Shown here in pieces: positions 1 through 43,737 of a stretch of 43,737 nt of DNA. Source of the stretch: Chloroflexota bacterium (GTDB taxonomy: Bacteria > Chloroflexota > Anaerolineae > Aggregatilineales > Phototrophicaceae); NCBI GenBank assembly GCA_026706445.1, contig JAPOYT010000260.1, positions 1-43,737 of the forward strand, in the 5' to 3' direction. Each line of letters starts with the position of its first letter. Positions within the stretch are counted from its first letter, which is position 1. Below the pieces are notes generated by a model. The model was not told the origin of the DNA and ran no database searches. It saw only the letters and a program-made list of their open reading frames with translations. The position numbers and the translations under genes were made by a program.

Positions 1-32
1 AGTAGAGCAAGGATTCGAAGCAAACCGCAACA

Positions 33-58
33 ATTTCCACCGACTTCGATACACTACC
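33..58 (+). promoter_or_regulatory. Shared 26-bp regulatory motif, copy 1
   Basis: The motif reads ATTTC-C-ACCGA, four variable bases, GATACACT-A-CC. The same motif occurs at 27107-27132 (+) and 26893-26918 (-). By eye 20 of 26 positions are identical in all three copies. Here it ends 15 bp before a possible -35 box of the gene starting at 178. Each copy points toward its downstream gene. It may be an operator or activator site, or a promoter core; no regulator gene is in the window. Confidence 0.6.
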
Positions 59-73
59 GCGGAAGCGTATCGC

Positions 74-100
74 TTGCATAACACTGGCCAATGCGATAAC
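74..100 (+). promoter_or_regulatory. Candidate promoter of the tandem binding-protein gene
   Basis: TTGCAT at 74-79 and GATAAC at 95-100 are separated by 15 bp, with TGC just before the -10 (extended -10 form). The match is modest and the spacing short. It gains support from the conserved motif just upstream, placed as at the stronger promoter at 27147-27175. Confidence 0.35.
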
Positions 101-177
101 TTATGGGAATGCGTCTGCCAACTTGGGTTCAGGTTGCGCAGGTGTTGCAATGTTCGTATTCCATAAGGAGATCTACT

Positions 178-2076
178 GTGAAAAGATTCATCATTCTCAC
201 AACCATTGTACTATTTGCGCTGAGCCTCGTCCCGGGGGCGATCGCGCAAGACGATGGCTACACCATCGCCTTCGTTCCGGGTGTGAATCCGGATCCCTTC
301 TATATCACCATGTCGGGTGGCGTCAATCAAGCGGCTGCGGACCTCGGTCTGACAGTCATCCAGCAAGACCCCGAGCGATTCGATGTCACTGTTTCGGCGC
401 CCATCATTGAGGCGCTGATCGCGCGCGGAGATATCGACGCGCTTGTCACGGCGCCGAACGATAAAGAGCAATCGATACCGGTGCTGCAGGCGGCGCACGA
501 CGCCGGCATCGTCGTGCTGACGGTTGACACCTTCATCGGCGATGGCAACTACGCCGATGGTGAAGTCACCTTCCCGATTTCCTACATCGGCTCTGACAAC
601 ACGCAGGGCGGCTACATCGCTTGTTCGTCGCTGGCCGACAAGCTGGGCGCTGGCGCAAAGATCTATGTCACCAACACGCGCCCGGGCATCAGCACGACCG
701 ACCAGCGTGAAGAAGGCTGCCTGGCGGCGGCTGAGGCTACCGGCTTGGTTGTGGCTCGCGTCGATTACAACGAGAACAGCGCGGATATGGCGCAGCAGCA
801 AACAGCGGCTGTTTTGCAAGCCAATCCCGATATTGTCGGCATGTTCGCCACCAATACCTTTGGCGCGCTGGGCGCTGGCACGGCGATTCAAAACGCCGGT
901 TTGCAAGGCGCGGTGGAAGTGGCGCTCTTTGACGCCAGCGAAGAAAACATCGGCTTCCTAAACGATGGAATTGTCTCGCTGGTCATCGCGCAGAAACCGG
1001 CCGATATGGGTTATCTTGGGGTTGCGCTAGCCACCGCTTATCTGGATGGCGTCGGCAGCATCCCGGCTCGCATCGGCACCGGCTACGCGGTCATCACAGC
1101 CGAAAACGTGGACGATCCGGATGTCGCGCGCTTCATCTACACCAGCAATACCAGCGATCCGGCGCCGGCGCTTGACGAGAGTTACAACCTGGCTTTCGTT
1201 CCTGGCGTGAATCCCGATCCCTTCTATATCACGATGTCGCGCGGCGTTTATGGCGCGGCCGGGCGTTTGGGCATCAATGTCATCCAGCAGGATCCGGAGC
1301 GCTTTGACGTCACGGTATCGGCGCCGATCATCGAAGCCTTGATCGCGCGCGGCGACATCAACTCGCTGGTGACGGCGCCAAACGACAAGGAACAGTCGAT
1401 CCCGGTATTGCAAGACGCGCATGAGGCGGGCATTCCCGTTTTGACGGTCGATACCTTCATCGGCGACGGCAACTACGCCGATGGCGAGGTCACCTTCCCC
1501 TTGAGCTATATTGGTTCCGATAACGTCAACGGCGGCTACATCGCCTGCTCGTCTTTGGCCGATAAGCTGGGCGAAGGCGCCAAGATCTACGTCACCAACA
1601 CGCGTCCGGGCATCAGCACGACCGATCAGCGCGAAGAAGGCTGCCTGGCGGCGGCTGAGGCGGGCGGCTTGGTAGTGGCCCGCGTCGATTACAACGAGAA
1701 CAGCGCTGATATGGCGCAGCAGCAAACGGCCGCTGTTTTGCAGGCGAATCCTGATATCGTCGGCATGTTCGCCACCAATACCTTCGGCGCATTGGGCGCT
1801 GGCGCGGCGATCCAGAATGCTGGCTTGCAGGGCGCGGTCGAGGTTGCGCTCTTTGACGCCAGCGAAGAGAACATCGGCTACTTGCGCGACGGCATCGTCT
1901 CGCTCGTTATCGCGCAGAAGCCGGCTGACATGGGTTACCTGGGCGTGATCGCGCAAATCGCGAATTTGCGCGGCGTGACTTCCATGCCGGCGCGCGTCGG
2001 GACGGGTTACGCGGTCATCACCATCGACAATGTCGATGATCCGGATGTCGCGCGTTTCATCTATACGGCGGGTTAG
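178..2076 (+). CDS. Ribose-type ABC sugar-binding protein, tandem duplicated on one polypeptide
   Basis: Periplasmic binding protein of the RbsB-like family (Peripla_BP_4 type), which captures a sugar or polyol outside the membrane. I chose GTG at 178 because AAGGAG lies 8 bp upstream and a signal peptide (KRFIILTTIVLFALS...AIAQ) starts there. The 632-residue product is about twice the family length of roughly 300. Residues after the leader form two complete copies offset by exactly 308 codons (924 bp), joined by a short Ser/Asp/Pro/Ala linker (around SNTSDPAPALDES). I count about 33 differences in about 297 aligned residues, near 89 percent identity, concentrated at each copy's ends. Both keep the VPGVNPDPFYITMS start. 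A terminator follows directly, so it is probably its own transcript. The likely partners are the permease at 8164 and the ATPase at 9497. The ligand is unknown. Confidence 0.9.
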   Translation: MKRFIILTTIVLFALSLVPGAIAQDDGYTIAFVPGVNPDPFYITMSGGVNQAAADLGLTVIQQDPERFDVTVSAPIIEALIARGDIDALVTAPNDKEQSIPVLQAAHDAGIVVLTVDTFIGDGNYADGEVTFPISYIGSDNTQGGYIACSSLADKLGAGAKIYVTNTRPGISTTDQREEGCLAAAEATGLVVARVDYNENSADMAQQQTAAVLQANPDIVGMFATNTFGALGAGTAIQNAGLQGAVEVALFDASEENIGFLNDGIVSLVIAQKPADMGYLGVALATAYLDGVGSIPARIGTGYAVITAENVDDPDVARFIYTSNTSDPAPALDESYNLAFVPGVNPDPFYITMSRGVYGAAGRLGINVIQQDPERFDVTVSAPIIEALIARGDINSLVTAPNDKEQSIPVLQDAHEAGIPVLTVDTFIGDGNYADGEVTFPLSYIGSDNVNGGYIACSSLADKLGEGAKIYVTNTRPGISTTDQREEGCLAAAEAGGLVVARVDYNENSADMAQQQTAAVLQANPDIVGMFATNTFGALGAGAAIQNAGLQGAVEVALFDASEENIGYLRDGIVSLVIAQKPADMGYLGVIAQIANLRGVTSMPARVGTGYAVITIDNVDDPDVARFIYTAG

Positions 2077-2102
2077 CGGTAGCGGACTACCCTCAGCCCA
2101 AA

Positions 2103-2134
2103 CCCCTCTCTCATAAAGGGAGAGGGGCTTTTTT
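2103..2134 (+). terminator. Intrinsic terminator after the tandem binding-protein gene
   Basis: CCCCTCTC at 2103-2110 pairs with GAGAGGGG at 2120-2127 across a 9-base loop, followed by C and six T. The hairpin resembles a short copy of C-rich family A (shared CATAAAGGG core), so a repeat seems to serve as terminator. Confidence 0.75.
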
Positions 2135-2190
2135 CGCCACAGAAGCAGTAGCAGGTCAATCATTCATAATAATGTTCTGTAGATGTGAAT

Positions 2191-2217
2191 GCGGGCGGCC
2201 CAGTCGGTCGCCCCTAC
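2191..2217. repeat. Family B hairpin, short form
   Basis: Imperfect GGGCGGCCC...GTCGCCCCTAC hairpin, one of about twenty intergenic copies of this family here. It ends 33 bp before the start of the next gene, so it would be in that gene's leader. Confidence 0.7.
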
Positions 2218-2250
2218 ATTCTTGCGCTCCCGCGCTTTACTCTTGACCGG

Positions 2251-3453
2251 ATGAGCAACTTCCACCCGCCCCTCAGCAAAAAGCACAAGCAAATAGTCGC
2301 CGCCCTGTGCGCCACCTATGGCCTGCTGTATTTGGGCCGGGTGAACATCAGCGTGGTCTTGCCTATATTAGCGGTCGAACTCGATGTCGGCCGGGCGGAA
2401 ATCGGTATCCTGGGCACGGTGTTTTTCTGGGTGTACGCCATCGGCAACTTCGTCAATGGCGAGATTGGCAGCCATGTCAGCCCATTTCGCGTGGTCGCTT
2501 TGGGTCTGTTGGTCACCGCGATCGTGAATCTCGTTTTCGGTTTCCAGACATCGCTGCTGGTTATGCTGGTCCTTTGGGGCCTCAACGGTTTTGCGCAGTC
2601 TGGGGGCTGGCCGCCGATTGTTCGCATTTTGGCCGAGCGCCTCCATCCGAGTCAAATAAAGCAGGTATCGACCGTAATCCCAATCAGTTACGTCATCGGC
2701 ACGGTGGTCACCTGGACCTTGATCGGGGCAGTGGCGGCCGGCGGAAACTGGCGTCTGGCATTTTGGCTTCCGGGGGTGATTCTGCTGGTAACGGCGGCGC
2801 TCTGGCGGGCGGCAGGCATTGACGCGCCGACGGCAGATTCAAAGGGTGTGCGCCTTTCGACGATCATCGCCGAATCGCGCGGCCTCGCCTTTGCGCTGGT
2901 GGTATCGGCTTTGGCTGGATTCGTCCGCAATGGCTCGATTATCTGGCTGCCGTCGTATATTCTCGACAGCCAACTGATCGCCGACAATCTGGTTGGCGCC
3001 GTCGCCGCTCTCACGCAAGTGGTCGCGATCCCGGGCCTTATGATTGCTCGTCACCGCGTCGTCCGCACCAATCAGGTGCTGGTGACTGGCGTGTACATGT
3101 TTAGCGCCGGCGGGCTCGCCTTTCTGCTGCTTTCGGCGACCAGCGGCATATTGTCGATTGTGGTCCTCTGCCTGGCTATGATGATTCTGGGTGGCGCATT
3201 TGGCTTGGTAACGTCTTCCATGCCGGTGATGCTTTCGCCGCCGGGGCGCGCATCGTCGATCGCTGGCACGCAGAATATGATGGCGACTTTCGCCGGCGGC
3301 CTGGCTGGCTTCGGCATCGGCGCTATTGTGGAGCGCGGTGGCTGGAGCGCCGTCTTTGGCCTTTGGGGCCTCATGCTGCTGCTGGCTGCCGCTATCACCT
3401 GGCGCCACCGTCACGAGGAAGACCGGCGGACCGGCGCGGTTGAGGCCGGATGA
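2251..3453 (+). CDS. MFS transporter, organophosphate:phosphate antiporter (GlpT-like) family, copy 1
   Basis: A 400-residue protein with the hydrophobic pattern of a 12-helix MFS carrier. Helix 1 has YLGRVN, like GlpT YLVRKN, placing R30 at the phosphate-binding Arg45 of GlpT. The segment LNGFAQSGGWPP resembles the OPA-family motif, and FVRNGSIIWLPSY aligns with GlpT LLRYGILDWSPTY, placing R226 at the second phosphate-binding Arg269. It may therefore exchange a phosphorylated sugar or another anionic organic compound for phosphate (inference). I chose ATG 2251 because upstream in-frame sequence is a family B repeat; no good ribosome binding site is visible. A close paralogue follows after 4 bases. 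Confidence 0.85.
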   Translation: MSNFHPPLSKKHKQIVAALCATYGLLYLGRVNISVVLPILAVELDVGRAEIGILGTVFFWVYAIGNFVNGEIGSHVSPFRVVALGLLVTAIVNLVFGFQTSLLVMLVLWGLNGFAQSGGWPPIVRILAERLHPSQIKQVSTVIPISYVIGTVVTWTLIGAVAAGGNWRLAFWLPGVILLVTAALWRAAGIDAPTADSKGVRLSTIIAESRGLAFALVVSALAGFVRNGSIIWLPSYILDSQLIADNLVGAVAALTQVVAIPGLMIARHRVVRTNQVLVTGVYMFSAGGLAFLLLSATSGILSIVVLCLAMMILGGAFGLVTSSMPVMLSPPGRASSIAGTQNMMATFAGGLAGFGIGAIVERGGWSAVFGLWGLMLLLAAAITWRHRHEEDRRTGAVEAG

Positions 3454-3457
3454 TCCC

Positions 3458-4642
3458 GTGCAAAAATCGCTGACCAGACAGCAAAATATGATGGTGGGAA
3501 CCCTGATGTTCACCTACGCCCTCTATTATCTGGGGCGGGTGAACGTCAGCATGGTATTGCCCGCGCTCGCGCAGGACCTGGGCGTCAGCCGCGCTGAGGT
3601 CGGCGCATTGGGCACGATCTTCTTCTGGGTCTACGGCATTTTTCACTTCGTCAGCGGCGAGATCGGCAGTCACGTCAGTCCCTTTCGTTTGGTCAGCATC
3701 GGCTTGCTCGCCAGCGCCATCGTGAATCTGGTATTCGCCTTTCAGTCGTCCCTGATCATCATGCTGATCTTGTGGGGGCTCAACGGCGTCGCGCAGTCGG
3801 GCGGCTGGTCGCCAATGTTTCGCATCCTGGCGGAGCGCCTCGATCGCGCGCATATCAAACGCGTATCGACCGTCATGCCTTTCAGTTATGTATTGGGAAC
3901 GGCGCTCACCTGGGCGCTCATCGGCGCAGTGGCCAGCGGCGATAATTGGCGTATCGCATTCTGGCTTCCCGGTCTGGCGCTGCTGCTGGTCTTGGCTTTC
4001 TGGCGTAAAGCGGGCATAGACGCGCCGAAGACGCAATCGAGCGGCATTCGACTTTCGACCATCATCGCGGAAGCGCGCGGGATCGCCTTTGTGATGCTGG
4101 CGGCGGCGCTGGGCGGCTTCGTTTTCAATGGCACGATCATCTGGCTGCCCTCGTATATCCTCGACAGCGGGCTGATCGCCGACAGCATGGTTGGCGCGGT
4201 CGCCGCGTTGACGCAGGCAGTTGCGATTCTGGGGCTAATCTTGGCGCGAAGTCTGGTCGCGCGCAGCAACCTGGCGCTGCTAACCGCCGCGCAACTCTTC
4301 GCAGCGGCCGGCTGCGCCTTTCTGCTGCTGGCTTTGACGCAGGGAATCTTCGCGATTCCTGTGGTCGCATTCGCGCTCTTGGCCTTGAACGGCGCATTCG
4401 GCTTAACGGTGAGCGCCATGCCCTTGCTGTTGGCGCCGGCGGGGCGCGCTTCCTCCACGACCGGGGCGGTCAATATGATGTCGACCTTTTTTGGCGGCAT
4501 GGCCGGCTTCAGCATTGGCGGACTGGTTGAAGCAAGCGGCTGGAGCGCGGTATTCGGATTGTGGGGCGCCTTTCTTCTGCTGGCCTGCTTGCTGATCTGG
4601 CGCAATCGACACCGGGAAGACCGACGGGATGGCAAGGCATGA
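3458..4642 (+). CDS. MFS transporter, GlpT-like family, copy 2 (second substrate Arg replaced)
   Basis: A 394-residue paralogue of the preceding carrier, near-identical over long stretches (FFWVYGI, GEIGSHVSPFR, LPSYILDS). GTG 3458 lies 4 bases after the upstream stop, with GAGGCCGGA before it; ATG 3488 is an alternative start. Helix 1 keeps the GlpT-like arginine (R27 in YLGRVN). The residue aligned with R226 of copy 1 is F223 (GFVFNGTIIWLPSY), so one of the two arginines that bind phosphate in GlpT-type carriers is missing. Copy 2 may have changed substrate or charge preference, or may work with copy 1. The short gap suggests one transcript and a local tandem duplication. Confidence 0.85.
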   Translation: MQKSLTRQQNMMVGTLMFTYALYYLGRVNVSMVLPALAQDLGVSRAEVGALGTIFFWVYGIFHFVSGEIGSHVSPFRLVSIGLLASAIVNLVFAFQSSLIIMLILWGLNGVAQSGGWSPMFRILAERLDRAHIKRVSTVMPFSYVLGTALTWALIGAVASGDNWRIAFWLPGLALLLVLAFWRKAGIDAPKTQSSGIRLSTIIAEARGIAFVMLAAALGGFVFNGTIIWLPSYILDSGLIADSMVGAVAALTQAVAILGLILARSLVARSNLALLTAAQLFAAAGCAFLLLALTQGIFAIPVVAFALLALNGAFGLTVSAMPLLLAPAGRASSTTGAVNMMSTFFGGMAGFSIGGLVEASGWSAVFGLWGAFLLLACLLIWRNRHREDRRDGKA

Positions 4643-4694
4643 GGGCGTGGATAACTGCAGGAAATTTGCCCTTGGGTGGACACGAAACATTTTT

Positions 4695-4890
4695 ACCACC
4701 GAGGGTCGCGTAGACACTGACCTCCTACACTGCAGATCGCTCGCCCGTACACGCGCTAAATATAAGATAAAGTCCGCAGACGTTCCGTCGCCACGTGTAG
4801 ACACAGTGGGTCAATCACGCCTAAAGCGTCATCTATGGCAGAATCAGGTTTCCCTCTGTGCCCTCTGTGTTGCCTCATTTCCTCGGTGGT
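4695..4890. repeat. Family C MITE-like element with family B material inside (fills the 4643-5021 gap)
   Basis: Inverted ends ACCACCGAGG (4695) and CCTCGGTGGT (4881-4890) bound about 196 bp. Inside is a family B fragment at 4701-4750 with GTCGCGTAGACACTGACC, and near the right end CCCTCTGTG-type repeats. I see no gene in this 379-bp gap; the short open frames are repeat-derived. Confidence 0.6.
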
Positions 4891-4973
4891 GAAGTCTTTG
4901 ACACCTATTGCATAATATCGAGACAGAAGCGAGCCAACGAGTAGCGGACGAGCCTTGCAGATAGGATGAAGGT

Positions 4974-4979
4974 TATAAT
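4974..4979 (+). promoter_or_regulatory. Consensus -10 box upstream of the CoA-transferase gene
   Basis: TATAAT, 43 bp before the ATG at 5022. No convincing -35 at 16-18 bp spacing; TTGCAG at 4955-4960 is only 13 bp away. Plausible start of the operon 5022-7983. Confidence 0.4.
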
Positions 4980-5021
4980 GGCTAATTCGCAAGCGACGGA
5001 AATGTGTGACCGCGAGGGATC

Positions 5022-6227
5022 ATGACGAGCGAAGGCGCGCCGCTCAGCGGAATCAAGGTGGTGGACCAGACGCAGGCCTTGGCGGGTCCATACACGACGA
5101 TGATTCTGGGCGATCTGGGCGCCGATGTCATCAAGATTGAGCGACCGGGCATCGGCGATAATTCGCGGCAATGGGCGCCGCCAACTATCGGCGATCAAAG
5201 TTGCTACTATTTAGCCGTCAACCGCAACAAACGCGGCATCGCCCTCAATATCCGCGGCGAAAGCGGGCGAGAGTTCATGCATCGATTGGTAAAAGACGCG
5301 GACGTATTTCTCACGAACTTGCGGACAGCCGAAGCGCTGCGGCGCCATGGCATCGATTACGAGACGCTGCGCGCGCTCGATAAGCGGCTGATCTACGTTT
5401 CGATCAGCGGCTACGGGCGCAGCGGACCGCGGGCGGGACAGCCGGGTTATGATTTGGTGTCGCAGGCGGAATCGGGCACAGTTGCCTTGACGGGCGAGGT
5501 TGACGGCGCGCCGATGCGCTTCCCCACGCCGATCGCCGATATGACTTGCGGTTTGTTCACCGTGATCGGGATAATGGCGGCGCTGCGCGCGCGCGACCAG
5601 AGCGGAAGCGGGCAGTTTATCGACATGTCCTTGCAAGAGGGGCAGATGACCTGGCTGGCGAATCTGGCCGGCGAGTATTTCGCCACCGATGCGGATCCGC
5701 CGCGGCGCGGCAATCGACATCCGCAGGTGGTGCCCTATGAGGCGGTGCAAGCGAGCGATGGCGACTGGTTTATGCTGGGCGTCGCCTCGGACAATGTGTG
5801 GGGCGCGTTTTGCCGGCATGTCGGTCGGGAAGACTTGGCGCGGGATTCGCGTTTCCAGAACAATGCTGACCGCATCGCCAATTACGAGGCCCTGCTGCCA
5901 ATCGTGCGCGCGATCATCCGCGGCAAGCCCTGCGATGAGTGGCTGGCGGAGTTGCGCGGGGCCGGTGTGCCTTGCGGGCGCATCAATACGGTGGCGGAAG
6001 CGCTGGGCGATCCCCATATCATTGAGCGCGGATTCATCGTTGAGCTGGAGCACCCGGCCCTCGGTCTGATCAAATCGCTGGCGACTCCGATTCATTTGGC
6101 TGATACGCCGCTGGTTTATCGGCGACATCCGCCGCGCCTGGGCGAGCACAGCGATGAAGTGGCGGCTGAATTGGGCTATAGCCGGGCTGAGATCGCGCAG
6201 CTGCGGGAAGCGGGAACGCTGGCGTGA
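5022..6227 (+). CDS. CaiB/BaiF family (class III) CoA-transferase
   Basis: A 401-residue protein, normal for family III CoA-transferases such as formyl-CoA and carnitine CoA-transferases, which move CoA between carboxylic acids through an aspartyl intermediate. The N-terminus has LSGIKVVD and GPYTTMILGDLGADVIKIE, with GYGRSGP and PGYDL further on. D173 in PIADMTCG is the expected catalytic aspartate. ATG 5022 follows a GAGG ribosome site. The acid substrate cannot be read from sequence. Its place between the antiporters and the dihydroxyacetone-kinase-like genes is odd, since no other acyl-CoA enzyme is nearby. It may serve an acid product of the pathway or be unrelated. Confidence 0.9.
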   Translation: MTSEGAPLSGIKVVDQTQALAGPYTTMILGDLGADVIKIERPGIGDNSRQWAPPTIGDQSCYYLAVNRNKRGIALNIRGESGREFMHRLVKDADVFLTNLRTAEALRRHGIDYETLRALDKRLIYVSISGYGRSGPRAGQPGYDLVSQAESGTVALTGEVDGAPMRFPTPIADMTCGLFTVIGIMAALRARDQSGSGQFIDMSLQEGQMTWLANLAGEYFATDADPPRRGNRHPQVVPYEAVQASDGDWFMLGVASDNVWGAFCRHVGREDLARDSRFQNNADRIANYEALLPIVRAIIRGKPCDEWLAELRGAGVPCGRINTVAEALGDPHIIERGFIVELEHPALGLIKSLATPIHLADTPLVYRRHPPRLGEHSDEVAAELGYSRAEIAQLREAGTLA

Positions 6228-6255
6228 GTCTAAAGCGTCACAGATTTCAGAGTTT

Positions 6256-6284
6256 GTACGGGCGAGCCGCCGGCTCGCCCCTAC
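6256..6284. repeat. Family B hairpin, short form
   Basis: GGGCGAGCC and GGCTCGCCC form a perfect 9-bp stem around GCC, flanked by GTAC and CTAC. It sits just upstream of the dhaK ribosome binding site. Confidence 0.75.
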
Positions 6285-6310
6285 ATTATGACTAGAGGAC
6301 GGGAAATTGA

Positions 6311-7321
6311 ATGAGCGCGCGCAAGCAGAAACTGATCAACAAGCCTGAGGCCATCGTCGATGAGATGCTCGCGGGATTTTGCGCCGCCTACCACGACATC
6401 GTCCGCCTGGAACGCGAGCGCCTGGTCGTCCGCGCCGAGCCGAAAGCGCCCGGAAAGGTCGGTTTGGTCATGGGCGGCGGCAGCGGTCACGAGCCGGCCA
6501 TGCTCGGCTGGGTGGGCGAGGGATTGCTTGATGTAAATGTCGTGGGCGAGGTATTCAGCGCGCCTGGTCCCGGTCCAATCATTGAGGGGATTCGCGCGGC
6601 CGATCGCGGCGCCGGCGTGCTGCTTTGCGTCTCGCATCATGAAGGCGACCGGCTCAACGCCGAGCTTGCGCTGGAATTCTGCGAAATGGAGGGCATTGAG
6701 AATGTCGACATGGTGATTCTCTATGATGACATCTCCAGCGCGCCAAAGGGCAGCGAGAGCGAACGGCGGGGCACAGCCGGTCTGTTCTTCGTCTGGAAGA
6801 TGCTGGGCGCCTATTGCGAAGGGGCGGTAGACTTGGCGGCCGCCAAAGCGCTGGCTGAAAAGGCGCGGGACAATACGCGCAGCCTGGCGATGTCCCTCAG
6901 TTCCTGCGCCAGTCCGGTCAGCGGCGAGGTCATGTTTGAGATGGCTGAAGGCGAAATGGAGATCGGCATGGGGCTGCACGGCGAGGTCGGCCGGGGACGG
7001 CAGAAGGCGCTTTCCGCCGACGATACAATCGACCTCATGCTGCCGCAAATCCTCGACGACCTGCCCTTCCATGCCGGCGATGAGGCGCTGGTCCTGCTGA
7101 ACAACAGCGGAAGCCTGACCCTGATGGAGCTTTTCATTTTGTATCGGCGCGTCGAAAAGATGCTGCGCGAAGCTGATATCAAAGTGCACAAGTCCTGGAT
7201 CGGCGCTTACGCCACCACCTTGGAGACGGCTGGTTTCGCCATTTCGCTCTGCCGTGTCGATGATCAGTTGAAGGATCTTTGGGATGCGCCCGCGAACGGC
7301 GCCTATATGAAGCAGGTATGA
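6311..7321 (+). CDS. dhaK: Dihydroxyacetone kinase-type subunit DhaK
   Basis: A 336-residue Dak1-domain protein that binds dihydroxyacetone or a related small ketose covalently through histidine for phosphorylation by DhaL. GGGSGHEP is at residues 55-62. H223 in GMGLHGE matches the substrate-binding His218 of E. coli DhaK, and GD at 112-113 matches its catalytic Asp109 region. The residues before it are SHHE instead of the usual KNYT, which may mean a different substrate. A GAGGACGGGA stretch precedes the ATG. It overlaps dhaL by ATGA. No DhaM or PTS gene is in the window, so an ATP-dependent pair is likely. Related kinases elsewhere act on erythruloses, so the substrate is open. Confidence 0.9.
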   Translation: MSARKQKLINKPEAIVDEMLAGFCAAYHDIVRLERERLVVRAEPKAPGKVGLVMGGGSGHEPAMLGWVGEGLLDVNVVGEVFSAPGPGPIIEGIRAADRGAGVLLCVSHHEGDRLNAELALEFCEMEGIENVDMVILYDDISSAPKGSESERRGTAGLFFVWKMLGAYCEGAVDLAAAKALAEKARDNTRSLAMSLSSCASPVSGEVMFEMAEGEMEIGMGLHGEVGRGRQKALSADDTIDLMLPQILDDLPFHAGDEALVLLNNSGSLTLMELFILYRRVEKMLREADIKVHKSWIGAYATTLETAGFAISLCRVDDQLKDLWDAPANGAYMKQV

Positions 7322-7983
7322 CGACGATAGCGCCGGCGCAACTTGCGGACATGATCGGGTCAATTGCTCGACGGATTCTGTCGGAGCGAGACCGGCTGAA
7401 TCGGCTTGACGCGGCGCTGGGCGACGGCGACCACGGCACGAGCGTCAGCGCTGCATTCGCTGCAGCGGCCACCGACATTGCCGAACTCAAGCAGCCAAGC
7501 GCAGGCGATATTTGGCTGGCGACAGCGAAGGCGGTGATGAATCGAATGGGTGGCGCATCGGGCGCGATATTTGGTACTTTCTTTCTCAAAGGCGCGGGGC
7601 ATCTGAGGGGAATAGAGCGCGTGGGCAAGAGCGATATGGAGGCGGTTCTGCAGGCGGGGTTGCAGGGCGTGAAAGCGCGCGGCAAAGCTGAAGTTGGCGA
7701 TAAGACAATGGTGGACGCGCTGGAGCCGGCGGTGACGGCATTTTGCGGGGCGGACGAATTCGCCGGCGCCTGGACCCGCGCCACAGAAGCCGCTCGCGAG
7801 GGCGCCGAATCAACGCGAGAGCTGGTCGCGCGGAGGGGAAGAGCCAAGTACCTAAGCGAGCGCGCCATTGGTCATGTCGATCCGGGCGCGTCAAGCATCG
7901 CCGTGATCTTCGAGGCGGTCGATGATTGGTGGGGGGCAAACCCCACCCCCAGCACCTTGCAATTTGAAGAGGCGGAGCATTAG
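7318..7983 (+). CDS. dhaL: Dihydroxyacetone kinase-type nucleotide-binding subunit DhaL
   Basis: A 221-residue Dak2-domain protein, normal for free-standing DhaL. LDAALGDGDHG supplies D31, D36 and D38, the Mg-nucleotide ligands. GGASGAIFG, GDKTMVDALEP and the lid-like RGRAKYLSERAIGHVDPGA segment are all present. The start is fixed by the ATGA overlap with dhaK, which implies translational coupling. With DhaK it should phosphorylate a short ketose in the cytoplasm, making a phosphate ester for the downstream aldolase. About 100 bp of non-coding sequence follows before the next promoter candidate. Confidence 0.9.
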   Translation: MTTIAPAQLADMIGSIARRILSERDRLNRLDAALGDGDHGTSVSAAFAAAATDIAELKQPSAGDIWLATAKAVMNRMGGASGAIFGTFFLKGAGHLRGIERVGKSDMEAVLQAGLQGVKARGKAEVGDKTMVDALEPAVTAFCGADEFAGAWTRATEAAREGAESTRELVARRGRAKYLSERAIGHVDPGASSIAVIFEAVDDWWGANPTPSTLQFEEAEH

Positions 7984-8084
7984 ACAATTTCAGTGTCCAC
8001 CAAAACGGGTCAAGACCAGCTCGTCCCCGCAGATTCACGCGATGAGAGCGGGGAGGAACAACCTGCAATTCGCGGGCGATTATG

Positions 8085-8090
8085 TATAAT
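8085..8090 (+). promoter_or_regulatory. Consensus -10 box upstream of the ribose-type permease gene
   Basis: TATAAT, 73 bp before ATG 8164, in a 180-bp gap; no clear -35 box. It suggests that permease, ATPase and aldolase can be transcribed separately from dhaKL. Confidence 0.35.
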
Positions 8091-8163
8091 AGGCGGATTG
8101 CAGTCGGATTTCATCGCGCCACTTGCCAGCAAAGAACTGAAGGGAGCGTGAAAGGATGCCTCA

Positions 8164-9285
8164 ATGGCGGTAAGCGCAGCCTCGGACAAGTCTAAACGCC
8201 AGCCCTTGGTCAACGCGCGTTTTGTTGAATTCTTAACCAAGAGTTGGTCTTACCTTTTCTTGCTAGGCTTGGTGGTTTTCTTTTCCCTGACCGGCACCGG
8301 CTTCTTTTCGGTGCGCAATTTCTCCTCCATTTTAACGACCAGCACGCTGATCATGCTGATGTCGATTGGGCAGACCTACGTGGTCATCACCGCCGGGATT
8401 GACCTGTCCATCGGCTGGACGGTGGGGCTTTCGTCAGTCACCACCGCGCGCGTTATGCGCGATCTGGCGGCTGGCGGCGCCGATGTCGAATATGCCATGC
8501 TGGCTGGTGTCTTCGCTGGTCTGCTGGTCGCGCTAATTCCGGGTTTGGTCAACGGACTGTTGGTCGCTCGTGTGAAGGTGCCGCCCTTTATCGCCACTTT
8601 GGGCATGTTCGGCATCGTGCGCGGCGCCGCCTTTTTGCTCACGGACGGGCAGCAAGTCGTGCGCGGTTTGTCGGCTGAATTGCGCGAAGCCTTGCGCGGC
8701 ATCGGCAACGGTAGCCTGCTTTACCACATACCCGATCACGGACTGGTTTGGTTCCGGCAGCCGCCTGACCTCGAGCCGACGCAGATTCGGCAAGTTTCAC
8801 AGTTGTTGCCTTATCCGGTGCTGATCACCGCGCTCGTGGTGATCGTCTTCGCCTTCATCCTGGCGCGCACAAAGTTCGGCCGCCACACCTACGTCATCGG
8901 CGGCAGCGAAGAAGCGGCGCGGCGCTCCGGCATTAATGTCGACCGTCACTTGATCATCATCTATGTAATATGTGGATTCACCGCTGGCATCGCCGGTGTG
9001 CTGCATCTCTTCCGCTTCACGGCAGGCGCGCCCCAAGCGGGCGAAGCGGCGCTGTTGTCATCGGTGGCGGCGGTGGTCATCGGCGGCACCAATCTCTTCG
9101 GCGGGGAAGGCGATATCATGGGGGCGGTCGTCGGCTCGCTGATCATCGCCGTCTTGCAGACCGGGCTGGTTATACTCAATATCGATTCGATCTGGCAATT
9201 CATCGTGGTCGGCGTAGTCATCATCATCGCCGTGCTGGTCAATCAGCTGCAATCGGCGTTGGAAAGGCTGCAAAGCAATGTCTAG
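8164..9285 (+). CDS. Ribose-type ABC transporter permease (RbsC-like)
   Basis: A 373-residue membrane protein of the CUT2/BPD_transp_2 family. It has many hydrophobic helices, a TYVVITAGIDLSIGW segment typical of RbsC proteins, KVPPFIATLGMFGIVRG, the cytoplasmic loop TKFGRHTYVIGGSEEAARRSGI and the terminal VVIGGTNLFGGEGDIMGAVVG. A loop of about 45 residues (around YHIPDHGLVWF) between helices is longer than in E. coli RbsC. GAAAGGA lies 8 bp before the ATG; an earlier ATG at 8156 is out of frame. Probably works with the ATPase at 9497 and the tandem binding protein at 178. Its last codons carry the left copy of a 23-bp duplication. Confidence 0.9.
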   Translation: MAVSAASDKSKRQPLVNARFVEFLTKSWSYLFLLGLVVFFSLTGTGFFSVRNFSSILTTSTLIMLMSIGQTYVVITAGIDLSIGWTVGLSSVTTARVMRDLAAGGADVEYAMLAGVFAGLLVALIPGLVNGLLVARVKVPPFIATLGMFGIVRGAAFLLTDGQQVVRGLSAELREALRGIGNGSLLYHIPDHGLVWFRQPPDLEPTQIRQVSQLLPYPVLITALVVIVFAFILARTKFGRHTYVIGGSEEAARRSGINVDRHLIIIYVICGFTAGIAGVLHLFRFTAGAPQAGEAALLSSVAAVVIGGTNLFGGEGDIMGAVVGSLIIAVLQTGLVILNIDSIWQFIVVGVVIIIAVLVNQLQSALERLQSNV

Positions 9286-9502
9286 GTCAAGCCCCTCACT
9301 CCCCAGCCCCCTCGCCCACAGGGGGAGAGGGGGAGCGCTGTCTGCGGAACGACATAATTCCGAGAGATTTAGCTTGCGATGAACAGGCTGCAAAGCTGCG
9401 TCCTAGCCGACAAGACTGACATGGGCAGCCTCCCCTTCCCTCCTTGTGGGGGCAAGGGGTCGGGGGATGGGGGAAGTAGGGAAAGGCTGCAAAGCAATGT
9501 CT
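9261..9502. repeat. Insertion of family A DNA between permease and ATPase genes, flanked by a 23-bp direct repeat
   Basis: A 23-bp sequence beginning GGAAAGGCTG and ending GCAATGTCT occurs exactly at 9261-9283 (last codons of the permease) and at 9480-9502 (covering the ATG of the ATPase). The 196 bp between contain C-rich family A arms at about 9293-9333 and 9428-9478 and a degenerate third copy of the repeat (GGCTGCAAAGC) near 9386. Removing one repeat and the insert rebuilds a junction in which permease TGA and ATPase ATG overlap as ATGTCTGA. Confidence 0.8.
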
Positions 9503-10267
9503 GAGGCAATACTCACCGCCACCGGCGTCAGCAAACACTTCGGCGGCTTGACCGCGGTCGACAATGTCGATTTTGCTGTATATCCAGGCGAGGTCGTCGC
9601 CCTGCTGGGCGATAACGGCGCTGGCAAGTCGACGCTGATCAAGTGCATCTCCGGCGTTTATCGCCCCGAGAGCGGGCGCGTCATATTCAATGGCTCCGAC
9701 ATTACGCATCAGCCGCCGGCCGATATTCGCAGCCGCGGCATCGAAACGATCTATCAGGATCTGGCGCTGGCGGAGAATCTGGATGTCGGCGCCAACGTCT
9801 TCCTGGGCAAGGAAGTGACGCGTCGGCTCTTCGGTTTGCTCCCGGTAACCGATGACAGCTATATGCGCCAGGAAGCGTCCGGCGTATTGGATGAGCTGGA
9901 TATCCATATTCCGTCGTTGACGCAAAAGCTGGTCAATCTCTCCGGCGGGCAGCGGCAGGCGGTGGCGATCGCCCGCGCCATGTATTGGAATGCGCAGTTG
10001 GTCATCATGGACGAGCCGACGGCCGCGCTCGGCGTGCCGGAGCAGCGCAAGGTCCTCGCCCTGATACGGTCGCTGCGCGAAGGCAATATCCCCGTTATCC
10101 TGATCAGCCATACGATGCACGATGTGATGGCGGTGGCTGATCGTATGGTGATCATGCGCCGGGGACGGGTGGTCGCCAATATCGCGCGCGCCGAAGCGAG
10201 CGAAGAGATCATCGTACGGCACATCGTCGGCAGCGCCGAAAACGGCGAAAACGCGGTGATGATTTGA
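9497..10267 (+). CDS. Ribose-type ABC transporter ATP-binding protein, single domain
   Basis: A 256-residue cytoplasmic ATPase for sugar import. Walker A is GDNGAGKST (38-46), the Q-loop is in IETIYQDLALAENL, the signature is LSGGQRQAVAIARA, Walker B is LVIMDEPTAAL and the switch histidine is in LISH. It has one ABC domain, like FrcA, unlike E. coli RbsA with two. I start at ATG 9497 (MSEAILTATGVSK); the in-frame sequence upstream is glycine/arginine-rich translation of the inserted repeat. The start context was retained by the 23-bp duplication. Forms a set with the permease at 8164 and probably the tandem binding protein. Confidence 0.9.
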   Translation: MSEAILTATGVSKHFGGLTAVDNVDFAVYPGEVVALLGDNGAGKSTLIKCISGVYRPESGRVIFNGSDITHQPPADIRSRGIETIYQDLALAENLDVGANVFLGKEVTRRLFGLLPVTDDSYMRQEASGVLDELDIHIPSLTQKLVNLSGGQRQAVAIARAMYWNAQLVIMDEPTAALGVPEQRKVLALIRSLREGNIPVILISHTMHDVMAVADRMVIMRRGRVVANIARAEASEEIIVRHIVGSAENGENAVMI

Positions 10268-10297
10268 GAGAGAGCGGCAAAACTAGCGCGCTGAAGA

Positions 10298-10372
10298 GGG
10301 CGATCCACTGGGTCGCCCCTACAACCATTACATACCAGTTTGATCTGTACGGGTCAGCCGGCGGCTGACCCT
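10298..10372. repeat. Two family B hairpins in tandem
   Basis: GGGCGATCC...GGGTCGCCCCTAC at 10298-10322 and GTACGGGTCAGCC...GGCTGACCC at 10347-10372. They occupy most of the gap between the ATPase and aldolase genes. The second variant swaps the arm to GGGTCAGCC, as at 15424 and 43489. Confidence 0.7.
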
Positions 10373-10404
10373 GCATCATGGCATCCTGAGGAGAAAGGAC
10401 GAGC

Positions 10405-11373
10405 ATGCCGACGCAACTGACGCCCGGGCGCTACCGCGGCTTGAAATCGACCAGCCTCGCCGAGCGGGATGTCTTCGGCATCGTCGCCTTTGATCAGCGC
10501 GGCAGCTACCGCAAGATGATGCCGGAAGGCGACAGTTATGAAATGCTGGCGCAGGTCAAAGGCGAGATCATCGGCGCGCTGTCAAAAGAGGCCAGCGCCA
10601 TCCTCACCGACCCGGCCTACGGCCTTAATGCGGCTATGGAGATGAGTCCAAAATCGGGCTTATTGCTGGCGCTGGAAAAGAGCGGCTACAGCGGCGATTC
10701 AAGCTACCGCAAAACCGAGCTCATCCCCAGCTGGACGCCGGAGAAGATTCGAAAAGCCGGCGCAAGCGCGGTCAAGTTCATGGTCTATTATCATCCGGCG
10801 AGCGGCGCGCTGGCGGAGGAACTGGAGGGCTTGATCGGCTCTGTGGTGGCGGATTGCCACCAGTGGGATCTGCCCGTTTTCCTCGAGCCCATGTCTTACA
10901 GTCTCGATCCAGCTGTGTCAAAAGACAGCGCCGATTTCGCCGCGGAGCGCCCGGCGGTCGTCATCGAAACCGCCCGCCGTTTGTCGCGCAGCGGCGCCGA
11001 TGTGTTGAAGCTGGAGTTTCCGCTTGACATCAAGTTCAACCCGGAGCGCGCGGAGTGGCACGAAGCATGCGCAGCGCTCAGCGAGGCTTCGGCTGTGCCT
11101 TGGGTGTTATTGAGCGCCGGGGTCGATTTCGACCAATTCAAGCCGCAGGCGCAGGTCGCTTGTGAGCGCGGCGCCAGCGGTTTCCTCGCCGGGCGCGCCA
11201 TCTGGAAAGAAGCGGCGGCCATGTCTCAAGCGGCCCGCGCCGACTTTTTGGAAAATACAGCGCGCGATCGTCTGCGAAAGCTATTGGACATCGCCGCCGC
11301 CTCAGCGCGCCCATGGACGGACTTCTATCGCGCGCCGCAGTCCAGCGAGACTTGGTACGAGTCGTATTCCTGA
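10405..11373 (+). CDS. Class I aldolase of the LacD / YihT family
   Basis: A 322-residue TIM-barrel aldolase of the family containing tagatose-1,6-bisphosphate aldolase (LacD) and sulfofructose-phosphate aldolase (YihT). These cleave ketose 1-phosphates to dihydroxyacetone phosphate plus an aldehyde through a lysine Schiff base. K202 in DVLKLEFP is the expected Schiff-base lysine; K124 in SAVKFMVYYHP and E161 in FLEPMSY match other conserved active-site positions. FDQRGS and ILTDPAYG are typical N-terminal motifs. AGGAGAAAGGA precedes the ATG. With DhaKL upstream it could cleave the phosphorylated ketose the kinase makes. Sequence alone does not tell tagatose bisphosphate from sulfofructose phosphate or a novel ketose. 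Confidence 0.85.
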   Translation: MPTQLTPGRYRGLKSTSLAERDVFGIVAFDQRGSYRKMMPEGDSYEMLAQVKGEIIGALSKEASAILTDPAYGLNAAMEMSPKSGLLLALEKSGYSGDSSYRKTELIPSWTPEKIRKAGASAVKFMVYYHPASGALAEELEGLIGSVVADCHQWDLPVFLEPMSYSLDPAVSKDSADFAAERPAVVIETARRLSRSGADVLKLEFPLDIKFNPERAEWHEACAALSEASAVPWVLLSAGVDFDQFKPQAQVACERGASGFLAGRAIWKEAAAMSQAARADFLENTARDRLRKLLDIAAASARPWTDFYRAPQSSETWYESYS

Positions 11374-11416
11374 TCGGCCATTCCCAGCCTTGGCTGTCAC
11401 GCCTTCCGGTCTCTTT

Positions 11417-11539
11417 CCACCGAGGACACCGAGAGGGTGGCTTGACGGGTTCGTTCCGATTCTTGGGCGGCAATTTGGCGGGCGACCCGATAGGTCGCGT
11501 AGACACTGACCGGCGACACTGACCGGCGGTCGCCCCTAC
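11417..11539. repeat. Half family C element followed by a long family B hairpin
   Basis: CCACCGAGGACACCGAG at about 11417 is one arm of family C without a nearby partner. From 11480 to 11539 a long family B hairpin carries the GTCGCGTAGACACTGACC module between GGGCGACCC and GGTCGCCCCTAC arms. Confidence 0.65.
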
Positions 11540-11576
11540 GGTGCGCGTTCGCAATGCGCCTTGTTGATTTCTGCCA

Positions 11577-11601
11577 CTAATTTGCATTAAGCTTAAATTA
11601 G
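11577..11601. promoter_or_regulatory. Palindromic site upstream of the first Tat binding-protein gene
   Basis: CTAATTT at 11577-11583 and AAATTAG at 11595-11601 are perfect inverted arms 11 bp apart, with AAGCTT near the centre, in a locally AT-rich stretch 43 bp before the start codon. This is operator-like or part of a promoter; no regulator is identified. Confidence 0.4.
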
Positions 11602-11643
11602 TAACTGTCGTCGACCGGTCAAATATTTGCGGTGAGGATACAA

Positions 11644-13194
11644 ATGATTAAGAAAGTCCGAGCAAACAGAGCGCCAGCCCCATCGCGCCGCGATGTGCTA
11701 CAGATATTCGCCGCCGGCATGACCAGCGCCGTCGGCGCGATTGCGCTCGATAGCGCGCCGCAACTGAATGCCGCCCGCGCCAGTGATGGAACGCTGCGCA
11801 TCGCCTGGCTGACGCCGGCGCAGTTGGACCCGCGCTCGGTATCCGGAATGAGCGAAATCGCCATTTTGAACGCGTTGTACGACTACCTGTTTGAAACAGA
11901 TGCTTCGTCAAATCTGGTTCCCACGCTGGCCTCGTCCTGGGAGCGAAGCGACGATGGCGCGCAATATACGCTGCAACTGGTGGAGAACGCATTGTTCCAT
12001 GACGGCAGCCTGTTGACGGCGCATGACGTAGCCTGGAGCATTCAGTGGCAGCTTGAGGCTGGCGGCACGATCGCCGATGTGCTGGCGGGGATTGAATCGC
12101 TGGAGGTGGAGGGCAACCATATAGTGACCTTCAAGCTCAAGGCGCCGGATCCCGATTTTCTTTATCGGCTGACGGAGTACAAAATCGTCATGCTGAAGGC
12201 GGGCGCCGAGAATACGGGCGTCGAATTTAATGGGACCGGTCCTTTCATCTTGGACGAAATGATCCCGGGCGACCGCGCGGTGATGCGAGCCAATGAGAAT
12301 TACTGGCGCGGGGCGCCGAACATTGACACGCTCGAGTTTCTCTTTTTCGATGATCAGCAAGCGGCGATTTCGGCTGTGCAGGGTGGGATAGCCGATGGCA
12401 TCCTGCGGCTGGACAACTTCAGTTTCCTTAATTTCAGCGGGGACTTCCGCTTCAATACGATTGATATCCCTACAAACGCGCATCATATGACGCGCATCCG
12501 CGCTGACCGGCCGCCGGGAGATGATATACGCGTGCGGCAGGCATTCAAGCTGGCGACCGACCGGCGCGCGGTCTGGGATCGGGTGCAGTTGGGCTTTGGC
12601 GCGCTCGGCAAAGATTCGCCCATCGGTCCTTCCTTCGCGCAGTATTTCCTGACGGATGCAGAGCCGCCGCCGCGCGATCCAGCCGCCGCGGCCGCCTTGC
12701 TGGCTGAAGCCGGTTATCCCGATGGCTTGGATATGACCCTGCATGTGCCCAACAGCGGCGTGATGCCCGATTTTGCGCAGGCGATGGCGGCGCAGTGGCA
12801 TGACGCCGGCATCCGCGTCGAGATTGAATTGGAAGAAGAAAACGAATACTGGGTGCAAAAGTGGCTGGATGTGGATTTGGGCGTTACCTGGTGGGGCGAC
12901 CGCGTCGCGCCGCAGATTTACCTCGACCTCGCCTATCGATCGGATGCGACCTGGAACGAATCGCATTGGCAGGATGAGCGCCTGGACGAACTGATCGATT
13001 TCGCGCGTTCCGCCCTCGATAATGAAGCGCGGATAGCGGCATACAAAGAGATACAGCGGATGTTTCTTGATGAGGGGCCCATCATTGTGCCTTATTTCTA
13101 CGCCTCATTCATGGTGATGGCGAGCCATGTCTCGGGCGTGGAGCTGCATCCATTCTCGGGCCGCACGCATTTCCACACTGCGCTATTGGGTTGA
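11644..13194 (+). CDS. Family 5 extracellular binding protein of Opp/Dpp-type importer, copy 1
   Basis: A 516-residue SBP_bac_5 protein that captures peptides, opines or oligosaccharides outside the membrane. ATG 11644 has GGTGAGG 6 bp upstream; an in-frame GTG at 11632 overlaps that site and is less likely. The leader has a twin-arginine-like SRRDVLQIFAAG followed by a hydrophobic stretch, suggesting export folded. Mature hallmarks are LRIAWLTPAQLDPRS, YTLQLVENALFHDGSLLTAHDVAWSI, NGTGPFILDE and the lobe-2 segment DDIRVRQAFKLATDR. A strongly similar paralogue starts at 13766 and the permease/ATPase genes follow. The ligand is unknown. Confidence 0.9.
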   Translation: MIKKVRANRAPAPSRRDVLQIFAAGMTSAVGAIALDSAPQLNAARASDGTLRIAWLTPAQLDPRSVSGMSEIAILNALYDYLFETDASSNLVPTLASSWERSDDGAQYTLQLVENALFHDGSLLTAHDVAWSIQWQLEAGGTIADVLAGIESLEVEGNHIVTFKLKAPDPDFLYRLTEYKIVMLKAGAENTGVEFNGTGPFILDEMIPGDRAVMRANENYWRGAPNIDTLEFLFFDDQQAAISAVQGGIADGILRLDNFSFLNFSGDFRFNTIDIPTNAHHMTRIRADRPPGDDIRVRQAFKLATDRRAVWDRVQLGFGALGKDSPIGPSFAQYFLTDAEPPPRDPAAAAALLAEAGYPDGLDMTLHVPNSGVMPDFAQAMAAQWHDAGIRVEIELEEENEYWVQKWLDVDLGVTWWGDRVAPQIYLDLAYRSDATWNESHWQDERLDELIDFARSALDNEARIAAYKEIQRMFLDEGPIIVPYFYASFMVMASHVSGVELHPFSGRTHFHTALLG

Positions 13195-13223
13195 CGGGAT
13201 GATGAAGAATCAGGCTGAAATTC

Positions 13224-13479
13224 TACCACCGAGGGCGCCGAGTTAACTTGAGGACACCGAGATATTGGTAATTCTGGCGCGCATCAAAGCGGGTGGAAAC
13301 ATGTAGTACCAAGTTAGTCGAGAGAATATTGATTGGAAATGTACGGCAAGGTTGGGCGAGCCAAGGGTAGCGTAGACACTAACCTACGCTCGCCCGTACA
13401 GGCCACTGGAATGGTGTGATATGTAGTGGCTTGGAATGATCCTCTGTGACCTCACCAAGACTCGGTGTACTCGGTGGTA
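13224..13479. repeat. Family C MITE-like element with a nested family B hairpin (fills much of the 13195-13765 gap)
   Basis: TACCACCGAG...CGCCGAG at 13224-13242 and CTCGGTGTACTCGGTGGTA at 13461-13479 are inverted ends of a 256-bp element. A family B hairpin at 13354-13399 (GGGCGAGCC...GCTCGCCCGTAC with inner AGCGTAG/CTACGCT pairing) lies inside. CCTCTGTGACCTC near the right end matches the element at 4695-4890. I see no credible gene in this gap. Confidence 0.65.
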
Positions 13480-13521
13480 AGAGATGTATTAGCGCGATTG
13501 CTCTGCGAGGCATCTTTCCAT

Positions 13522-13551
13522 TTGGCAATCGGCTTTAGGCTGTGCGATAAT
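13522..13551 (+). promoter_or_regulatory. Candidate promoter for the second Tat binding-protein gene
   Basis: TTGGCA at 13522-13527 (5 of 6 to consensus) and GATAAT at 13546-13551 are separated by 18 bp, just outside the family C element. The implied leader to the GTG at 13766 is about 200 nt. Confidence 0.45.
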
Positions 13552-13666
13552 ACGGCTCGCCTTGCGGTCAACTGGCTGCGAGGCATAGTGGGAGGGATGA
13601 CAATGACGCAAAGTCGTGAGCTAATCCGTCAGCGCCGCGCACGCTCCCTGCGCCGCCCTTGCTGTA

Positions 13667-13696
13667 AGCCAACTCGCTGCAAGCGAGTATTAGGCT
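13667..13696 (+). other. Leader stem-loop upstream of the second Tat binding-protein gene
   Basis: ACTCGC (13672-13677) pairs with GCGAGT (13683-13688) around TGCAA, and AGCC (13667-13670) with GGCT (13693-13696) outside. If the promoter at 13522 is real, this is in the leader, 70 bp before the start codon. No T-run follows, so it is not an ordinary terminator. Confidence 0.35.
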
Positions 13697-13765
13697 TCAC
13701 GATGTGAATTGTCTCCCTGCTTCGGCTTGATTTCAGTCAACGTACACGTGGAGGAGGCTCACATC

Positions 13766-15307
13766 GTGTCAAAGAATCGCAGTATCCCCGCAAATGAATT
13801 ATCCCGCCGCGAATTCCTCAATGTATTCGCCGCTGGCGCAGCCGCCGCGGTTGGCACGGTTTCGCTGGCCGGGTTTAGCGGAATCGCCAGCGCGCAGGAC
13901 GGCGCTCTGCGCATCGCCTGGCTGACGCCGGCGACCCTGGATCCGCGTTCGGCTTCAGGCGACAGCGAAATCGCCATCCTGAACGCGCTGTATGATTATC
14001 TGATTGAAACTGACGCGGCCGCCAATCTTGTGCCGCGCTTGGCGTCTTCCTGGTCGCTTAGCGATGATGGCTTGGTCTACACGCTGCAAATCCGCGATGA
14101 CGCGCATTTCCATGACGGCAGCCCAGTCACGGTGGACGATGTGCTCTGGACGATTCAGTGGCATATCGAATCGGAGAGCACGGTCGCCAGCCTCTTGACA
14201 TCGGTGGATTCGGTCGCTGCCGCTGGTGAAAACGCCATCGCTTTCACGCTTAGCGAGCCCAATCCCGATTTTCTGTACAACCTGACCGATAACAAGTTCG
14301 TGATTCTGCAAGCGGGCGCGGAGGATATCGGCACTGCCTTCAACGGCTCGGGACCGTTTGTGCTGGAAGAAATGCTGCCCGGCGATCGCGCGATCATGCG
14401 CGCCAACGCCGATTACTGGGGCGGCGCGCCGAGCGTCAATCAGCTTGAATTCATCTTCTTTGATGATCAGCAGGCGGGCATCGCCGCGGTGCAAGGCGGC
14501 AGCGTCGATGGCATCCTGCGGCTGGATAATTCCAGTTTCCTTGGATTCGCCGGCGACATGAGCTTCAACACCAGCGATATCCCGACCAGCGGTCACCATC
14601 TGACGAGGTTGCGCTCCGACCGGGCGCCTGGTTCCGATGCGCGCGTAAGGAAAGCATTCAAACTGGCGACCGACCGCGATGCGATTTGGGAGCGCGTGCA
14701 GCTCGGCTTTGGCGCTGTGGGCAAGGACTCGCCGATTGGACCAGCCTTCGGTCAATACTTCCTGGCTGAGGCGGAAGTGCCGGCGCGCGACCCGGCAGCG
14801 GCGGCCGCCCTGTTGGCGGAAGCGGGCTACCCGGATGGCTTGGATATGATCTTGCATACGCCCAACAGCGGTTCCTGGCCTGATCTGGCGCAGGCGATAG
14901 CGGCTCAATGGGAAGAAGCCGGCATCCGCGTTGAGGTTCAGCTTGAGGATGAAAACACCTACTGGGCGGAAGCCTGGATGGAGGTTGACCTGGGCGTGAC
15001 CGGCTGGGGCGCTCGCCCCATTCCGCAGCTCTACCTCGATCTCGCTTATCACTCGGATGCGCCCTGGAACGAGTCGCACTACAGCAACGCGCGCGTCGAT
15101 GAATTGATCGAGATCGCGCGCGCCTCGCTCGATCAAGACGAGCGCACAGCCGCCTATAAGGAGATTCAGCAGATTCTGCTCGATGAAGGTCCGGTGGTCG
15201 TGCCTTATTTCTTCGCCCAATTTATGGTGCTGGCTGGCAACATATCGGGCGTGGAATTGCAGCCATTTGCCGGTCGCACGAATTTCAACAATGCGGTGGT
15301 TGGATAG
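13766..15307 (+). CDS. Family 5 extracellular binding protein of Opp/Dpp-type importer, copy 2
   Basis: A 513-residue paralogue of the product of 11644-13194. I chose GTG 13766 because GGAGGAGG lies 8 bp upstream and the twin-arginine-like leader SRREFLNVFAAGAAAAVG follows. The same landmarks recur: LRIAWLTPATLDPRS, HFHDGSPVTVDDVLWTI, NGSGPFVLEE, ARVRKAFKLATDRDAIW and GAVGKDSPIGPAFGQYFL. Ligand-contact differences cannot be read without a structure, but both copies are intact and conserved, so two ligand specificities for one channel is the likely reason. The permease at 15543 follows after repeat DNA. Confidence 0.9.
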   Translation: MSKNRSIPANELSRREFLNVFAAGAAAAVGTVSLAGFSGIASAQDGALRIAWLTPATLDPRSASGDSEIAILNALYDYLIETDAAANLVPRLASSWSLSDDGLVYTLQIRDDAHFHDGSPVTVDDVLWTIQWHIESESTVASLLTSVDSVAAAGENAIAFTLSEPNPDFLYNLTDNKFVILQAGAEDIGTAFNGSGPFVLEEMLPGDRAIMRANADYWGGAPSVNQLEFIFFDDQQAGIAAVQGGSVDGILRLDNSSFLGFAGDMSFNTSDIPTSGHHLTRLRSDRAPGSDARVRKAFKLATDRDAIWERVQLGFGAVGKDSPIGPAFGQYFLAEAEVPARDPAAAAALLAEAGYPDGLDMILHTPNSGSWPDLAQAIAAQWEEAGIRVEVQLEDENTYWAEAWMEVDLGVTGWGARPIPQLYLDLAYHSDAPWNESHYSNARVDELIEIARASLDQDERTAAYKEIQQILLDEGPVVVPYFFAQFMVLAGNISGVELQPFAGRTNFNNAVVG

Positions 15308-15335
15308 ATTTGATTGCGTCGCAAAGGCAGGCTGC

Positions 15336-15471
15336 GGGCGACCCAAGGGGCGCGTAGGTCGCGTAGACACCAACCGCCGACACAGCCCTCCGGTCGCCCC
15401 TACAACCAATAGTACATAAGCGTGTAGGGGTCAGGTCGCGTAGACACAGACCTACGCCGGCGGCTGACCCT
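15336..15471. repeat. Two long family B hairpins in tandem
   Basis: Copy one (15336-15403) has GGGCGACCC/GGTCGCCCCTAC arms with GTCGCGTAGACACCAACC inside. Copy two (15424-15471) has GTAGGGGTCAG/CTGACCC arms with an inner GCGTAG...CTACGC hairpin. They separate the binding protein from its permease gene. Confidence 0.7.
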
Positions 15472-15542
15472 TCAATTTATAGGCGAGTGACGGTCATCAA
15501 GCAATCTAGGCAAGCCAACGATGTAGGAATGTTATTCGTCAG

Positions 15543-16466
15543 ATGAGGGCATTAACGGTCAACCGTGCGTATGCCGCTTTCAGGCGAACAGCGGCGGCCC
15601 AATTGCGGCATCCCCAATCGGCGCTTGGTACAGTGCTGGTCGCCTTCTTTCTGATACTGGCGCTTTTTGGTCGTCAATTGGCGCCCCACCCCAATCCCAA
15701 CGACCAGAGCCACGATGCGCGCGTGGCGCCGACGCTCGATCTCGGCGCGCTGCAACTGGGCGAGCACCCCTTCGGCACCGACCGGCTGGGGCGCGATGTT
15801 TATAGCCGCGTGATCCTCGGCGCTGGCAGCATTTTCCGCATCGCCGGCCTGGGTACGCTCATCAGCGTCATGCTCGGCTCGGCGCTTGGTTTATTCATGG
15901 GCTATCAGGGCGGTTGGGTCGATGAAGTGATCGGGCGCGTTATTGACGCGCTGCTGGCGATCCCGGCGCTTTTGCTGGCGCTTGTGCTGATCGGCATCAT
16001 TCGCAATCTCGATTTCGCGGCGGGCAGCTGGCAGGCGGCGCTGGCGGATAACGTCATTCTGCTGGTGATTTCCGTGCTTTACATCCCGGTGGTGGCGCGC
16101 GTCGCCCGTAGCACAACGCTCGATATCAAGACGCGCGAATTCGTCGAAGCGGCCGAGATCCGCGGCGAAAGCCAATTCTATATTATCTTCCGCGAGATTC
16201 TGCCATCGGTGATCCCATCGCTGGTTGTTGAAGCCTCGCTGCGCTTTTCCTACGCCATCTTCCTGGTGGCATCGCTGGGCTTTCTCGGCTTTGGCGCGCG
16301 CCCGCCGTCGCCCGACTGGGGCTTGATGGTGAATGAAAATCGCGGCGGATTTTATCAGCTGACGCCCTGGGCGCTGGAGTTCCCCGCCCTCGCCATTGCG
16401 GTATTGGTCATCGCCGTCAACCTGATGTCGGACGGCATCCGCCGCGCCGTGCAGAAGGGCGCATAG
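15543..16466 (+). CDS. Opp/Dpp-type ABC permease, C-type (DppC-like)
   Basis: A 307-residue inner-membrane protein. An N-terminal helix (LVAFFLILALFG) is followed by LGEHPFGTDRLGRDVYSRVI, the hallmark of DppC/OppC proteins, then a five-helix BPD_transp_1 core. The coupling loop EFVEAAEIRGESQFYIIFREILP docks on the ATPase. The end LMSDGIRRAV is also family-typical. The ATG at 15543 has only a distant AGGA and may be poorly read on its own. It pairs with the B-type permease at 18591 and is followed 2 bases later by the fused ATPase gene. Confidence 0.9.
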   Translation: MRALTVNRAYAAFRRTAAAQLRHPQSALGTVLVAFFLILALFGRQLAPHPNPNDQSHDARVAPTLDLGALQLGEHPFGTDRLGRDVYSRVILGAGSIFRIAGLGTLISVMLGSALGLFMGYQGGWVDEVIGRVIDALLAIPALLLALVLIGIIRNLDFAAGSWQAALADNVILLVISVLYIPVVARVARSTTLDIKTREFVEAAEIRGESQFYIIFREILPSVIPSLVVEASLRFSYAIFLVASLGFLGFGARPPSPDWGLMVNENRGGFYQLTPWALEFPALAIAVLVIAVNLMSDGIRRAVQKGA

Positions 16467-16468
16467 GC

Positions 16469-18586
16469 ATGACTGCCTCTCAGCACAATCTGCTCGATGT
16501 CGATAAGCTGACCATCAGTTACCAGGTCAACAATCGCTGGATCGCGGCTGTGCGGGATTTCCGGTTAGAGCTGCAGCGCGGTCAGATCGTCGGTCTGGTC
16601 GGTGAATCCGGCTCGGGCAAATCCACCGTGGCGCTGGCGCTGATGCGCTACCTGAGCAGCAATGGACGGGTTGAGCGCGGAAGCAAGCTGACTTTCGATG
16701 GCGAAGATCTGCTGCGCAAATCGAATGCCGAAATGCGCCGGCTTTGGGCGAAGCGGATCAAGTTCGTGCCACAAAACGCGGCGGCCGCGCTTAATCCGTC
16801 GATCAAGATCGGGCGGCAAGTCACGGAAGCGCTGCAAGCGGCCGACGGTCTTGAAAGCCATGACGCTTATCAAAGCATGATGCGGATATTCCACGATGTC
16901 AATCTGGTTGATCCTGAACGAGTCGCGGAAAGGTATCCCCACGGGCTTAGCGGTGGCATGCAGCAGCGCATCACCATCGCCATGGCGCTAATCAGCAATC
17001 CGGAATTGCTGATCATGGACGAGCCGACCACGGGCTTGGACGTCACTACCGAAGCGGTGATTCTCGATCTCGTGCGCGGGCTGATTGCGGAACGCGAGAC
17101 CAGCGTGGTTTATATCACGCATAATCTCGGCGTGGTGGCGCAGTTGTGTCAACGCGTTGTGGTCTTGTACGCGGGCGAGATCATGGAAGAAGCGAAGGTC
17201 GCCGAACTGTTCCAGCAGCCGCGCCATCCCTATACGCTGGGCTTGCTCAGCAGCGTGCCGAAACCGGGCCAAAGCAAAGGAACGGCGCAACTCCAATCGA
17301 TCGCCGGCAATCCTCCCTCGCTTTCGCGGATCCCGAGCGGCTGTGTGTTCGCCGAACGCTGTCCCTTTGTGGTCGACATCTGTCGCGAAGAGAAGCCGCC
17401 GCTGGAGACCTTAACAGATGGGCGCTCAGTTCGCTGCCACCGTTGGCAGGAGATCACCCCCACCCTAAATCCCTCCCCCATAAAGAGGGAGGGACTTCTC
17501 TCTAACAATACTCCCCTTCCCTCTTTATGGGGGAAGGGGCCGGGGGATGGGGGCGGCGCCACCCTGATGCGCGTCACCGATGTAAAGAAGTATTTTCCGG
17601 TTGAACGCAATCTGCGGGAAGTCCTCGGGCGAGTTGAGCCGACGCCGATTCGCGCTGTCGATGGCGTCGACTTGCAATTGCGCGCCGGGCAAACGCTGGG
17701 GCTGGTTGGCGAGAGCGGCAGCGGCAAGACGACGCTGGCGCGCGTCATCATTGGCTTGGAGGAGCGCAGCGGGGGAAAGTTGGAACTGCTGGGCATGGAT
17801 GTGCGCAACAGCGTCCGCGAGCGCAGCCATGATGTGCTTTCGAAACTGCAAATGGTCTTCCAGAATCCACAGAACTCGCTGAATCCGTACTTGTCGGTGC
17901 GGCAGGCGCTGCGCCGTCCCTTGATCAAACTGCGCGGTTTTTCGCCAGCGCAAGCGGATGCGGAAGCGCTCGCGCTGCTGGAACGCGTCAATCTGCGCGC
18001 GGAGTACGCCGACCGCTACCCCGATGAATTGAGCGGCGGCGAAAAACAGCGGGTTGCGATCGCGCGCGCTTTCGCCTCCGACCCCGATCTCATCATCTGC
18101 GATGAGCCGGTTTCGGCGCTGGATGTATCGGTGCAGTCGGCGGTGCTCAATTTGCTGGCGGAGCTGCAAGAGGATCACGGCAGCGCTTATCTCTTCATCT
18201 CGCACAATCTGTCGGTCGTTGGATACCTGGCTGACGCGATCGCGGTTATGTATTTGGGGCAGCTGTTTGAAGTGGGCGAAGCGCATGAGCTATTCCATCC
18301 GCCCTACCATCCTTATACCGAGGCGCTGGTTTCGGCGATTCCAGTGGTGGATCCGGCGCATAGGACCGAGCGCATCCTGCTGAGCGATGATCTGCCCAGC
18401 GCGCAGAATCTGCCAAGCGGCTGCCGTTTCCATACGCGCTGTCCGCACAAGATCGGCGCCATTTGCGCAGACGAAGAGCCGCCCTGGCGCGCGGGCGAGG
18501 CCGGGCATCTGATTCGCTGCCACATTCCGCTGGAGGAATTGTCGACTTTGCAGCGCACTCTTGTTCTGAGCGACAAGGCGGATTGA
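16469..18586 (+). CDS. Fused Opp/Dpp-type ABC ATPase (DppD-DppF fusion)
   Basis: A 705-residue cytoplasmic protein with two complete ABC domains, each with the oligopeptide-type cysteine-containing tail. Domain 1 (about 1-329): Walker A GESGSGKST (45-53), signature LSGGMQQRITIAMAL, Walker B LLIMDEPTTGLD, tail CVFAERCPFVVDIC. Domain 2 (about 365-705): a second GESGSGKTT, signature LSGGEKQRVAIARAF, Walker [13 protein letters not shown], tail CRFHTRCPHKIGAIC. In most genomes these are separate genes. The linker, residues 330-362, is the in-frame translation of a family A palindrome (PTLNPSPIKREG...PLPSLWGKGPGDGGG). Both nucleotide sites look intact. It powers the 15543/18591 permease pair. Confidence 0.93.
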   Translation: MTASQHNLLDVDKLTISYQVNNRWIAAVRDFRLELQRGQIVGLVGESGSGKSTVALALMRYLSSNGRVERGSKLTFDGEDLLRKSNAEMRRLWAKRIKFVPQNAAAALNPSIKIGRQVTEALQAADGLESHDAYQSMMRIFHDVNLVDPERVAERYPHGLSGGMQQRITIAMALISNPELLIMDEPTTGLDVTTEAVILDLVRGLIAERETSVVYITHNLGVVAQLCQRVVVLYAGEIMEEAKVAELFQQPRHPYTLGLLSSVPKPGQSKGTAQLQSIAGNPPSLSRIPSGCVFAERCPFVVDICREEKPPLETLTDGRSVRCHRWQEITPTLNPSPIKREGLLSNNTPLPSLWGKGPGDGGGATLMRVTDVKKYFPVERNLREVLGRVEPTPIRAVDGVDLQLRAGQTLGLVGESGSGKTTLARVIIGLEERSGGKLELLGMDVRNSVRERSHDVLSKLQMVFQNPQNSLNPYLSVRQALRRPLIKLRGFSPAQADAEALALLERVNLRAEYADRYPDELSGGEKQRVAIARAFASDPDLIICDEPVSALDVSVQSAVLNLLAELQEDHGSAYLFISHNLSVVGYLADAIAVMYLGQLFEVGEAHELFHPPYHPYTEALVSAIPVVDPAHRTERILLSDDLPSAQNLPSGCRFHTRCPHKIGAICADEEPPWRAGEAGHLIRCHIPLEELSTLQRTLVLSDKAD
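17457..17553. repeat. Family A palindrome inside coding sequence (ATPase linker)
   Basis: The left arm (CCCCCACCC...CCCCCATAAAGAGGGAGG) and the right arm (CCTTCCCTCTTTATGGGGG...GGATGGGGG) are near-perfect inverted copies, about 97 bp in all. The arms match the intergenic copy at 24390-24432. The element is open in frame and lies between the two ABC domains of the gene at 16469. Confidence 0.85.
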
Positions 18587-18590
18587 GATT

Positions 18591-19571
18591 ATGCTTCATT
18601 TTCTGCGCCGCCGCTTTCTATTTTTCTTCTTCACCTACCTGATAAGCTCGCTGACGATCTTTTTTCTGCTGCGCATCCTGCCGGGCGATCCGGCGCGGGT
18701 CATCGCTGGCGGGCGCGAAGCTACTGAGGAGCAAATCGCCGAAATACGGGAAGAGCTGGGCTTGAACGCCTCGCTGCCGGCGCAGTACCTCAGCTGGGCG
18801 CGGGATTTCTTGCGTGGCGAATGGGGCGATACTATCGCTTTCCGCGGGGCGGTCAATCGCGACCTGATCATCGAGCGCAGCATCAATTCGGCGCGGCTGG
18901 CGCTGGTCGCCCTGCTGCTGTCGGTGCCGCTCTCGCTGGCGCTGGGGGTGATCGCCGGTTTGTTCGAAAACAAGCTGCCCGATATTCTCATCTCGCTACT
19001 GACGCTTTCCGTCGTGAGCTTGCCGGAATTTGTCACCGGTTTGTTCTTGATCAATATCGTGGCGCTGCGCTGGGGCCGGAGCGAGCTGGCGCAATCGCTG
19101 GGCTGGTGGTTCCCTTCAAGCTCGGCTGTGCGCGCCAACGCCTCCTTCGCCGAGATGCTGCCGTCGCTATGGCTGCCCGCCTTCGCGGCGACCCTGGTCA
19201 TGCTCGCCTATATCTCCCGCTTGACGCGCGCCGGTGTCATTGAAGAGCTCAAGCGAGATTATGTGCGCACGGCCGCGCTGAAGGGCATCGCCTGGCGCAC
19301 GGTCATCTGGCGGCACGTGCTGCGAAACGCGCTGCTGCCCACCATCACCGTCATCGCCATCAGCATCAGTTGGCTGGTCAGCGGGTTGGTGGTGATCGAA
19401 TATGTATTCGGCTTCCCCGGGCTGGGCAGCTTGTTGATCGCGGCGATAGAGCGGCGCGACTTGCTGCTGGTGCAGGCGATCGCCATGGTCACGGTGACCG
19501 TCATTCTATTCGCCAACCTAAGCGCTGATGTGGCTTACGCGCTGCTCAATCCGCGGGTGGAGTTGGGTTAG
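18591..19571 (+). CDS. Opp/Dpp-type ABC permease, B-type (DppB-like)
   Basis: A 326-residue inner-membrane protein that starts 5 bases after the ATPase stop. Helix 1 (FLFFFFTYLISSLTIFFLLRI) is followed by LPGDPARVIAGG, the DppB/OppB hallmark, and an extracytoplasmic segment with EIREELGLNASLPAQYLSW. The coupling loop is YVRTAALKGIAWRTVIWRHVLRN, and the end carries VIEYVFGFPGLGSLLIAAI and a final NPRVELG, like other DppB proteins ending in DPR. It pairs with the permease at 15543. A short hairpin follows and the next gene points the other way. Confidence 0.92.
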   Translation: MLHFLRRRFLFFFFTYLISSLTIFFLLRILPGDPARVIAGGREATEEQIAEIREELGLNASLPAQYLSWARDFLRGEWGDTIAFRGAVNRDLIIERSINSARLALVALLLSVPLSLALGVIAGLFENKLPDILISLLTLSVVSLPEFVTGLFLINIVALRWGRSELAQSLGWWFPSSSAVRANASFAEMLPSLWLPAFAATLVMLAYISRLTRAGVIEELKRDYVRTAALKGIAWRTVIWRHVLRNALLPTITVIAISISWLVSGLVVIEYVFGFPGLGSLLIAAIERRDLLLVQAIAMVTVTVILFANLSADVAYALLNPRVELG

Positions 19572-19607
19572 GGCGTACGACGAGTTGCTTGGCTTCGCGA
19601 TTCGGCG

Positions 19608-19626
19608 GGCGACCTGATAGGTCGCC
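19608..19626. terminator. Hairpin between convergent genes, possible bidirectional terminator
   Basis: GGCGACC (19608-19614), loop TGATA, GGTCGCC (19620-19626): a 7-bp GC stem in the 102-bp gap between genes ending at 19571 and 19674. It looks like a family B arm without the outer part. No T-run, so terminator function is uncertain. Confidence 0.35.
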
Positions 19627-19673
19627 GCGACAAGGTTTGTCCGCTGGATGCTGGAAACTGCGAGTCAGTTGCG

Positions 19674-20687
19674 CTACTGTGGCGCGCCGACCAGCTCTAG
19701 CTCCTCGGCGAAGTGGCAGGAAGCCCATTGACCGGGGACGATTTCCCGCAGAGCCGGTTCCTCTTCGCGACAGCGGTCTTGGGCATATTGGCAGCGCGGA
19801 TGGAAATAACAGCCGCTTGGCGGGTCGGCCGGGTTGGCGATTTCGCCCGGCAGGATGATACGCTTCTTTGCGACATCGGGGTCCGGCGTGGGCACGGCGG
19901 AAAGCAAGGCTTCGGTGTAGGGATGCTTGGGGAAGAAGAATAGCTGGTCCTTGGGCGCAACTTCCACCAGCTTGCCGACATACATAACCGCGACGCGATC
20001 GGAGATATGCTCGACCACGCTCAAGTCGTGAGCGATAAAGAGGTAGGAAAGCCCGAATTCGCTCTGCAAGTCATTGAGTAAATTGAGGATTTGCGCCTGG
20101 GTCGAGACATCGAGCGCGGAGACCGGTTCGTCGGCGATGATCAGCCGCGGGTTGGTCGCCAGCGCGCGCGCTACCCCAATGCGCTGACGCTGCCCGCCGC
20201 TGAACGCGTGTGGATAACGCCGCAGATGCTTGGCTTCCAAGCCCACGACATCCATGAGGCTGGCGACGCGGTCTTCCAGCTCAGCGCCGTCCGCCAGTTT
20301 CGACAGCCGCAGCGGTTCGCCGACGATATCGAGAATAGTCCAGCGCGGATCAAGCGAATAATAGGGATCTTGGAAGATCATGTTGGCATAGCGCCGCAGC
20401 TCGCGCAATTCGCGCTTGCTGATGCTCGCCATATCGACGGTCAACTCATCGTCGATCTGGAACTGGATCGAGCCGGCGGTTGGGTCAAGCGCGCGCAGAA
20501 TGCAGCGGCCGATGGTCGTCTTGCCCGAGCCCGACTCGCCCACCAGCCCCAGCGTTTCGCCGGCGCCGATCGTCAGGCTGACGTCATCAACCGCCTTCAC
20601 CTGCCCGACCACGCGCCGCAAAAAACCCTTCTCCACTGGGAAGTATTTCTTCAGTCCTTCAACTTTCAAAACAGGCGCCGCTGTCAT
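19674..20687 (-). CDS. Opp-type ABC ATP-binding protein, OppF-like
   Basis: A 337-residue cytoplasmic ATPase of the oligopeptide/oligosaccharide importer family. Walker [11 protein letters not shown]-loop [14 protein letters not shown], signature [15 protein letters not shown], Walker [13 protein letters not shown], then the tail [14 protein letters not shown] with cysteines typical of this subfamily. It opens with [15 protein letters not shown], the OppF start. It overlaps the upstream oppD-like gene by ATGA and is last in the minus-strand operon 26835 to 19674. The downstream gap holds only a short hairpin. It energises the permeases encoded at 25831 and 24648. Confidence 0.92.
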
Positions 20688-21733
20688 ACCGCCTCTTCCT
20701 TCCGCTCATCGTGGAGAAAACAGCGGACGAAGTGGTTTTCTTCCAACTCGACCAGGGCCGGCAGGGCGGTATCACAAGTTCCGGCGATCATTTCGGGACA
20801 GCGCGAACAGAATCCGCAGGCATGCGGCAAGCCGATGGGGATGGGAACGGTGCCGTCGATCACTTGCAGGCGCTCGGCATGTTGTCCGATGCGGGGGGTC
20901 GCCGCCAGCAAACGCCGCGTATAGGGGTGCAGCGGGTTGTGAAAGATATCGCGCACCGAGCCGCGCTCAACGATTCGACCCAGATACATGACGGCGACTT
21001 CATCGCATATCTCGGCGATGATGCCCAAATCATGCGTGATGTAGAGCACAGCCATGTGAAACTGAGTCTGCGCCTGGGCGATGAGATCGAGTATCTGCGC
21101 CTGCACCGTGACATCAAGCGCCGTTGTCGGCTCATCAGCAATCAGCAGGCGCGGCCGGCAGGAGAGCGCCATCGCGATCATAACCCGCTGGCGCATCCCG
21201 CCGGAGAAATGATGCGGGTACTCCTCCATGCGCTGCGCCGGATTGGGTATGCCAACCAGATCGAGCATCTCGAGGGCGATCTTGTAGGCTTCGCGCTTGC
21301 TATTGGCGACGTGCAGCAAAACCGCTTCCATCAACTGATTGCCGATGCTGTGAATCGGCGACAAGCTCGACATCGGCTCCTGGAAGATCATGGCAATCTC
21401 GTTGCCACGGATGTCGCGGATTTCGGCGCCGGCTGGGTCCACATTCGCCAGATCGATCAAGCCGCCCTGTTCCCTATGGTAGTTGATCTGACCTTGTACG
21501 ATGCGTCCCGGCTTCGGTACCAGGCGCATCAATGACTGTGCCGTCACTGTTTTGCCGCAGCCGCTCTCGCCGATCAAGCCGAACATCTGCCGCTCTTCAA
21601 TGGCGAAGCTGACGCCATCGACCGCTTTCAGCGCGCCTTCGTCGAGCGCGAAATGCACGCCGAGATTATCGATCTCGATGACGGGTTCGGCGCGGTTCAT
21701 GGCCTGATTATCCGATTGCGGCAGGTCACTCAT
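20684..21733 (-). CDS. Opp-type ABC ATP-binding protein, OppD-like
   Basis: A 349-residue cytoplasmic ATPase. Walker A is GESGCGKTV, the Q-loop is [21 protein letters not shown], the signature is [15 protein letters not shown] and Walker B is [12 protein letters not shown], with tail [15 protein letters not shown]. An N-terminal extension of about 15 residues ([15 protein letters not shown]) precedes the domain. Its ATG overlaps the stop of the upstream GH2 gene by 8 bases (ATGAGTGA), so a glycosidase is translationally coupled to the importer ATPase. This argues that the imported substrate is a glycoside rather than a peptide. Confidence 0.92.
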
Positions 21734-24293
21734 CGGGCGAAAGCCTCACGTTGTCGGCGTTCCAGGCGGTGGCGCCAATGCCATCCACGTGGCTGACTTC
21801 AATCTTGCGGCGCTCGCCCGGCTCAAGCCAGAAGTAGCTGTCGCCACAGCTGAACTCGTCCGAGATTTCCGGGCAGTCAAAGTGCGCGCCGACGGCCGGC
21901 AGCTCGCCAATGTTGCTGACCATGACAGCAGCGGCATCAATTGCTTCCAGCGCAAGCTGCGTCGGCGGCAAGCTGAAAAGGCAGCCCTGTATTTGCGCGT
22001 AATTCAGCCAATAAAAGACGCGGTCCAGCACCTGATTGCCCGGCAGTAGCGCAATCTCCGCCACGATAAACAGCGGAGTGTTCCAGGTTTGTTCGGCATC
22101 CAGGCTGAAGTCGCGCAGGCGATGGACTGTATCGGGCGAGCCTTTGCCGGCCTGACTGTATTGCTCGACGATCTGCAAATCGCTGCCGAATGCGCGGACG
22201 TTTACGATCCAGTTCTGCCCATCGAGGTCGCCGCGGTCGTCCAATAGGTATACCGGGAAGCTCACGGGCACGCCGACAGATGACAAGCGGTTGAACAGTA
22301 GACAAACATGATGCGGGCGGTAGGCGGCGCGCAAGATGTGATAGGCGATTTTTGGCGCGCCGTACCAGTCGACCGTCGCCCAGGAGGCGGCCGGGTTATT
22401 GTCGGTCAGTTTGTAATAGCAGACGCCGGTCGCATCGGGCCAGCGGGTACGCGCCAGCTCCAGCGTGTGACGCATGCCGGTTGCCTGCGCCATTTGCATG
22501 CCCAGGATGAAGTTTTTCAGCGAATCGGCCGGGACGAAATCGGCGACGTATTGCGCCATGAGCGCCTGCTCGGCTTTGAGATTGAAGACCGGCATGTGAT
22601 GGGTGAAGCCGCTATCGCTCGCGGGGGGCCAGGCAGCCAGTTCAGCGGCGGGCAAATAGCGCTCGACCGTCTCGTAATTCGGCAGCGATGCCAGACCGAA
22701 CTCGCCGATGAAGGTCGCCGAAAGCGACAAGTTGTAATCGAGCGGCTGACGCTGCCAAAAGACATGGTAGCTGTGGATGCTGTCGCCCCAGGGTTCGCCG
22801 CGGTGGAAGGGACGGGCGCCGTCCAACTCAACGCTGCAGCGTCCCATCATGTCAATCGCCTCGCCGAAGGGCTCGCCCGATTCGTTGCCGCCGCCCCACA
22901 TCACCAGCGATGGGTGATTGCGCAGACGAAGGGTGTTGTGACGAACGGTCTCCTCCAAAATGTCGTAAGGCTGTATGCGATGGCTGTTCCAGGCGGTGGG
23001 CCATTCCTGCAAGACCATGATGCCATGGCGATCAGCCAGATCGAAGAATTCGTCAGTCTCTGGCATGCCGCTGCCCCAGGCGCGCAGCAACTGCATGTGC
23101 GAATCTTTCGCCAGCTGCAAGAAGCGGTCGTAGCGTTCCGGCTCAAAGCGCAGCAGGGCGTCTAGCGTGCACCAATTCGCCCCTTTGACGAAAATCGGTT
23201 TGTCGTTGACGACAAAGGTCCAATTGTAATGCTCGGGATTGGGACCGGCGGGCGTCGGCCGCATCTCGATCGTGCGAATGCCGAAGGTGAAAGTCTTGCA
23301 GTCGGGCGCGCCGGACGCGGGCAGGAAGGACAGCTTCAGGCGGTAAAGGTTGGGATCGCCATAATCGACAGGCCACCATTGCCGCGCGTCGGGCAGGGTA
23401 AATTCGAGCAATTCGGTCGTCTCGCGCTCTTCCGACGCCAGGTCGCAGGCGAAGTGATGGGCTGCGCCTTCAAAGTTCTCCGGCTCAATCATGCCGATCA
23501 AGCGGCCGCGCCAAGCCTCAGCACCGCCTTTGAGCGTGAGATGCAGGCGCATCAATCCGGCGGCGGCATCGATAGTGGCGATGAAGGGATTGACCAGTCC
23601 GACCGCCGGCGATGCCCGCAGGGAAACGGGCCGCCAGATGCCGATCGTTGGCAGATTGATGTAGTGCCAGCCATAGATATTGTTGATGACGGCGGTATCG
23701 AGCCAGCCGACATTCATGCCGGTGAAGAAGTCGTTCGGTTCGCCCGTGCTGATGCGCTGCGGCGCCGGATCGAGGCGGACGACTAGCGTGTTTTCGCCAT
23801 CGACCAGCAGCGAAGCGACATCGAAGATCAGTTCGGCAAACATGCCTCTGTGCTCGCCCAGTTTCTGTCCGTTCAGCCAGATGGCGCAGGAATCGCAGAT
23901 GCCGCCGAAGACGAGCGTCTCTTCATTCGCGGCCGCGGACGGCTTGGAAAAAGTCTTCCGCAGCCACCAGGTCTTGAAGCTCTCCTTTCTGGCGATTTCG
24001 TCGTTGCGCCCGATATAGGGATCGGGGATGCGGCCGGCTTCGAGCAGCGCCGTCTGTATGCTGCCGGGCACGACGGCGGGCAGAGCGTCTTCCCAGGCCC
24101 CCATCAGCCGCTCGTCCGCAGCGCCGCCCGCGACCATTTCCCAGCCATCGTTTAGCGCGAGACATGGCGGTCCCGCCGGATGCTCGAGCGCGCCGCTGAA
24201 CAGCTCGACCGGGCGAGCGTCGCCGGCAAGGGGCGAGGGACCGGCCGCGAAGGATTCTCGGTCGATTTGGTCGAGGCTAAGTGATTCAGGCAA
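21726..24293 (-). CDS. Glycoside hydrolase family 2, beta-mannosidase-like, cytoplasmic
   Basis: An 855-residue retaining beta-glycosidase. N-terminal sandwich domains (about 40-340, with FKTWWLRKTF and AIWLNGQKLGEHRGMF) precede the TIM barrel (FVKGANWCTLDAL, RAWGSGMPETDEFFDLADRHGI). E471 in WGGGNES is the expected acid/base and E531 in IGEFGLASLP the nucleophile. No signal peptide, so it hydrolyses imported oligosaccharides inside the cell. The start is TTG at 24293 with AGGAG 6-7 bp upstream; no ATG fits. It is translationally coupled to the OppD gene. The second GH2 at 29261 is a clear paralogue. Mannosidase specificity is my best guess; other beta-glycosidase activities in GH2 remain possible. 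Confidence 0.88.
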   Translation of the reverse strand: MPESLSLDQIDRESFAAGPSPLAGDARPVELFSGALEHPAGPPCLALNDGWEMVAGGAADERLMGAWEDALPAVVPGSIQTALLEAGRIPDPYIGRNDEIARKESFKTWWLRKTFSKPSAAANEETLVFGGICDSCAIWLNGQKLGEHRGMFAELIFDVASLLVDGENTLVVRLDPAPQRISTGEPNDFFTGMNVGWLDTAVINNIYGWHYINLPTIGIWRPVSLRASPAVGLVNPFIATIDAAAGLMRLHLTLKGGAEAWRGRLIGMIEPENFEGAAHHFACDLASEERETTELLEFTLPDARQWWPVDYGDPNLYRLKLSFLPASGAPDCKTFTFGIRTIEMRPTPAGPNPEHYNWTFVVNDKPIFVKGANWCTLDALLRFEPERYDRFLQLAKDSHMQLLRAWGSGMPETDEFFDLADRHGIMVLQEWPTAWNSHRIQPYDILEETVRHNTLRLRNHPSLVMWGGGNESGEPFGEAIDMMGRCSVELDGARPFHRGEPWGDSIHSYHVFWQRQPLDYNLSLSATFIGEFGLASLPNYETVERYLPAAELAAWPPASDSGFTHHMPVFNLKAEQALMAQYVADFVPADSLKNFILGMQMAQATGMRHTLELARTRWPDATGVCYYKLTDNNPAASWATVDWYGAPKIAYHILRAAYRPHHVCLLFNRLSSVGVPVSFPVYLLDDRGDLDGQNWIVNVRAFGSDLQIVEQYSQAGKGSPDTVHRLRDFSLDAEQTWNTPLFIVAEIALLPGNQVLDRVFYWLNYAQIQGCLFSLPPTQLALEAIDAAAVMVSNIGELPAVGAHFDCPEISDEFSCGDSYFWLEPGERRKIEVSHVDGIGATAWNADNVRLSPDE

Positions 24294-24350
24294 GGCGTTC
24301 TCCTGACTGATTTGCTAGCAAAAGTCCCTCCATACCACATGGAAGGGTGT

Positions 24351-24555
24351 AGGGCTTGTCCGCTACGGTGACAGAATCGCCAGTATTCACCCCCATCCCC
24401 CGGCCCCTTGCCCCCATAAAGGGGGAAGGGGAGTTGAACTTGCCCCGATTTCGTAGCTTGTTTGTTGCCGTTCGCAAAGATTGCCTCTGATTTTTGTATT
24501 ATTTAGTATTGTTTTCGGTATATTTGCGTATGATTTGCAGTATCGGACAAGCCCT
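24351..24555. repeat. MITE-like element with 16-bp terminal inverted repeats (in the 24294-24647 gap)
   Basis: AGGGCTTGTCCGCTAC at 24351-24366 and the inverted end at 24540-24555 (read inward AGGGCTTGTCCGATAC) match at 15 of 16 positions. The 205-bp interior has a family A arm at 24390-24432 (CCCCATCCCCCGGCCCCTTG...CATAAAGGG) and an AT-rich half (24485-24540) that could hold a promoter for the GH2 gene. No transposase and no clear target duplication. Confidence 0.55.
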
Positions 24556-24583
24556 GTAGTGGCGAGCCGGCGGCTCGCCCGTA
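24556..24583. repeat. Family B hairpin, short form
   Basis: GGCGAGCC and GGCTCGCC around GGC, flanked by GTAGT and CGTATT, directly abutting the MITE-like element between the permease and GH2 genes. Confidence 0.7.
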
Positions 24584-24647
24584 TTAACACTAGGAGCCAC
24601 AATGTCTTTTGCGCGCGCATGCGGTTCTCTCCTGCCACGCTGGCAAA

Positions 24648-25838
24648 TCAAAGCGAATAAGGATCGGCGGCATCGCGCAAGCCATCGCCGACGAAGTTAA
24701 ACATGAGAATGGTAACGATGATGAATAAGGCGGGAATCAGCTTCCAAGGCTGGTGCACGAGCGCGCCGAAATTCTTGGTGTCATCCAGCAAGACGCCCCA
24801 GCTGACGCCCGGTTCCTGCATGCCGAGCCCGATGAAGCTCAGCGCGGTCTCGCCCAATATCATGCCGGGGACAGCCAAGGTCATGGTCACGATAAGGTGA
24901 CTGGCGAAGTTGGGCAGCAGGTGGCGCGTGATGATGTACAGGTCGGAGCCGCCAGCCAGCTTGGATGCGGTGACGAAATCCAAATCGCGCAGTGAGAGCA
25001 GCTTGCCCCGCACAACGCGAGCCAGGCCCGTCCAACCGACGATGGACAGCACAATCGTGATGGCGAAATAGGTGTGGGCGACGGGCCATTGGCGCGGGAT
25101 GGCAGCCGACAGCACCATCCAAAGCGGCAAGGTGGGGATGGCAATCAAAAGATCAATAATACGCTGAATCGCTTCATCAACGATGCCGCCGACATAACCG
25201 GAAATACCGCCGATCAGGCAGCCGAGCACAAAGCTGATGGCGACGCCGCCCAAGCCGACGAAGAGCGAAACGAGCGCGCCGATGACCGTGCGCGAGAACA
25301 AATCACGGCTGACCGAATCGGTGCCGAAGAGCGTGATATTGGCGCCCTCTTCGACGCCGAAAAGGTGAATGTCCAGCTTGAACAAGCCCAGAATCTCGTA
25401 GGGTTCGCCGCGAACGAAGAAGTGAATCGGGTACTTCTGGTCTTCCTGCTCGGTGTAAATCTCACGGAAAGTCTTGGAGTGGAAGGTGCGCTCGCGCGCA
25501 TAGACGAAAGGCTGAAATCTATTTTCGCCGACGCCAAAGTGGATGACGCTGGGTGGCGCGTCCTTAAAACCCTTGAGGCGCGTATCGGGTCGGTAGGGCG
25601 CGATGAAATCGGAAAAGATCGCCATCAAATAGAGCCCAGCCAGCACCGGCAAGCCGAGACGGGCGAGACGATGCCGCCAAAAGCGCCGCCGGATCAACCT
25701 GCCGCGCGACAGATATTCTATTGAGTCGTCTTCAACCTGAGCGGCCTTTGAACCCAATGCGATTGACACCGCGGGTTCCGCGGAATCCAGCGCTTTGGCC
25801 AAGCTGCGCCCCTTGAAATCAATTGGCGACTTAGTCAT
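24648..25838 (-). CDS. Opp-type ABC permease, C-type, with long extracytoplasmic insertion
   Basis: A 396-residue membrane protein, about 90 longer than the neighbouring DppC-like permease. A charged N-terminal cytoplasmic part (1-60) leads to helix 1 (LGLPVLAGLYLMAIF). About 90 extracytoplasmic residues (81-170) follow before LFGTDSVSRDLFSR, where about 45 are usual. The five-helix core has the coupling loop FVTASKLAGGSDLYIITRHLLPN and ends in VGDGLRDAADPYSL. ATG 25838 overlaps the upstream permease stop by 8 bases (ATGACTAA), so I prefer it to the further upstream candidate at 25871. The extra loop may contact the large binding protein encoded at 27263. Confidence 0.9.
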   Translation of the reverse strand: MTKSPIDFKGRSLAKALDSAEPAVSIALGSKAAQVEDDSIEYLSRGRLIRRRFWRHRLARLGLPVLAGLYLMAIFSDFIAPYRPDTRLKGFKDAPPSVIHFGVGENRFQPFVYARERTFHSKTFREIYTEQEDQKYPIHFFVRGEPYEILGLFKLDIHLFGVEEGANITLFGTDSVSRDLFSRTVIGALVSLFVGLGGVAISFVLGCLIGGISGYVGGIVDEAIQRIIDLLIAIPTLPLWMVLSAAIPRQWPVAHTYFAITIVLSIVGWTGLARVVRGKLLSLRDLDFVTASKLAGGSDLYIITRHLLPNFASHLIVTMTLAVPGMILGETALSFIGLGMQEPGVSWGVLLDDTKNFGALVHQPWKLIPALFIIVTILMFNFVGDGLRDAADPYSL

Positions 25839-26835
25839 AACGGATCCGCGGATCAAGCCATACCAACGCAATATCGGAGATCAAGGTGCCGATCAGGGTC
25901 AAGGCGCTGAGGATCATAATGATGCTGCCGGCCAGATACATATCCTGGCGCAGGACGGCGGTCAGCAGCACCGGCCCAATGGTTTGCAAATTGAGAATGA
26001 TGGACACCAATGCCTCGCCGCCGACCATGGCCGGCAGCAGCCAGCCGATTGTGCTGAAGATGGGATTAAAAGCGATGCGCACCGGGTATTTCCAGAGCAG
26101 CCGCCGCTCGCTGAGCCCTTTCGCCCGCGCCGTGACCACATATTGCTTGTTCAGTTCATCCAGCAGATTGGCGCGCATCACGCGGATCAAGCCAGCCGTG
26201 CCGGCGGTAGCCAACACCAGCACCGGCACCCAGACGTTCTTCAGCATGTCGATTACTTTGGCGATGCTCCAGGGCGCATGGCGGAATTCCAGGGAAAACA
26301 AGCCGGTGACCGCATGGCCCGTCTGCGCGAAGACGATCCACATGATGATGATGGCAAAGAGAAAATTCGGTATCGCCAGCCCGATAAAGCCGATGAAAAT
26401 CGACAGATAATCCATGAGCGAATATTGATGCGTGGCGGAGTAAATGCCGATTGGGATGGCGATCGCCCAGACGACAATGGTGGAGACGAGGGAAATGATC
26501 ATCGTCGCCGGCAGCCGTTCGGCAATGATGTCGGTCACCGGTTTGTTGTCATAGCTGCTGCCATAAGAACCAAATGAGCGCCCGAGATCGCCATTGACGA
26601 TGAAGTTGCGCATCCAGCGGAAATACTGCTGGTAAAGCGGTTTGCCCAAGCCATAGCGCTGCTCCAGGCGCGAAACCTCGGCTTCGTCCACGGTCAAGCC
26701 TTGACTTTCCAGCCTGGTTACGTAACTGCTGAGGTAATCGCCGGGCGGCAATTGAATGATGATGAAGGAGATCATCGACAGCAATACCAGCATGGGAACA
26801 AGGATGAAAATCCGGCGCGCAATAATGCGAAGCAT
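25831..26835 (-). CDS. Opp-type ABC permease, B-type
   Basis: A 334-residue inner-membrane protein. Helix 1 (IFILVPMLVLLSMISFIII) is followed by QLPPGDYLSSYV, in the place of the usual LPGDP, then a long extracytoplasmic segment with RLEQRYGLGKPLYQQYFRWM. The core carries the coupling loop YVVTARAKGLSERRLLWKYPVR and a final WLDPRIRYD. CGGAGA lies 5-6 bp before the ATG. It is first gene of the minus-strand operon that continues into permease C, GH2, OppD and OppF. A conserved 26-bp motif lies 58 bp upstream, divergent from the binding-protein gene at 27263. Confidence 0.92.
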   Translation of the reverse strand: MLRIIARRIFILVPMLVLLSMISFIIIQLPPGDYLSSYVTRLESQGLTVDEAEVSRLEQRYGLGKPLYQQYFRWMRNFIVNGDLGRSFGSYGSSYDNKPVTDIIAERLPATMIISLVSTIVVWAIAIPIGIYSATHQYSLMDYLSIFIGFIGLAIPNFLFAIIIMWIVFAQTGHAVTGLFSLEFRHAPWSIAKVIDMLKNVWVPVLVLATAGTAGLIRVMRANLLDELNKQYVVTARAKGLSERRLLWKYPVRIAFNPIFSTIGWLLPAMVGGEALVSIILNLQTIGPVLLTAVLRQDMYLAGSIIMILSALTLIGTLISDIALVWLDPRIRYD

Positions 26836-26892
26836 TTAATTCTCCGGGCGGATGGTTCGTCTCGCTCTCTTTATATCGAACCTGCGCCGTTA

Positions 26893-26918
26893 GGAAGTGT
26901 ATCGAATTCGGTTGAAAT
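26893..26918 (-). promoter_or_regulatory. Shared 26-bp regulatory motif, copy 2 (minus orientation)
   Basis: Read on the minus strand: ATTTC-A-ACCGA, then ATTC, then GATACACT-T-CC. It ends 58 bp before the permease B start. TATAAA at 26870-26875 (minus) is a possible -10, whose -35 position would overlap the 3' end of this motif. The central CGAATTCG is palindromic in this copy only. Confidence 0.6.
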
Positions 26919-26970
26919 TCTTTGAGCCATCCTCGAGATTATATCCCCAACCCCAAGTACGTATGATTTT

Positions 26971-27079
26971 GTAGGGGCGACTCTTGAGTCGCCCACTGTT
27001 AATTCGCCGACGGGCGAGCCAAGGGTAGCGTAGGTCGCGTAGACACTGACCGCCGACACTAACCTACGCTCGCCCCTAC
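26971..27079. repeat. Short and long family B hairpins in the divergent promoter region
   Basis: The short copy (26971-26994) is GTAGGGGCGACTC/GAGTCGCCC. The long copy (27012-27079) has GGGCGAGCC/GCTCGCCCCTAC arms extended by AGCGTAGGT pairing with ACCTACGCT, and GTCGCGTAGACACTGACC in the middle. The pair separates the two copies of the 26-bp motif. The 427-bp gap 26836-27262 holds only these repeats and regulatory sites. Confidence 0.75.
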
Positions 27080-27106
27080 AGACTGTCAGATGGATGCAAT
27101 TTACCT

Positions 27107-27132
27107 ATTTCAACCGAAAAGGATACACTACC
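27107..27132 (+). promoter_or_regulatory. Shared 26-bp regulatory motif, copy 3
   Basis: ATTTC-A-ACCGA, then AAAG, then GATACACT-A-CC. It ends 14 bp before the -35 box of the promoter at 27147, nearly the same placement as copy 1 (15 bp). It faces copy 2 across the family B hairpins. Confidence 0.65.
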
Positions 27133-27146
27133 CGCCGCTACAATAT

Positions 27147-27175
27147 TTGACTTACCGCATTCGATTAAGGATAAT
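27147..27175 (+). promoter_or_regulatory. Promoter of the oligosaccharide binding-protein gene
   Basis: TTGACT (27147-27152), 17-bp spacer, GATAAT (27170-27175): 5 of 6 matches to consensus in each box and ideal spacing. The leader to the ATG at 27263 would be about 80 nt. Confidence 0.65.
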
Positions 27176-27262
27176 AGCACACATGATTCGCAAAGGCACA
27201 TTTGCGGATTGATTGCAGTATGCTTGTATGAGTTCACAAAGTTTCTGTTGAAGGAGACCAAA

Positions 27263-29140
27263 ATGTCCATCCCATTCCGCAAACTAGTACCCTTGTTGAT
27301 TGTCTCAATGATGATCATCGGTCCTGGCGTTCTTGGCGGCGCCGCGCAGGATTGCATGTACAATGAGGCGCCGATGCTGGCCGAGATGGTCGCCGCCGGC
27401 GATTTGCCGGGCGTCTGCGACCGTTTGCCGGATAATCCGCTGGTTGTCACGAGCGGCGTCTATCTGCCGGAGTCACTCATCGTGCCAGAGATTGGCCGCT
27501 ATGGCGGTGAATTGCTCATGACCTGGCAGAATAACGTGGTCATGAAAGAGACGCTCTTCAATACGCTGAACCGTGATGACAACACAATCGCGCCCAACGT
27601 CATAGAAGAATTCATCATCAGCGATGATGCCAGCGAATACACCTTCAAGCTGCGCGCTGGCCACAAATGGTCGGACGGCGCGCCGGTTACGACCGAAGAC
27701 GTGCGCTTCGCTTATGAAGATGTATTGAACAATGCGGAGCTGCGCCCGGCGGTACCCACCTATTTGAAGAGCGGCAATGTTCCAAGCGGCGCCCCGGCGA
27801 CGCTGGAAATCGTGGATGACGCCACCTTCAAATTCGCATTCGACGGACCCTATCCCGGTTTCGCCGCCAGCCTGGTGTCCCTGGGCACGGGTTACCTGGA
27901 TATCATCAAGCCGATGCATTTCCTCGCCCAATTCCATAGCGCCTACGGCGATGCCGATGAGATCGCGGCGATGGTGGAAGAGGGCGGATTTGAAAGCTGG
28001 GTGGAAGTCTTCAATGGCAAGGATGTATCCGGCTGGTGCGAGAACTGTTTGCAGGCCATTGGCTTCCCGCAGTTGGGACCCTGGGTGCGCGTGGAAGGTC
28101 CGGAAGAAGAAGTGGTGACCAGCCGCAATCCCTATTACTTCGCCGTTGACGCCGATGGCAACCAGTTGCCCTATATGGACGGGCGCCGCGCCGTCATCAA
28201 CCAGTGGGGGATCATGGAAACGGCTGAACTGATGATGTTCGCCGGCGATGTGCATTACTTCTGGACGACCAGCCTGGCGAACCTGCCGCTTTTTATCGAA
28301 AACGAAGAGAACGGCAACTACAGGACCCATGTCTATCCCAATAAAGACTCGCGCATGTTCCACATCAATCTGACCTTTGATGACCCGGTCTGGCGCGAAG
28401 TCACCTGGGACGCGCGCTTCCGCAATGCGGTGATGCTGGCGATTGACAGTGAAGATCTGATCAATGCCATCTACTTCGGCCAAGCCAGCCTGCCGACGAT
28501 CGCGCCCAGCGCTTACGATGTCGATGGCGCCAACGCGCTGCTGGATGAGATGGGCATGACGGAACGCGATGACGATGGCTATCGCATGTCGCCAAGCGGC
28601 GAACCTTTCTCGATCATGATTGAGGTTGGCGCCGGCGGCGGCGATTACTCTGACCCGGCGCCCTTCTTCGTCGATTACCTGGGCGATATCGGCATCCGCA
28701 CGGACTTCCGCAATATCGACAGCGCCTTGCTGGGCGAGCGCCGCGCCTCCAACGAGATGCAAGCCGGGATCAACTGGAATACGGCGCCGCTTTTCGCCGC
28801 GCACACCTACCCGGACTACATCCCGAATGCCAACTGGGGTCCGCTCTGGGGGCAATGGTATAGCGATAATGAAATGGGCGAGGAGCCGCCCGATTGGATC
28901 ATGGAGCTATACGCCATCCATGAAGATCTGATCAGTCACCCGCCGGGCAGCGAGGGCTTCATCAGCGCCTCCGCTACGAGGGACGCCTGGCTCTATGACA
29001 ACGTGCCCTTCTTCACCCACATCGAGCAACCGGGTATCGTTCACATGTGGTCGAATTGCCTCGCCAATGTGCCGGATGGACCATTCCATCATGGCTCCTG
29101 GTCGAGCCACCGGCTGATCTATTTCACCGACGACTGCTAA
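27263..29140 (+). CDS. Family 5 extracellular binding protein, oligosaccharide-type
   Basis: A 625-residue SBP_bac_5 protein, about 110 residues longer than the two Tat-type paralogues. ATG 27263 has AAGGAGA about 5 bp upstream. A Sec-type leader (FRKLVPLLIVSMMIIG...GGAAQ) is followed by APMLAEMVAAGDLPGVCDRLPDNPLVV, a conserved opening that I associate with carbohydrate-linked members. YTFKLRAGHKWSDGAPVTTEDVRFAYED is the family landmark, and later FHINLTFDDPVWREV and RFRNAVMLAIDSEDLINAI. The divergent permease/ATPase operon and adjacent GH2 genes imply oligosaccharide capture, as known for Opp-type sugar importers of Thermotoga. No lipobox; anchoring unknown. Confidence 0.9.
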   Translation: MSIPFRKLVPLLIVSMMIIGPGVLGGAAQDCMYNEAPMLAEMVAAGDLPGVCDRLPDNPLVVTSGVYLPESLIVPEIGRYGGELLMTWQNNVVMKETLFNTLNRDDNTIAPNVIEEFIISDDASEYTFKLRAGHKWSDGAPVTTEDVRFAYEDVLNNAELRPAVPTYLKSGNVPSGAPATLEIVDDATFKFAFDGPYPGFAASLVSLGTGYLDIIKPMHFLAQFHSAYGDADEIAAMVEEGGFESWVEVFNGKDVSGWCENCLQAIGFPQLGPWVRVEGPEEEVVTSRNPYYFAVDADGNQLPYMDGRRAVINQWGIMETAELMMFAGDVHYFWTTSLANLPLFIENEENGNYRTHVYPNKDSRMFHINLTFDDPVWREVTWDARFRNAVMLAIDSEDLINAIYFGQASLPTIAPSAYDVDGANALLDEMGMTERDDDGYRMSPSGEPFSIMIEVGAGGGDYSDPAPFFVDYLGDIGIRTDFRNIDSALLGERRASNEMQAGINWNTAPLFAAHTYPDYIPNANWGPLWGQWYSDNEMGEEPPDWIMELYAIHEDLISHPPGSEGFISASATRDAWLYDNVPFFTHIEQPGIVHMWSNCLANVPDGPFHHGSWSSHRLIYFTDDC

Positions 29141-29168
29141 ACGCTGATCAGCATCGTTTGACTCACGT

Positions 29169-29194
29169 AGAGGGTTGGATTATTCCAGCCCTCT
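29169..29194 (+). terminator. Hairpin between binding-protein and GH2 genes, possible partial terminator
   Basis: AGAGGGTTGGA (29169-29179) pairs with TCCAGCCCTCT (29184-29194) around TTAT, an 11-bp stem with one G-T pair, followed by CTTCTA. The weak T-run suggests attenuation, leaving more binding-protein than enzyme message, rather than full stop. Confidence 0.5.
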
Positions 29195-29260
29195 CTTCTA
29201 TTGCGAGAGATTTTGCCAGCTCTGCTGGGCGACCATATCTTAAAACAAAGGAAGAGACCC

Positions 29261-32002
29261 ATGACGTTCACAGCAGACTCCACGCTGGCCGAGGTAATTG
29301 CATCGGCAAAGGGACGGGCGGTTGTGGCGACGCATCTGCCCGAATTGCTGGAAGGTTCGCAGGCTTTGCCCAACCTGGATCAGACGCTTGCCGACCTGCC
29401 CTATCCCTGGCATCGGCGGCTGCCGGCGCTGCTCCGCGACTTAAATCGCCCGGCGGAAGAAGTGTGGGCGCAAGAGGCCGAGCAGCTATCCATGAACGCC
29501 CTGGATCGTGAAGCCTTCGCGCCGCGCTTTACGCCCTGGGACGCCGAGGCGGAGGAGGTAGCGCTCGTGGCTGAGCCGGTCGCGCATCCGGCGGGCGCGC
29601 CATGTTTGTCGCTGGATGGCGAGTGGCAACTGGCGGAAGGCGGCAAGCTGCGGGACAGACTGAATGGCGAGTGGGACGACGCTATACCGGCGCGGGCGCC
29701 GGGAAGCGTGCACACGGCTTTGGTCGAGGCGGGGCGGATTCCCGAGACGACCTTTGGGCGCAACCAGGAAATCGCCCGTCAGGAGAGCTTTAAGACCTGG
29801 TGGCTGCGCCGCGAATTCGCCAAGCCAGAGGGAATGGTTCGCGAAAAACTGATGTTCGGCGGCGTGGCCAATCGCTGCACGGTCTGGCTGAACGGAAAGA
29901 TGCTGGGCGGGCACGAAGGCATGTTCGGCGGACCTGATTTTGATATCGCCGACAAATTAGAAGAGAAGAATACCCTGGTCCTTAGGCTTGATCCCGTTCC
30001 TTTCGAGATAGACAAGGGTCGCGCTTTCAATCCCGATAGCAATGATAGCTGGAAACGCACGGTGGTCTTCAACAATGTTTATGGCTGGCATTATTCCAAT
30101 TTGCAGTCGCTGGGCATTTGGCGTTCTGTACATATACAGGGTCAGCCGGCGGTGGCGCTGGTTGATCCCTTCATGCGCACGGTAGATGCGGCCGGTGGCA
30201 TCGCTGAGCTGGCGCTCAAATTCGAGGGCGAAGCCGGTGGCTGGAGCGGGGCGCTAAAGGCGACGATCGCGCCGGACAACTTTGAGGGACAGCCCTTTTC
30301 TTTCTCGCAGCGCGTCAGCTCGGACGCGGCGAAACACAGCTGCAATTTGCGCTTTCAGATTCCGGATCCTCAGGTCTGGTGGCCAGTGGATATGGGCGGG
30401 CAGCCCTTGTATCGGGTCACACTCTCATTCACGCCCGCTGATGGCGGCGCGGCAGACGCGCGCGATTTCAACTTCGGCTTGCGCACCATCGAGATGGCGC
30501 CGCTGCCGGGCGGGCCGCGGCCTGATCGCTTCAACTGGACCTTCGTCGTCAATGGCGCGCCCATGTTCATGAAGGGCGCGAACTGGTGTACCTTGGACGC
30601 GCTGCTGGATTTCTCGCGCGAGCGCTACGAGCGTTTCATCAAGCTGGCGGCGATGCAGCATGTGCAGATGTTCCGCCCCTGGGGCAGTGGCATGCCGGAG
30701 ACCGATGACTTCTACGACCTCTGTGATCATTACGGGATTCTGGTGATGCAGGAATGGCCCACCGCTTGGAACAGCCACGTGACCCAGCCTTACGATATGC
30801 TGGAAGAAACGGTGCGGCGCAATACGCTGCGCATCCGCAATCACCCATCGCTGGCGATGTATGGCGGCGGCAACGAATCGAGCGAGCCTTTTGGACCGGC
30901 CATCGATATGATGGGCCGGCTGAGCATTGAGCTGGACGATACGCGCGTCTTTCATCGGGGCGAGCCCTGGGGCGGCAGCAAGCACGATTACGGCACCTAT
31001 TGGGGGCGGCAGAACCTCGACTACAGCATGAATATGACCTCGGTATTCTGGGGCGAATTCGGGATGGCATGCAGCCCGGTTTATGAGTCCGTCATGCGCT
31101 ACCTGCCCGACGAAGAGAAGGACCTTTGGCCGCCGCTGGCGGGTGGCGCCTTCGCTTATCACACACCGATATTCGACACCTACGAAGATGTCTCGCGTCT
31201 TAAACAAAATGCCTATTATTTCGTGCCGAAGGATTGCACACTCGAAGAGTACACGATCGGTTCGCAGCTATCGCAGGTGGTCGGCATCAGGCATACGCTG
31301 GAGCGGTCGCGCTGCCGTTTTCCTCATAGCGCGGGCGCCCTCTACTACAAGCTGACGGATAATTATCCGGCGGCTTCCTGGGCTTGCATTGATTGGTATG
31401 GCGCGCCAAAGATGGGCCATTATTTCTTCCAGGATGCCTTCGCGCCGCTGCAGGCCTGCGTAATCTTCAATAGCGCCAACATCGTCGGCATTCCCGTTTC
31501 GCTGCCCGTTTATTTGCTGGATGATGCCGCTGCGCTTGCGGATTCGGATTGGCAGGCGGTAGTGCGCGCGTTCAAGGGCGATCTGCAGTTGATCAAGCGG
31601 GAAGAATATGAGGGGCAAGGTGGGGTCGCAAGCCCGCATAGGCTTGGTGAATTCACGCTCGCCTTTGAAGAGACCGATACTGTTCCGCTGTTTGTGGTGT
31701 CGGAGGTCTGGCGCGGCGGCGCGCTCGCCCAGCGCACTTTCTATTTTGTGAACTACGAGCCGGTCAAAGGCAGTCTTTTCAATTTGCCCAAGACGTCGCT
31801 GGAATCCGATGTGCAGGGCGATAGCGTCATCGTCGCCAATACTGGGGATCTGCCGGCGGTTGCCGTCGATGTCGCGCGGCCGGGGCATCTGGATAGCTTC
31901 ACCGTGTCCGACAACTACTTCTGGCTGGATGCTGGCGAGACGGCTACTGTTGAAGTCAGCGATGTCGACGGGCTGGTCGTCAGCGCCTGGAATGCTGACT
32001 AG
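29261..32002 (+). CDS. Glycoside hydrolase family 2, beta-mannosidase-like, with N-terminal helical module
   Basis: A 913-residue retaining beta-glycosidase, clearly paralogous to the product of 21726-24293. Residues 1-75 form an extra module not in the paralogue (TLAEVIASAKGRAVVATHLPELL...), resembling short helical pieces found at the ends of some other sugar-active proteins (from memory, not searched). Sandwich domains (110-410) have WLNGKMLGGHEGMF; the barrel has FMKGANWCTLDAL. E539 in YGGGNES is the expected acid/base and E599 in WGEFGMACS the nucleophile. ATG 29261 has GGAAGAG upstream. No signal peptide, so it is cytoplasmic. Expressed with the binding protein at 27263 but possibly attenuated by the hairpin between them. 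Confidence 0.88.
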   Translation: MTFTADSTLAEVIASAKGRAVVATHLPELLEGSQALPNLDQTLADLPYPWHRRLPALLRDLNRPAEEVWAQEAEQLSMNALDREAFAPRFTPWDAEAEEVALVAEPVAHPAGAPCLSLDGEWQLAEGGKLRDRLNGEWDDAIPARAPGSVHTALVEAGRIPETTFGRNQEIARQESFKTWWLRREFAKPEGMVREKLMFGGVANRCTVWLNGKMLGGHEGMFGGPDFDIADKLEEKNTLVLRLDPVPFEIDKGRAFNPDSNDSWKRTVVFNNVYGWHYSNLQSLGIWRSVHIQGQPAVALVDPFMRTVDAAGGIAELALKFEGEAGGWSGALKATIAPDNFEGQPFSFSQRVSSDAAKHSCNLRFQIPDPQVWWPVDMGGQPLYRVTLSFTPADGGAADARDFNFGLRTIEMAPLPGGPRPDRFNWTFVVNGAPMFMKGANWCTLDALLDFSRERYERFIKLAAMQHVQMFRPWGSGMPETDDFYDLCDHYGILVMQEWPTAWNSHVTQPYDMLEETVRRNTLRIRNHPSLAMYGGGNESSEPFGPAIDMMGRLSIELDDTRVFHRGEPWGGSKHDYGTYWGRQNLDYSMNMTSVFWGEFGMACSPVYESVMRYLPDEEKDLWPPLAGGAFAYHTPIFDTYEDVSRLKQNAYYFVPKDCTLEEYTIGSQLSQVVGIRHTLERSRCRFPHSAGALYYKLTDNYPAASWACIDWYGAPKMGHYFFQDAFAPLQACVIFNSANIVGIPVSLPVYLLDDAAALADSDWQAVVRAFKGDLQLIKREEYEGQGGVASPHRLGEFTLAFEETDTVPLFVVSEVWRGGALAQRTFYFVNYEPVKGSLFNLPKTSLESDVQGDSVIVANTGDLPAVAVDVARPGHLDSFTVSDNYFWLDAGETATVEVSDVDGLVVSAWNAD

Positions 32003-32079
32003 ACGAAACAGCCGTGTAAGTTAATGGCGATACGATTCTTGTGGATCTAGCTCGTCGCCAATTGAAGCCTTCGTGGCTC

Positions 32080-32559
32080 TTACGCTTCTCCGGCGCTGAG
32101 AAGGCTTCTTAATTCGGCTTCAGTAACGTTTTCATTCGTTGTGGCCAAGATTAGCACTTCAGCGATGAGATCGATTCTGTCTTCCAGTCTTTGGATGCTG
32201 CTAGCGTTTGCGGCAATGGCTTCGCGGTTACTGCTTATAAGTTCGCGATTACTTCCGATAAGCTCACGCAACTCGGCAAACTGCGGATTGACGAGACCGG
32301 CAAACGCGAGATAGGCCAAGAGCAATGGAATCCCAACGGCGGCAAGCAATTGCAACCAGCGCGCCACATTGCTTTGATCGGACTCTTGCGCGTTCAATTC
32401 AGCCTCGTCGCCTCTTGCTTCTTTAGAAACTAGGATCGCGTCCCTACTTGACTTGCGCAACCCTTTCGCCGCAATTAATTCGTCAATCGCAGGTGAAGCG
32501 CCAATGGGCTTCTTGCTGGATCCTTGTTGCTCCTGCTGTCCTTTATCAATCGCTGTCAC
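32080..32559 (-). CDS. Hypothetical single-span membrane protein with heptad coiled coil
   Basis: A 159-residue protein I do not recognise. Residues 1-68 are polar and charged. One hydrophobic span lies at about 69-90 (LQLLAAVGIPLLLAYLAFAG). After it come five regular heptads with isoleucine at 101, 108, 115, 122 and 129 (IGSNREL, ISSNREA, IAANASS, IQRLEDR, IDLIAEV), a textbook coiled coil that could form a dimer or trimer stalk. The start is GTG at 32559 without a clear ribosome site, so the exact start is uncertain. It lies between convergent or unrelated sugar operons and may stand alone. Confidence 0.6.
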   Translation of the reverse strand: MTAIDKGQQEQQGSSKKPIGASPAIDELIAAKGLRKSSRDAILVSKEARGDEAELNAQESDQSNVARWLQLLAAVGIPLLLAYLAFAGLVNPQFAELRELIGSNRELISSNREAIAANASSIQRLEDRIDLIAEVLILATTNENVTEAELRSLLSAGEA

Positions 32560-32827
32560 TTGATCATACCATCAATATATCGGCTTGTCGAAATGATCAC
32601 AGCAAATGCCGATGCCGCGTCTTACGCGTCACAATCCCTGTTAACGGCTTATAACCTAAGCCAAGAACCATAGGGTAACATAAGTTGTAGTGATCTTGCA
32701 TACTTGCGTTACTTTTGCTTATTTCATTCCTTCATCCATCGGACCCTATACGGTATCGGTAATGTAGTGGTAGTCCGGGGACATCGCTTCCATGTTGCCC
32801 AGATTATCTGAAGCGGGACTCGAAAGG
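32560..32827. other. Gene-free stretch
   Basis: I see no open frame with coding character, no family A/B/C repeat and no terminator with a T-run. It is more AT-rich than the surrounding genes. The promoter of the hypothetical gene at 32559 should be here, but I could not single out boxes. Confidence 0.5.
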
Positions 32828-34117
32828 TCAGGGTTCGGCTGCATTCGTAATCTTCAGCGCCAGCGGATTGGGCCAGTTCCGGTTGTTGTAGAGCCGCTGC
32901 GTCCGGCAGAAGGTGATATTCAGTTTGTCGCCATCCTGGCGCCAGCGCGTCTTGGGATCGACCTCCGGCTGATACTCCAGCACCGTACCGGCCTGGCCCA
33001 GCACTTCAATTTCAGTTTGCTCGGTGGCGCGCGCGCTAGTCAGGCTTATCGTACGCCACTCGCCCATCGCCAGCGGCGGCCGCGTGTCAAAGGCATAAAT
33101 TGTTTGGGCATCCGCGTCCCAGGTGAAATAGGTCGTATCTTCGCGGGTGATATGCCAGGGACGCACGGCGCGCGTCGCTTCGCCATTGACGAAATTCCAG
33201 AGCCCGATTTCGCGGACGCGGTCATCCATGTTGCGCGGCAGCAGACCATCGGCGTCGGGTCCGCCGACGGCTAGCAGCAGCGTGCCGCCGCGCGAACGGA
33301 TGTCGATTAGCAATTCAATCAATTCGTGTCCGGTTTTTAAGGCGTCGTTGCCGGCTTTGTATTGCCACTGCGTGCCGATGGTATAATGCGCTTCAAAGGG
33401 TCCGCGAACCTCGTCGCGGCGTTCCTGCTCGGGCGTGATGATGCCGCCGCGCGTGATCATGATGTCGCGGTTCAGGCGCCAGGTGTACTCGACCAGCGAG
33501 CGCGTGGCATCGCGGTAGCCATCGAAGCACAGTATGTCGGGCTGGTAGCGCTCTACCAACTCGCGTATCTGCGCTTTGTCATATTCCAGCAACTCGGCGT
33601 TGTATTCGGGATTGGCGTAGTCATGAGCGCGGGCCGGCGCCCTGCCGCGCCGCCACTGAAAATAGGCGTCATCGGGCGAAAAGTACAAGCCAAATGGAAG
33701 ATTGACCTCGCGCAGCGCGTCGGCGTAGTCGCGCAAGATGTCCAGCCCATGGGGCGTGTTCATCACGTTGAAGTCGGTGGTGGCGGTATCCCACATGCAG
33801 AAGCCGTTGTGATTCTTGGCGGCCACCGTCACGTAATCAAAGCCGCAGAGCTTCGCCAGGCGCGCGTACCAACCGGCGTCGAATTGGCGCGGATCGAAAT
33901 GAGTGGGCAACTCGCTGAAATAGCGCCGCAGATAATCGGGCGACGCGCCGATGACCGAATGCGCGTTGACCATGCCGAAGGGCGCGTCAACCGTCCAATA
34001 GAGGTACATGCCCAGCGCCATATCCTGATACCAGGCGAGGCGCTCCGGCCTGTTGCGCATGTTGGTATAGACGCCTTGTGACGCGCGGTCTTGTTCTTGG
34101 TTGGTCGCCGTTGTCAT
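32828..34117 (-). CDS. Glycoside hydrolase family 29-like (alpha-L-fucosidase), cytoplasmic
   Basis: A 429-residue TIM-barrel hydrolase resembling GH29 retaining alpha-L-fucosidases. Evidence: HFDPRQFDAGWYARLAKLCGFDYVTVAAKNHNGFCMWDT (segments at about 74-111), FGLYFSPDDAYFQW, and D199 in DILCFDGY as the expected nucleophile; RSRGGTLLLAVGGPDADG matches the C-terminal barrel part. The fucose-pocket motif usually written KHHDGF reads KNHNGF here, keeping only H103, so the sugar may differ from fucose. No signal peptide. ATG 34117 is set by the ATGA overlap with the upstream amidohydrolase gene. It is the last gene of the minus-strand catabolic cluster. Confidence 0.8.
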   Translation of the reverse strand: MTTATNQEQDRASQGVYTNMRNRPERLAWYQDMALGMYLYWTVDAPFGMVNAHSVIGASPDYLRRYFSELPTHFDPRQFDAGWYARLAKLCGFDYVTVAAKNHNGFCMWDTATTDFNVMNTPHGLDILRDYADALREVNLPFGLYFSPDDAYFQWRRGRAPARAHDYANPEYNAELLEYDKAQIRELVERYQPDILCFDGYRDATRSLVEYTWRLNRDIMITRGGIITPEQERRDEVRGPFEAHYTIGTQWQYKAGNDALKTGHELIELLIDIRSRGGTLLLAVGGPDADGLLPRNMDDRVREIGLWNFVNGEATRAVRPWHITREDTTYFTWDADAQTIYAFDTRPPLAMGEWRTISLTSARATEQTEIEVLGQAGTVLEYQPEVDPKTRWRQDGDKLNITFCRTQRLYNNRNWPNPLALKITNAAEP

Positions 34118-35058
34118 CGCTTCGCCTTTCCGCTCCGCCAATACACGCGCAGCGCGTTTAAGCCCAGCACGCCCGCCATATCTTCCTCAGTCAAGAAGTC
34201 GCAATGCAGCCGGACGTAATTCAGCAGTTGCCGATAACTGCCGCTTGTCAGCAGCCCCGGCGCATCAGTTCCCCACATGATCTTCTCGGCGCCGATCAGT
34301 TCGGTCGCGCGTCGGATGTAGTCCTGCGCCGGCGGATAGGGATATTCATCATAGTCGGGCGAATACGCTGGCAGCGCCGACAGATCAAAATAGATGTTTG
34401 GCTTTCGTCCCAGCAGGATTTGCCGCCGCCATTTTTCGTTTAATTCGGCGTTTTGGCTTTCGCCGATCGGCGGCTGCGCCAAGTGGGCGATGACGATCGT
34501 CAGTCCGGGAAAACGCTCGGCGATAACTGCGACCGCCTCGGTCTGATAAGCTCGGCTGCCGATTCTGCCCAAGTCGAATGTGATGACCAGCCCCTCGCGC
34601 TGCGCCCATTCGTAGATCCATTCGAATTCGGGCGCGTCGATGCGCAGATCGGGGTAGAGACCGGTCAAGCCGGTCGGCTCGGTCAATTCGAATTTGACGA
34701 TGCGCAAGCCATACTCTTCGACGCATTGCTTAAACTGCCCTTTGGCATCCGGCGCCAGCGGGTCAGGCGCAAAGGCGCCAACAAAGCGATCGGAGAAACG
34801 CGCGACGGCAGAGGCGACATAAGCGTTCGCCTCCCCATAAAAGGGACCTTGGAGCAGCGCCGCCCGATCGACGCCAGCCCAATCCATCTGCGCCAGCAGC
34901 GCCTCGGCGGGAAAGGCTGTCCTCTCATTGAATGGCGGCAGCAGTTGAATCGTCTCTTCGCCCCAGCGCACTTTGCCCCAAGGGAGCGAGCGCGTTGGAC
35001 CGCGGGCGGTCTCCCCGCGCACTGACGTCATGATATGGGCGTGGGCGTCGATGATCAT
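34114..35058 (-). CDS. Amidohydrolase family 2 (COG2159-like) metal-dependent hydrolase
   Basis: A 314-residue TIM-barrel protein with N-terminal metal motif IIDAHAH (H6, H8), H192 in VIAHLAQ and D265 in WGTDAPG, the usual catalytic/metal positions. Where many members have His on strand 5, the sequence is TFDLG (D162). Some amidohydrolases in sugar-acid operons open lactones (fuconolactonase, rhamnonolactonase), and context favours a lactonase or related hydrolase. The sequence looks more like the COG2159 branch, with other activities including decarboxylation, so the assignment is open. It overlaps the GH29-like gene by ATGA. Confidence 0.8.
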   Translation of the reverse strand: MIIDAHAHIMTSVRGETARGPTRSLPWGKVRWGEETIQLLPPFNERTAFPAEALLAQMDWAGVDRAALLQGPFYGEANAYVASAVARFSDRFVGAFAPDPLAPDAKGQFKQCVEEYGLRIVKFELTEPTGLTGLYPDLRIDAPEFEWIYEWAQREGLVITFDLGRIGSRAYQTEAVAVIAERFPGLTIVIAHLAQPPIGESQNAELNEKWRRQILLGRKPNIYFDLSALPAYSPDYDEYPYPPAQDYIRRATELIGAEKIMWGTDAPGLLTSGSYRQLLNYVRLHCDFLTEEDMAGVLGLNALRVYWRSGKAKR

Positions 35059-35093
35059 GGGCTGGCTATCCCTGCGCGCACTCTTGTGGCGGC

Positions 35094-35140
35094 GGGCGAC
35101 TCACAGGGTCGCGTGGACACTGACCGTCAGTCGCCCCTAC
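35094..35140. repeat. Long family B hairpin
   Basis: GGGCGACTC...AGTCGCCCCTAC arms with GTCGCGTGGACACTGACC inside, in the gap between the BKACE-like and amidohydrolase genes of one operon. Confidence 0.7.
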
Positions 35141-35161
35141 GGATAGTGCGCTAGAGAGAGG

Positions 35162-36079
35162 TTATGCGGACAGTCCGGTGATTTGGCGCGCTTCTTCCGG
35201 CGAGGCGATCTCGCGGCCGACCTCGTTGGCGATGCGCGCCGCCCGCTCCACCAGCTCGGCATTGCTCTTGGCGTACACGCCCTTTTCGATATAGGGGCAA
35301 TCTTCCATGCCGACGCGCACATGTCCGCCGATGGCGATGCCATGCGCGATGACCGACCAATAGACCTCCGGCGCCATGCAACTCATGCTCCAATTCATGT
35401 TCGCCGGCAGGTGATCGACCATGAACTGAATGCCTTTGGCTGAAGGCGGCGTCCAGCTTTGGCCGGGCCAGCCGAAGAAAAGCGTCCCCCACAAGGGATC
35501 GGGCAGCAGCCCCAGTTCATCCTCGCGCTGGTCACCGACCCAGAACTCGCCCGCGCGCACCTTCTCAATCGCCCAGAAAGCGCCGGTGCTGAAACATTCG
35601 ATCTCCAACTTGACATCGTTTTCATTGGCCAGGCGAGCGTATTCTCGCAGCTCGGAAATGGGATGAATCGAATAGCAGTAACCAGCCGGCGGATGTTCCG
35701 GTACCGGCTGAAAATACTCGTCATGCGAATCGAAATTGATGGAGCTCATGTCGGGTCTGAGCTTCTGCCATAATTCGATCTTCTGCTCCAGGCGAATGCT
35801 CGCCAAGCCAAATTGCACGACCGCCCGCCCCGTTTCGCGGATGCGCTCGGTGATCTCGGCCCAGCCCTCCATAATCGGAATCTGCAGCAACCGGCCGTCT
35901 GGCTGAATTTCGGTATCGCTGACATAAGACCCGTGCACATGGCATATTGATGCGCCCGCGTTGATAGCGCGGACATATTCATCGGCGACGCCGGTGGGAT
36001 TATCCGGTTTCGGTCCATGCGGATTATGCGGATAGGTCAAGGTCGTATCGCAGGTTACCGTAATGACAAGCTTGTCCAT
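35162..36079 (-). CDS. BKACE-like (DUF849) beta-keto acid cleavage enzyme
   Basis: A 305-residue protein resembling BKACE enzymes, zinc TIM barrels that condense a beta-keto acid with acetyl-CoA to acetoacetate plus a new CoA ester. The metal motif is CHVHG (H47, H49); GIAIGGHVRVGMED near the C-terminus is the family hallmark, and residues YARLANENDVKLEIECFSTGAFW fit the barrel. The N-terminus (TCDTTLTYPHNPHGP) differs from the common TNGA type, so it is a divergent branch. ATG 36079 has AGGAGAG 6 bp upstream. A BKACE in a deoxysugar cluster is unexpected and could process a keto-acid intermediate. Confidence 0.75.
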   Translation of the reverse strand: MDKLVITVTCDTTLTYPHNPHGPKPDNPTGVADEYVRAINAGASICHVHGSYVSDTEIQPDGRLLQIPIMEGWAEITERIRETGRAVVQFGLASIRLEQKIELWQKLRPDMSSINFDSHDEYFQPVPEHPPAGYCYSIHPISELREYARLANENDVKLEIECFSTGAFWAIEKVRAGEFWVGDQREDELGLLPDPLWGTLFFGWPGQSWTPPSAKGIQFMVDHLPANMNWSMSCMAPEVYWSVIAHGIAIGGHVRVGMEDCPYIEKGVYAKSNAELVERAARIANEVGREIASPEEARQITGLSA

Positions 36080-36116
36080 GAATCGCTCTCCTAATTCAGC
36101 AATTAATGATAAAGGC

Positions 36117-36141
36117 GGGCGACTCAATCAATCGCCCCTAC
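36117..36141. repeat. Family B hairpin, short form
   Basis: GGGCGACT...ATCGCCCCTAC (imperfect) between the alcohol dehydrogenase and BKACE-like genes. Confidence 0.6.
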
Positions 36142-36159
36142 CGTCTTAAACATAGCGGT

Positions 36160-37179
36160 TTAGTCGAAAGTCAAAACAATACGGCCCGTGACGCCCCGGC
36201 GGAGCTGCGCCAGCGCCTCGTTGACCTGATCGAGCGGATAGGTCCCCCGCACAATCGAGCGCAGCGCGCCTGTCGCATACAGTTTAAGGCAGCGGCTGAG
36301 ATCATTGCGGCGCCCCGCGCGCGTGCCGATGACTTCTTTTTCGTTCTGCGCCAATTCCAGCCCCGAAAGCGGAAAACGTTCCGGCGTATAGCCAATCACC
36401 ACCATGCGCCCGCCGCGGCGCAGCGAGGCGAAGCCGGCGCTCATCGTATTTTTCAAGCCGACAACATCAATGACGCGGTCGACGCCGATGTCTTCGCTAA
36501 GCCCCTGGACGAGAGACACAAGCGCGTCGCCGGTATCGCGCAAGAAGTGAAGCGCGCCCTGCCGCCGCGCCCATTCTTCCTTTGTGGCGTCAATATCCAC
36601 CGCGATCGCCTCGACGCCGCTTGCCGCCAGCAGCTGCGTCACAATTGAACCGACGCCACCAATTCCGATGACCAGGACCTTGTCGCCGACTGTCACCCGC
36701 GCTCGATCTACCGCGTGGGCAGCCGTCATGCCAGCGTCGCAGCAGGTCGCGCCGTCGACGTAATCCACCTTATCGGGCAAGCGAATCAACTGCTGCGCCG
36801 GAACGCAAAGGAATTCAGCGTAACCGCCCGGCACATCAAGCACGCCGACAACGCCGCCCATATTGAGGCAGAGCTGATCGCGAAAGCTGCGGCAATAGAC
36901 ACAGCGGTTGCAGGTGACGAAATTGTAGACGGCTACGCGATCGCCCGGCGCAAACTCGGTGACATCGGCGCCGACGGCAGCGACCTCGCCGGCAATCTCA
37001 TGCCCCATGATGAAGGGCAATGCCGGCGCGTAGCCGAAGCCATCCAGCAGCTTCAAGTCGGTGCCGTCAATGCCGCAGGCGCGCACGCGAACCAGCGCCT
37101 CGCCCCAACCCGGCTGCGGCTTAGGCGCCTCCTCAATCGAAAGCGGCTCGCCGAATGAGCGCAGCAGCGCCGCTTTCAT
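36160..37179 (-). CDS. Zinc-dependent medium-chain alcohol/sugar dehydrogenase
   Basis: A 339-residue MDR-family oxidoreductase of the threonine/sorbitol dehydrogenase type. Catalytic zinc ligands are C35 (ACGIDGTD), H60 and E61 (GHEIAGE). The structural zinc loop has C90, C93, C96 and C104 (TCNRCVYCRSFRDQLC). The Rossmann motif is GIGGVG (172-177) and D195 in AVDID suggests NAD(H). It may oxidise a free sugar or a polyol; in this cluster it could fill the first sugar-dehydrogenase step. The ATG overlaps the stop of the isomerase gene by one base (TGATG), so they are coupled. Confidence 0.88.
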   Translation of the reverse strand: MKAALLRSFGEPLSIEEAPKPQPGWGEALVRVRACGIDGTDLKLLDGFGYAPALPFIMGHEIAGEVAAVGADVTEFAPGDRVAVYNFVTCNRCVYCRSFRDQLCLNMGGVVGVLDVPGGYAEFLCVPAQQLIRLPDKVDYVDGATCCDAGMTAAHAVDRARVTVGDKVLVIGIGGVGSIVTQLLAASGVEAIAVDIDATKEEWARRQGALHFLRDTGDALVSLVQGLSEDIGVDRVIDVVGLKNTMSAGFASLRRGGRMVVIGYTPERFPLSGLELAQNEKEVIGTRAGRRNDLSRCLKLYATGALRSIVRGTYPLDQVNEALAQLRRGVTGRIVLTFD

Positions 37180-38006
37180 CAGTAGTCCTCGCCCGCGATG
37201 TCGATTTCCAGCAGCGCCTCGCGGTAAATCGGCAGTCCCCAGATATAGCCCTGTTCCGGCGCCGGATAGCCATACATATCGAGCGTCGAAGTGCCGGCGA
37301 AGCCAATATCGACAAGCGCTTGATTCATCGCCGCCAAGTCAAGCAAGCCTTTGCCCGGCGGATAATGCAACTCACTGGTCACGAGATCGGTATCGGAATA
37401 ATGCAGATGCTCAATCCGTGAACCCAAGTCGTAAATGGCGCCCGCATAGGCGCCAGGCTGGCCCACGCCATAATGACAGAAGTCGAAGAGAATCCCGAAA
37501 TGCGCGCGATCCAATTGATCGCAAAGCGCCTTCATAAATGCGTTATCCATGCCCAAGGTGAAGGGGTGCGGCTCGGCCGTGAAGCGGACGCCTTTCGGCC
37601 GCGCATAGTCGATCGCTTCGGTGAAGAGGCTGACGAGCGCGGCAAGCAGATCGGCATCGGGCGCATCGCTATCGGCGGGGCGCGCGCCTTCCCAGACCAT
37701 GACATCTTCGACGCCAAGCTCCAGGGCATAATCCACGTCGGCCTTCAAGCCAGCCAATGTACGATCGTAATTCGCCTGCGCGCCAAAGGGCTGGAAGTAG
37801 TCGGCGCCGACGGCGTTCAAGCCCCAGAGTTCGAGACCAAGTTCGGCCGCGAATTCGCGGAACTGCCGCAGCAAGAGCGGCGTCCGACAGCCCGCCAGAT
37901 GCGGCGGCCACATCTCCACGGCGTTGCAGCCGGTCGCCGCCAGGCGCTGGCAGGCTTCTTCCGCCGTATAATGCTGAAAGGTGATCGAATTTCCACAGAG
38001 GCGCAT
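37179..38006 (-). CDS. Sugar phosphate isomerase/epimerase-type TIM barrel (AP_endonuc_2 family)
   Basis: A 275-residue protein of the xylose isomerase-like barrel superfamily. Likely metal ligands are E145 (FTAEPHP), D175 and H178 (ILFDFCHYG), with H200 and H202 (IEHLHYSD) and a final acidic residue near LDMYGYPA. Members isomerise or epimerise sugars, ketoses or inosose derivatives, so the reaction cannot be named. AAGGAG lies 8 bp before the ATG, and the gene is 12 bp after the Ldh2-type gene. Confidence 0.82.
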   Translation of the reverse strand: MRLCGNSITFQHYTAEEACQRLAATGCNAVEMWPPHLAGCRTPLLLRQFREFAAELGLELWGLNAVGADYFQPFGAQANYDRTLAGLKADVDYALELGVEDVMVWEGARPADSDAPDADLLAALVSLFTEAIDYARPKGVRFTAEPHPFTLGMDNAFMKALCDQLDRAHFGILFDFCHYGVGQPGAYAGAIYDLGSRIEHLHYSDTDLVTSELHYPPGKGLLDLAAMNQALVDIGFAGTSTLDMYGYPAPEQGYIWGLPIYREALLEIDIAGEDY

Positions 38007-38018
38007 CAGCCAAGCTCC

Positions 38019-39065
38019 TTACAGGTCGACGCCCATTTCCGCCGCCAGGTCGCTAAAGGCGCGCCACAAACTGTCCGGCAGTTCAATCCCGTCTTGTTGA
38101 CGCCGCTGCGCCGAGCGGTATTCGGGCTCGCCGGGAAACAGCACTTCGTCCACGCCGTCTCGCGGTTGCGATGATTTGACATGGGCGATGAGCTCGCGCG
38201 TGCGCCGCTTGAACTGGTCGACATCTTCAAAGGCGGCGATATTCATCACTTGGAACAAGACGCCATTGCCATGGGTGACGGCTGCTTCGCTGACGTAACC
38301 GGCGCCGCTCAAGCCGCCAGCCAGCATCTCGATCATGACGCCGAGCGCATAACCCTTATGCCCGACCGGTCCGCCTAGAGGCAAGAGACCGCCCGCCGGC
38401 GGACCGTAGAAGTCCTTGGGGTCACGCGTGGGCTTGCCTTCCGCATCGATGATCACATCTTCCGGCAGCTGCGCGCCGCGAAACAAATGATCGCGCACTT
38501 TGCCCTCCGGCATGACGGAAGCGGTGATATCCACCAGCACAGGCCAATCCAGCCCGCTGGGCGCGGCGAAAGCCAGCGGCGTCGGCGTGAAGCGGCCTTC
38601 GATCCCGCCCCAGGGCACGACGTTGCCGTCGCCGCCCGTTTGCGAATTGACATAGGCGGTAGCGATCATGTCTCGCTCGGTCGCCATCACCACATATTCG
38701 CCCAGCCGACCGATATGCGGGCAGTTGACCACTGCCACCAGGCTGATGCCTTGCCGCGCCGCGATCTCAATCGCGCGCTCCATCGCCAACTTGGCGGCGA
38801 CCTGCCCCCAGGTTCGCTGCGCATCCAAAAGCGCGGTGGCGCCGCTCTGGCGCAGCGTCAGGACTTCGGCTGACATGTCGATAAAACCGGCGCGCGCGAA
38901 CTCGATATATTGCAGCAAGCGCATAAAGCCGTGCGAGTCGTGGCCAGCCAGGTTGGCGTTCAGGAGCGTCTCCATGACCCAGGCAGAGCGCTCGTGGGGC
39001 GAGCCAATCGCGTCTAGCATTGCCGTGCCCCATTGCGTTAGCCGTTCCACTTGAAACTTGGGCAT
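38019..39065 (-). CDS. Ldh2/YlbC-family malate/L-lactate/ureidoglycolate dehydrogenase-type oxidoreductase
   Basis: A 348-residue NAD(P)-dependent dehydrogenase of the Ldh2 family, which act on 2-hydroxy or 2-keto acids such as malate, sulfolactate, ureidoglycolate or 2,3-diketogulonate. Landmarks are GHDSHGFMRL (H45), CPHIGRLGEY (H117), VVPWGG, PAGGLLPLGGPVGHKGYAL and the C-terminal FPGEPEYRSAQRR. In this cluster it could reduce or oxidise a keto-acid intermediate, or convert lactate/lactaldehyde-derived products. It overlaps the aldolase stop by one base (TGATG). Confidence 0.88.
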   Translation of the reverse strand: MPKFQVERLTQWGTAMLDAIGSPHERSAWVMETLLNANLAGHDSHGFMRLLQYIEFARAGFIDMSAEVLTLRQSGATALLDAQRTWGQVAAKLAMERAIEIAARQGISLVAVVNCPHIGRLGEYVVMATERDMIATAYVNSQTGGDGNVVPWGGIEGRFTPTPLAFAAPSGLDWPVLVDITASVMPEGKVRDHLFRGAQLPEDVIIDAEGKPTRDPKDFYGPPAGGLLPLGGPVGHKGYALGVMIEMLAGGLSGAGYVSEAAVTHGNGVLFQVMNIAAFEDVDQFKRRTRELIAHVKSSQPRDGVDEVLFPGEPEYRSAQRRQQDGIELPDSLWRAFSDLAAEMGVDL

Positions 39066-39856
39066 CAGGACGCTCCCTTCGCTGACGCCGCATGAAAGAC
39101 AGCCAGCATCGCGCGCGCGCCCGCCATGATAAGACCTTGGTCCGATGCGATGGGAATGACATGCAAGCCTTGCTTCAGCAGATTCGACCAGCCGAAGGGG
39201 CTGCTTTCGTCGGCATCGGGCGAGCGACCCGACATCAACGGCATGCCAGCGGCGCGCGCTTTCGCCGCCACGTCGTCGATTGTCGCGATCACGCGCGGGT
39301 CATCGAAATGAGGCAGCAGACCCATGCTCGCGCTCAGATCGACGGCGCCGATCATGCAGGCGTCCAAGCCTTCGACCTCCAGCACGGCATCGAAGTCGTC
39401 CACCACTTCGATTGTTTCGATCATGATGACGACGATGGTCGACTCATTCGCAATCGCCAGGTGTTCTTTCTCCTCGAGCCCATAACGACTGGGACGGCGG
39501 GGACCAGTGCCGCGGATGCCGACGGGCGGATATTTGCAAGCCGCGACCGCCCGGCGCGCTTCATCGGCGCTGTAGATATGCGGCACGATGACGCCGGCCG
39601 CGCCCATATCCAGCACACGCTTGATGTGGACCGGATCATTGCCCGGCGCCCGCACGATGGTCGGCGTATCGCCCAGCGCGATCAACAGATTCTGCAAGCC
39701 GCCCAGGTCCAGCGCCACGTGCTCGGTGTCGATGGCGACCCAATCCAGCCCGACATCGCGGATCATTTCGGCGACGGTGATGTCGGTCAGGCTCATCCAC
39801 ATGCCCGCGCTGGGTTCGCCGCGGCGCCATTTCGCTTTTAGTTCAATTGCGTTCAA
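39065..39856 (-). CDS. HpcH/HpaI family class II aldolase (2-keto-3-deoxy acid type)
   Basis: A 263-residue aldolase of the family with HpaI, GarL and YfaU, which cleave 2-keto-3-deoxy acids to pyruvate plus an aldehyde with a divalent metal. Active-site set: H46 (IDTEHV), R69 (IVRAPGN), the metal ligands E147 (IMIETIE) and D173 (GAVDLSASMG), with GVIVPHIYSADEA and PPVGIRG also conserved. The start is TTG 39856 behind GAGGAAA. First gene of the minus-strand catabolic run; for a deoxyhexonate substrate the products would be pyruvate and lactaldehyde (inference). Confidence 0.9.
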   Translation of the reverse strand: MNAIELKAKWRRGEPSAGMWMSLTDITVAEMIRDVGLDWVAIDTEHVALDLGGLQNLLIALGDTPTIVRAPGNDPVHIKRVLDMGAAGVIVPHIYSADEARRAVAACKYPPVGIRGTGPRRPSRYGLEEKEHLAIANESTIVVIMIETIEVVDDFDAVLEVEGLDACMIGAVDLSASMGLLPHFDDPRVIATIDDVAAKARAAGMPLMSGRSPDADESSPFGWSNLLKQGLHVIPIASDQGLIMAGARAMLAVFHAASAKGAS

Positions 39857-39879
39857 GGTTTCCTCGTTTCTGTATTTCC

Positions 39880-39909
39880 TTGATAGTGAGACGAATAATC
39901 ATTCTGCAA
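39880..39909 (-). promoter_or_regulatory. Weak promoter candidate before the aldolase gene
   Basis: On the minus strand TTGCAG (39904-39909) and TATCAA (39880-39885) are 18 bp apart, about 25 bp before the TTG start. The match is modest; the family B hairpins upstream separate this operon from the MalK-like gene. Confidence 0.25.
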
Positions 39910-39922
39910 ATGTGGCGCAGAC

Positions 39923-40018
39923 GGGCGAGCCACCGGCTCGCCCCTACAAATCCGCGGTTCGGCGGGTGACCCAAGGGTCGCATAGGTCGCGTAGACACTG
40001 ACCGCCGGTCGCCCCTAC
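39923..40018. repeat. Short and long family B hairpins in tandem
   Basis: Short copy (39923-39947): GGGCGAGCC/GGCTCGCCCCTAC, a perfect 9-bp stem. Long copy (39964-40018): GGGTGACCC/GGTCGCCCCTAC with GTCGCGTAGACACTGACC inside. They fill the gap between aldolase and MalK-like genes. Confidence 0.75.
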
Positions 40019-40069
40019 AAGATTCGACTATTATTGCATTTTTCCTATTATCGCCTTCAAGATGATTGC

Positions 40070-41176
40070 TTACAGGGAATTAGGAAGCAGCGAGCGCTCG
40101 CTGTCGGCATCAAAAAGGCGCATCTGCCCGGCGGCGAAATGCAGGTGGCAAGTGTCGCCGACAGCGACGGACTCCAGCGCGTCGACGATGACGCCGAAGA
40201 GTTGCTCGACGACACGGACAAAAATCAGGTCGCGGCTGCCCAGCGCTTCCACCAGCTCGACTTCGCCGCTGACGCAGTTCTCGCCAGGTTCCGGCATTAG
40301 CTTGATCGCTTCAGGTCTTATGCCCCAGATGACGCGACTTCCAGTCATGTTTTCGAGCCCGCGATTGAAGCGCTCCGGCAGCGACAGGTCGAAGCCCGGC
40401 AACTGCAGGCGAAATCCGCCGCTTTCGCCGCGCGAGACCGTGCCATGCAACATATTCATACTGGGCGTGCCGACGAAATTGGCGACGAAAGCATTGCGCG
40501 GGGCGAAGAATACCTCGTGCGGACTGCCCACCTGCTGGATATCGCCGTCCTTCATCACGATGATCTTGTCGCCAAGCGTCATCGCTTCTTCCTGATCGTG
40601 GGTGACGAAGATGAAGGTGGCGCCGGTATCCTGATGCAGGCGCTTGATTTCGGTGCGCAGCTGCACGCGCAGTTTCGCATCCAGATTGGACAAAGGCTCG
40701 TCCATGAGGAAGACTTGCGGGCGGCGCACCATCGCGCGCGCCAGCGCCACCCGCTGCGCCTCGCCACCGCTGACCTGGCGGACGCTGCGCCCCAAGAGAT
40801 GATCGATATTGACCAGCCGCGCCATTTCGCGCACGGCGCCGTCAATCTCGCCACGCTTCATCTTGACCGCGTGCAGAGGAAAGGCGATGTTGTCGTAAAC
40901 ATTCATGGTCGGGTACATGCTGAAGTTCTGGAAGACCATCGCCAGACCGCGATCCTTCGGCGCCAGGTTGGTGATATCGCGCTCGGCAATGGTGATGCGC
41001 CCGCTGTCCGGCTGTTCCAAGCCGGCGATCATGCGCAGGGTCGTCGTCTTGCCGCAGCCCGAAGGACCGAGCAAAACCGCCAACTCGCCCGCTTCAATGA
41101 CGAGATTGATCTTGTTGACCGCGGCGCGATCGGAATTGGCGAATCGCTTGACCAGGTCTTTAAGTACGACTCTCAT
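40070..41176 (-). CDS. CUT1 sugar ABC transporter ATP-binding protein (MalK/UgpC-like)
   Basis: A 368-residue cytoplasmic ATPase for CUT1 sugar importers. Walker A GPSGCGKTT (37-45), Q-loop GLAMVFQNFSMYPTMNVYDNI, signature VSGGEAQRVALARA (V instead of the usual L, E instead of Q), Walker B VFLMDEPLSNLD, switch FVTHDQEEA. The regulatory C-terminal OB-type domain (about 240-368) has WGIRPEAIKL and VELVEALGSRDLIFV. CAGGAG precedes the ATG. MalK-like ATPases can serve several permeases; the pair at 41377 and 42478 lies directly upstream in the same orientation. Confidence 0.93.
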   Translation of the reverse strand: MRVVLKDLVKRFANSDRAAVNKINLVIEAGELAVLLGPSGCGKTTTLRMIAGLEQPDSGRITIAERDITNLAPKDRGLAMVFQNFSMYPTMNVYDNIAFPLHAVKMKRGEIDGAVREMARLVNIDHLLGRSVRQVSGGEAQRVALARAMVRRPQVFLMDEPLSNLDAKLRVQLRTEIKRLHQDTGATFIFVTHDQEEAMTLGDKIIVMKDGDIQQVGSPHEVFFAPRNAFVANFVGTPSMNMLHGTVSRGESGGFRLQLPGFDLSLPERFNRGLENMTGSRVIWGIRPEAIKLMPEPGENCVSGEVELVEALGSRDLIFVRVVEQLFGVIVDALESVAVGDTCHLHFAAGQMRLFDADSERSLLPNSL

Positions 41177-41234
41177 GATGCTCCTGCTGCCATAGCGCCC
41201 CGATTGTCACCCCTAGAAATCATTGCGCGCCTGA

Positions 41235-41350
41235 GGGCGAGACAAGGGGCGCGCAGGTCGCGTAGACACAGACCGCCGACACCGCCCATCTCTCGCCCCT
41301 ACATTTTCCAAATACCATGTAGATTTGTAGGGGCGCCCCTTGGGTCGCCC
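41235..41350. repeat. Long and short family B hairpins in tandem
   Basis: Long copy (41235-41302): GGGCGAG.../CTCGCCCCTAC with GTCGCGTAGACACAGACC inside. Short copy (41327-41350): GTAGGGGCGCCCC...GGGTCGCCC. They separate the MalK- and MalG-like genes. Confidence 0.7.
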
Positions 41351-41376
41351 GCCGTTCTCCAATGCCTCCGCGCGTC

Positions 41377-42216
41377 TCATTCCAATATCCCAAAGGTCAG
41401 TCCCTTTACAAGCTGTCGCCGCAGGATGATCGTCAGCACAATGATCGGCGCCATGATGATCAGATTTACCGAGAACAAATTGCCCCATTCCACGCGCGTT
41501 CGCACGATATAGGTGCCGGCGGACATCGGCAGTGTGCTGGTCCGGTTGCCCGCCAGAATCAGCGCCAGGAAGAATTCATTCCAAGCGAAAATGAAGTTGA
41601 GAATCGCCGTCGCCACGATGCCGGGCCAGACCACCGGCAGCACGACCCGCCAGAGCGCGCCCAGGCGCGTGTAGCCCTCGACCATGGCGCTTTCTTCCAT
41701 CGCGGCCGGCAGCTCGGCGAAATAACCGCGCATCATCCAGATCACCAGCGGCAGCAAAAATGTCTGATAGGTGATGATGAGACCGGGGAAGGTATCGCGC
41801 AAGCCGATGCCCAAACCGCGTTCGAGATAAAGGAACATGGCGTAGAAAGGCAAGCCGACCACAATCGGCGGAATCATGCGCAGGGAGATCAGCCATTGCA
41901 TCAGCGCCTTCGAGCTGCGGAAGCGGAAACGGGCGAAGGCGTAGGCGGCCGGCACGCCCAGGATCAAGGCCATGACCACGGAACCGATCGAGATAATCAA
42001 GCTGTTGCGCAAGAAGAGCCAACCTTTCCGCGTGAAGAAAACGAATTCAAAGTTCTCCAGCGTCGGCTCGAAGATCCAGGTCGGCGGGCTCGAAACCCAG
42101 ATGATCTGCGGCTTGAAGGCGGTGACGCTGCCGGCGAGCACGGGAACCAGCACCAGAATCGCCATCACGATCAAGATGACATAAGCCAGGATTCGTTCGG
42201 ATCTGGGTACGCGCAT
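41377..42216 (-). CDS. CUT1 sugar ABC transporter permease, MalG-like
   Basis: A 279-residue six-helix inner-membrane protein. An N-terminal helix (LAYVILIVMAILVLVPVLAG) is followed by the periplasmic start FKPQIIWVSSPPTWIFEPTLENF, typical of MalG-like subunits. The coupling loop is MEESAMVEGYTRLGALWRVVLPVVWPG. The end RRQLVKGLTFGILE resembles the usual QRxxVxGLTxGAVKG tail. No good ribosome site is seen before ATG 42216. It forms a heterodimer with the MalF-like protein encoded upstream at 42478 and imports a sugar of unknown identity, plausibly a fucoside given the catabolic genes behind it. Confidence 0.92.
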   Translation of the reverse strand: MRVPRSERILAYVILIVMAILVLVPVLAGSVTAFKPQIIWVSSPPTWIFEPTLENFEFVFFTRKGWLFLRNSLIISIGSVVMALILGVPAAYAFARFRFRSSKALMQWLISLRMIPPIVVGLPFYAMFLYLERGLGIGLRDTFPGLIITYQTFLLPLVIWMMRGYFAELPAAMEESAMVEGYTRLGALWRVVLPVVWPGIVATAILNFIFAWNEFFLALILAGNRTSTLPMSAGTYIVRTRVEWGNLFSVNLIIMAPIIVLTIILRRQLVKGLTFGILE

Positions 42217-42241
42217 CAGGGCTATCGCCTTACTTTGCTTT

Positions 42242-42403
42242 TACCACCGAGATCACCGAGAAAAAAGAGTGAACAGAGACATTTGCATTTTCGTCCTATC
42301 CTCAGCATATACCGCCGTCAGAAGGCTTAAACTGTGGATGCCAGCGAACTGCCCTTGCAGACCACTCTCGGTGTCCTCGTTGCTCTCGGTGTACTCGGTG
42401 GTT
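42242..42403. repeat. Family C MITE-like element between permease genes
   Basis: TACCACCGAGATCACCGAG at 42242-42260 and CTCGGTGTACTCGGTGGTT at 42385-42403 are inverted ends of a 162-bp element. CTCTCGGTGTCCTCG just inside the right end repeats the unit. No gene in this 261-bp gap. Confidence 0.65.
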
Positions 42404-42477
42404 GATTTTCTGCATGAAAGGTCGTCATCCATTGCGTCATCGGCTTGATGTGCTTTCCTCGGCGCGGGCAAGGTCAG

Positions 42478-43404
42478 TTAGCCGACTTCCACATCGCGAT
42501 ACAAGTAGCGGAACATGAGGGCGGAAATCAGTCCGATGAACAACAACATCAGAATTGAGCCAGCCGCCGCCCGACTCAGTTTATTGAAGGTGAAAGCGGT
42601 GCGGTAGAGGTACAGGCTGAGCGTCTCAGTGGTCAATGCCGGTCCGCCATCGGTCATGACGCGCACCAAGTCAAAGGTGCGGAAGGCGTCGACTGTGCGC
42701 AGCAGCAGCGCCACCAGGATCACCGGGCGCAGCATCGGCAGGGTCAGCCGGCGGAAGATTATCCAGGATGAGACGCCTTCCAACCGCGCCGATTCGAAGG
42801 GGGCGCGCGGCAAGGTCGCCATGCCCGCCTCGATGATGAGGAACACCAGCGGATACCACTGCCAGATATCCACCAGCACAACCGTGAGCCGCGCCGTGCT
42901 CGCCTGCGCCAGCATGGTCTGCCCCGGGATGCCCAACAGACCGAGAAACCAATTGACCAGCCCGAAGAGCGGATCCAGCATCCAATTCCACATCAGCCCA
43001 ACCACGATCGGCGCCATAGTGATTGGGATGATCAGAATCAGCCGCAGCAGCTCTTTGCCGGCGGTCACGCGGCGGATCAGCAGCGCCACGCCGAAACCGA
43101 TGATGAAGGAGCCGCTAACCGAGAAGAACACATAGTAAAGCGTATTGAGCGCGCTCTGAATAAAGTCGTCATTGCCCAGCATTCGCTCGAAGTTCTGCAA
43201 GCCGACGAAGGGACGCGACTGCGAAGCGAAGGTGACGCGAAAGAGTGAAACTCCGGTCGAGAATATGATGGGATATATGACGACCAGCAGCAGAATGATG
43301 AGCGCAGGTCCGATGAAAAACCAGTGCCGATGCCGCTGCGTCAACTGGTAGAGGCGGGTTGAGAAGATCTTCCCCTGATCATCTGAAGCGTTTGAATGGA
43401 ACAT
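42478..43404 (-). CDS. CUT1 sugar ABC transporter permease, MalF-like
   Basis: A 308-residue membrane protein with six core helices. A charged N-terminus (FHSNASDDQGKIFSTRLYQLTQRHRHW) leads to helix 1 (FIGPALIILLLVVIYPIIFS). The coupling loop is FESARLEGVSSWIIFRRLTLPMLRP and the late FRTFDLVRVMTDGGPALTTETLSLYLY segment is the MalF-type hallmark (DxxxxLTxGGP). I chose ATG 43404 because more upstream in-frame sequence is a family B repeat; no clear ribosome site is visible. Probable partners are the MalG-like permease at 41377, the MalK-like ATPase and the binding protein whose end lies at 43587. Confidence 0.9.
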   Translation of the reverse strand: MFHSNASDDQGKIFSTRLYQLTQRHRHWFFIGPALIILLLVVIYPIIFSTGVSLFRVTFASQSRPFVGLQNFERMLGNDDFIQSALNTLYYVFFSVSGSFIIGFGVALLIRRVTAGKELLRLILIIPITMAPIVVGLMWNWMLDPLFGLVNWFLGLLGIPGQTMLAQASTARLTVVLVDIWQWYPLVFLIIEAGMATLPRAPFESARLEGVSSWIIFRRLTLPMLRPVILVALLLRTVDAFRTFDLVRVMTDGGPALTTETLSLYLYRTAFTFNKLSRAAAGSILMLLFIGLISALMFRYLYRDVEVG

Positions 43405-43419
43405 GTCTTTTATGTTGAC

Positions 43420-43513
43420 GGGCGACCCACCGCGGCGCGTAGACACTGCCGTTCGGTCGCCCCTACACCATCTATATTATAGAAATCTGTAGGGGTCAGC
43501 CGGTGGCTGACCC
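43420..43513. repeat. Long and short family B hairpins upstream of the MalF-like gene
   Basis: Long copy (43420-43466): GGGCGACCC...GGTCGCCCCTAC with GCGTAGACACTGCC inside. Short copy (43489-43513): GTAGGGGTCAGCC/GGCTGACCC. Between them an AT-rich TCTATATTATAGA includes a minus-strand TATAAT (43476-43481) without a visible -35 box. Confidence 0.65.
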
Positions 43514-43586
43514 GTTGCCAACAGACGCGATTGCCCCAAGTCCAACCCGTACTAAATTGCGGTTTGGGGAAAGGGGGTATCTCGCC

Positions 43587-43737
43587 CTACATGCACTCGT
43601 CGTGCTCAAGGCCGAGCTCGGCGAACTTGGCGCAGACAAAGTCTTCGCGCTGTTCCACCGACACGTAGGTGAGCCCCTCGTCGTAATAGCCGGCGTCTTC
43701 GACGATTTCGCGGATGTCATTGTTGGCGTCCACCATC
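43587..43737 (-). CDS. C-terminus of a protein cut by the window edge, probably the CUT1 sugar-binding protein
   Basis: The minus strand is open from the window edge to TAG at 43587-43589, giving at least 49 residues. It begins MVDANNDIREIVEDAGYYDE at the edge and ends FAELGLEHDECM. The acidic, soluble character, the order binding protein-MalF-MalG-MalK and the common orientation make an extracellular sugar-binding protein the best guess. The peptide alone is not diagnostic. Another frame over this stretch is also open but has a Ser/Arg-rich, non-protein-like composition. Confidence 0.55.
   Translation of the reverse strand, partial: MVDANNDIREIVEDAGYYDEGLTYVSVEQREDFVCAKFAELGLEHDECM

Follow-up and report, generated by a model that had tools for sequence, protein, structure and literature searches.

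A free two-headed RbsB-type sugar-binding protein in Chloroflexota, with like pockets and head-specific ends

INTRODUCTION

Free receptors of ABC importers are usually taken to be one-headed. Near one end of a contig from a Chloroflexota bacterium (JAPOYT010000260.1, 43 737 nt; this whole stretch is called the window below), a single open reading frame encodes two receptor heads in series. The locus raises the questions of whether this arrangement is genuine, how old it is and what the two heads might do together.

Two known systems offer comparisons. In GlnPQ, the tandem substrate-binding domains form part of the permease chain, have different specificities and move on the linker (PMC8025302); in OpuA, each transporter has two like domains, which interact and cooperate in delivering one and the same substrate (PMC11065425). 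The window protein resembles the former in having two binding domains joined in series in a single chain, and the latter in the two like binding domains per transporter proposed for it. A literature search of partial coverage, on free tandem or multi-headed receptors and on conversion in receptors, returned GlnPQ and OpuA, together with papers whose titles point to other subjects, and no free tandem receptor among the papers listed.

MATERIALS AND METHODS

Protein relatives were drawn from three lists of matches (the best 120 of 778, the best 120 of 3444 and the best 120 of 157). The locus set, in which the window gene is L001, excluded broken or partial loci (L073, L107, L011, L098, L026, L080, L105, L104 and L023); of the loci without genome assignment, only L001 and L003 were kept. 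For the run test and the analysis of four-fold sites, the set comprised the 40 tandem genes whose heads are both complete. A 93% redundancy cut reduced these to 14 non-redundant genes, 13 of which (L053 left out) entered the trees of the middle and of the ends. Head-specific residues were counted in 66 tandem proteins: the window protein, 62 of 63 non-redundant homologs, and L064, L065 and L074; proteins under 600 amino acids had been dropped beforehand, and P0096, whose heads are 71% alike, was left out. Comparisons of each head with orthologs were kept where dS was under 2 (37 of 39 for head 1, 38 of 39 for head 2). On the basis of RbsB structures as we know them, 36 positions of eight motifs were taken to line the pocket.

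RESULTS

Two complete heads on one free chain

The features of the gene and of its surroundings are collected in Table 1. The start codon is GTG, with an in-frame ATG at position 103. The preliminary description, made from the sequence alone, had proposed two complete RbsB-like domains in tandem on one chain, and this holds: PF13407 (Peripla_BP_4) matches the protein in two stretches, both of them full heads (310.5 bits against a Pfam cut-off of 35.1), and both have the type I periplasmic-binding fold. Pfam and fold comparison place the heads among the RbsB-type (CUT2, Peripla_BP_4) sugar-binding proteins, the closest known family, with 5dkv from Agrobacterium vitis as the nearest solved structure (44% identity); the score against NCBIfam NF007936, the ribose-binding protein RbsB equivalog, is 178.3 bits, below the cut-off of 337. 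No two-headed chain was found among the matches listed in the comparisons with solved structures (best 60, 50 and 50). The single signal peptide placed ahead of both heads is likely, and its residues 2–16 form a helix in the AlphaFold2 model. The receptor is also free, as had been stated: the chain ends after head 2 and the permease is a separate gene, which sets it apart from GlnPQ. A search of the same genome with the window gene gave a single other match, weak and partial.

Table 1. Features of the receptor gene and of its downstream neighbours in the window
Feature	Position	Strand	Details
Ribosome-binding-site-like AAGGAG, 7 nt 5' of the GTG start	165..170	+	read from sequence
Two-headed sugar-binding protein gene	178..2076	+	632 aa, one ORF (178-2076)
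Likely signal peptide, residues 1-23	178..246	+	by eye; ..PGAIA before QDD; no lipobox cysteine
Head 1, residues 27-323	256..1146	+	complete RbsB-type domain
Head 1 first helix, residues 40-56	295..345	+	head-specific Q51 and D55
Head 1 late helix and turn, residues 274-293	997..1056	+	head-specific D290
Linker, residues 324-334	1147..1179	+	11 residues
Head 2, residues 335-631	1180..2070	+	complete RbsB-type domain
Head 2 first helix, residues 348-364	1219..1269	+	with R355 and R363
Head 2 late helix and turn, residues 582-601	1921..1980	+	with R598
Intrinsic-terminator-like hairpin, directly 3' of receptor gene	2103..2134	+	10 pairs and T run
DhaK and DhaL dihydroxyacetone kinase subunits	6311..7983	+	between receptor and permease in this lineage
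CUT2-type permease (BPD_transp_2)	8164..9285	+	likely partner
ABC ATPase	9446..10267	+	single nucleotide-binding domain
LacD/DeoC-family aldolase	10405..11373	+	tagatose 1,6-diphosphate aldolase-like; NCBIfam NF009498, 280.4 bits vs cut-off 184

The hairpin that follows the gene folds with -19.4 kcal/mol (z = -3.91); it is among the 6 sites returned by the terminator scan overall, against 11.5 in shuffles. A hairpin similar to its part at 2103-2127 occurs at 9308-9332, between permease and ATPase, and is perhaps a dispersed repeat.

An old duplication with both heads under constraint

The exact 924-bp period without indel noted earlier was reproduced as a register of 308 codons with zero indels, and the earlier estimate of about 89% matching residues is right within the choice of bounds (88.2% over 297 residues). 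The heads are 79% identical in nucleotides over residues 27–325. As had been seen, the differences gather near the ends of the copies, at about residues 27–60 and 280–323, and over residues 60–300 identity rises to 91% in protein and 81% in nucleotides. Between the heads, dN is 0.097 and dS 1.03 (NG86), a second alignment giving 0.089 and 1.02. In comparisons with orthologs, the median omega is 0.053 for head 1 (maximum 0.258) and 0.034 for head 2 (maximum 0.355). The window gene is therefore an old duplication with purifying selection acting on each head, both copies are intact as first described, and decay of one copy is ruled out by the constraint on both.

The two-headed design is widespread. 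A match at E 1e-60 was found in 74 of 154 genomes of the order, and one frame covering at least 600 query residues in 39 of the 154 and in 30 of the 34 genomes of the genus (hand count). The search for further two-domain proteins, which had been suggested beforehand, thus shows a design that is standard in the genus rather than the unfamiliar kind of receptor it had been thought to be. The design persists, with similar linkers, in relatives down to about 65% identity. Over 121 proteins, head-to-head identity ranges from 66% (P0105, 599 aa) and 71% (P0096) up to 97%. Relatives with one head are found in Chloroflexota, Alphaproteobacteria, Verrucomicrobiota and a Thermaceae bin; of 87 pattern stretches in viral contigs, none was a relative. 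In P0182 and P0191, lipoprotein-like tandem relatives, the second head shifts to another frame partway.

These data bear on whether an assembler might have duplicated a single gene, a caution raised in the preliminary description and lent some substance by the position of the gene, which starts only 177 bases from the contig end. Since 61 of 141 four-fold sites differ between the heads, an assembler origin of the copies is excluded, and the 21% nucleotide difference, the same design in nearly all genomes of the genus and 17 full-length homologs whose contigs reach 1 Mb or more (among the best 120 of 778), one of them on a 3.6 Mb contig of Aggregatilineales bacterium SYSU G02658, all speak against it; we regard this explanation as vanishingly improbable.

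Single-head and half-head relatives

Single-headed relatives were considered as possible ancestors of the tandem and rejected. Among those listed with at least 62% identity to a window head, 30 of 34 combine a head-1-type start with a head-2-type end, and L075 and L077, the two examined in trees, both nest inside the tandem clade. Eleven of the 34 share at least 23 of 24 signal-peptide residues with a listed tandem. These forms look like losses of a unit or collapsed assemblies.

The half-heads, a sister family (8 listed: P0164, P0168, P0171, P0172, P0174, P0175, P0178 and P0193), have a complete second head and a first head without about residues 155–251. Judged from the fold, the missing stretch is most of the C-lobe of head 1. 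The model of one such protein has a pLDDT of 84.6 and a pTM of 0.86.

Concerted middle, separate ends

The nearly invariant middle reported at the outset is borne out as far as the closeness of the two heads goes; conservation, however, is not its whole cause, and in most tested genes the middle evolves in concert. Orthologs whose heads are 71–78% identical to the same heads of the window protein have own heads that are 80–93% alike. Over residues 65–278, 12 of the 14 non-redundant genes have an own pair of heads that is closer than the best ortholog, whereas for the ends this is so in 1 of the 14. The same contrast is seen in trees. For the middle, 11 of 13 genes have their own heads as sister branches, 10 of them with starred support, the exceptions being L001 (the window gene) and L051, where the own heads are not paired. 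When only tandems enter a tree built from the ends, the head-2 ends of all genes but one, 12 of 13, fall in one group (80/91; L074 excepted). A wider tree of the ends (53 rows and 78 columns, of modest support) groups ten head-2 ends (100/97), needs 4 and 3 changes for the head-1 and head-2 labels, places the head-2 ends of L064 and L065 with the half-heads and their own head 1, and pairs the two heads of L074.

By the run test, 13 of 40 genes have significant tracts of identical variable third positions before correction, and 5 of 40 once corrected. The cleanest conversion tract is that of L065, which comprises 164 identical variable third positions flanked by ends that differ strongly: four-fold differences are 0.00–0.03 over columns 100–250, and 0.56 and 0.53 at the two ends. 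The tract of L053 sits in a scaffold with N gaps. The run test for a recent conversion tract in the window gene itself found none (P = 0.76).

The pocket motifs thus lie in a middle that evolves in concert in most of the genes tested, while the ends keep old head-specific identities. Because own-pair closeness, trees and conversion tracts all set the middle against the ends, the simplest account for the window family is an old duplication followed by repeated conversion of the middle and not of the ends. Repeated independent duplication, considered as an alternative, would leave the similar linkers and the head-specific ends unexplained.

Like pockets, a probable ketohexose and the neighbouring genes

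The heads of the window protein are identical at all 36 positions that we take to line the pocket. Across the 66 tandems, the heads differ in 0.97% of cells at these positions versus 12.9% at all positions. Both heads therefore likely bind the same sugar. The preliminary description had suggested that the two heads might give two affinities, and a GlnPQ-like receptor whose heads differ in affinity or specificity could draw on the 12% of residues at which they differ and on GlnPQ itself as precedent (PMC8025302). Against this stand the pocket-motif positions, which hardly ever differ within one gene and which, in the window protein, speak against the differing ligands described for GlnPQ, and the concerted middle of most tested genes. 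Unequal affinities of the two heads are unlikely on these grounds, and we give the GlnPQ-like explanation little credence.

Among tandem loci with 9 kb downstream, 28 of 29 have a permease and a single-domain ATPase after the receptor, and 25 of 29 have a LacD-like aldolase. The surroundings of L065 include a SIS-domain gene and NagA, next to a second ABC system. The similarity to 5dkv, whose ligand we take to be D-tagatose, together with the LacD-like aldolase and with the SIS-domain gene and NagA near L065, makes a ketohexose such as tagatose the probable ligand.

In the window, two tandem MFS transporter genes (2185-3453 and 3326-4642; 68% DNA identity over a 300-nt stretch), a CoA-transferase gene and DhaK/DhaL sit between receptor and permease; 8 of the 29 loci have MFS genes after the receptor. 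At L050, an ABC ATPase with a TOBE domain comes after the receptor in place of the usual permease and ATPase. Further downstream in the window, at 11632-13194 and 13709-15307, lie paralogous long binding-protein genes in tandem, with Tat-like starts and no lipobox, presumably family-5 substrate-binding proteins from their appearance.

Complementary charged faces and predicted docking of the heads

The head-specific positions of the ends fall on two helices. Positions 47, 51, 54, 55 and 58 have helical spacing and lie on or just after helix 40–56, and positions 283–293 lie on and after helix 274–289. Across the 66 tandems, head 1 has Q51 in 66, D55 in 66 and D290 in 62, and head 2 has R363 in 63 and R598 in 63 (three lack each). 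A patch of 12 positions carries a net charge of -2 or -3 in head 1 of 58 tandems and of +2 to +4 in head 2 of 60. Whenever R is present at 363, position 290 is D or E; the other three tandems have N or K at 290, and all three may go back to a common ancestor. The faces carry complementary charges, acidic in head 1 (D55 and D290) and basic in head 2 (R363 and R598).

The AlphaFold2 model of the full-length window protein has a pLDDT of 92.0 and a pTM of 0.90, and from the latter value, read by itself and without a negative control, a defined head–head arrangement is predicted. In this the protein would differ from GlnPQ, whose domains are mobile. In the half-heads, Q51, D55 and R598 of head 2 are kept in 8 of the 8 listed and R363 in none. 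Because these proteins lost most of the C-lobe of head 1 and kept Q51 and D55, the N-lobe of head 1 is suggested to have some use besides sugar binding.

Alternatively, the charged faces could be two distinct surfaces by which heads on a flexible linker dock to the permease dimer or another partner. Docking residues of RbsB, as we assume from general knowledge, lie near the cleft, elsewhere than on the head-specific face, which argues against this. So do the defined orientation predicted by the model and the retention of Q51 and D55 in half-heads that have lost most of one C-lobe. The head-specific positions do map to a pair of helices close to the ends of each head, and the tandem domains of GlnPQ move on their linker and compete for docking (PMC8025302); even so, we consider docking to the permease or another partner a rather unlikely purpose of these faces.

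Tentatively, and with less than even confidence in the reading as a whole, we propose that an ancestral self-matching pair became a built-in pair, with a seam spared by conversion and with head 1 pared down in one lineage. An ancestral single head would have displayed both D55 and R290 on the same face, and two such heads would have paired. Once duplicated, the heads would have become all-acid (head 1: D55, D290) and all-basic (head 2: R363, R598), one symmetric contact being kept and the other reversed, so that the heads would be forced to pair within the chain. Gene conversion would later have kept both pockets alike while sparing the seam, and one lineage would have pared head 1 to its N-lobe, a docking partner no longer binding sugar. 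In a sister clade of single-headed proteins (about 51–57% identical), D55 is present in 13 of 13 and is accompanied by R290 in 8 of 13; since this combination occurs there, D55 with R290 alone is no proof that a single-headed form is a hybrid of a head-1-type start and a head-2-type end.

DISCUSSION

The window gene specifies a single chain, in which a likely signal peptide precedes two complete RbsB-type heads. On balance we think it probable that both heads bind the same sugar and form the predicted fixed pair, which would supply the downstream ABC permease. Duplication of a single head would have founded the tandem. Recombination between the copies would repeatedly reset the pocket-bearing middle, by which both heads would have kept one specificity, and selection would hold the two ends apart because the N-lobe faces there would join acidic head 1 to basic head 2. 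Docking would take place through the N-lobes, D55 and D290 of head 1 meeting R363 and R598 of head 2. Such a bivalent receptor would load both heads with sugar and offer one after the other to a symmetric permease.

A selectively neutral tandem duplication, doubling the dose of receptor and held by recombination with no special function, would fit the nested single-head forms, some of which share tandem signal peptides and point to units lost or collapsed, and would fit the recurrence of multi-headed receptors in other families. It fits poorly with a design and linkers kept to about 65% identity, with head-specific residues that are nearly invariant and with a constraint on head 1 that nearly equals that on head 2, and we hold it to be improbable.

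What is new, as far as sequence comparison tells, is the combination of a concerted middle, head-specific ends and clear conversion tracts in some relatives. Under the bivalent-receptor proposal, a single gene would separate two demands, its pockets being kept alike by recombination and its seams kept different by selection. The half-head relatives permit a direct test of the role of a non-binding head. With two heads as the norm in one genus and two- and three-headed cousins in other families, these receptors offer a natural test of whether bivalency benefits uptake.

The window family is not the only one of its kind. L074, a lipoprotein-like tandem at 49% identity that shares Q51 and D55 versus R363, is treated as a probable separate duplication because its heads pair in both trees. 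Among other RbsB-type proteins listed, 29 of 120 have two full heads and 5 of 120 have three. The Ca. Roseilinea-type and related proteins (P0239-P0299, L016 and L018) likewise have tandem heads on one chain; they differ from the window protein in the lipoprotein-like starts of L016 and L018, which are only about 32–33% identical to it, and in the three heads of some. In L016/P0239 (Ca. Roseilinea), 278 of 282 residues are identical between heads. The multi-headed receptors of other RbsB families apparently represent separate duplications, and this kind of receptor is recurrent, since two- and three-headed forms occur in those families. The three-headed RbsB-type receptors (P0240, P0241, P0242, P0265 and P0266) are 840-942 amino acids long.
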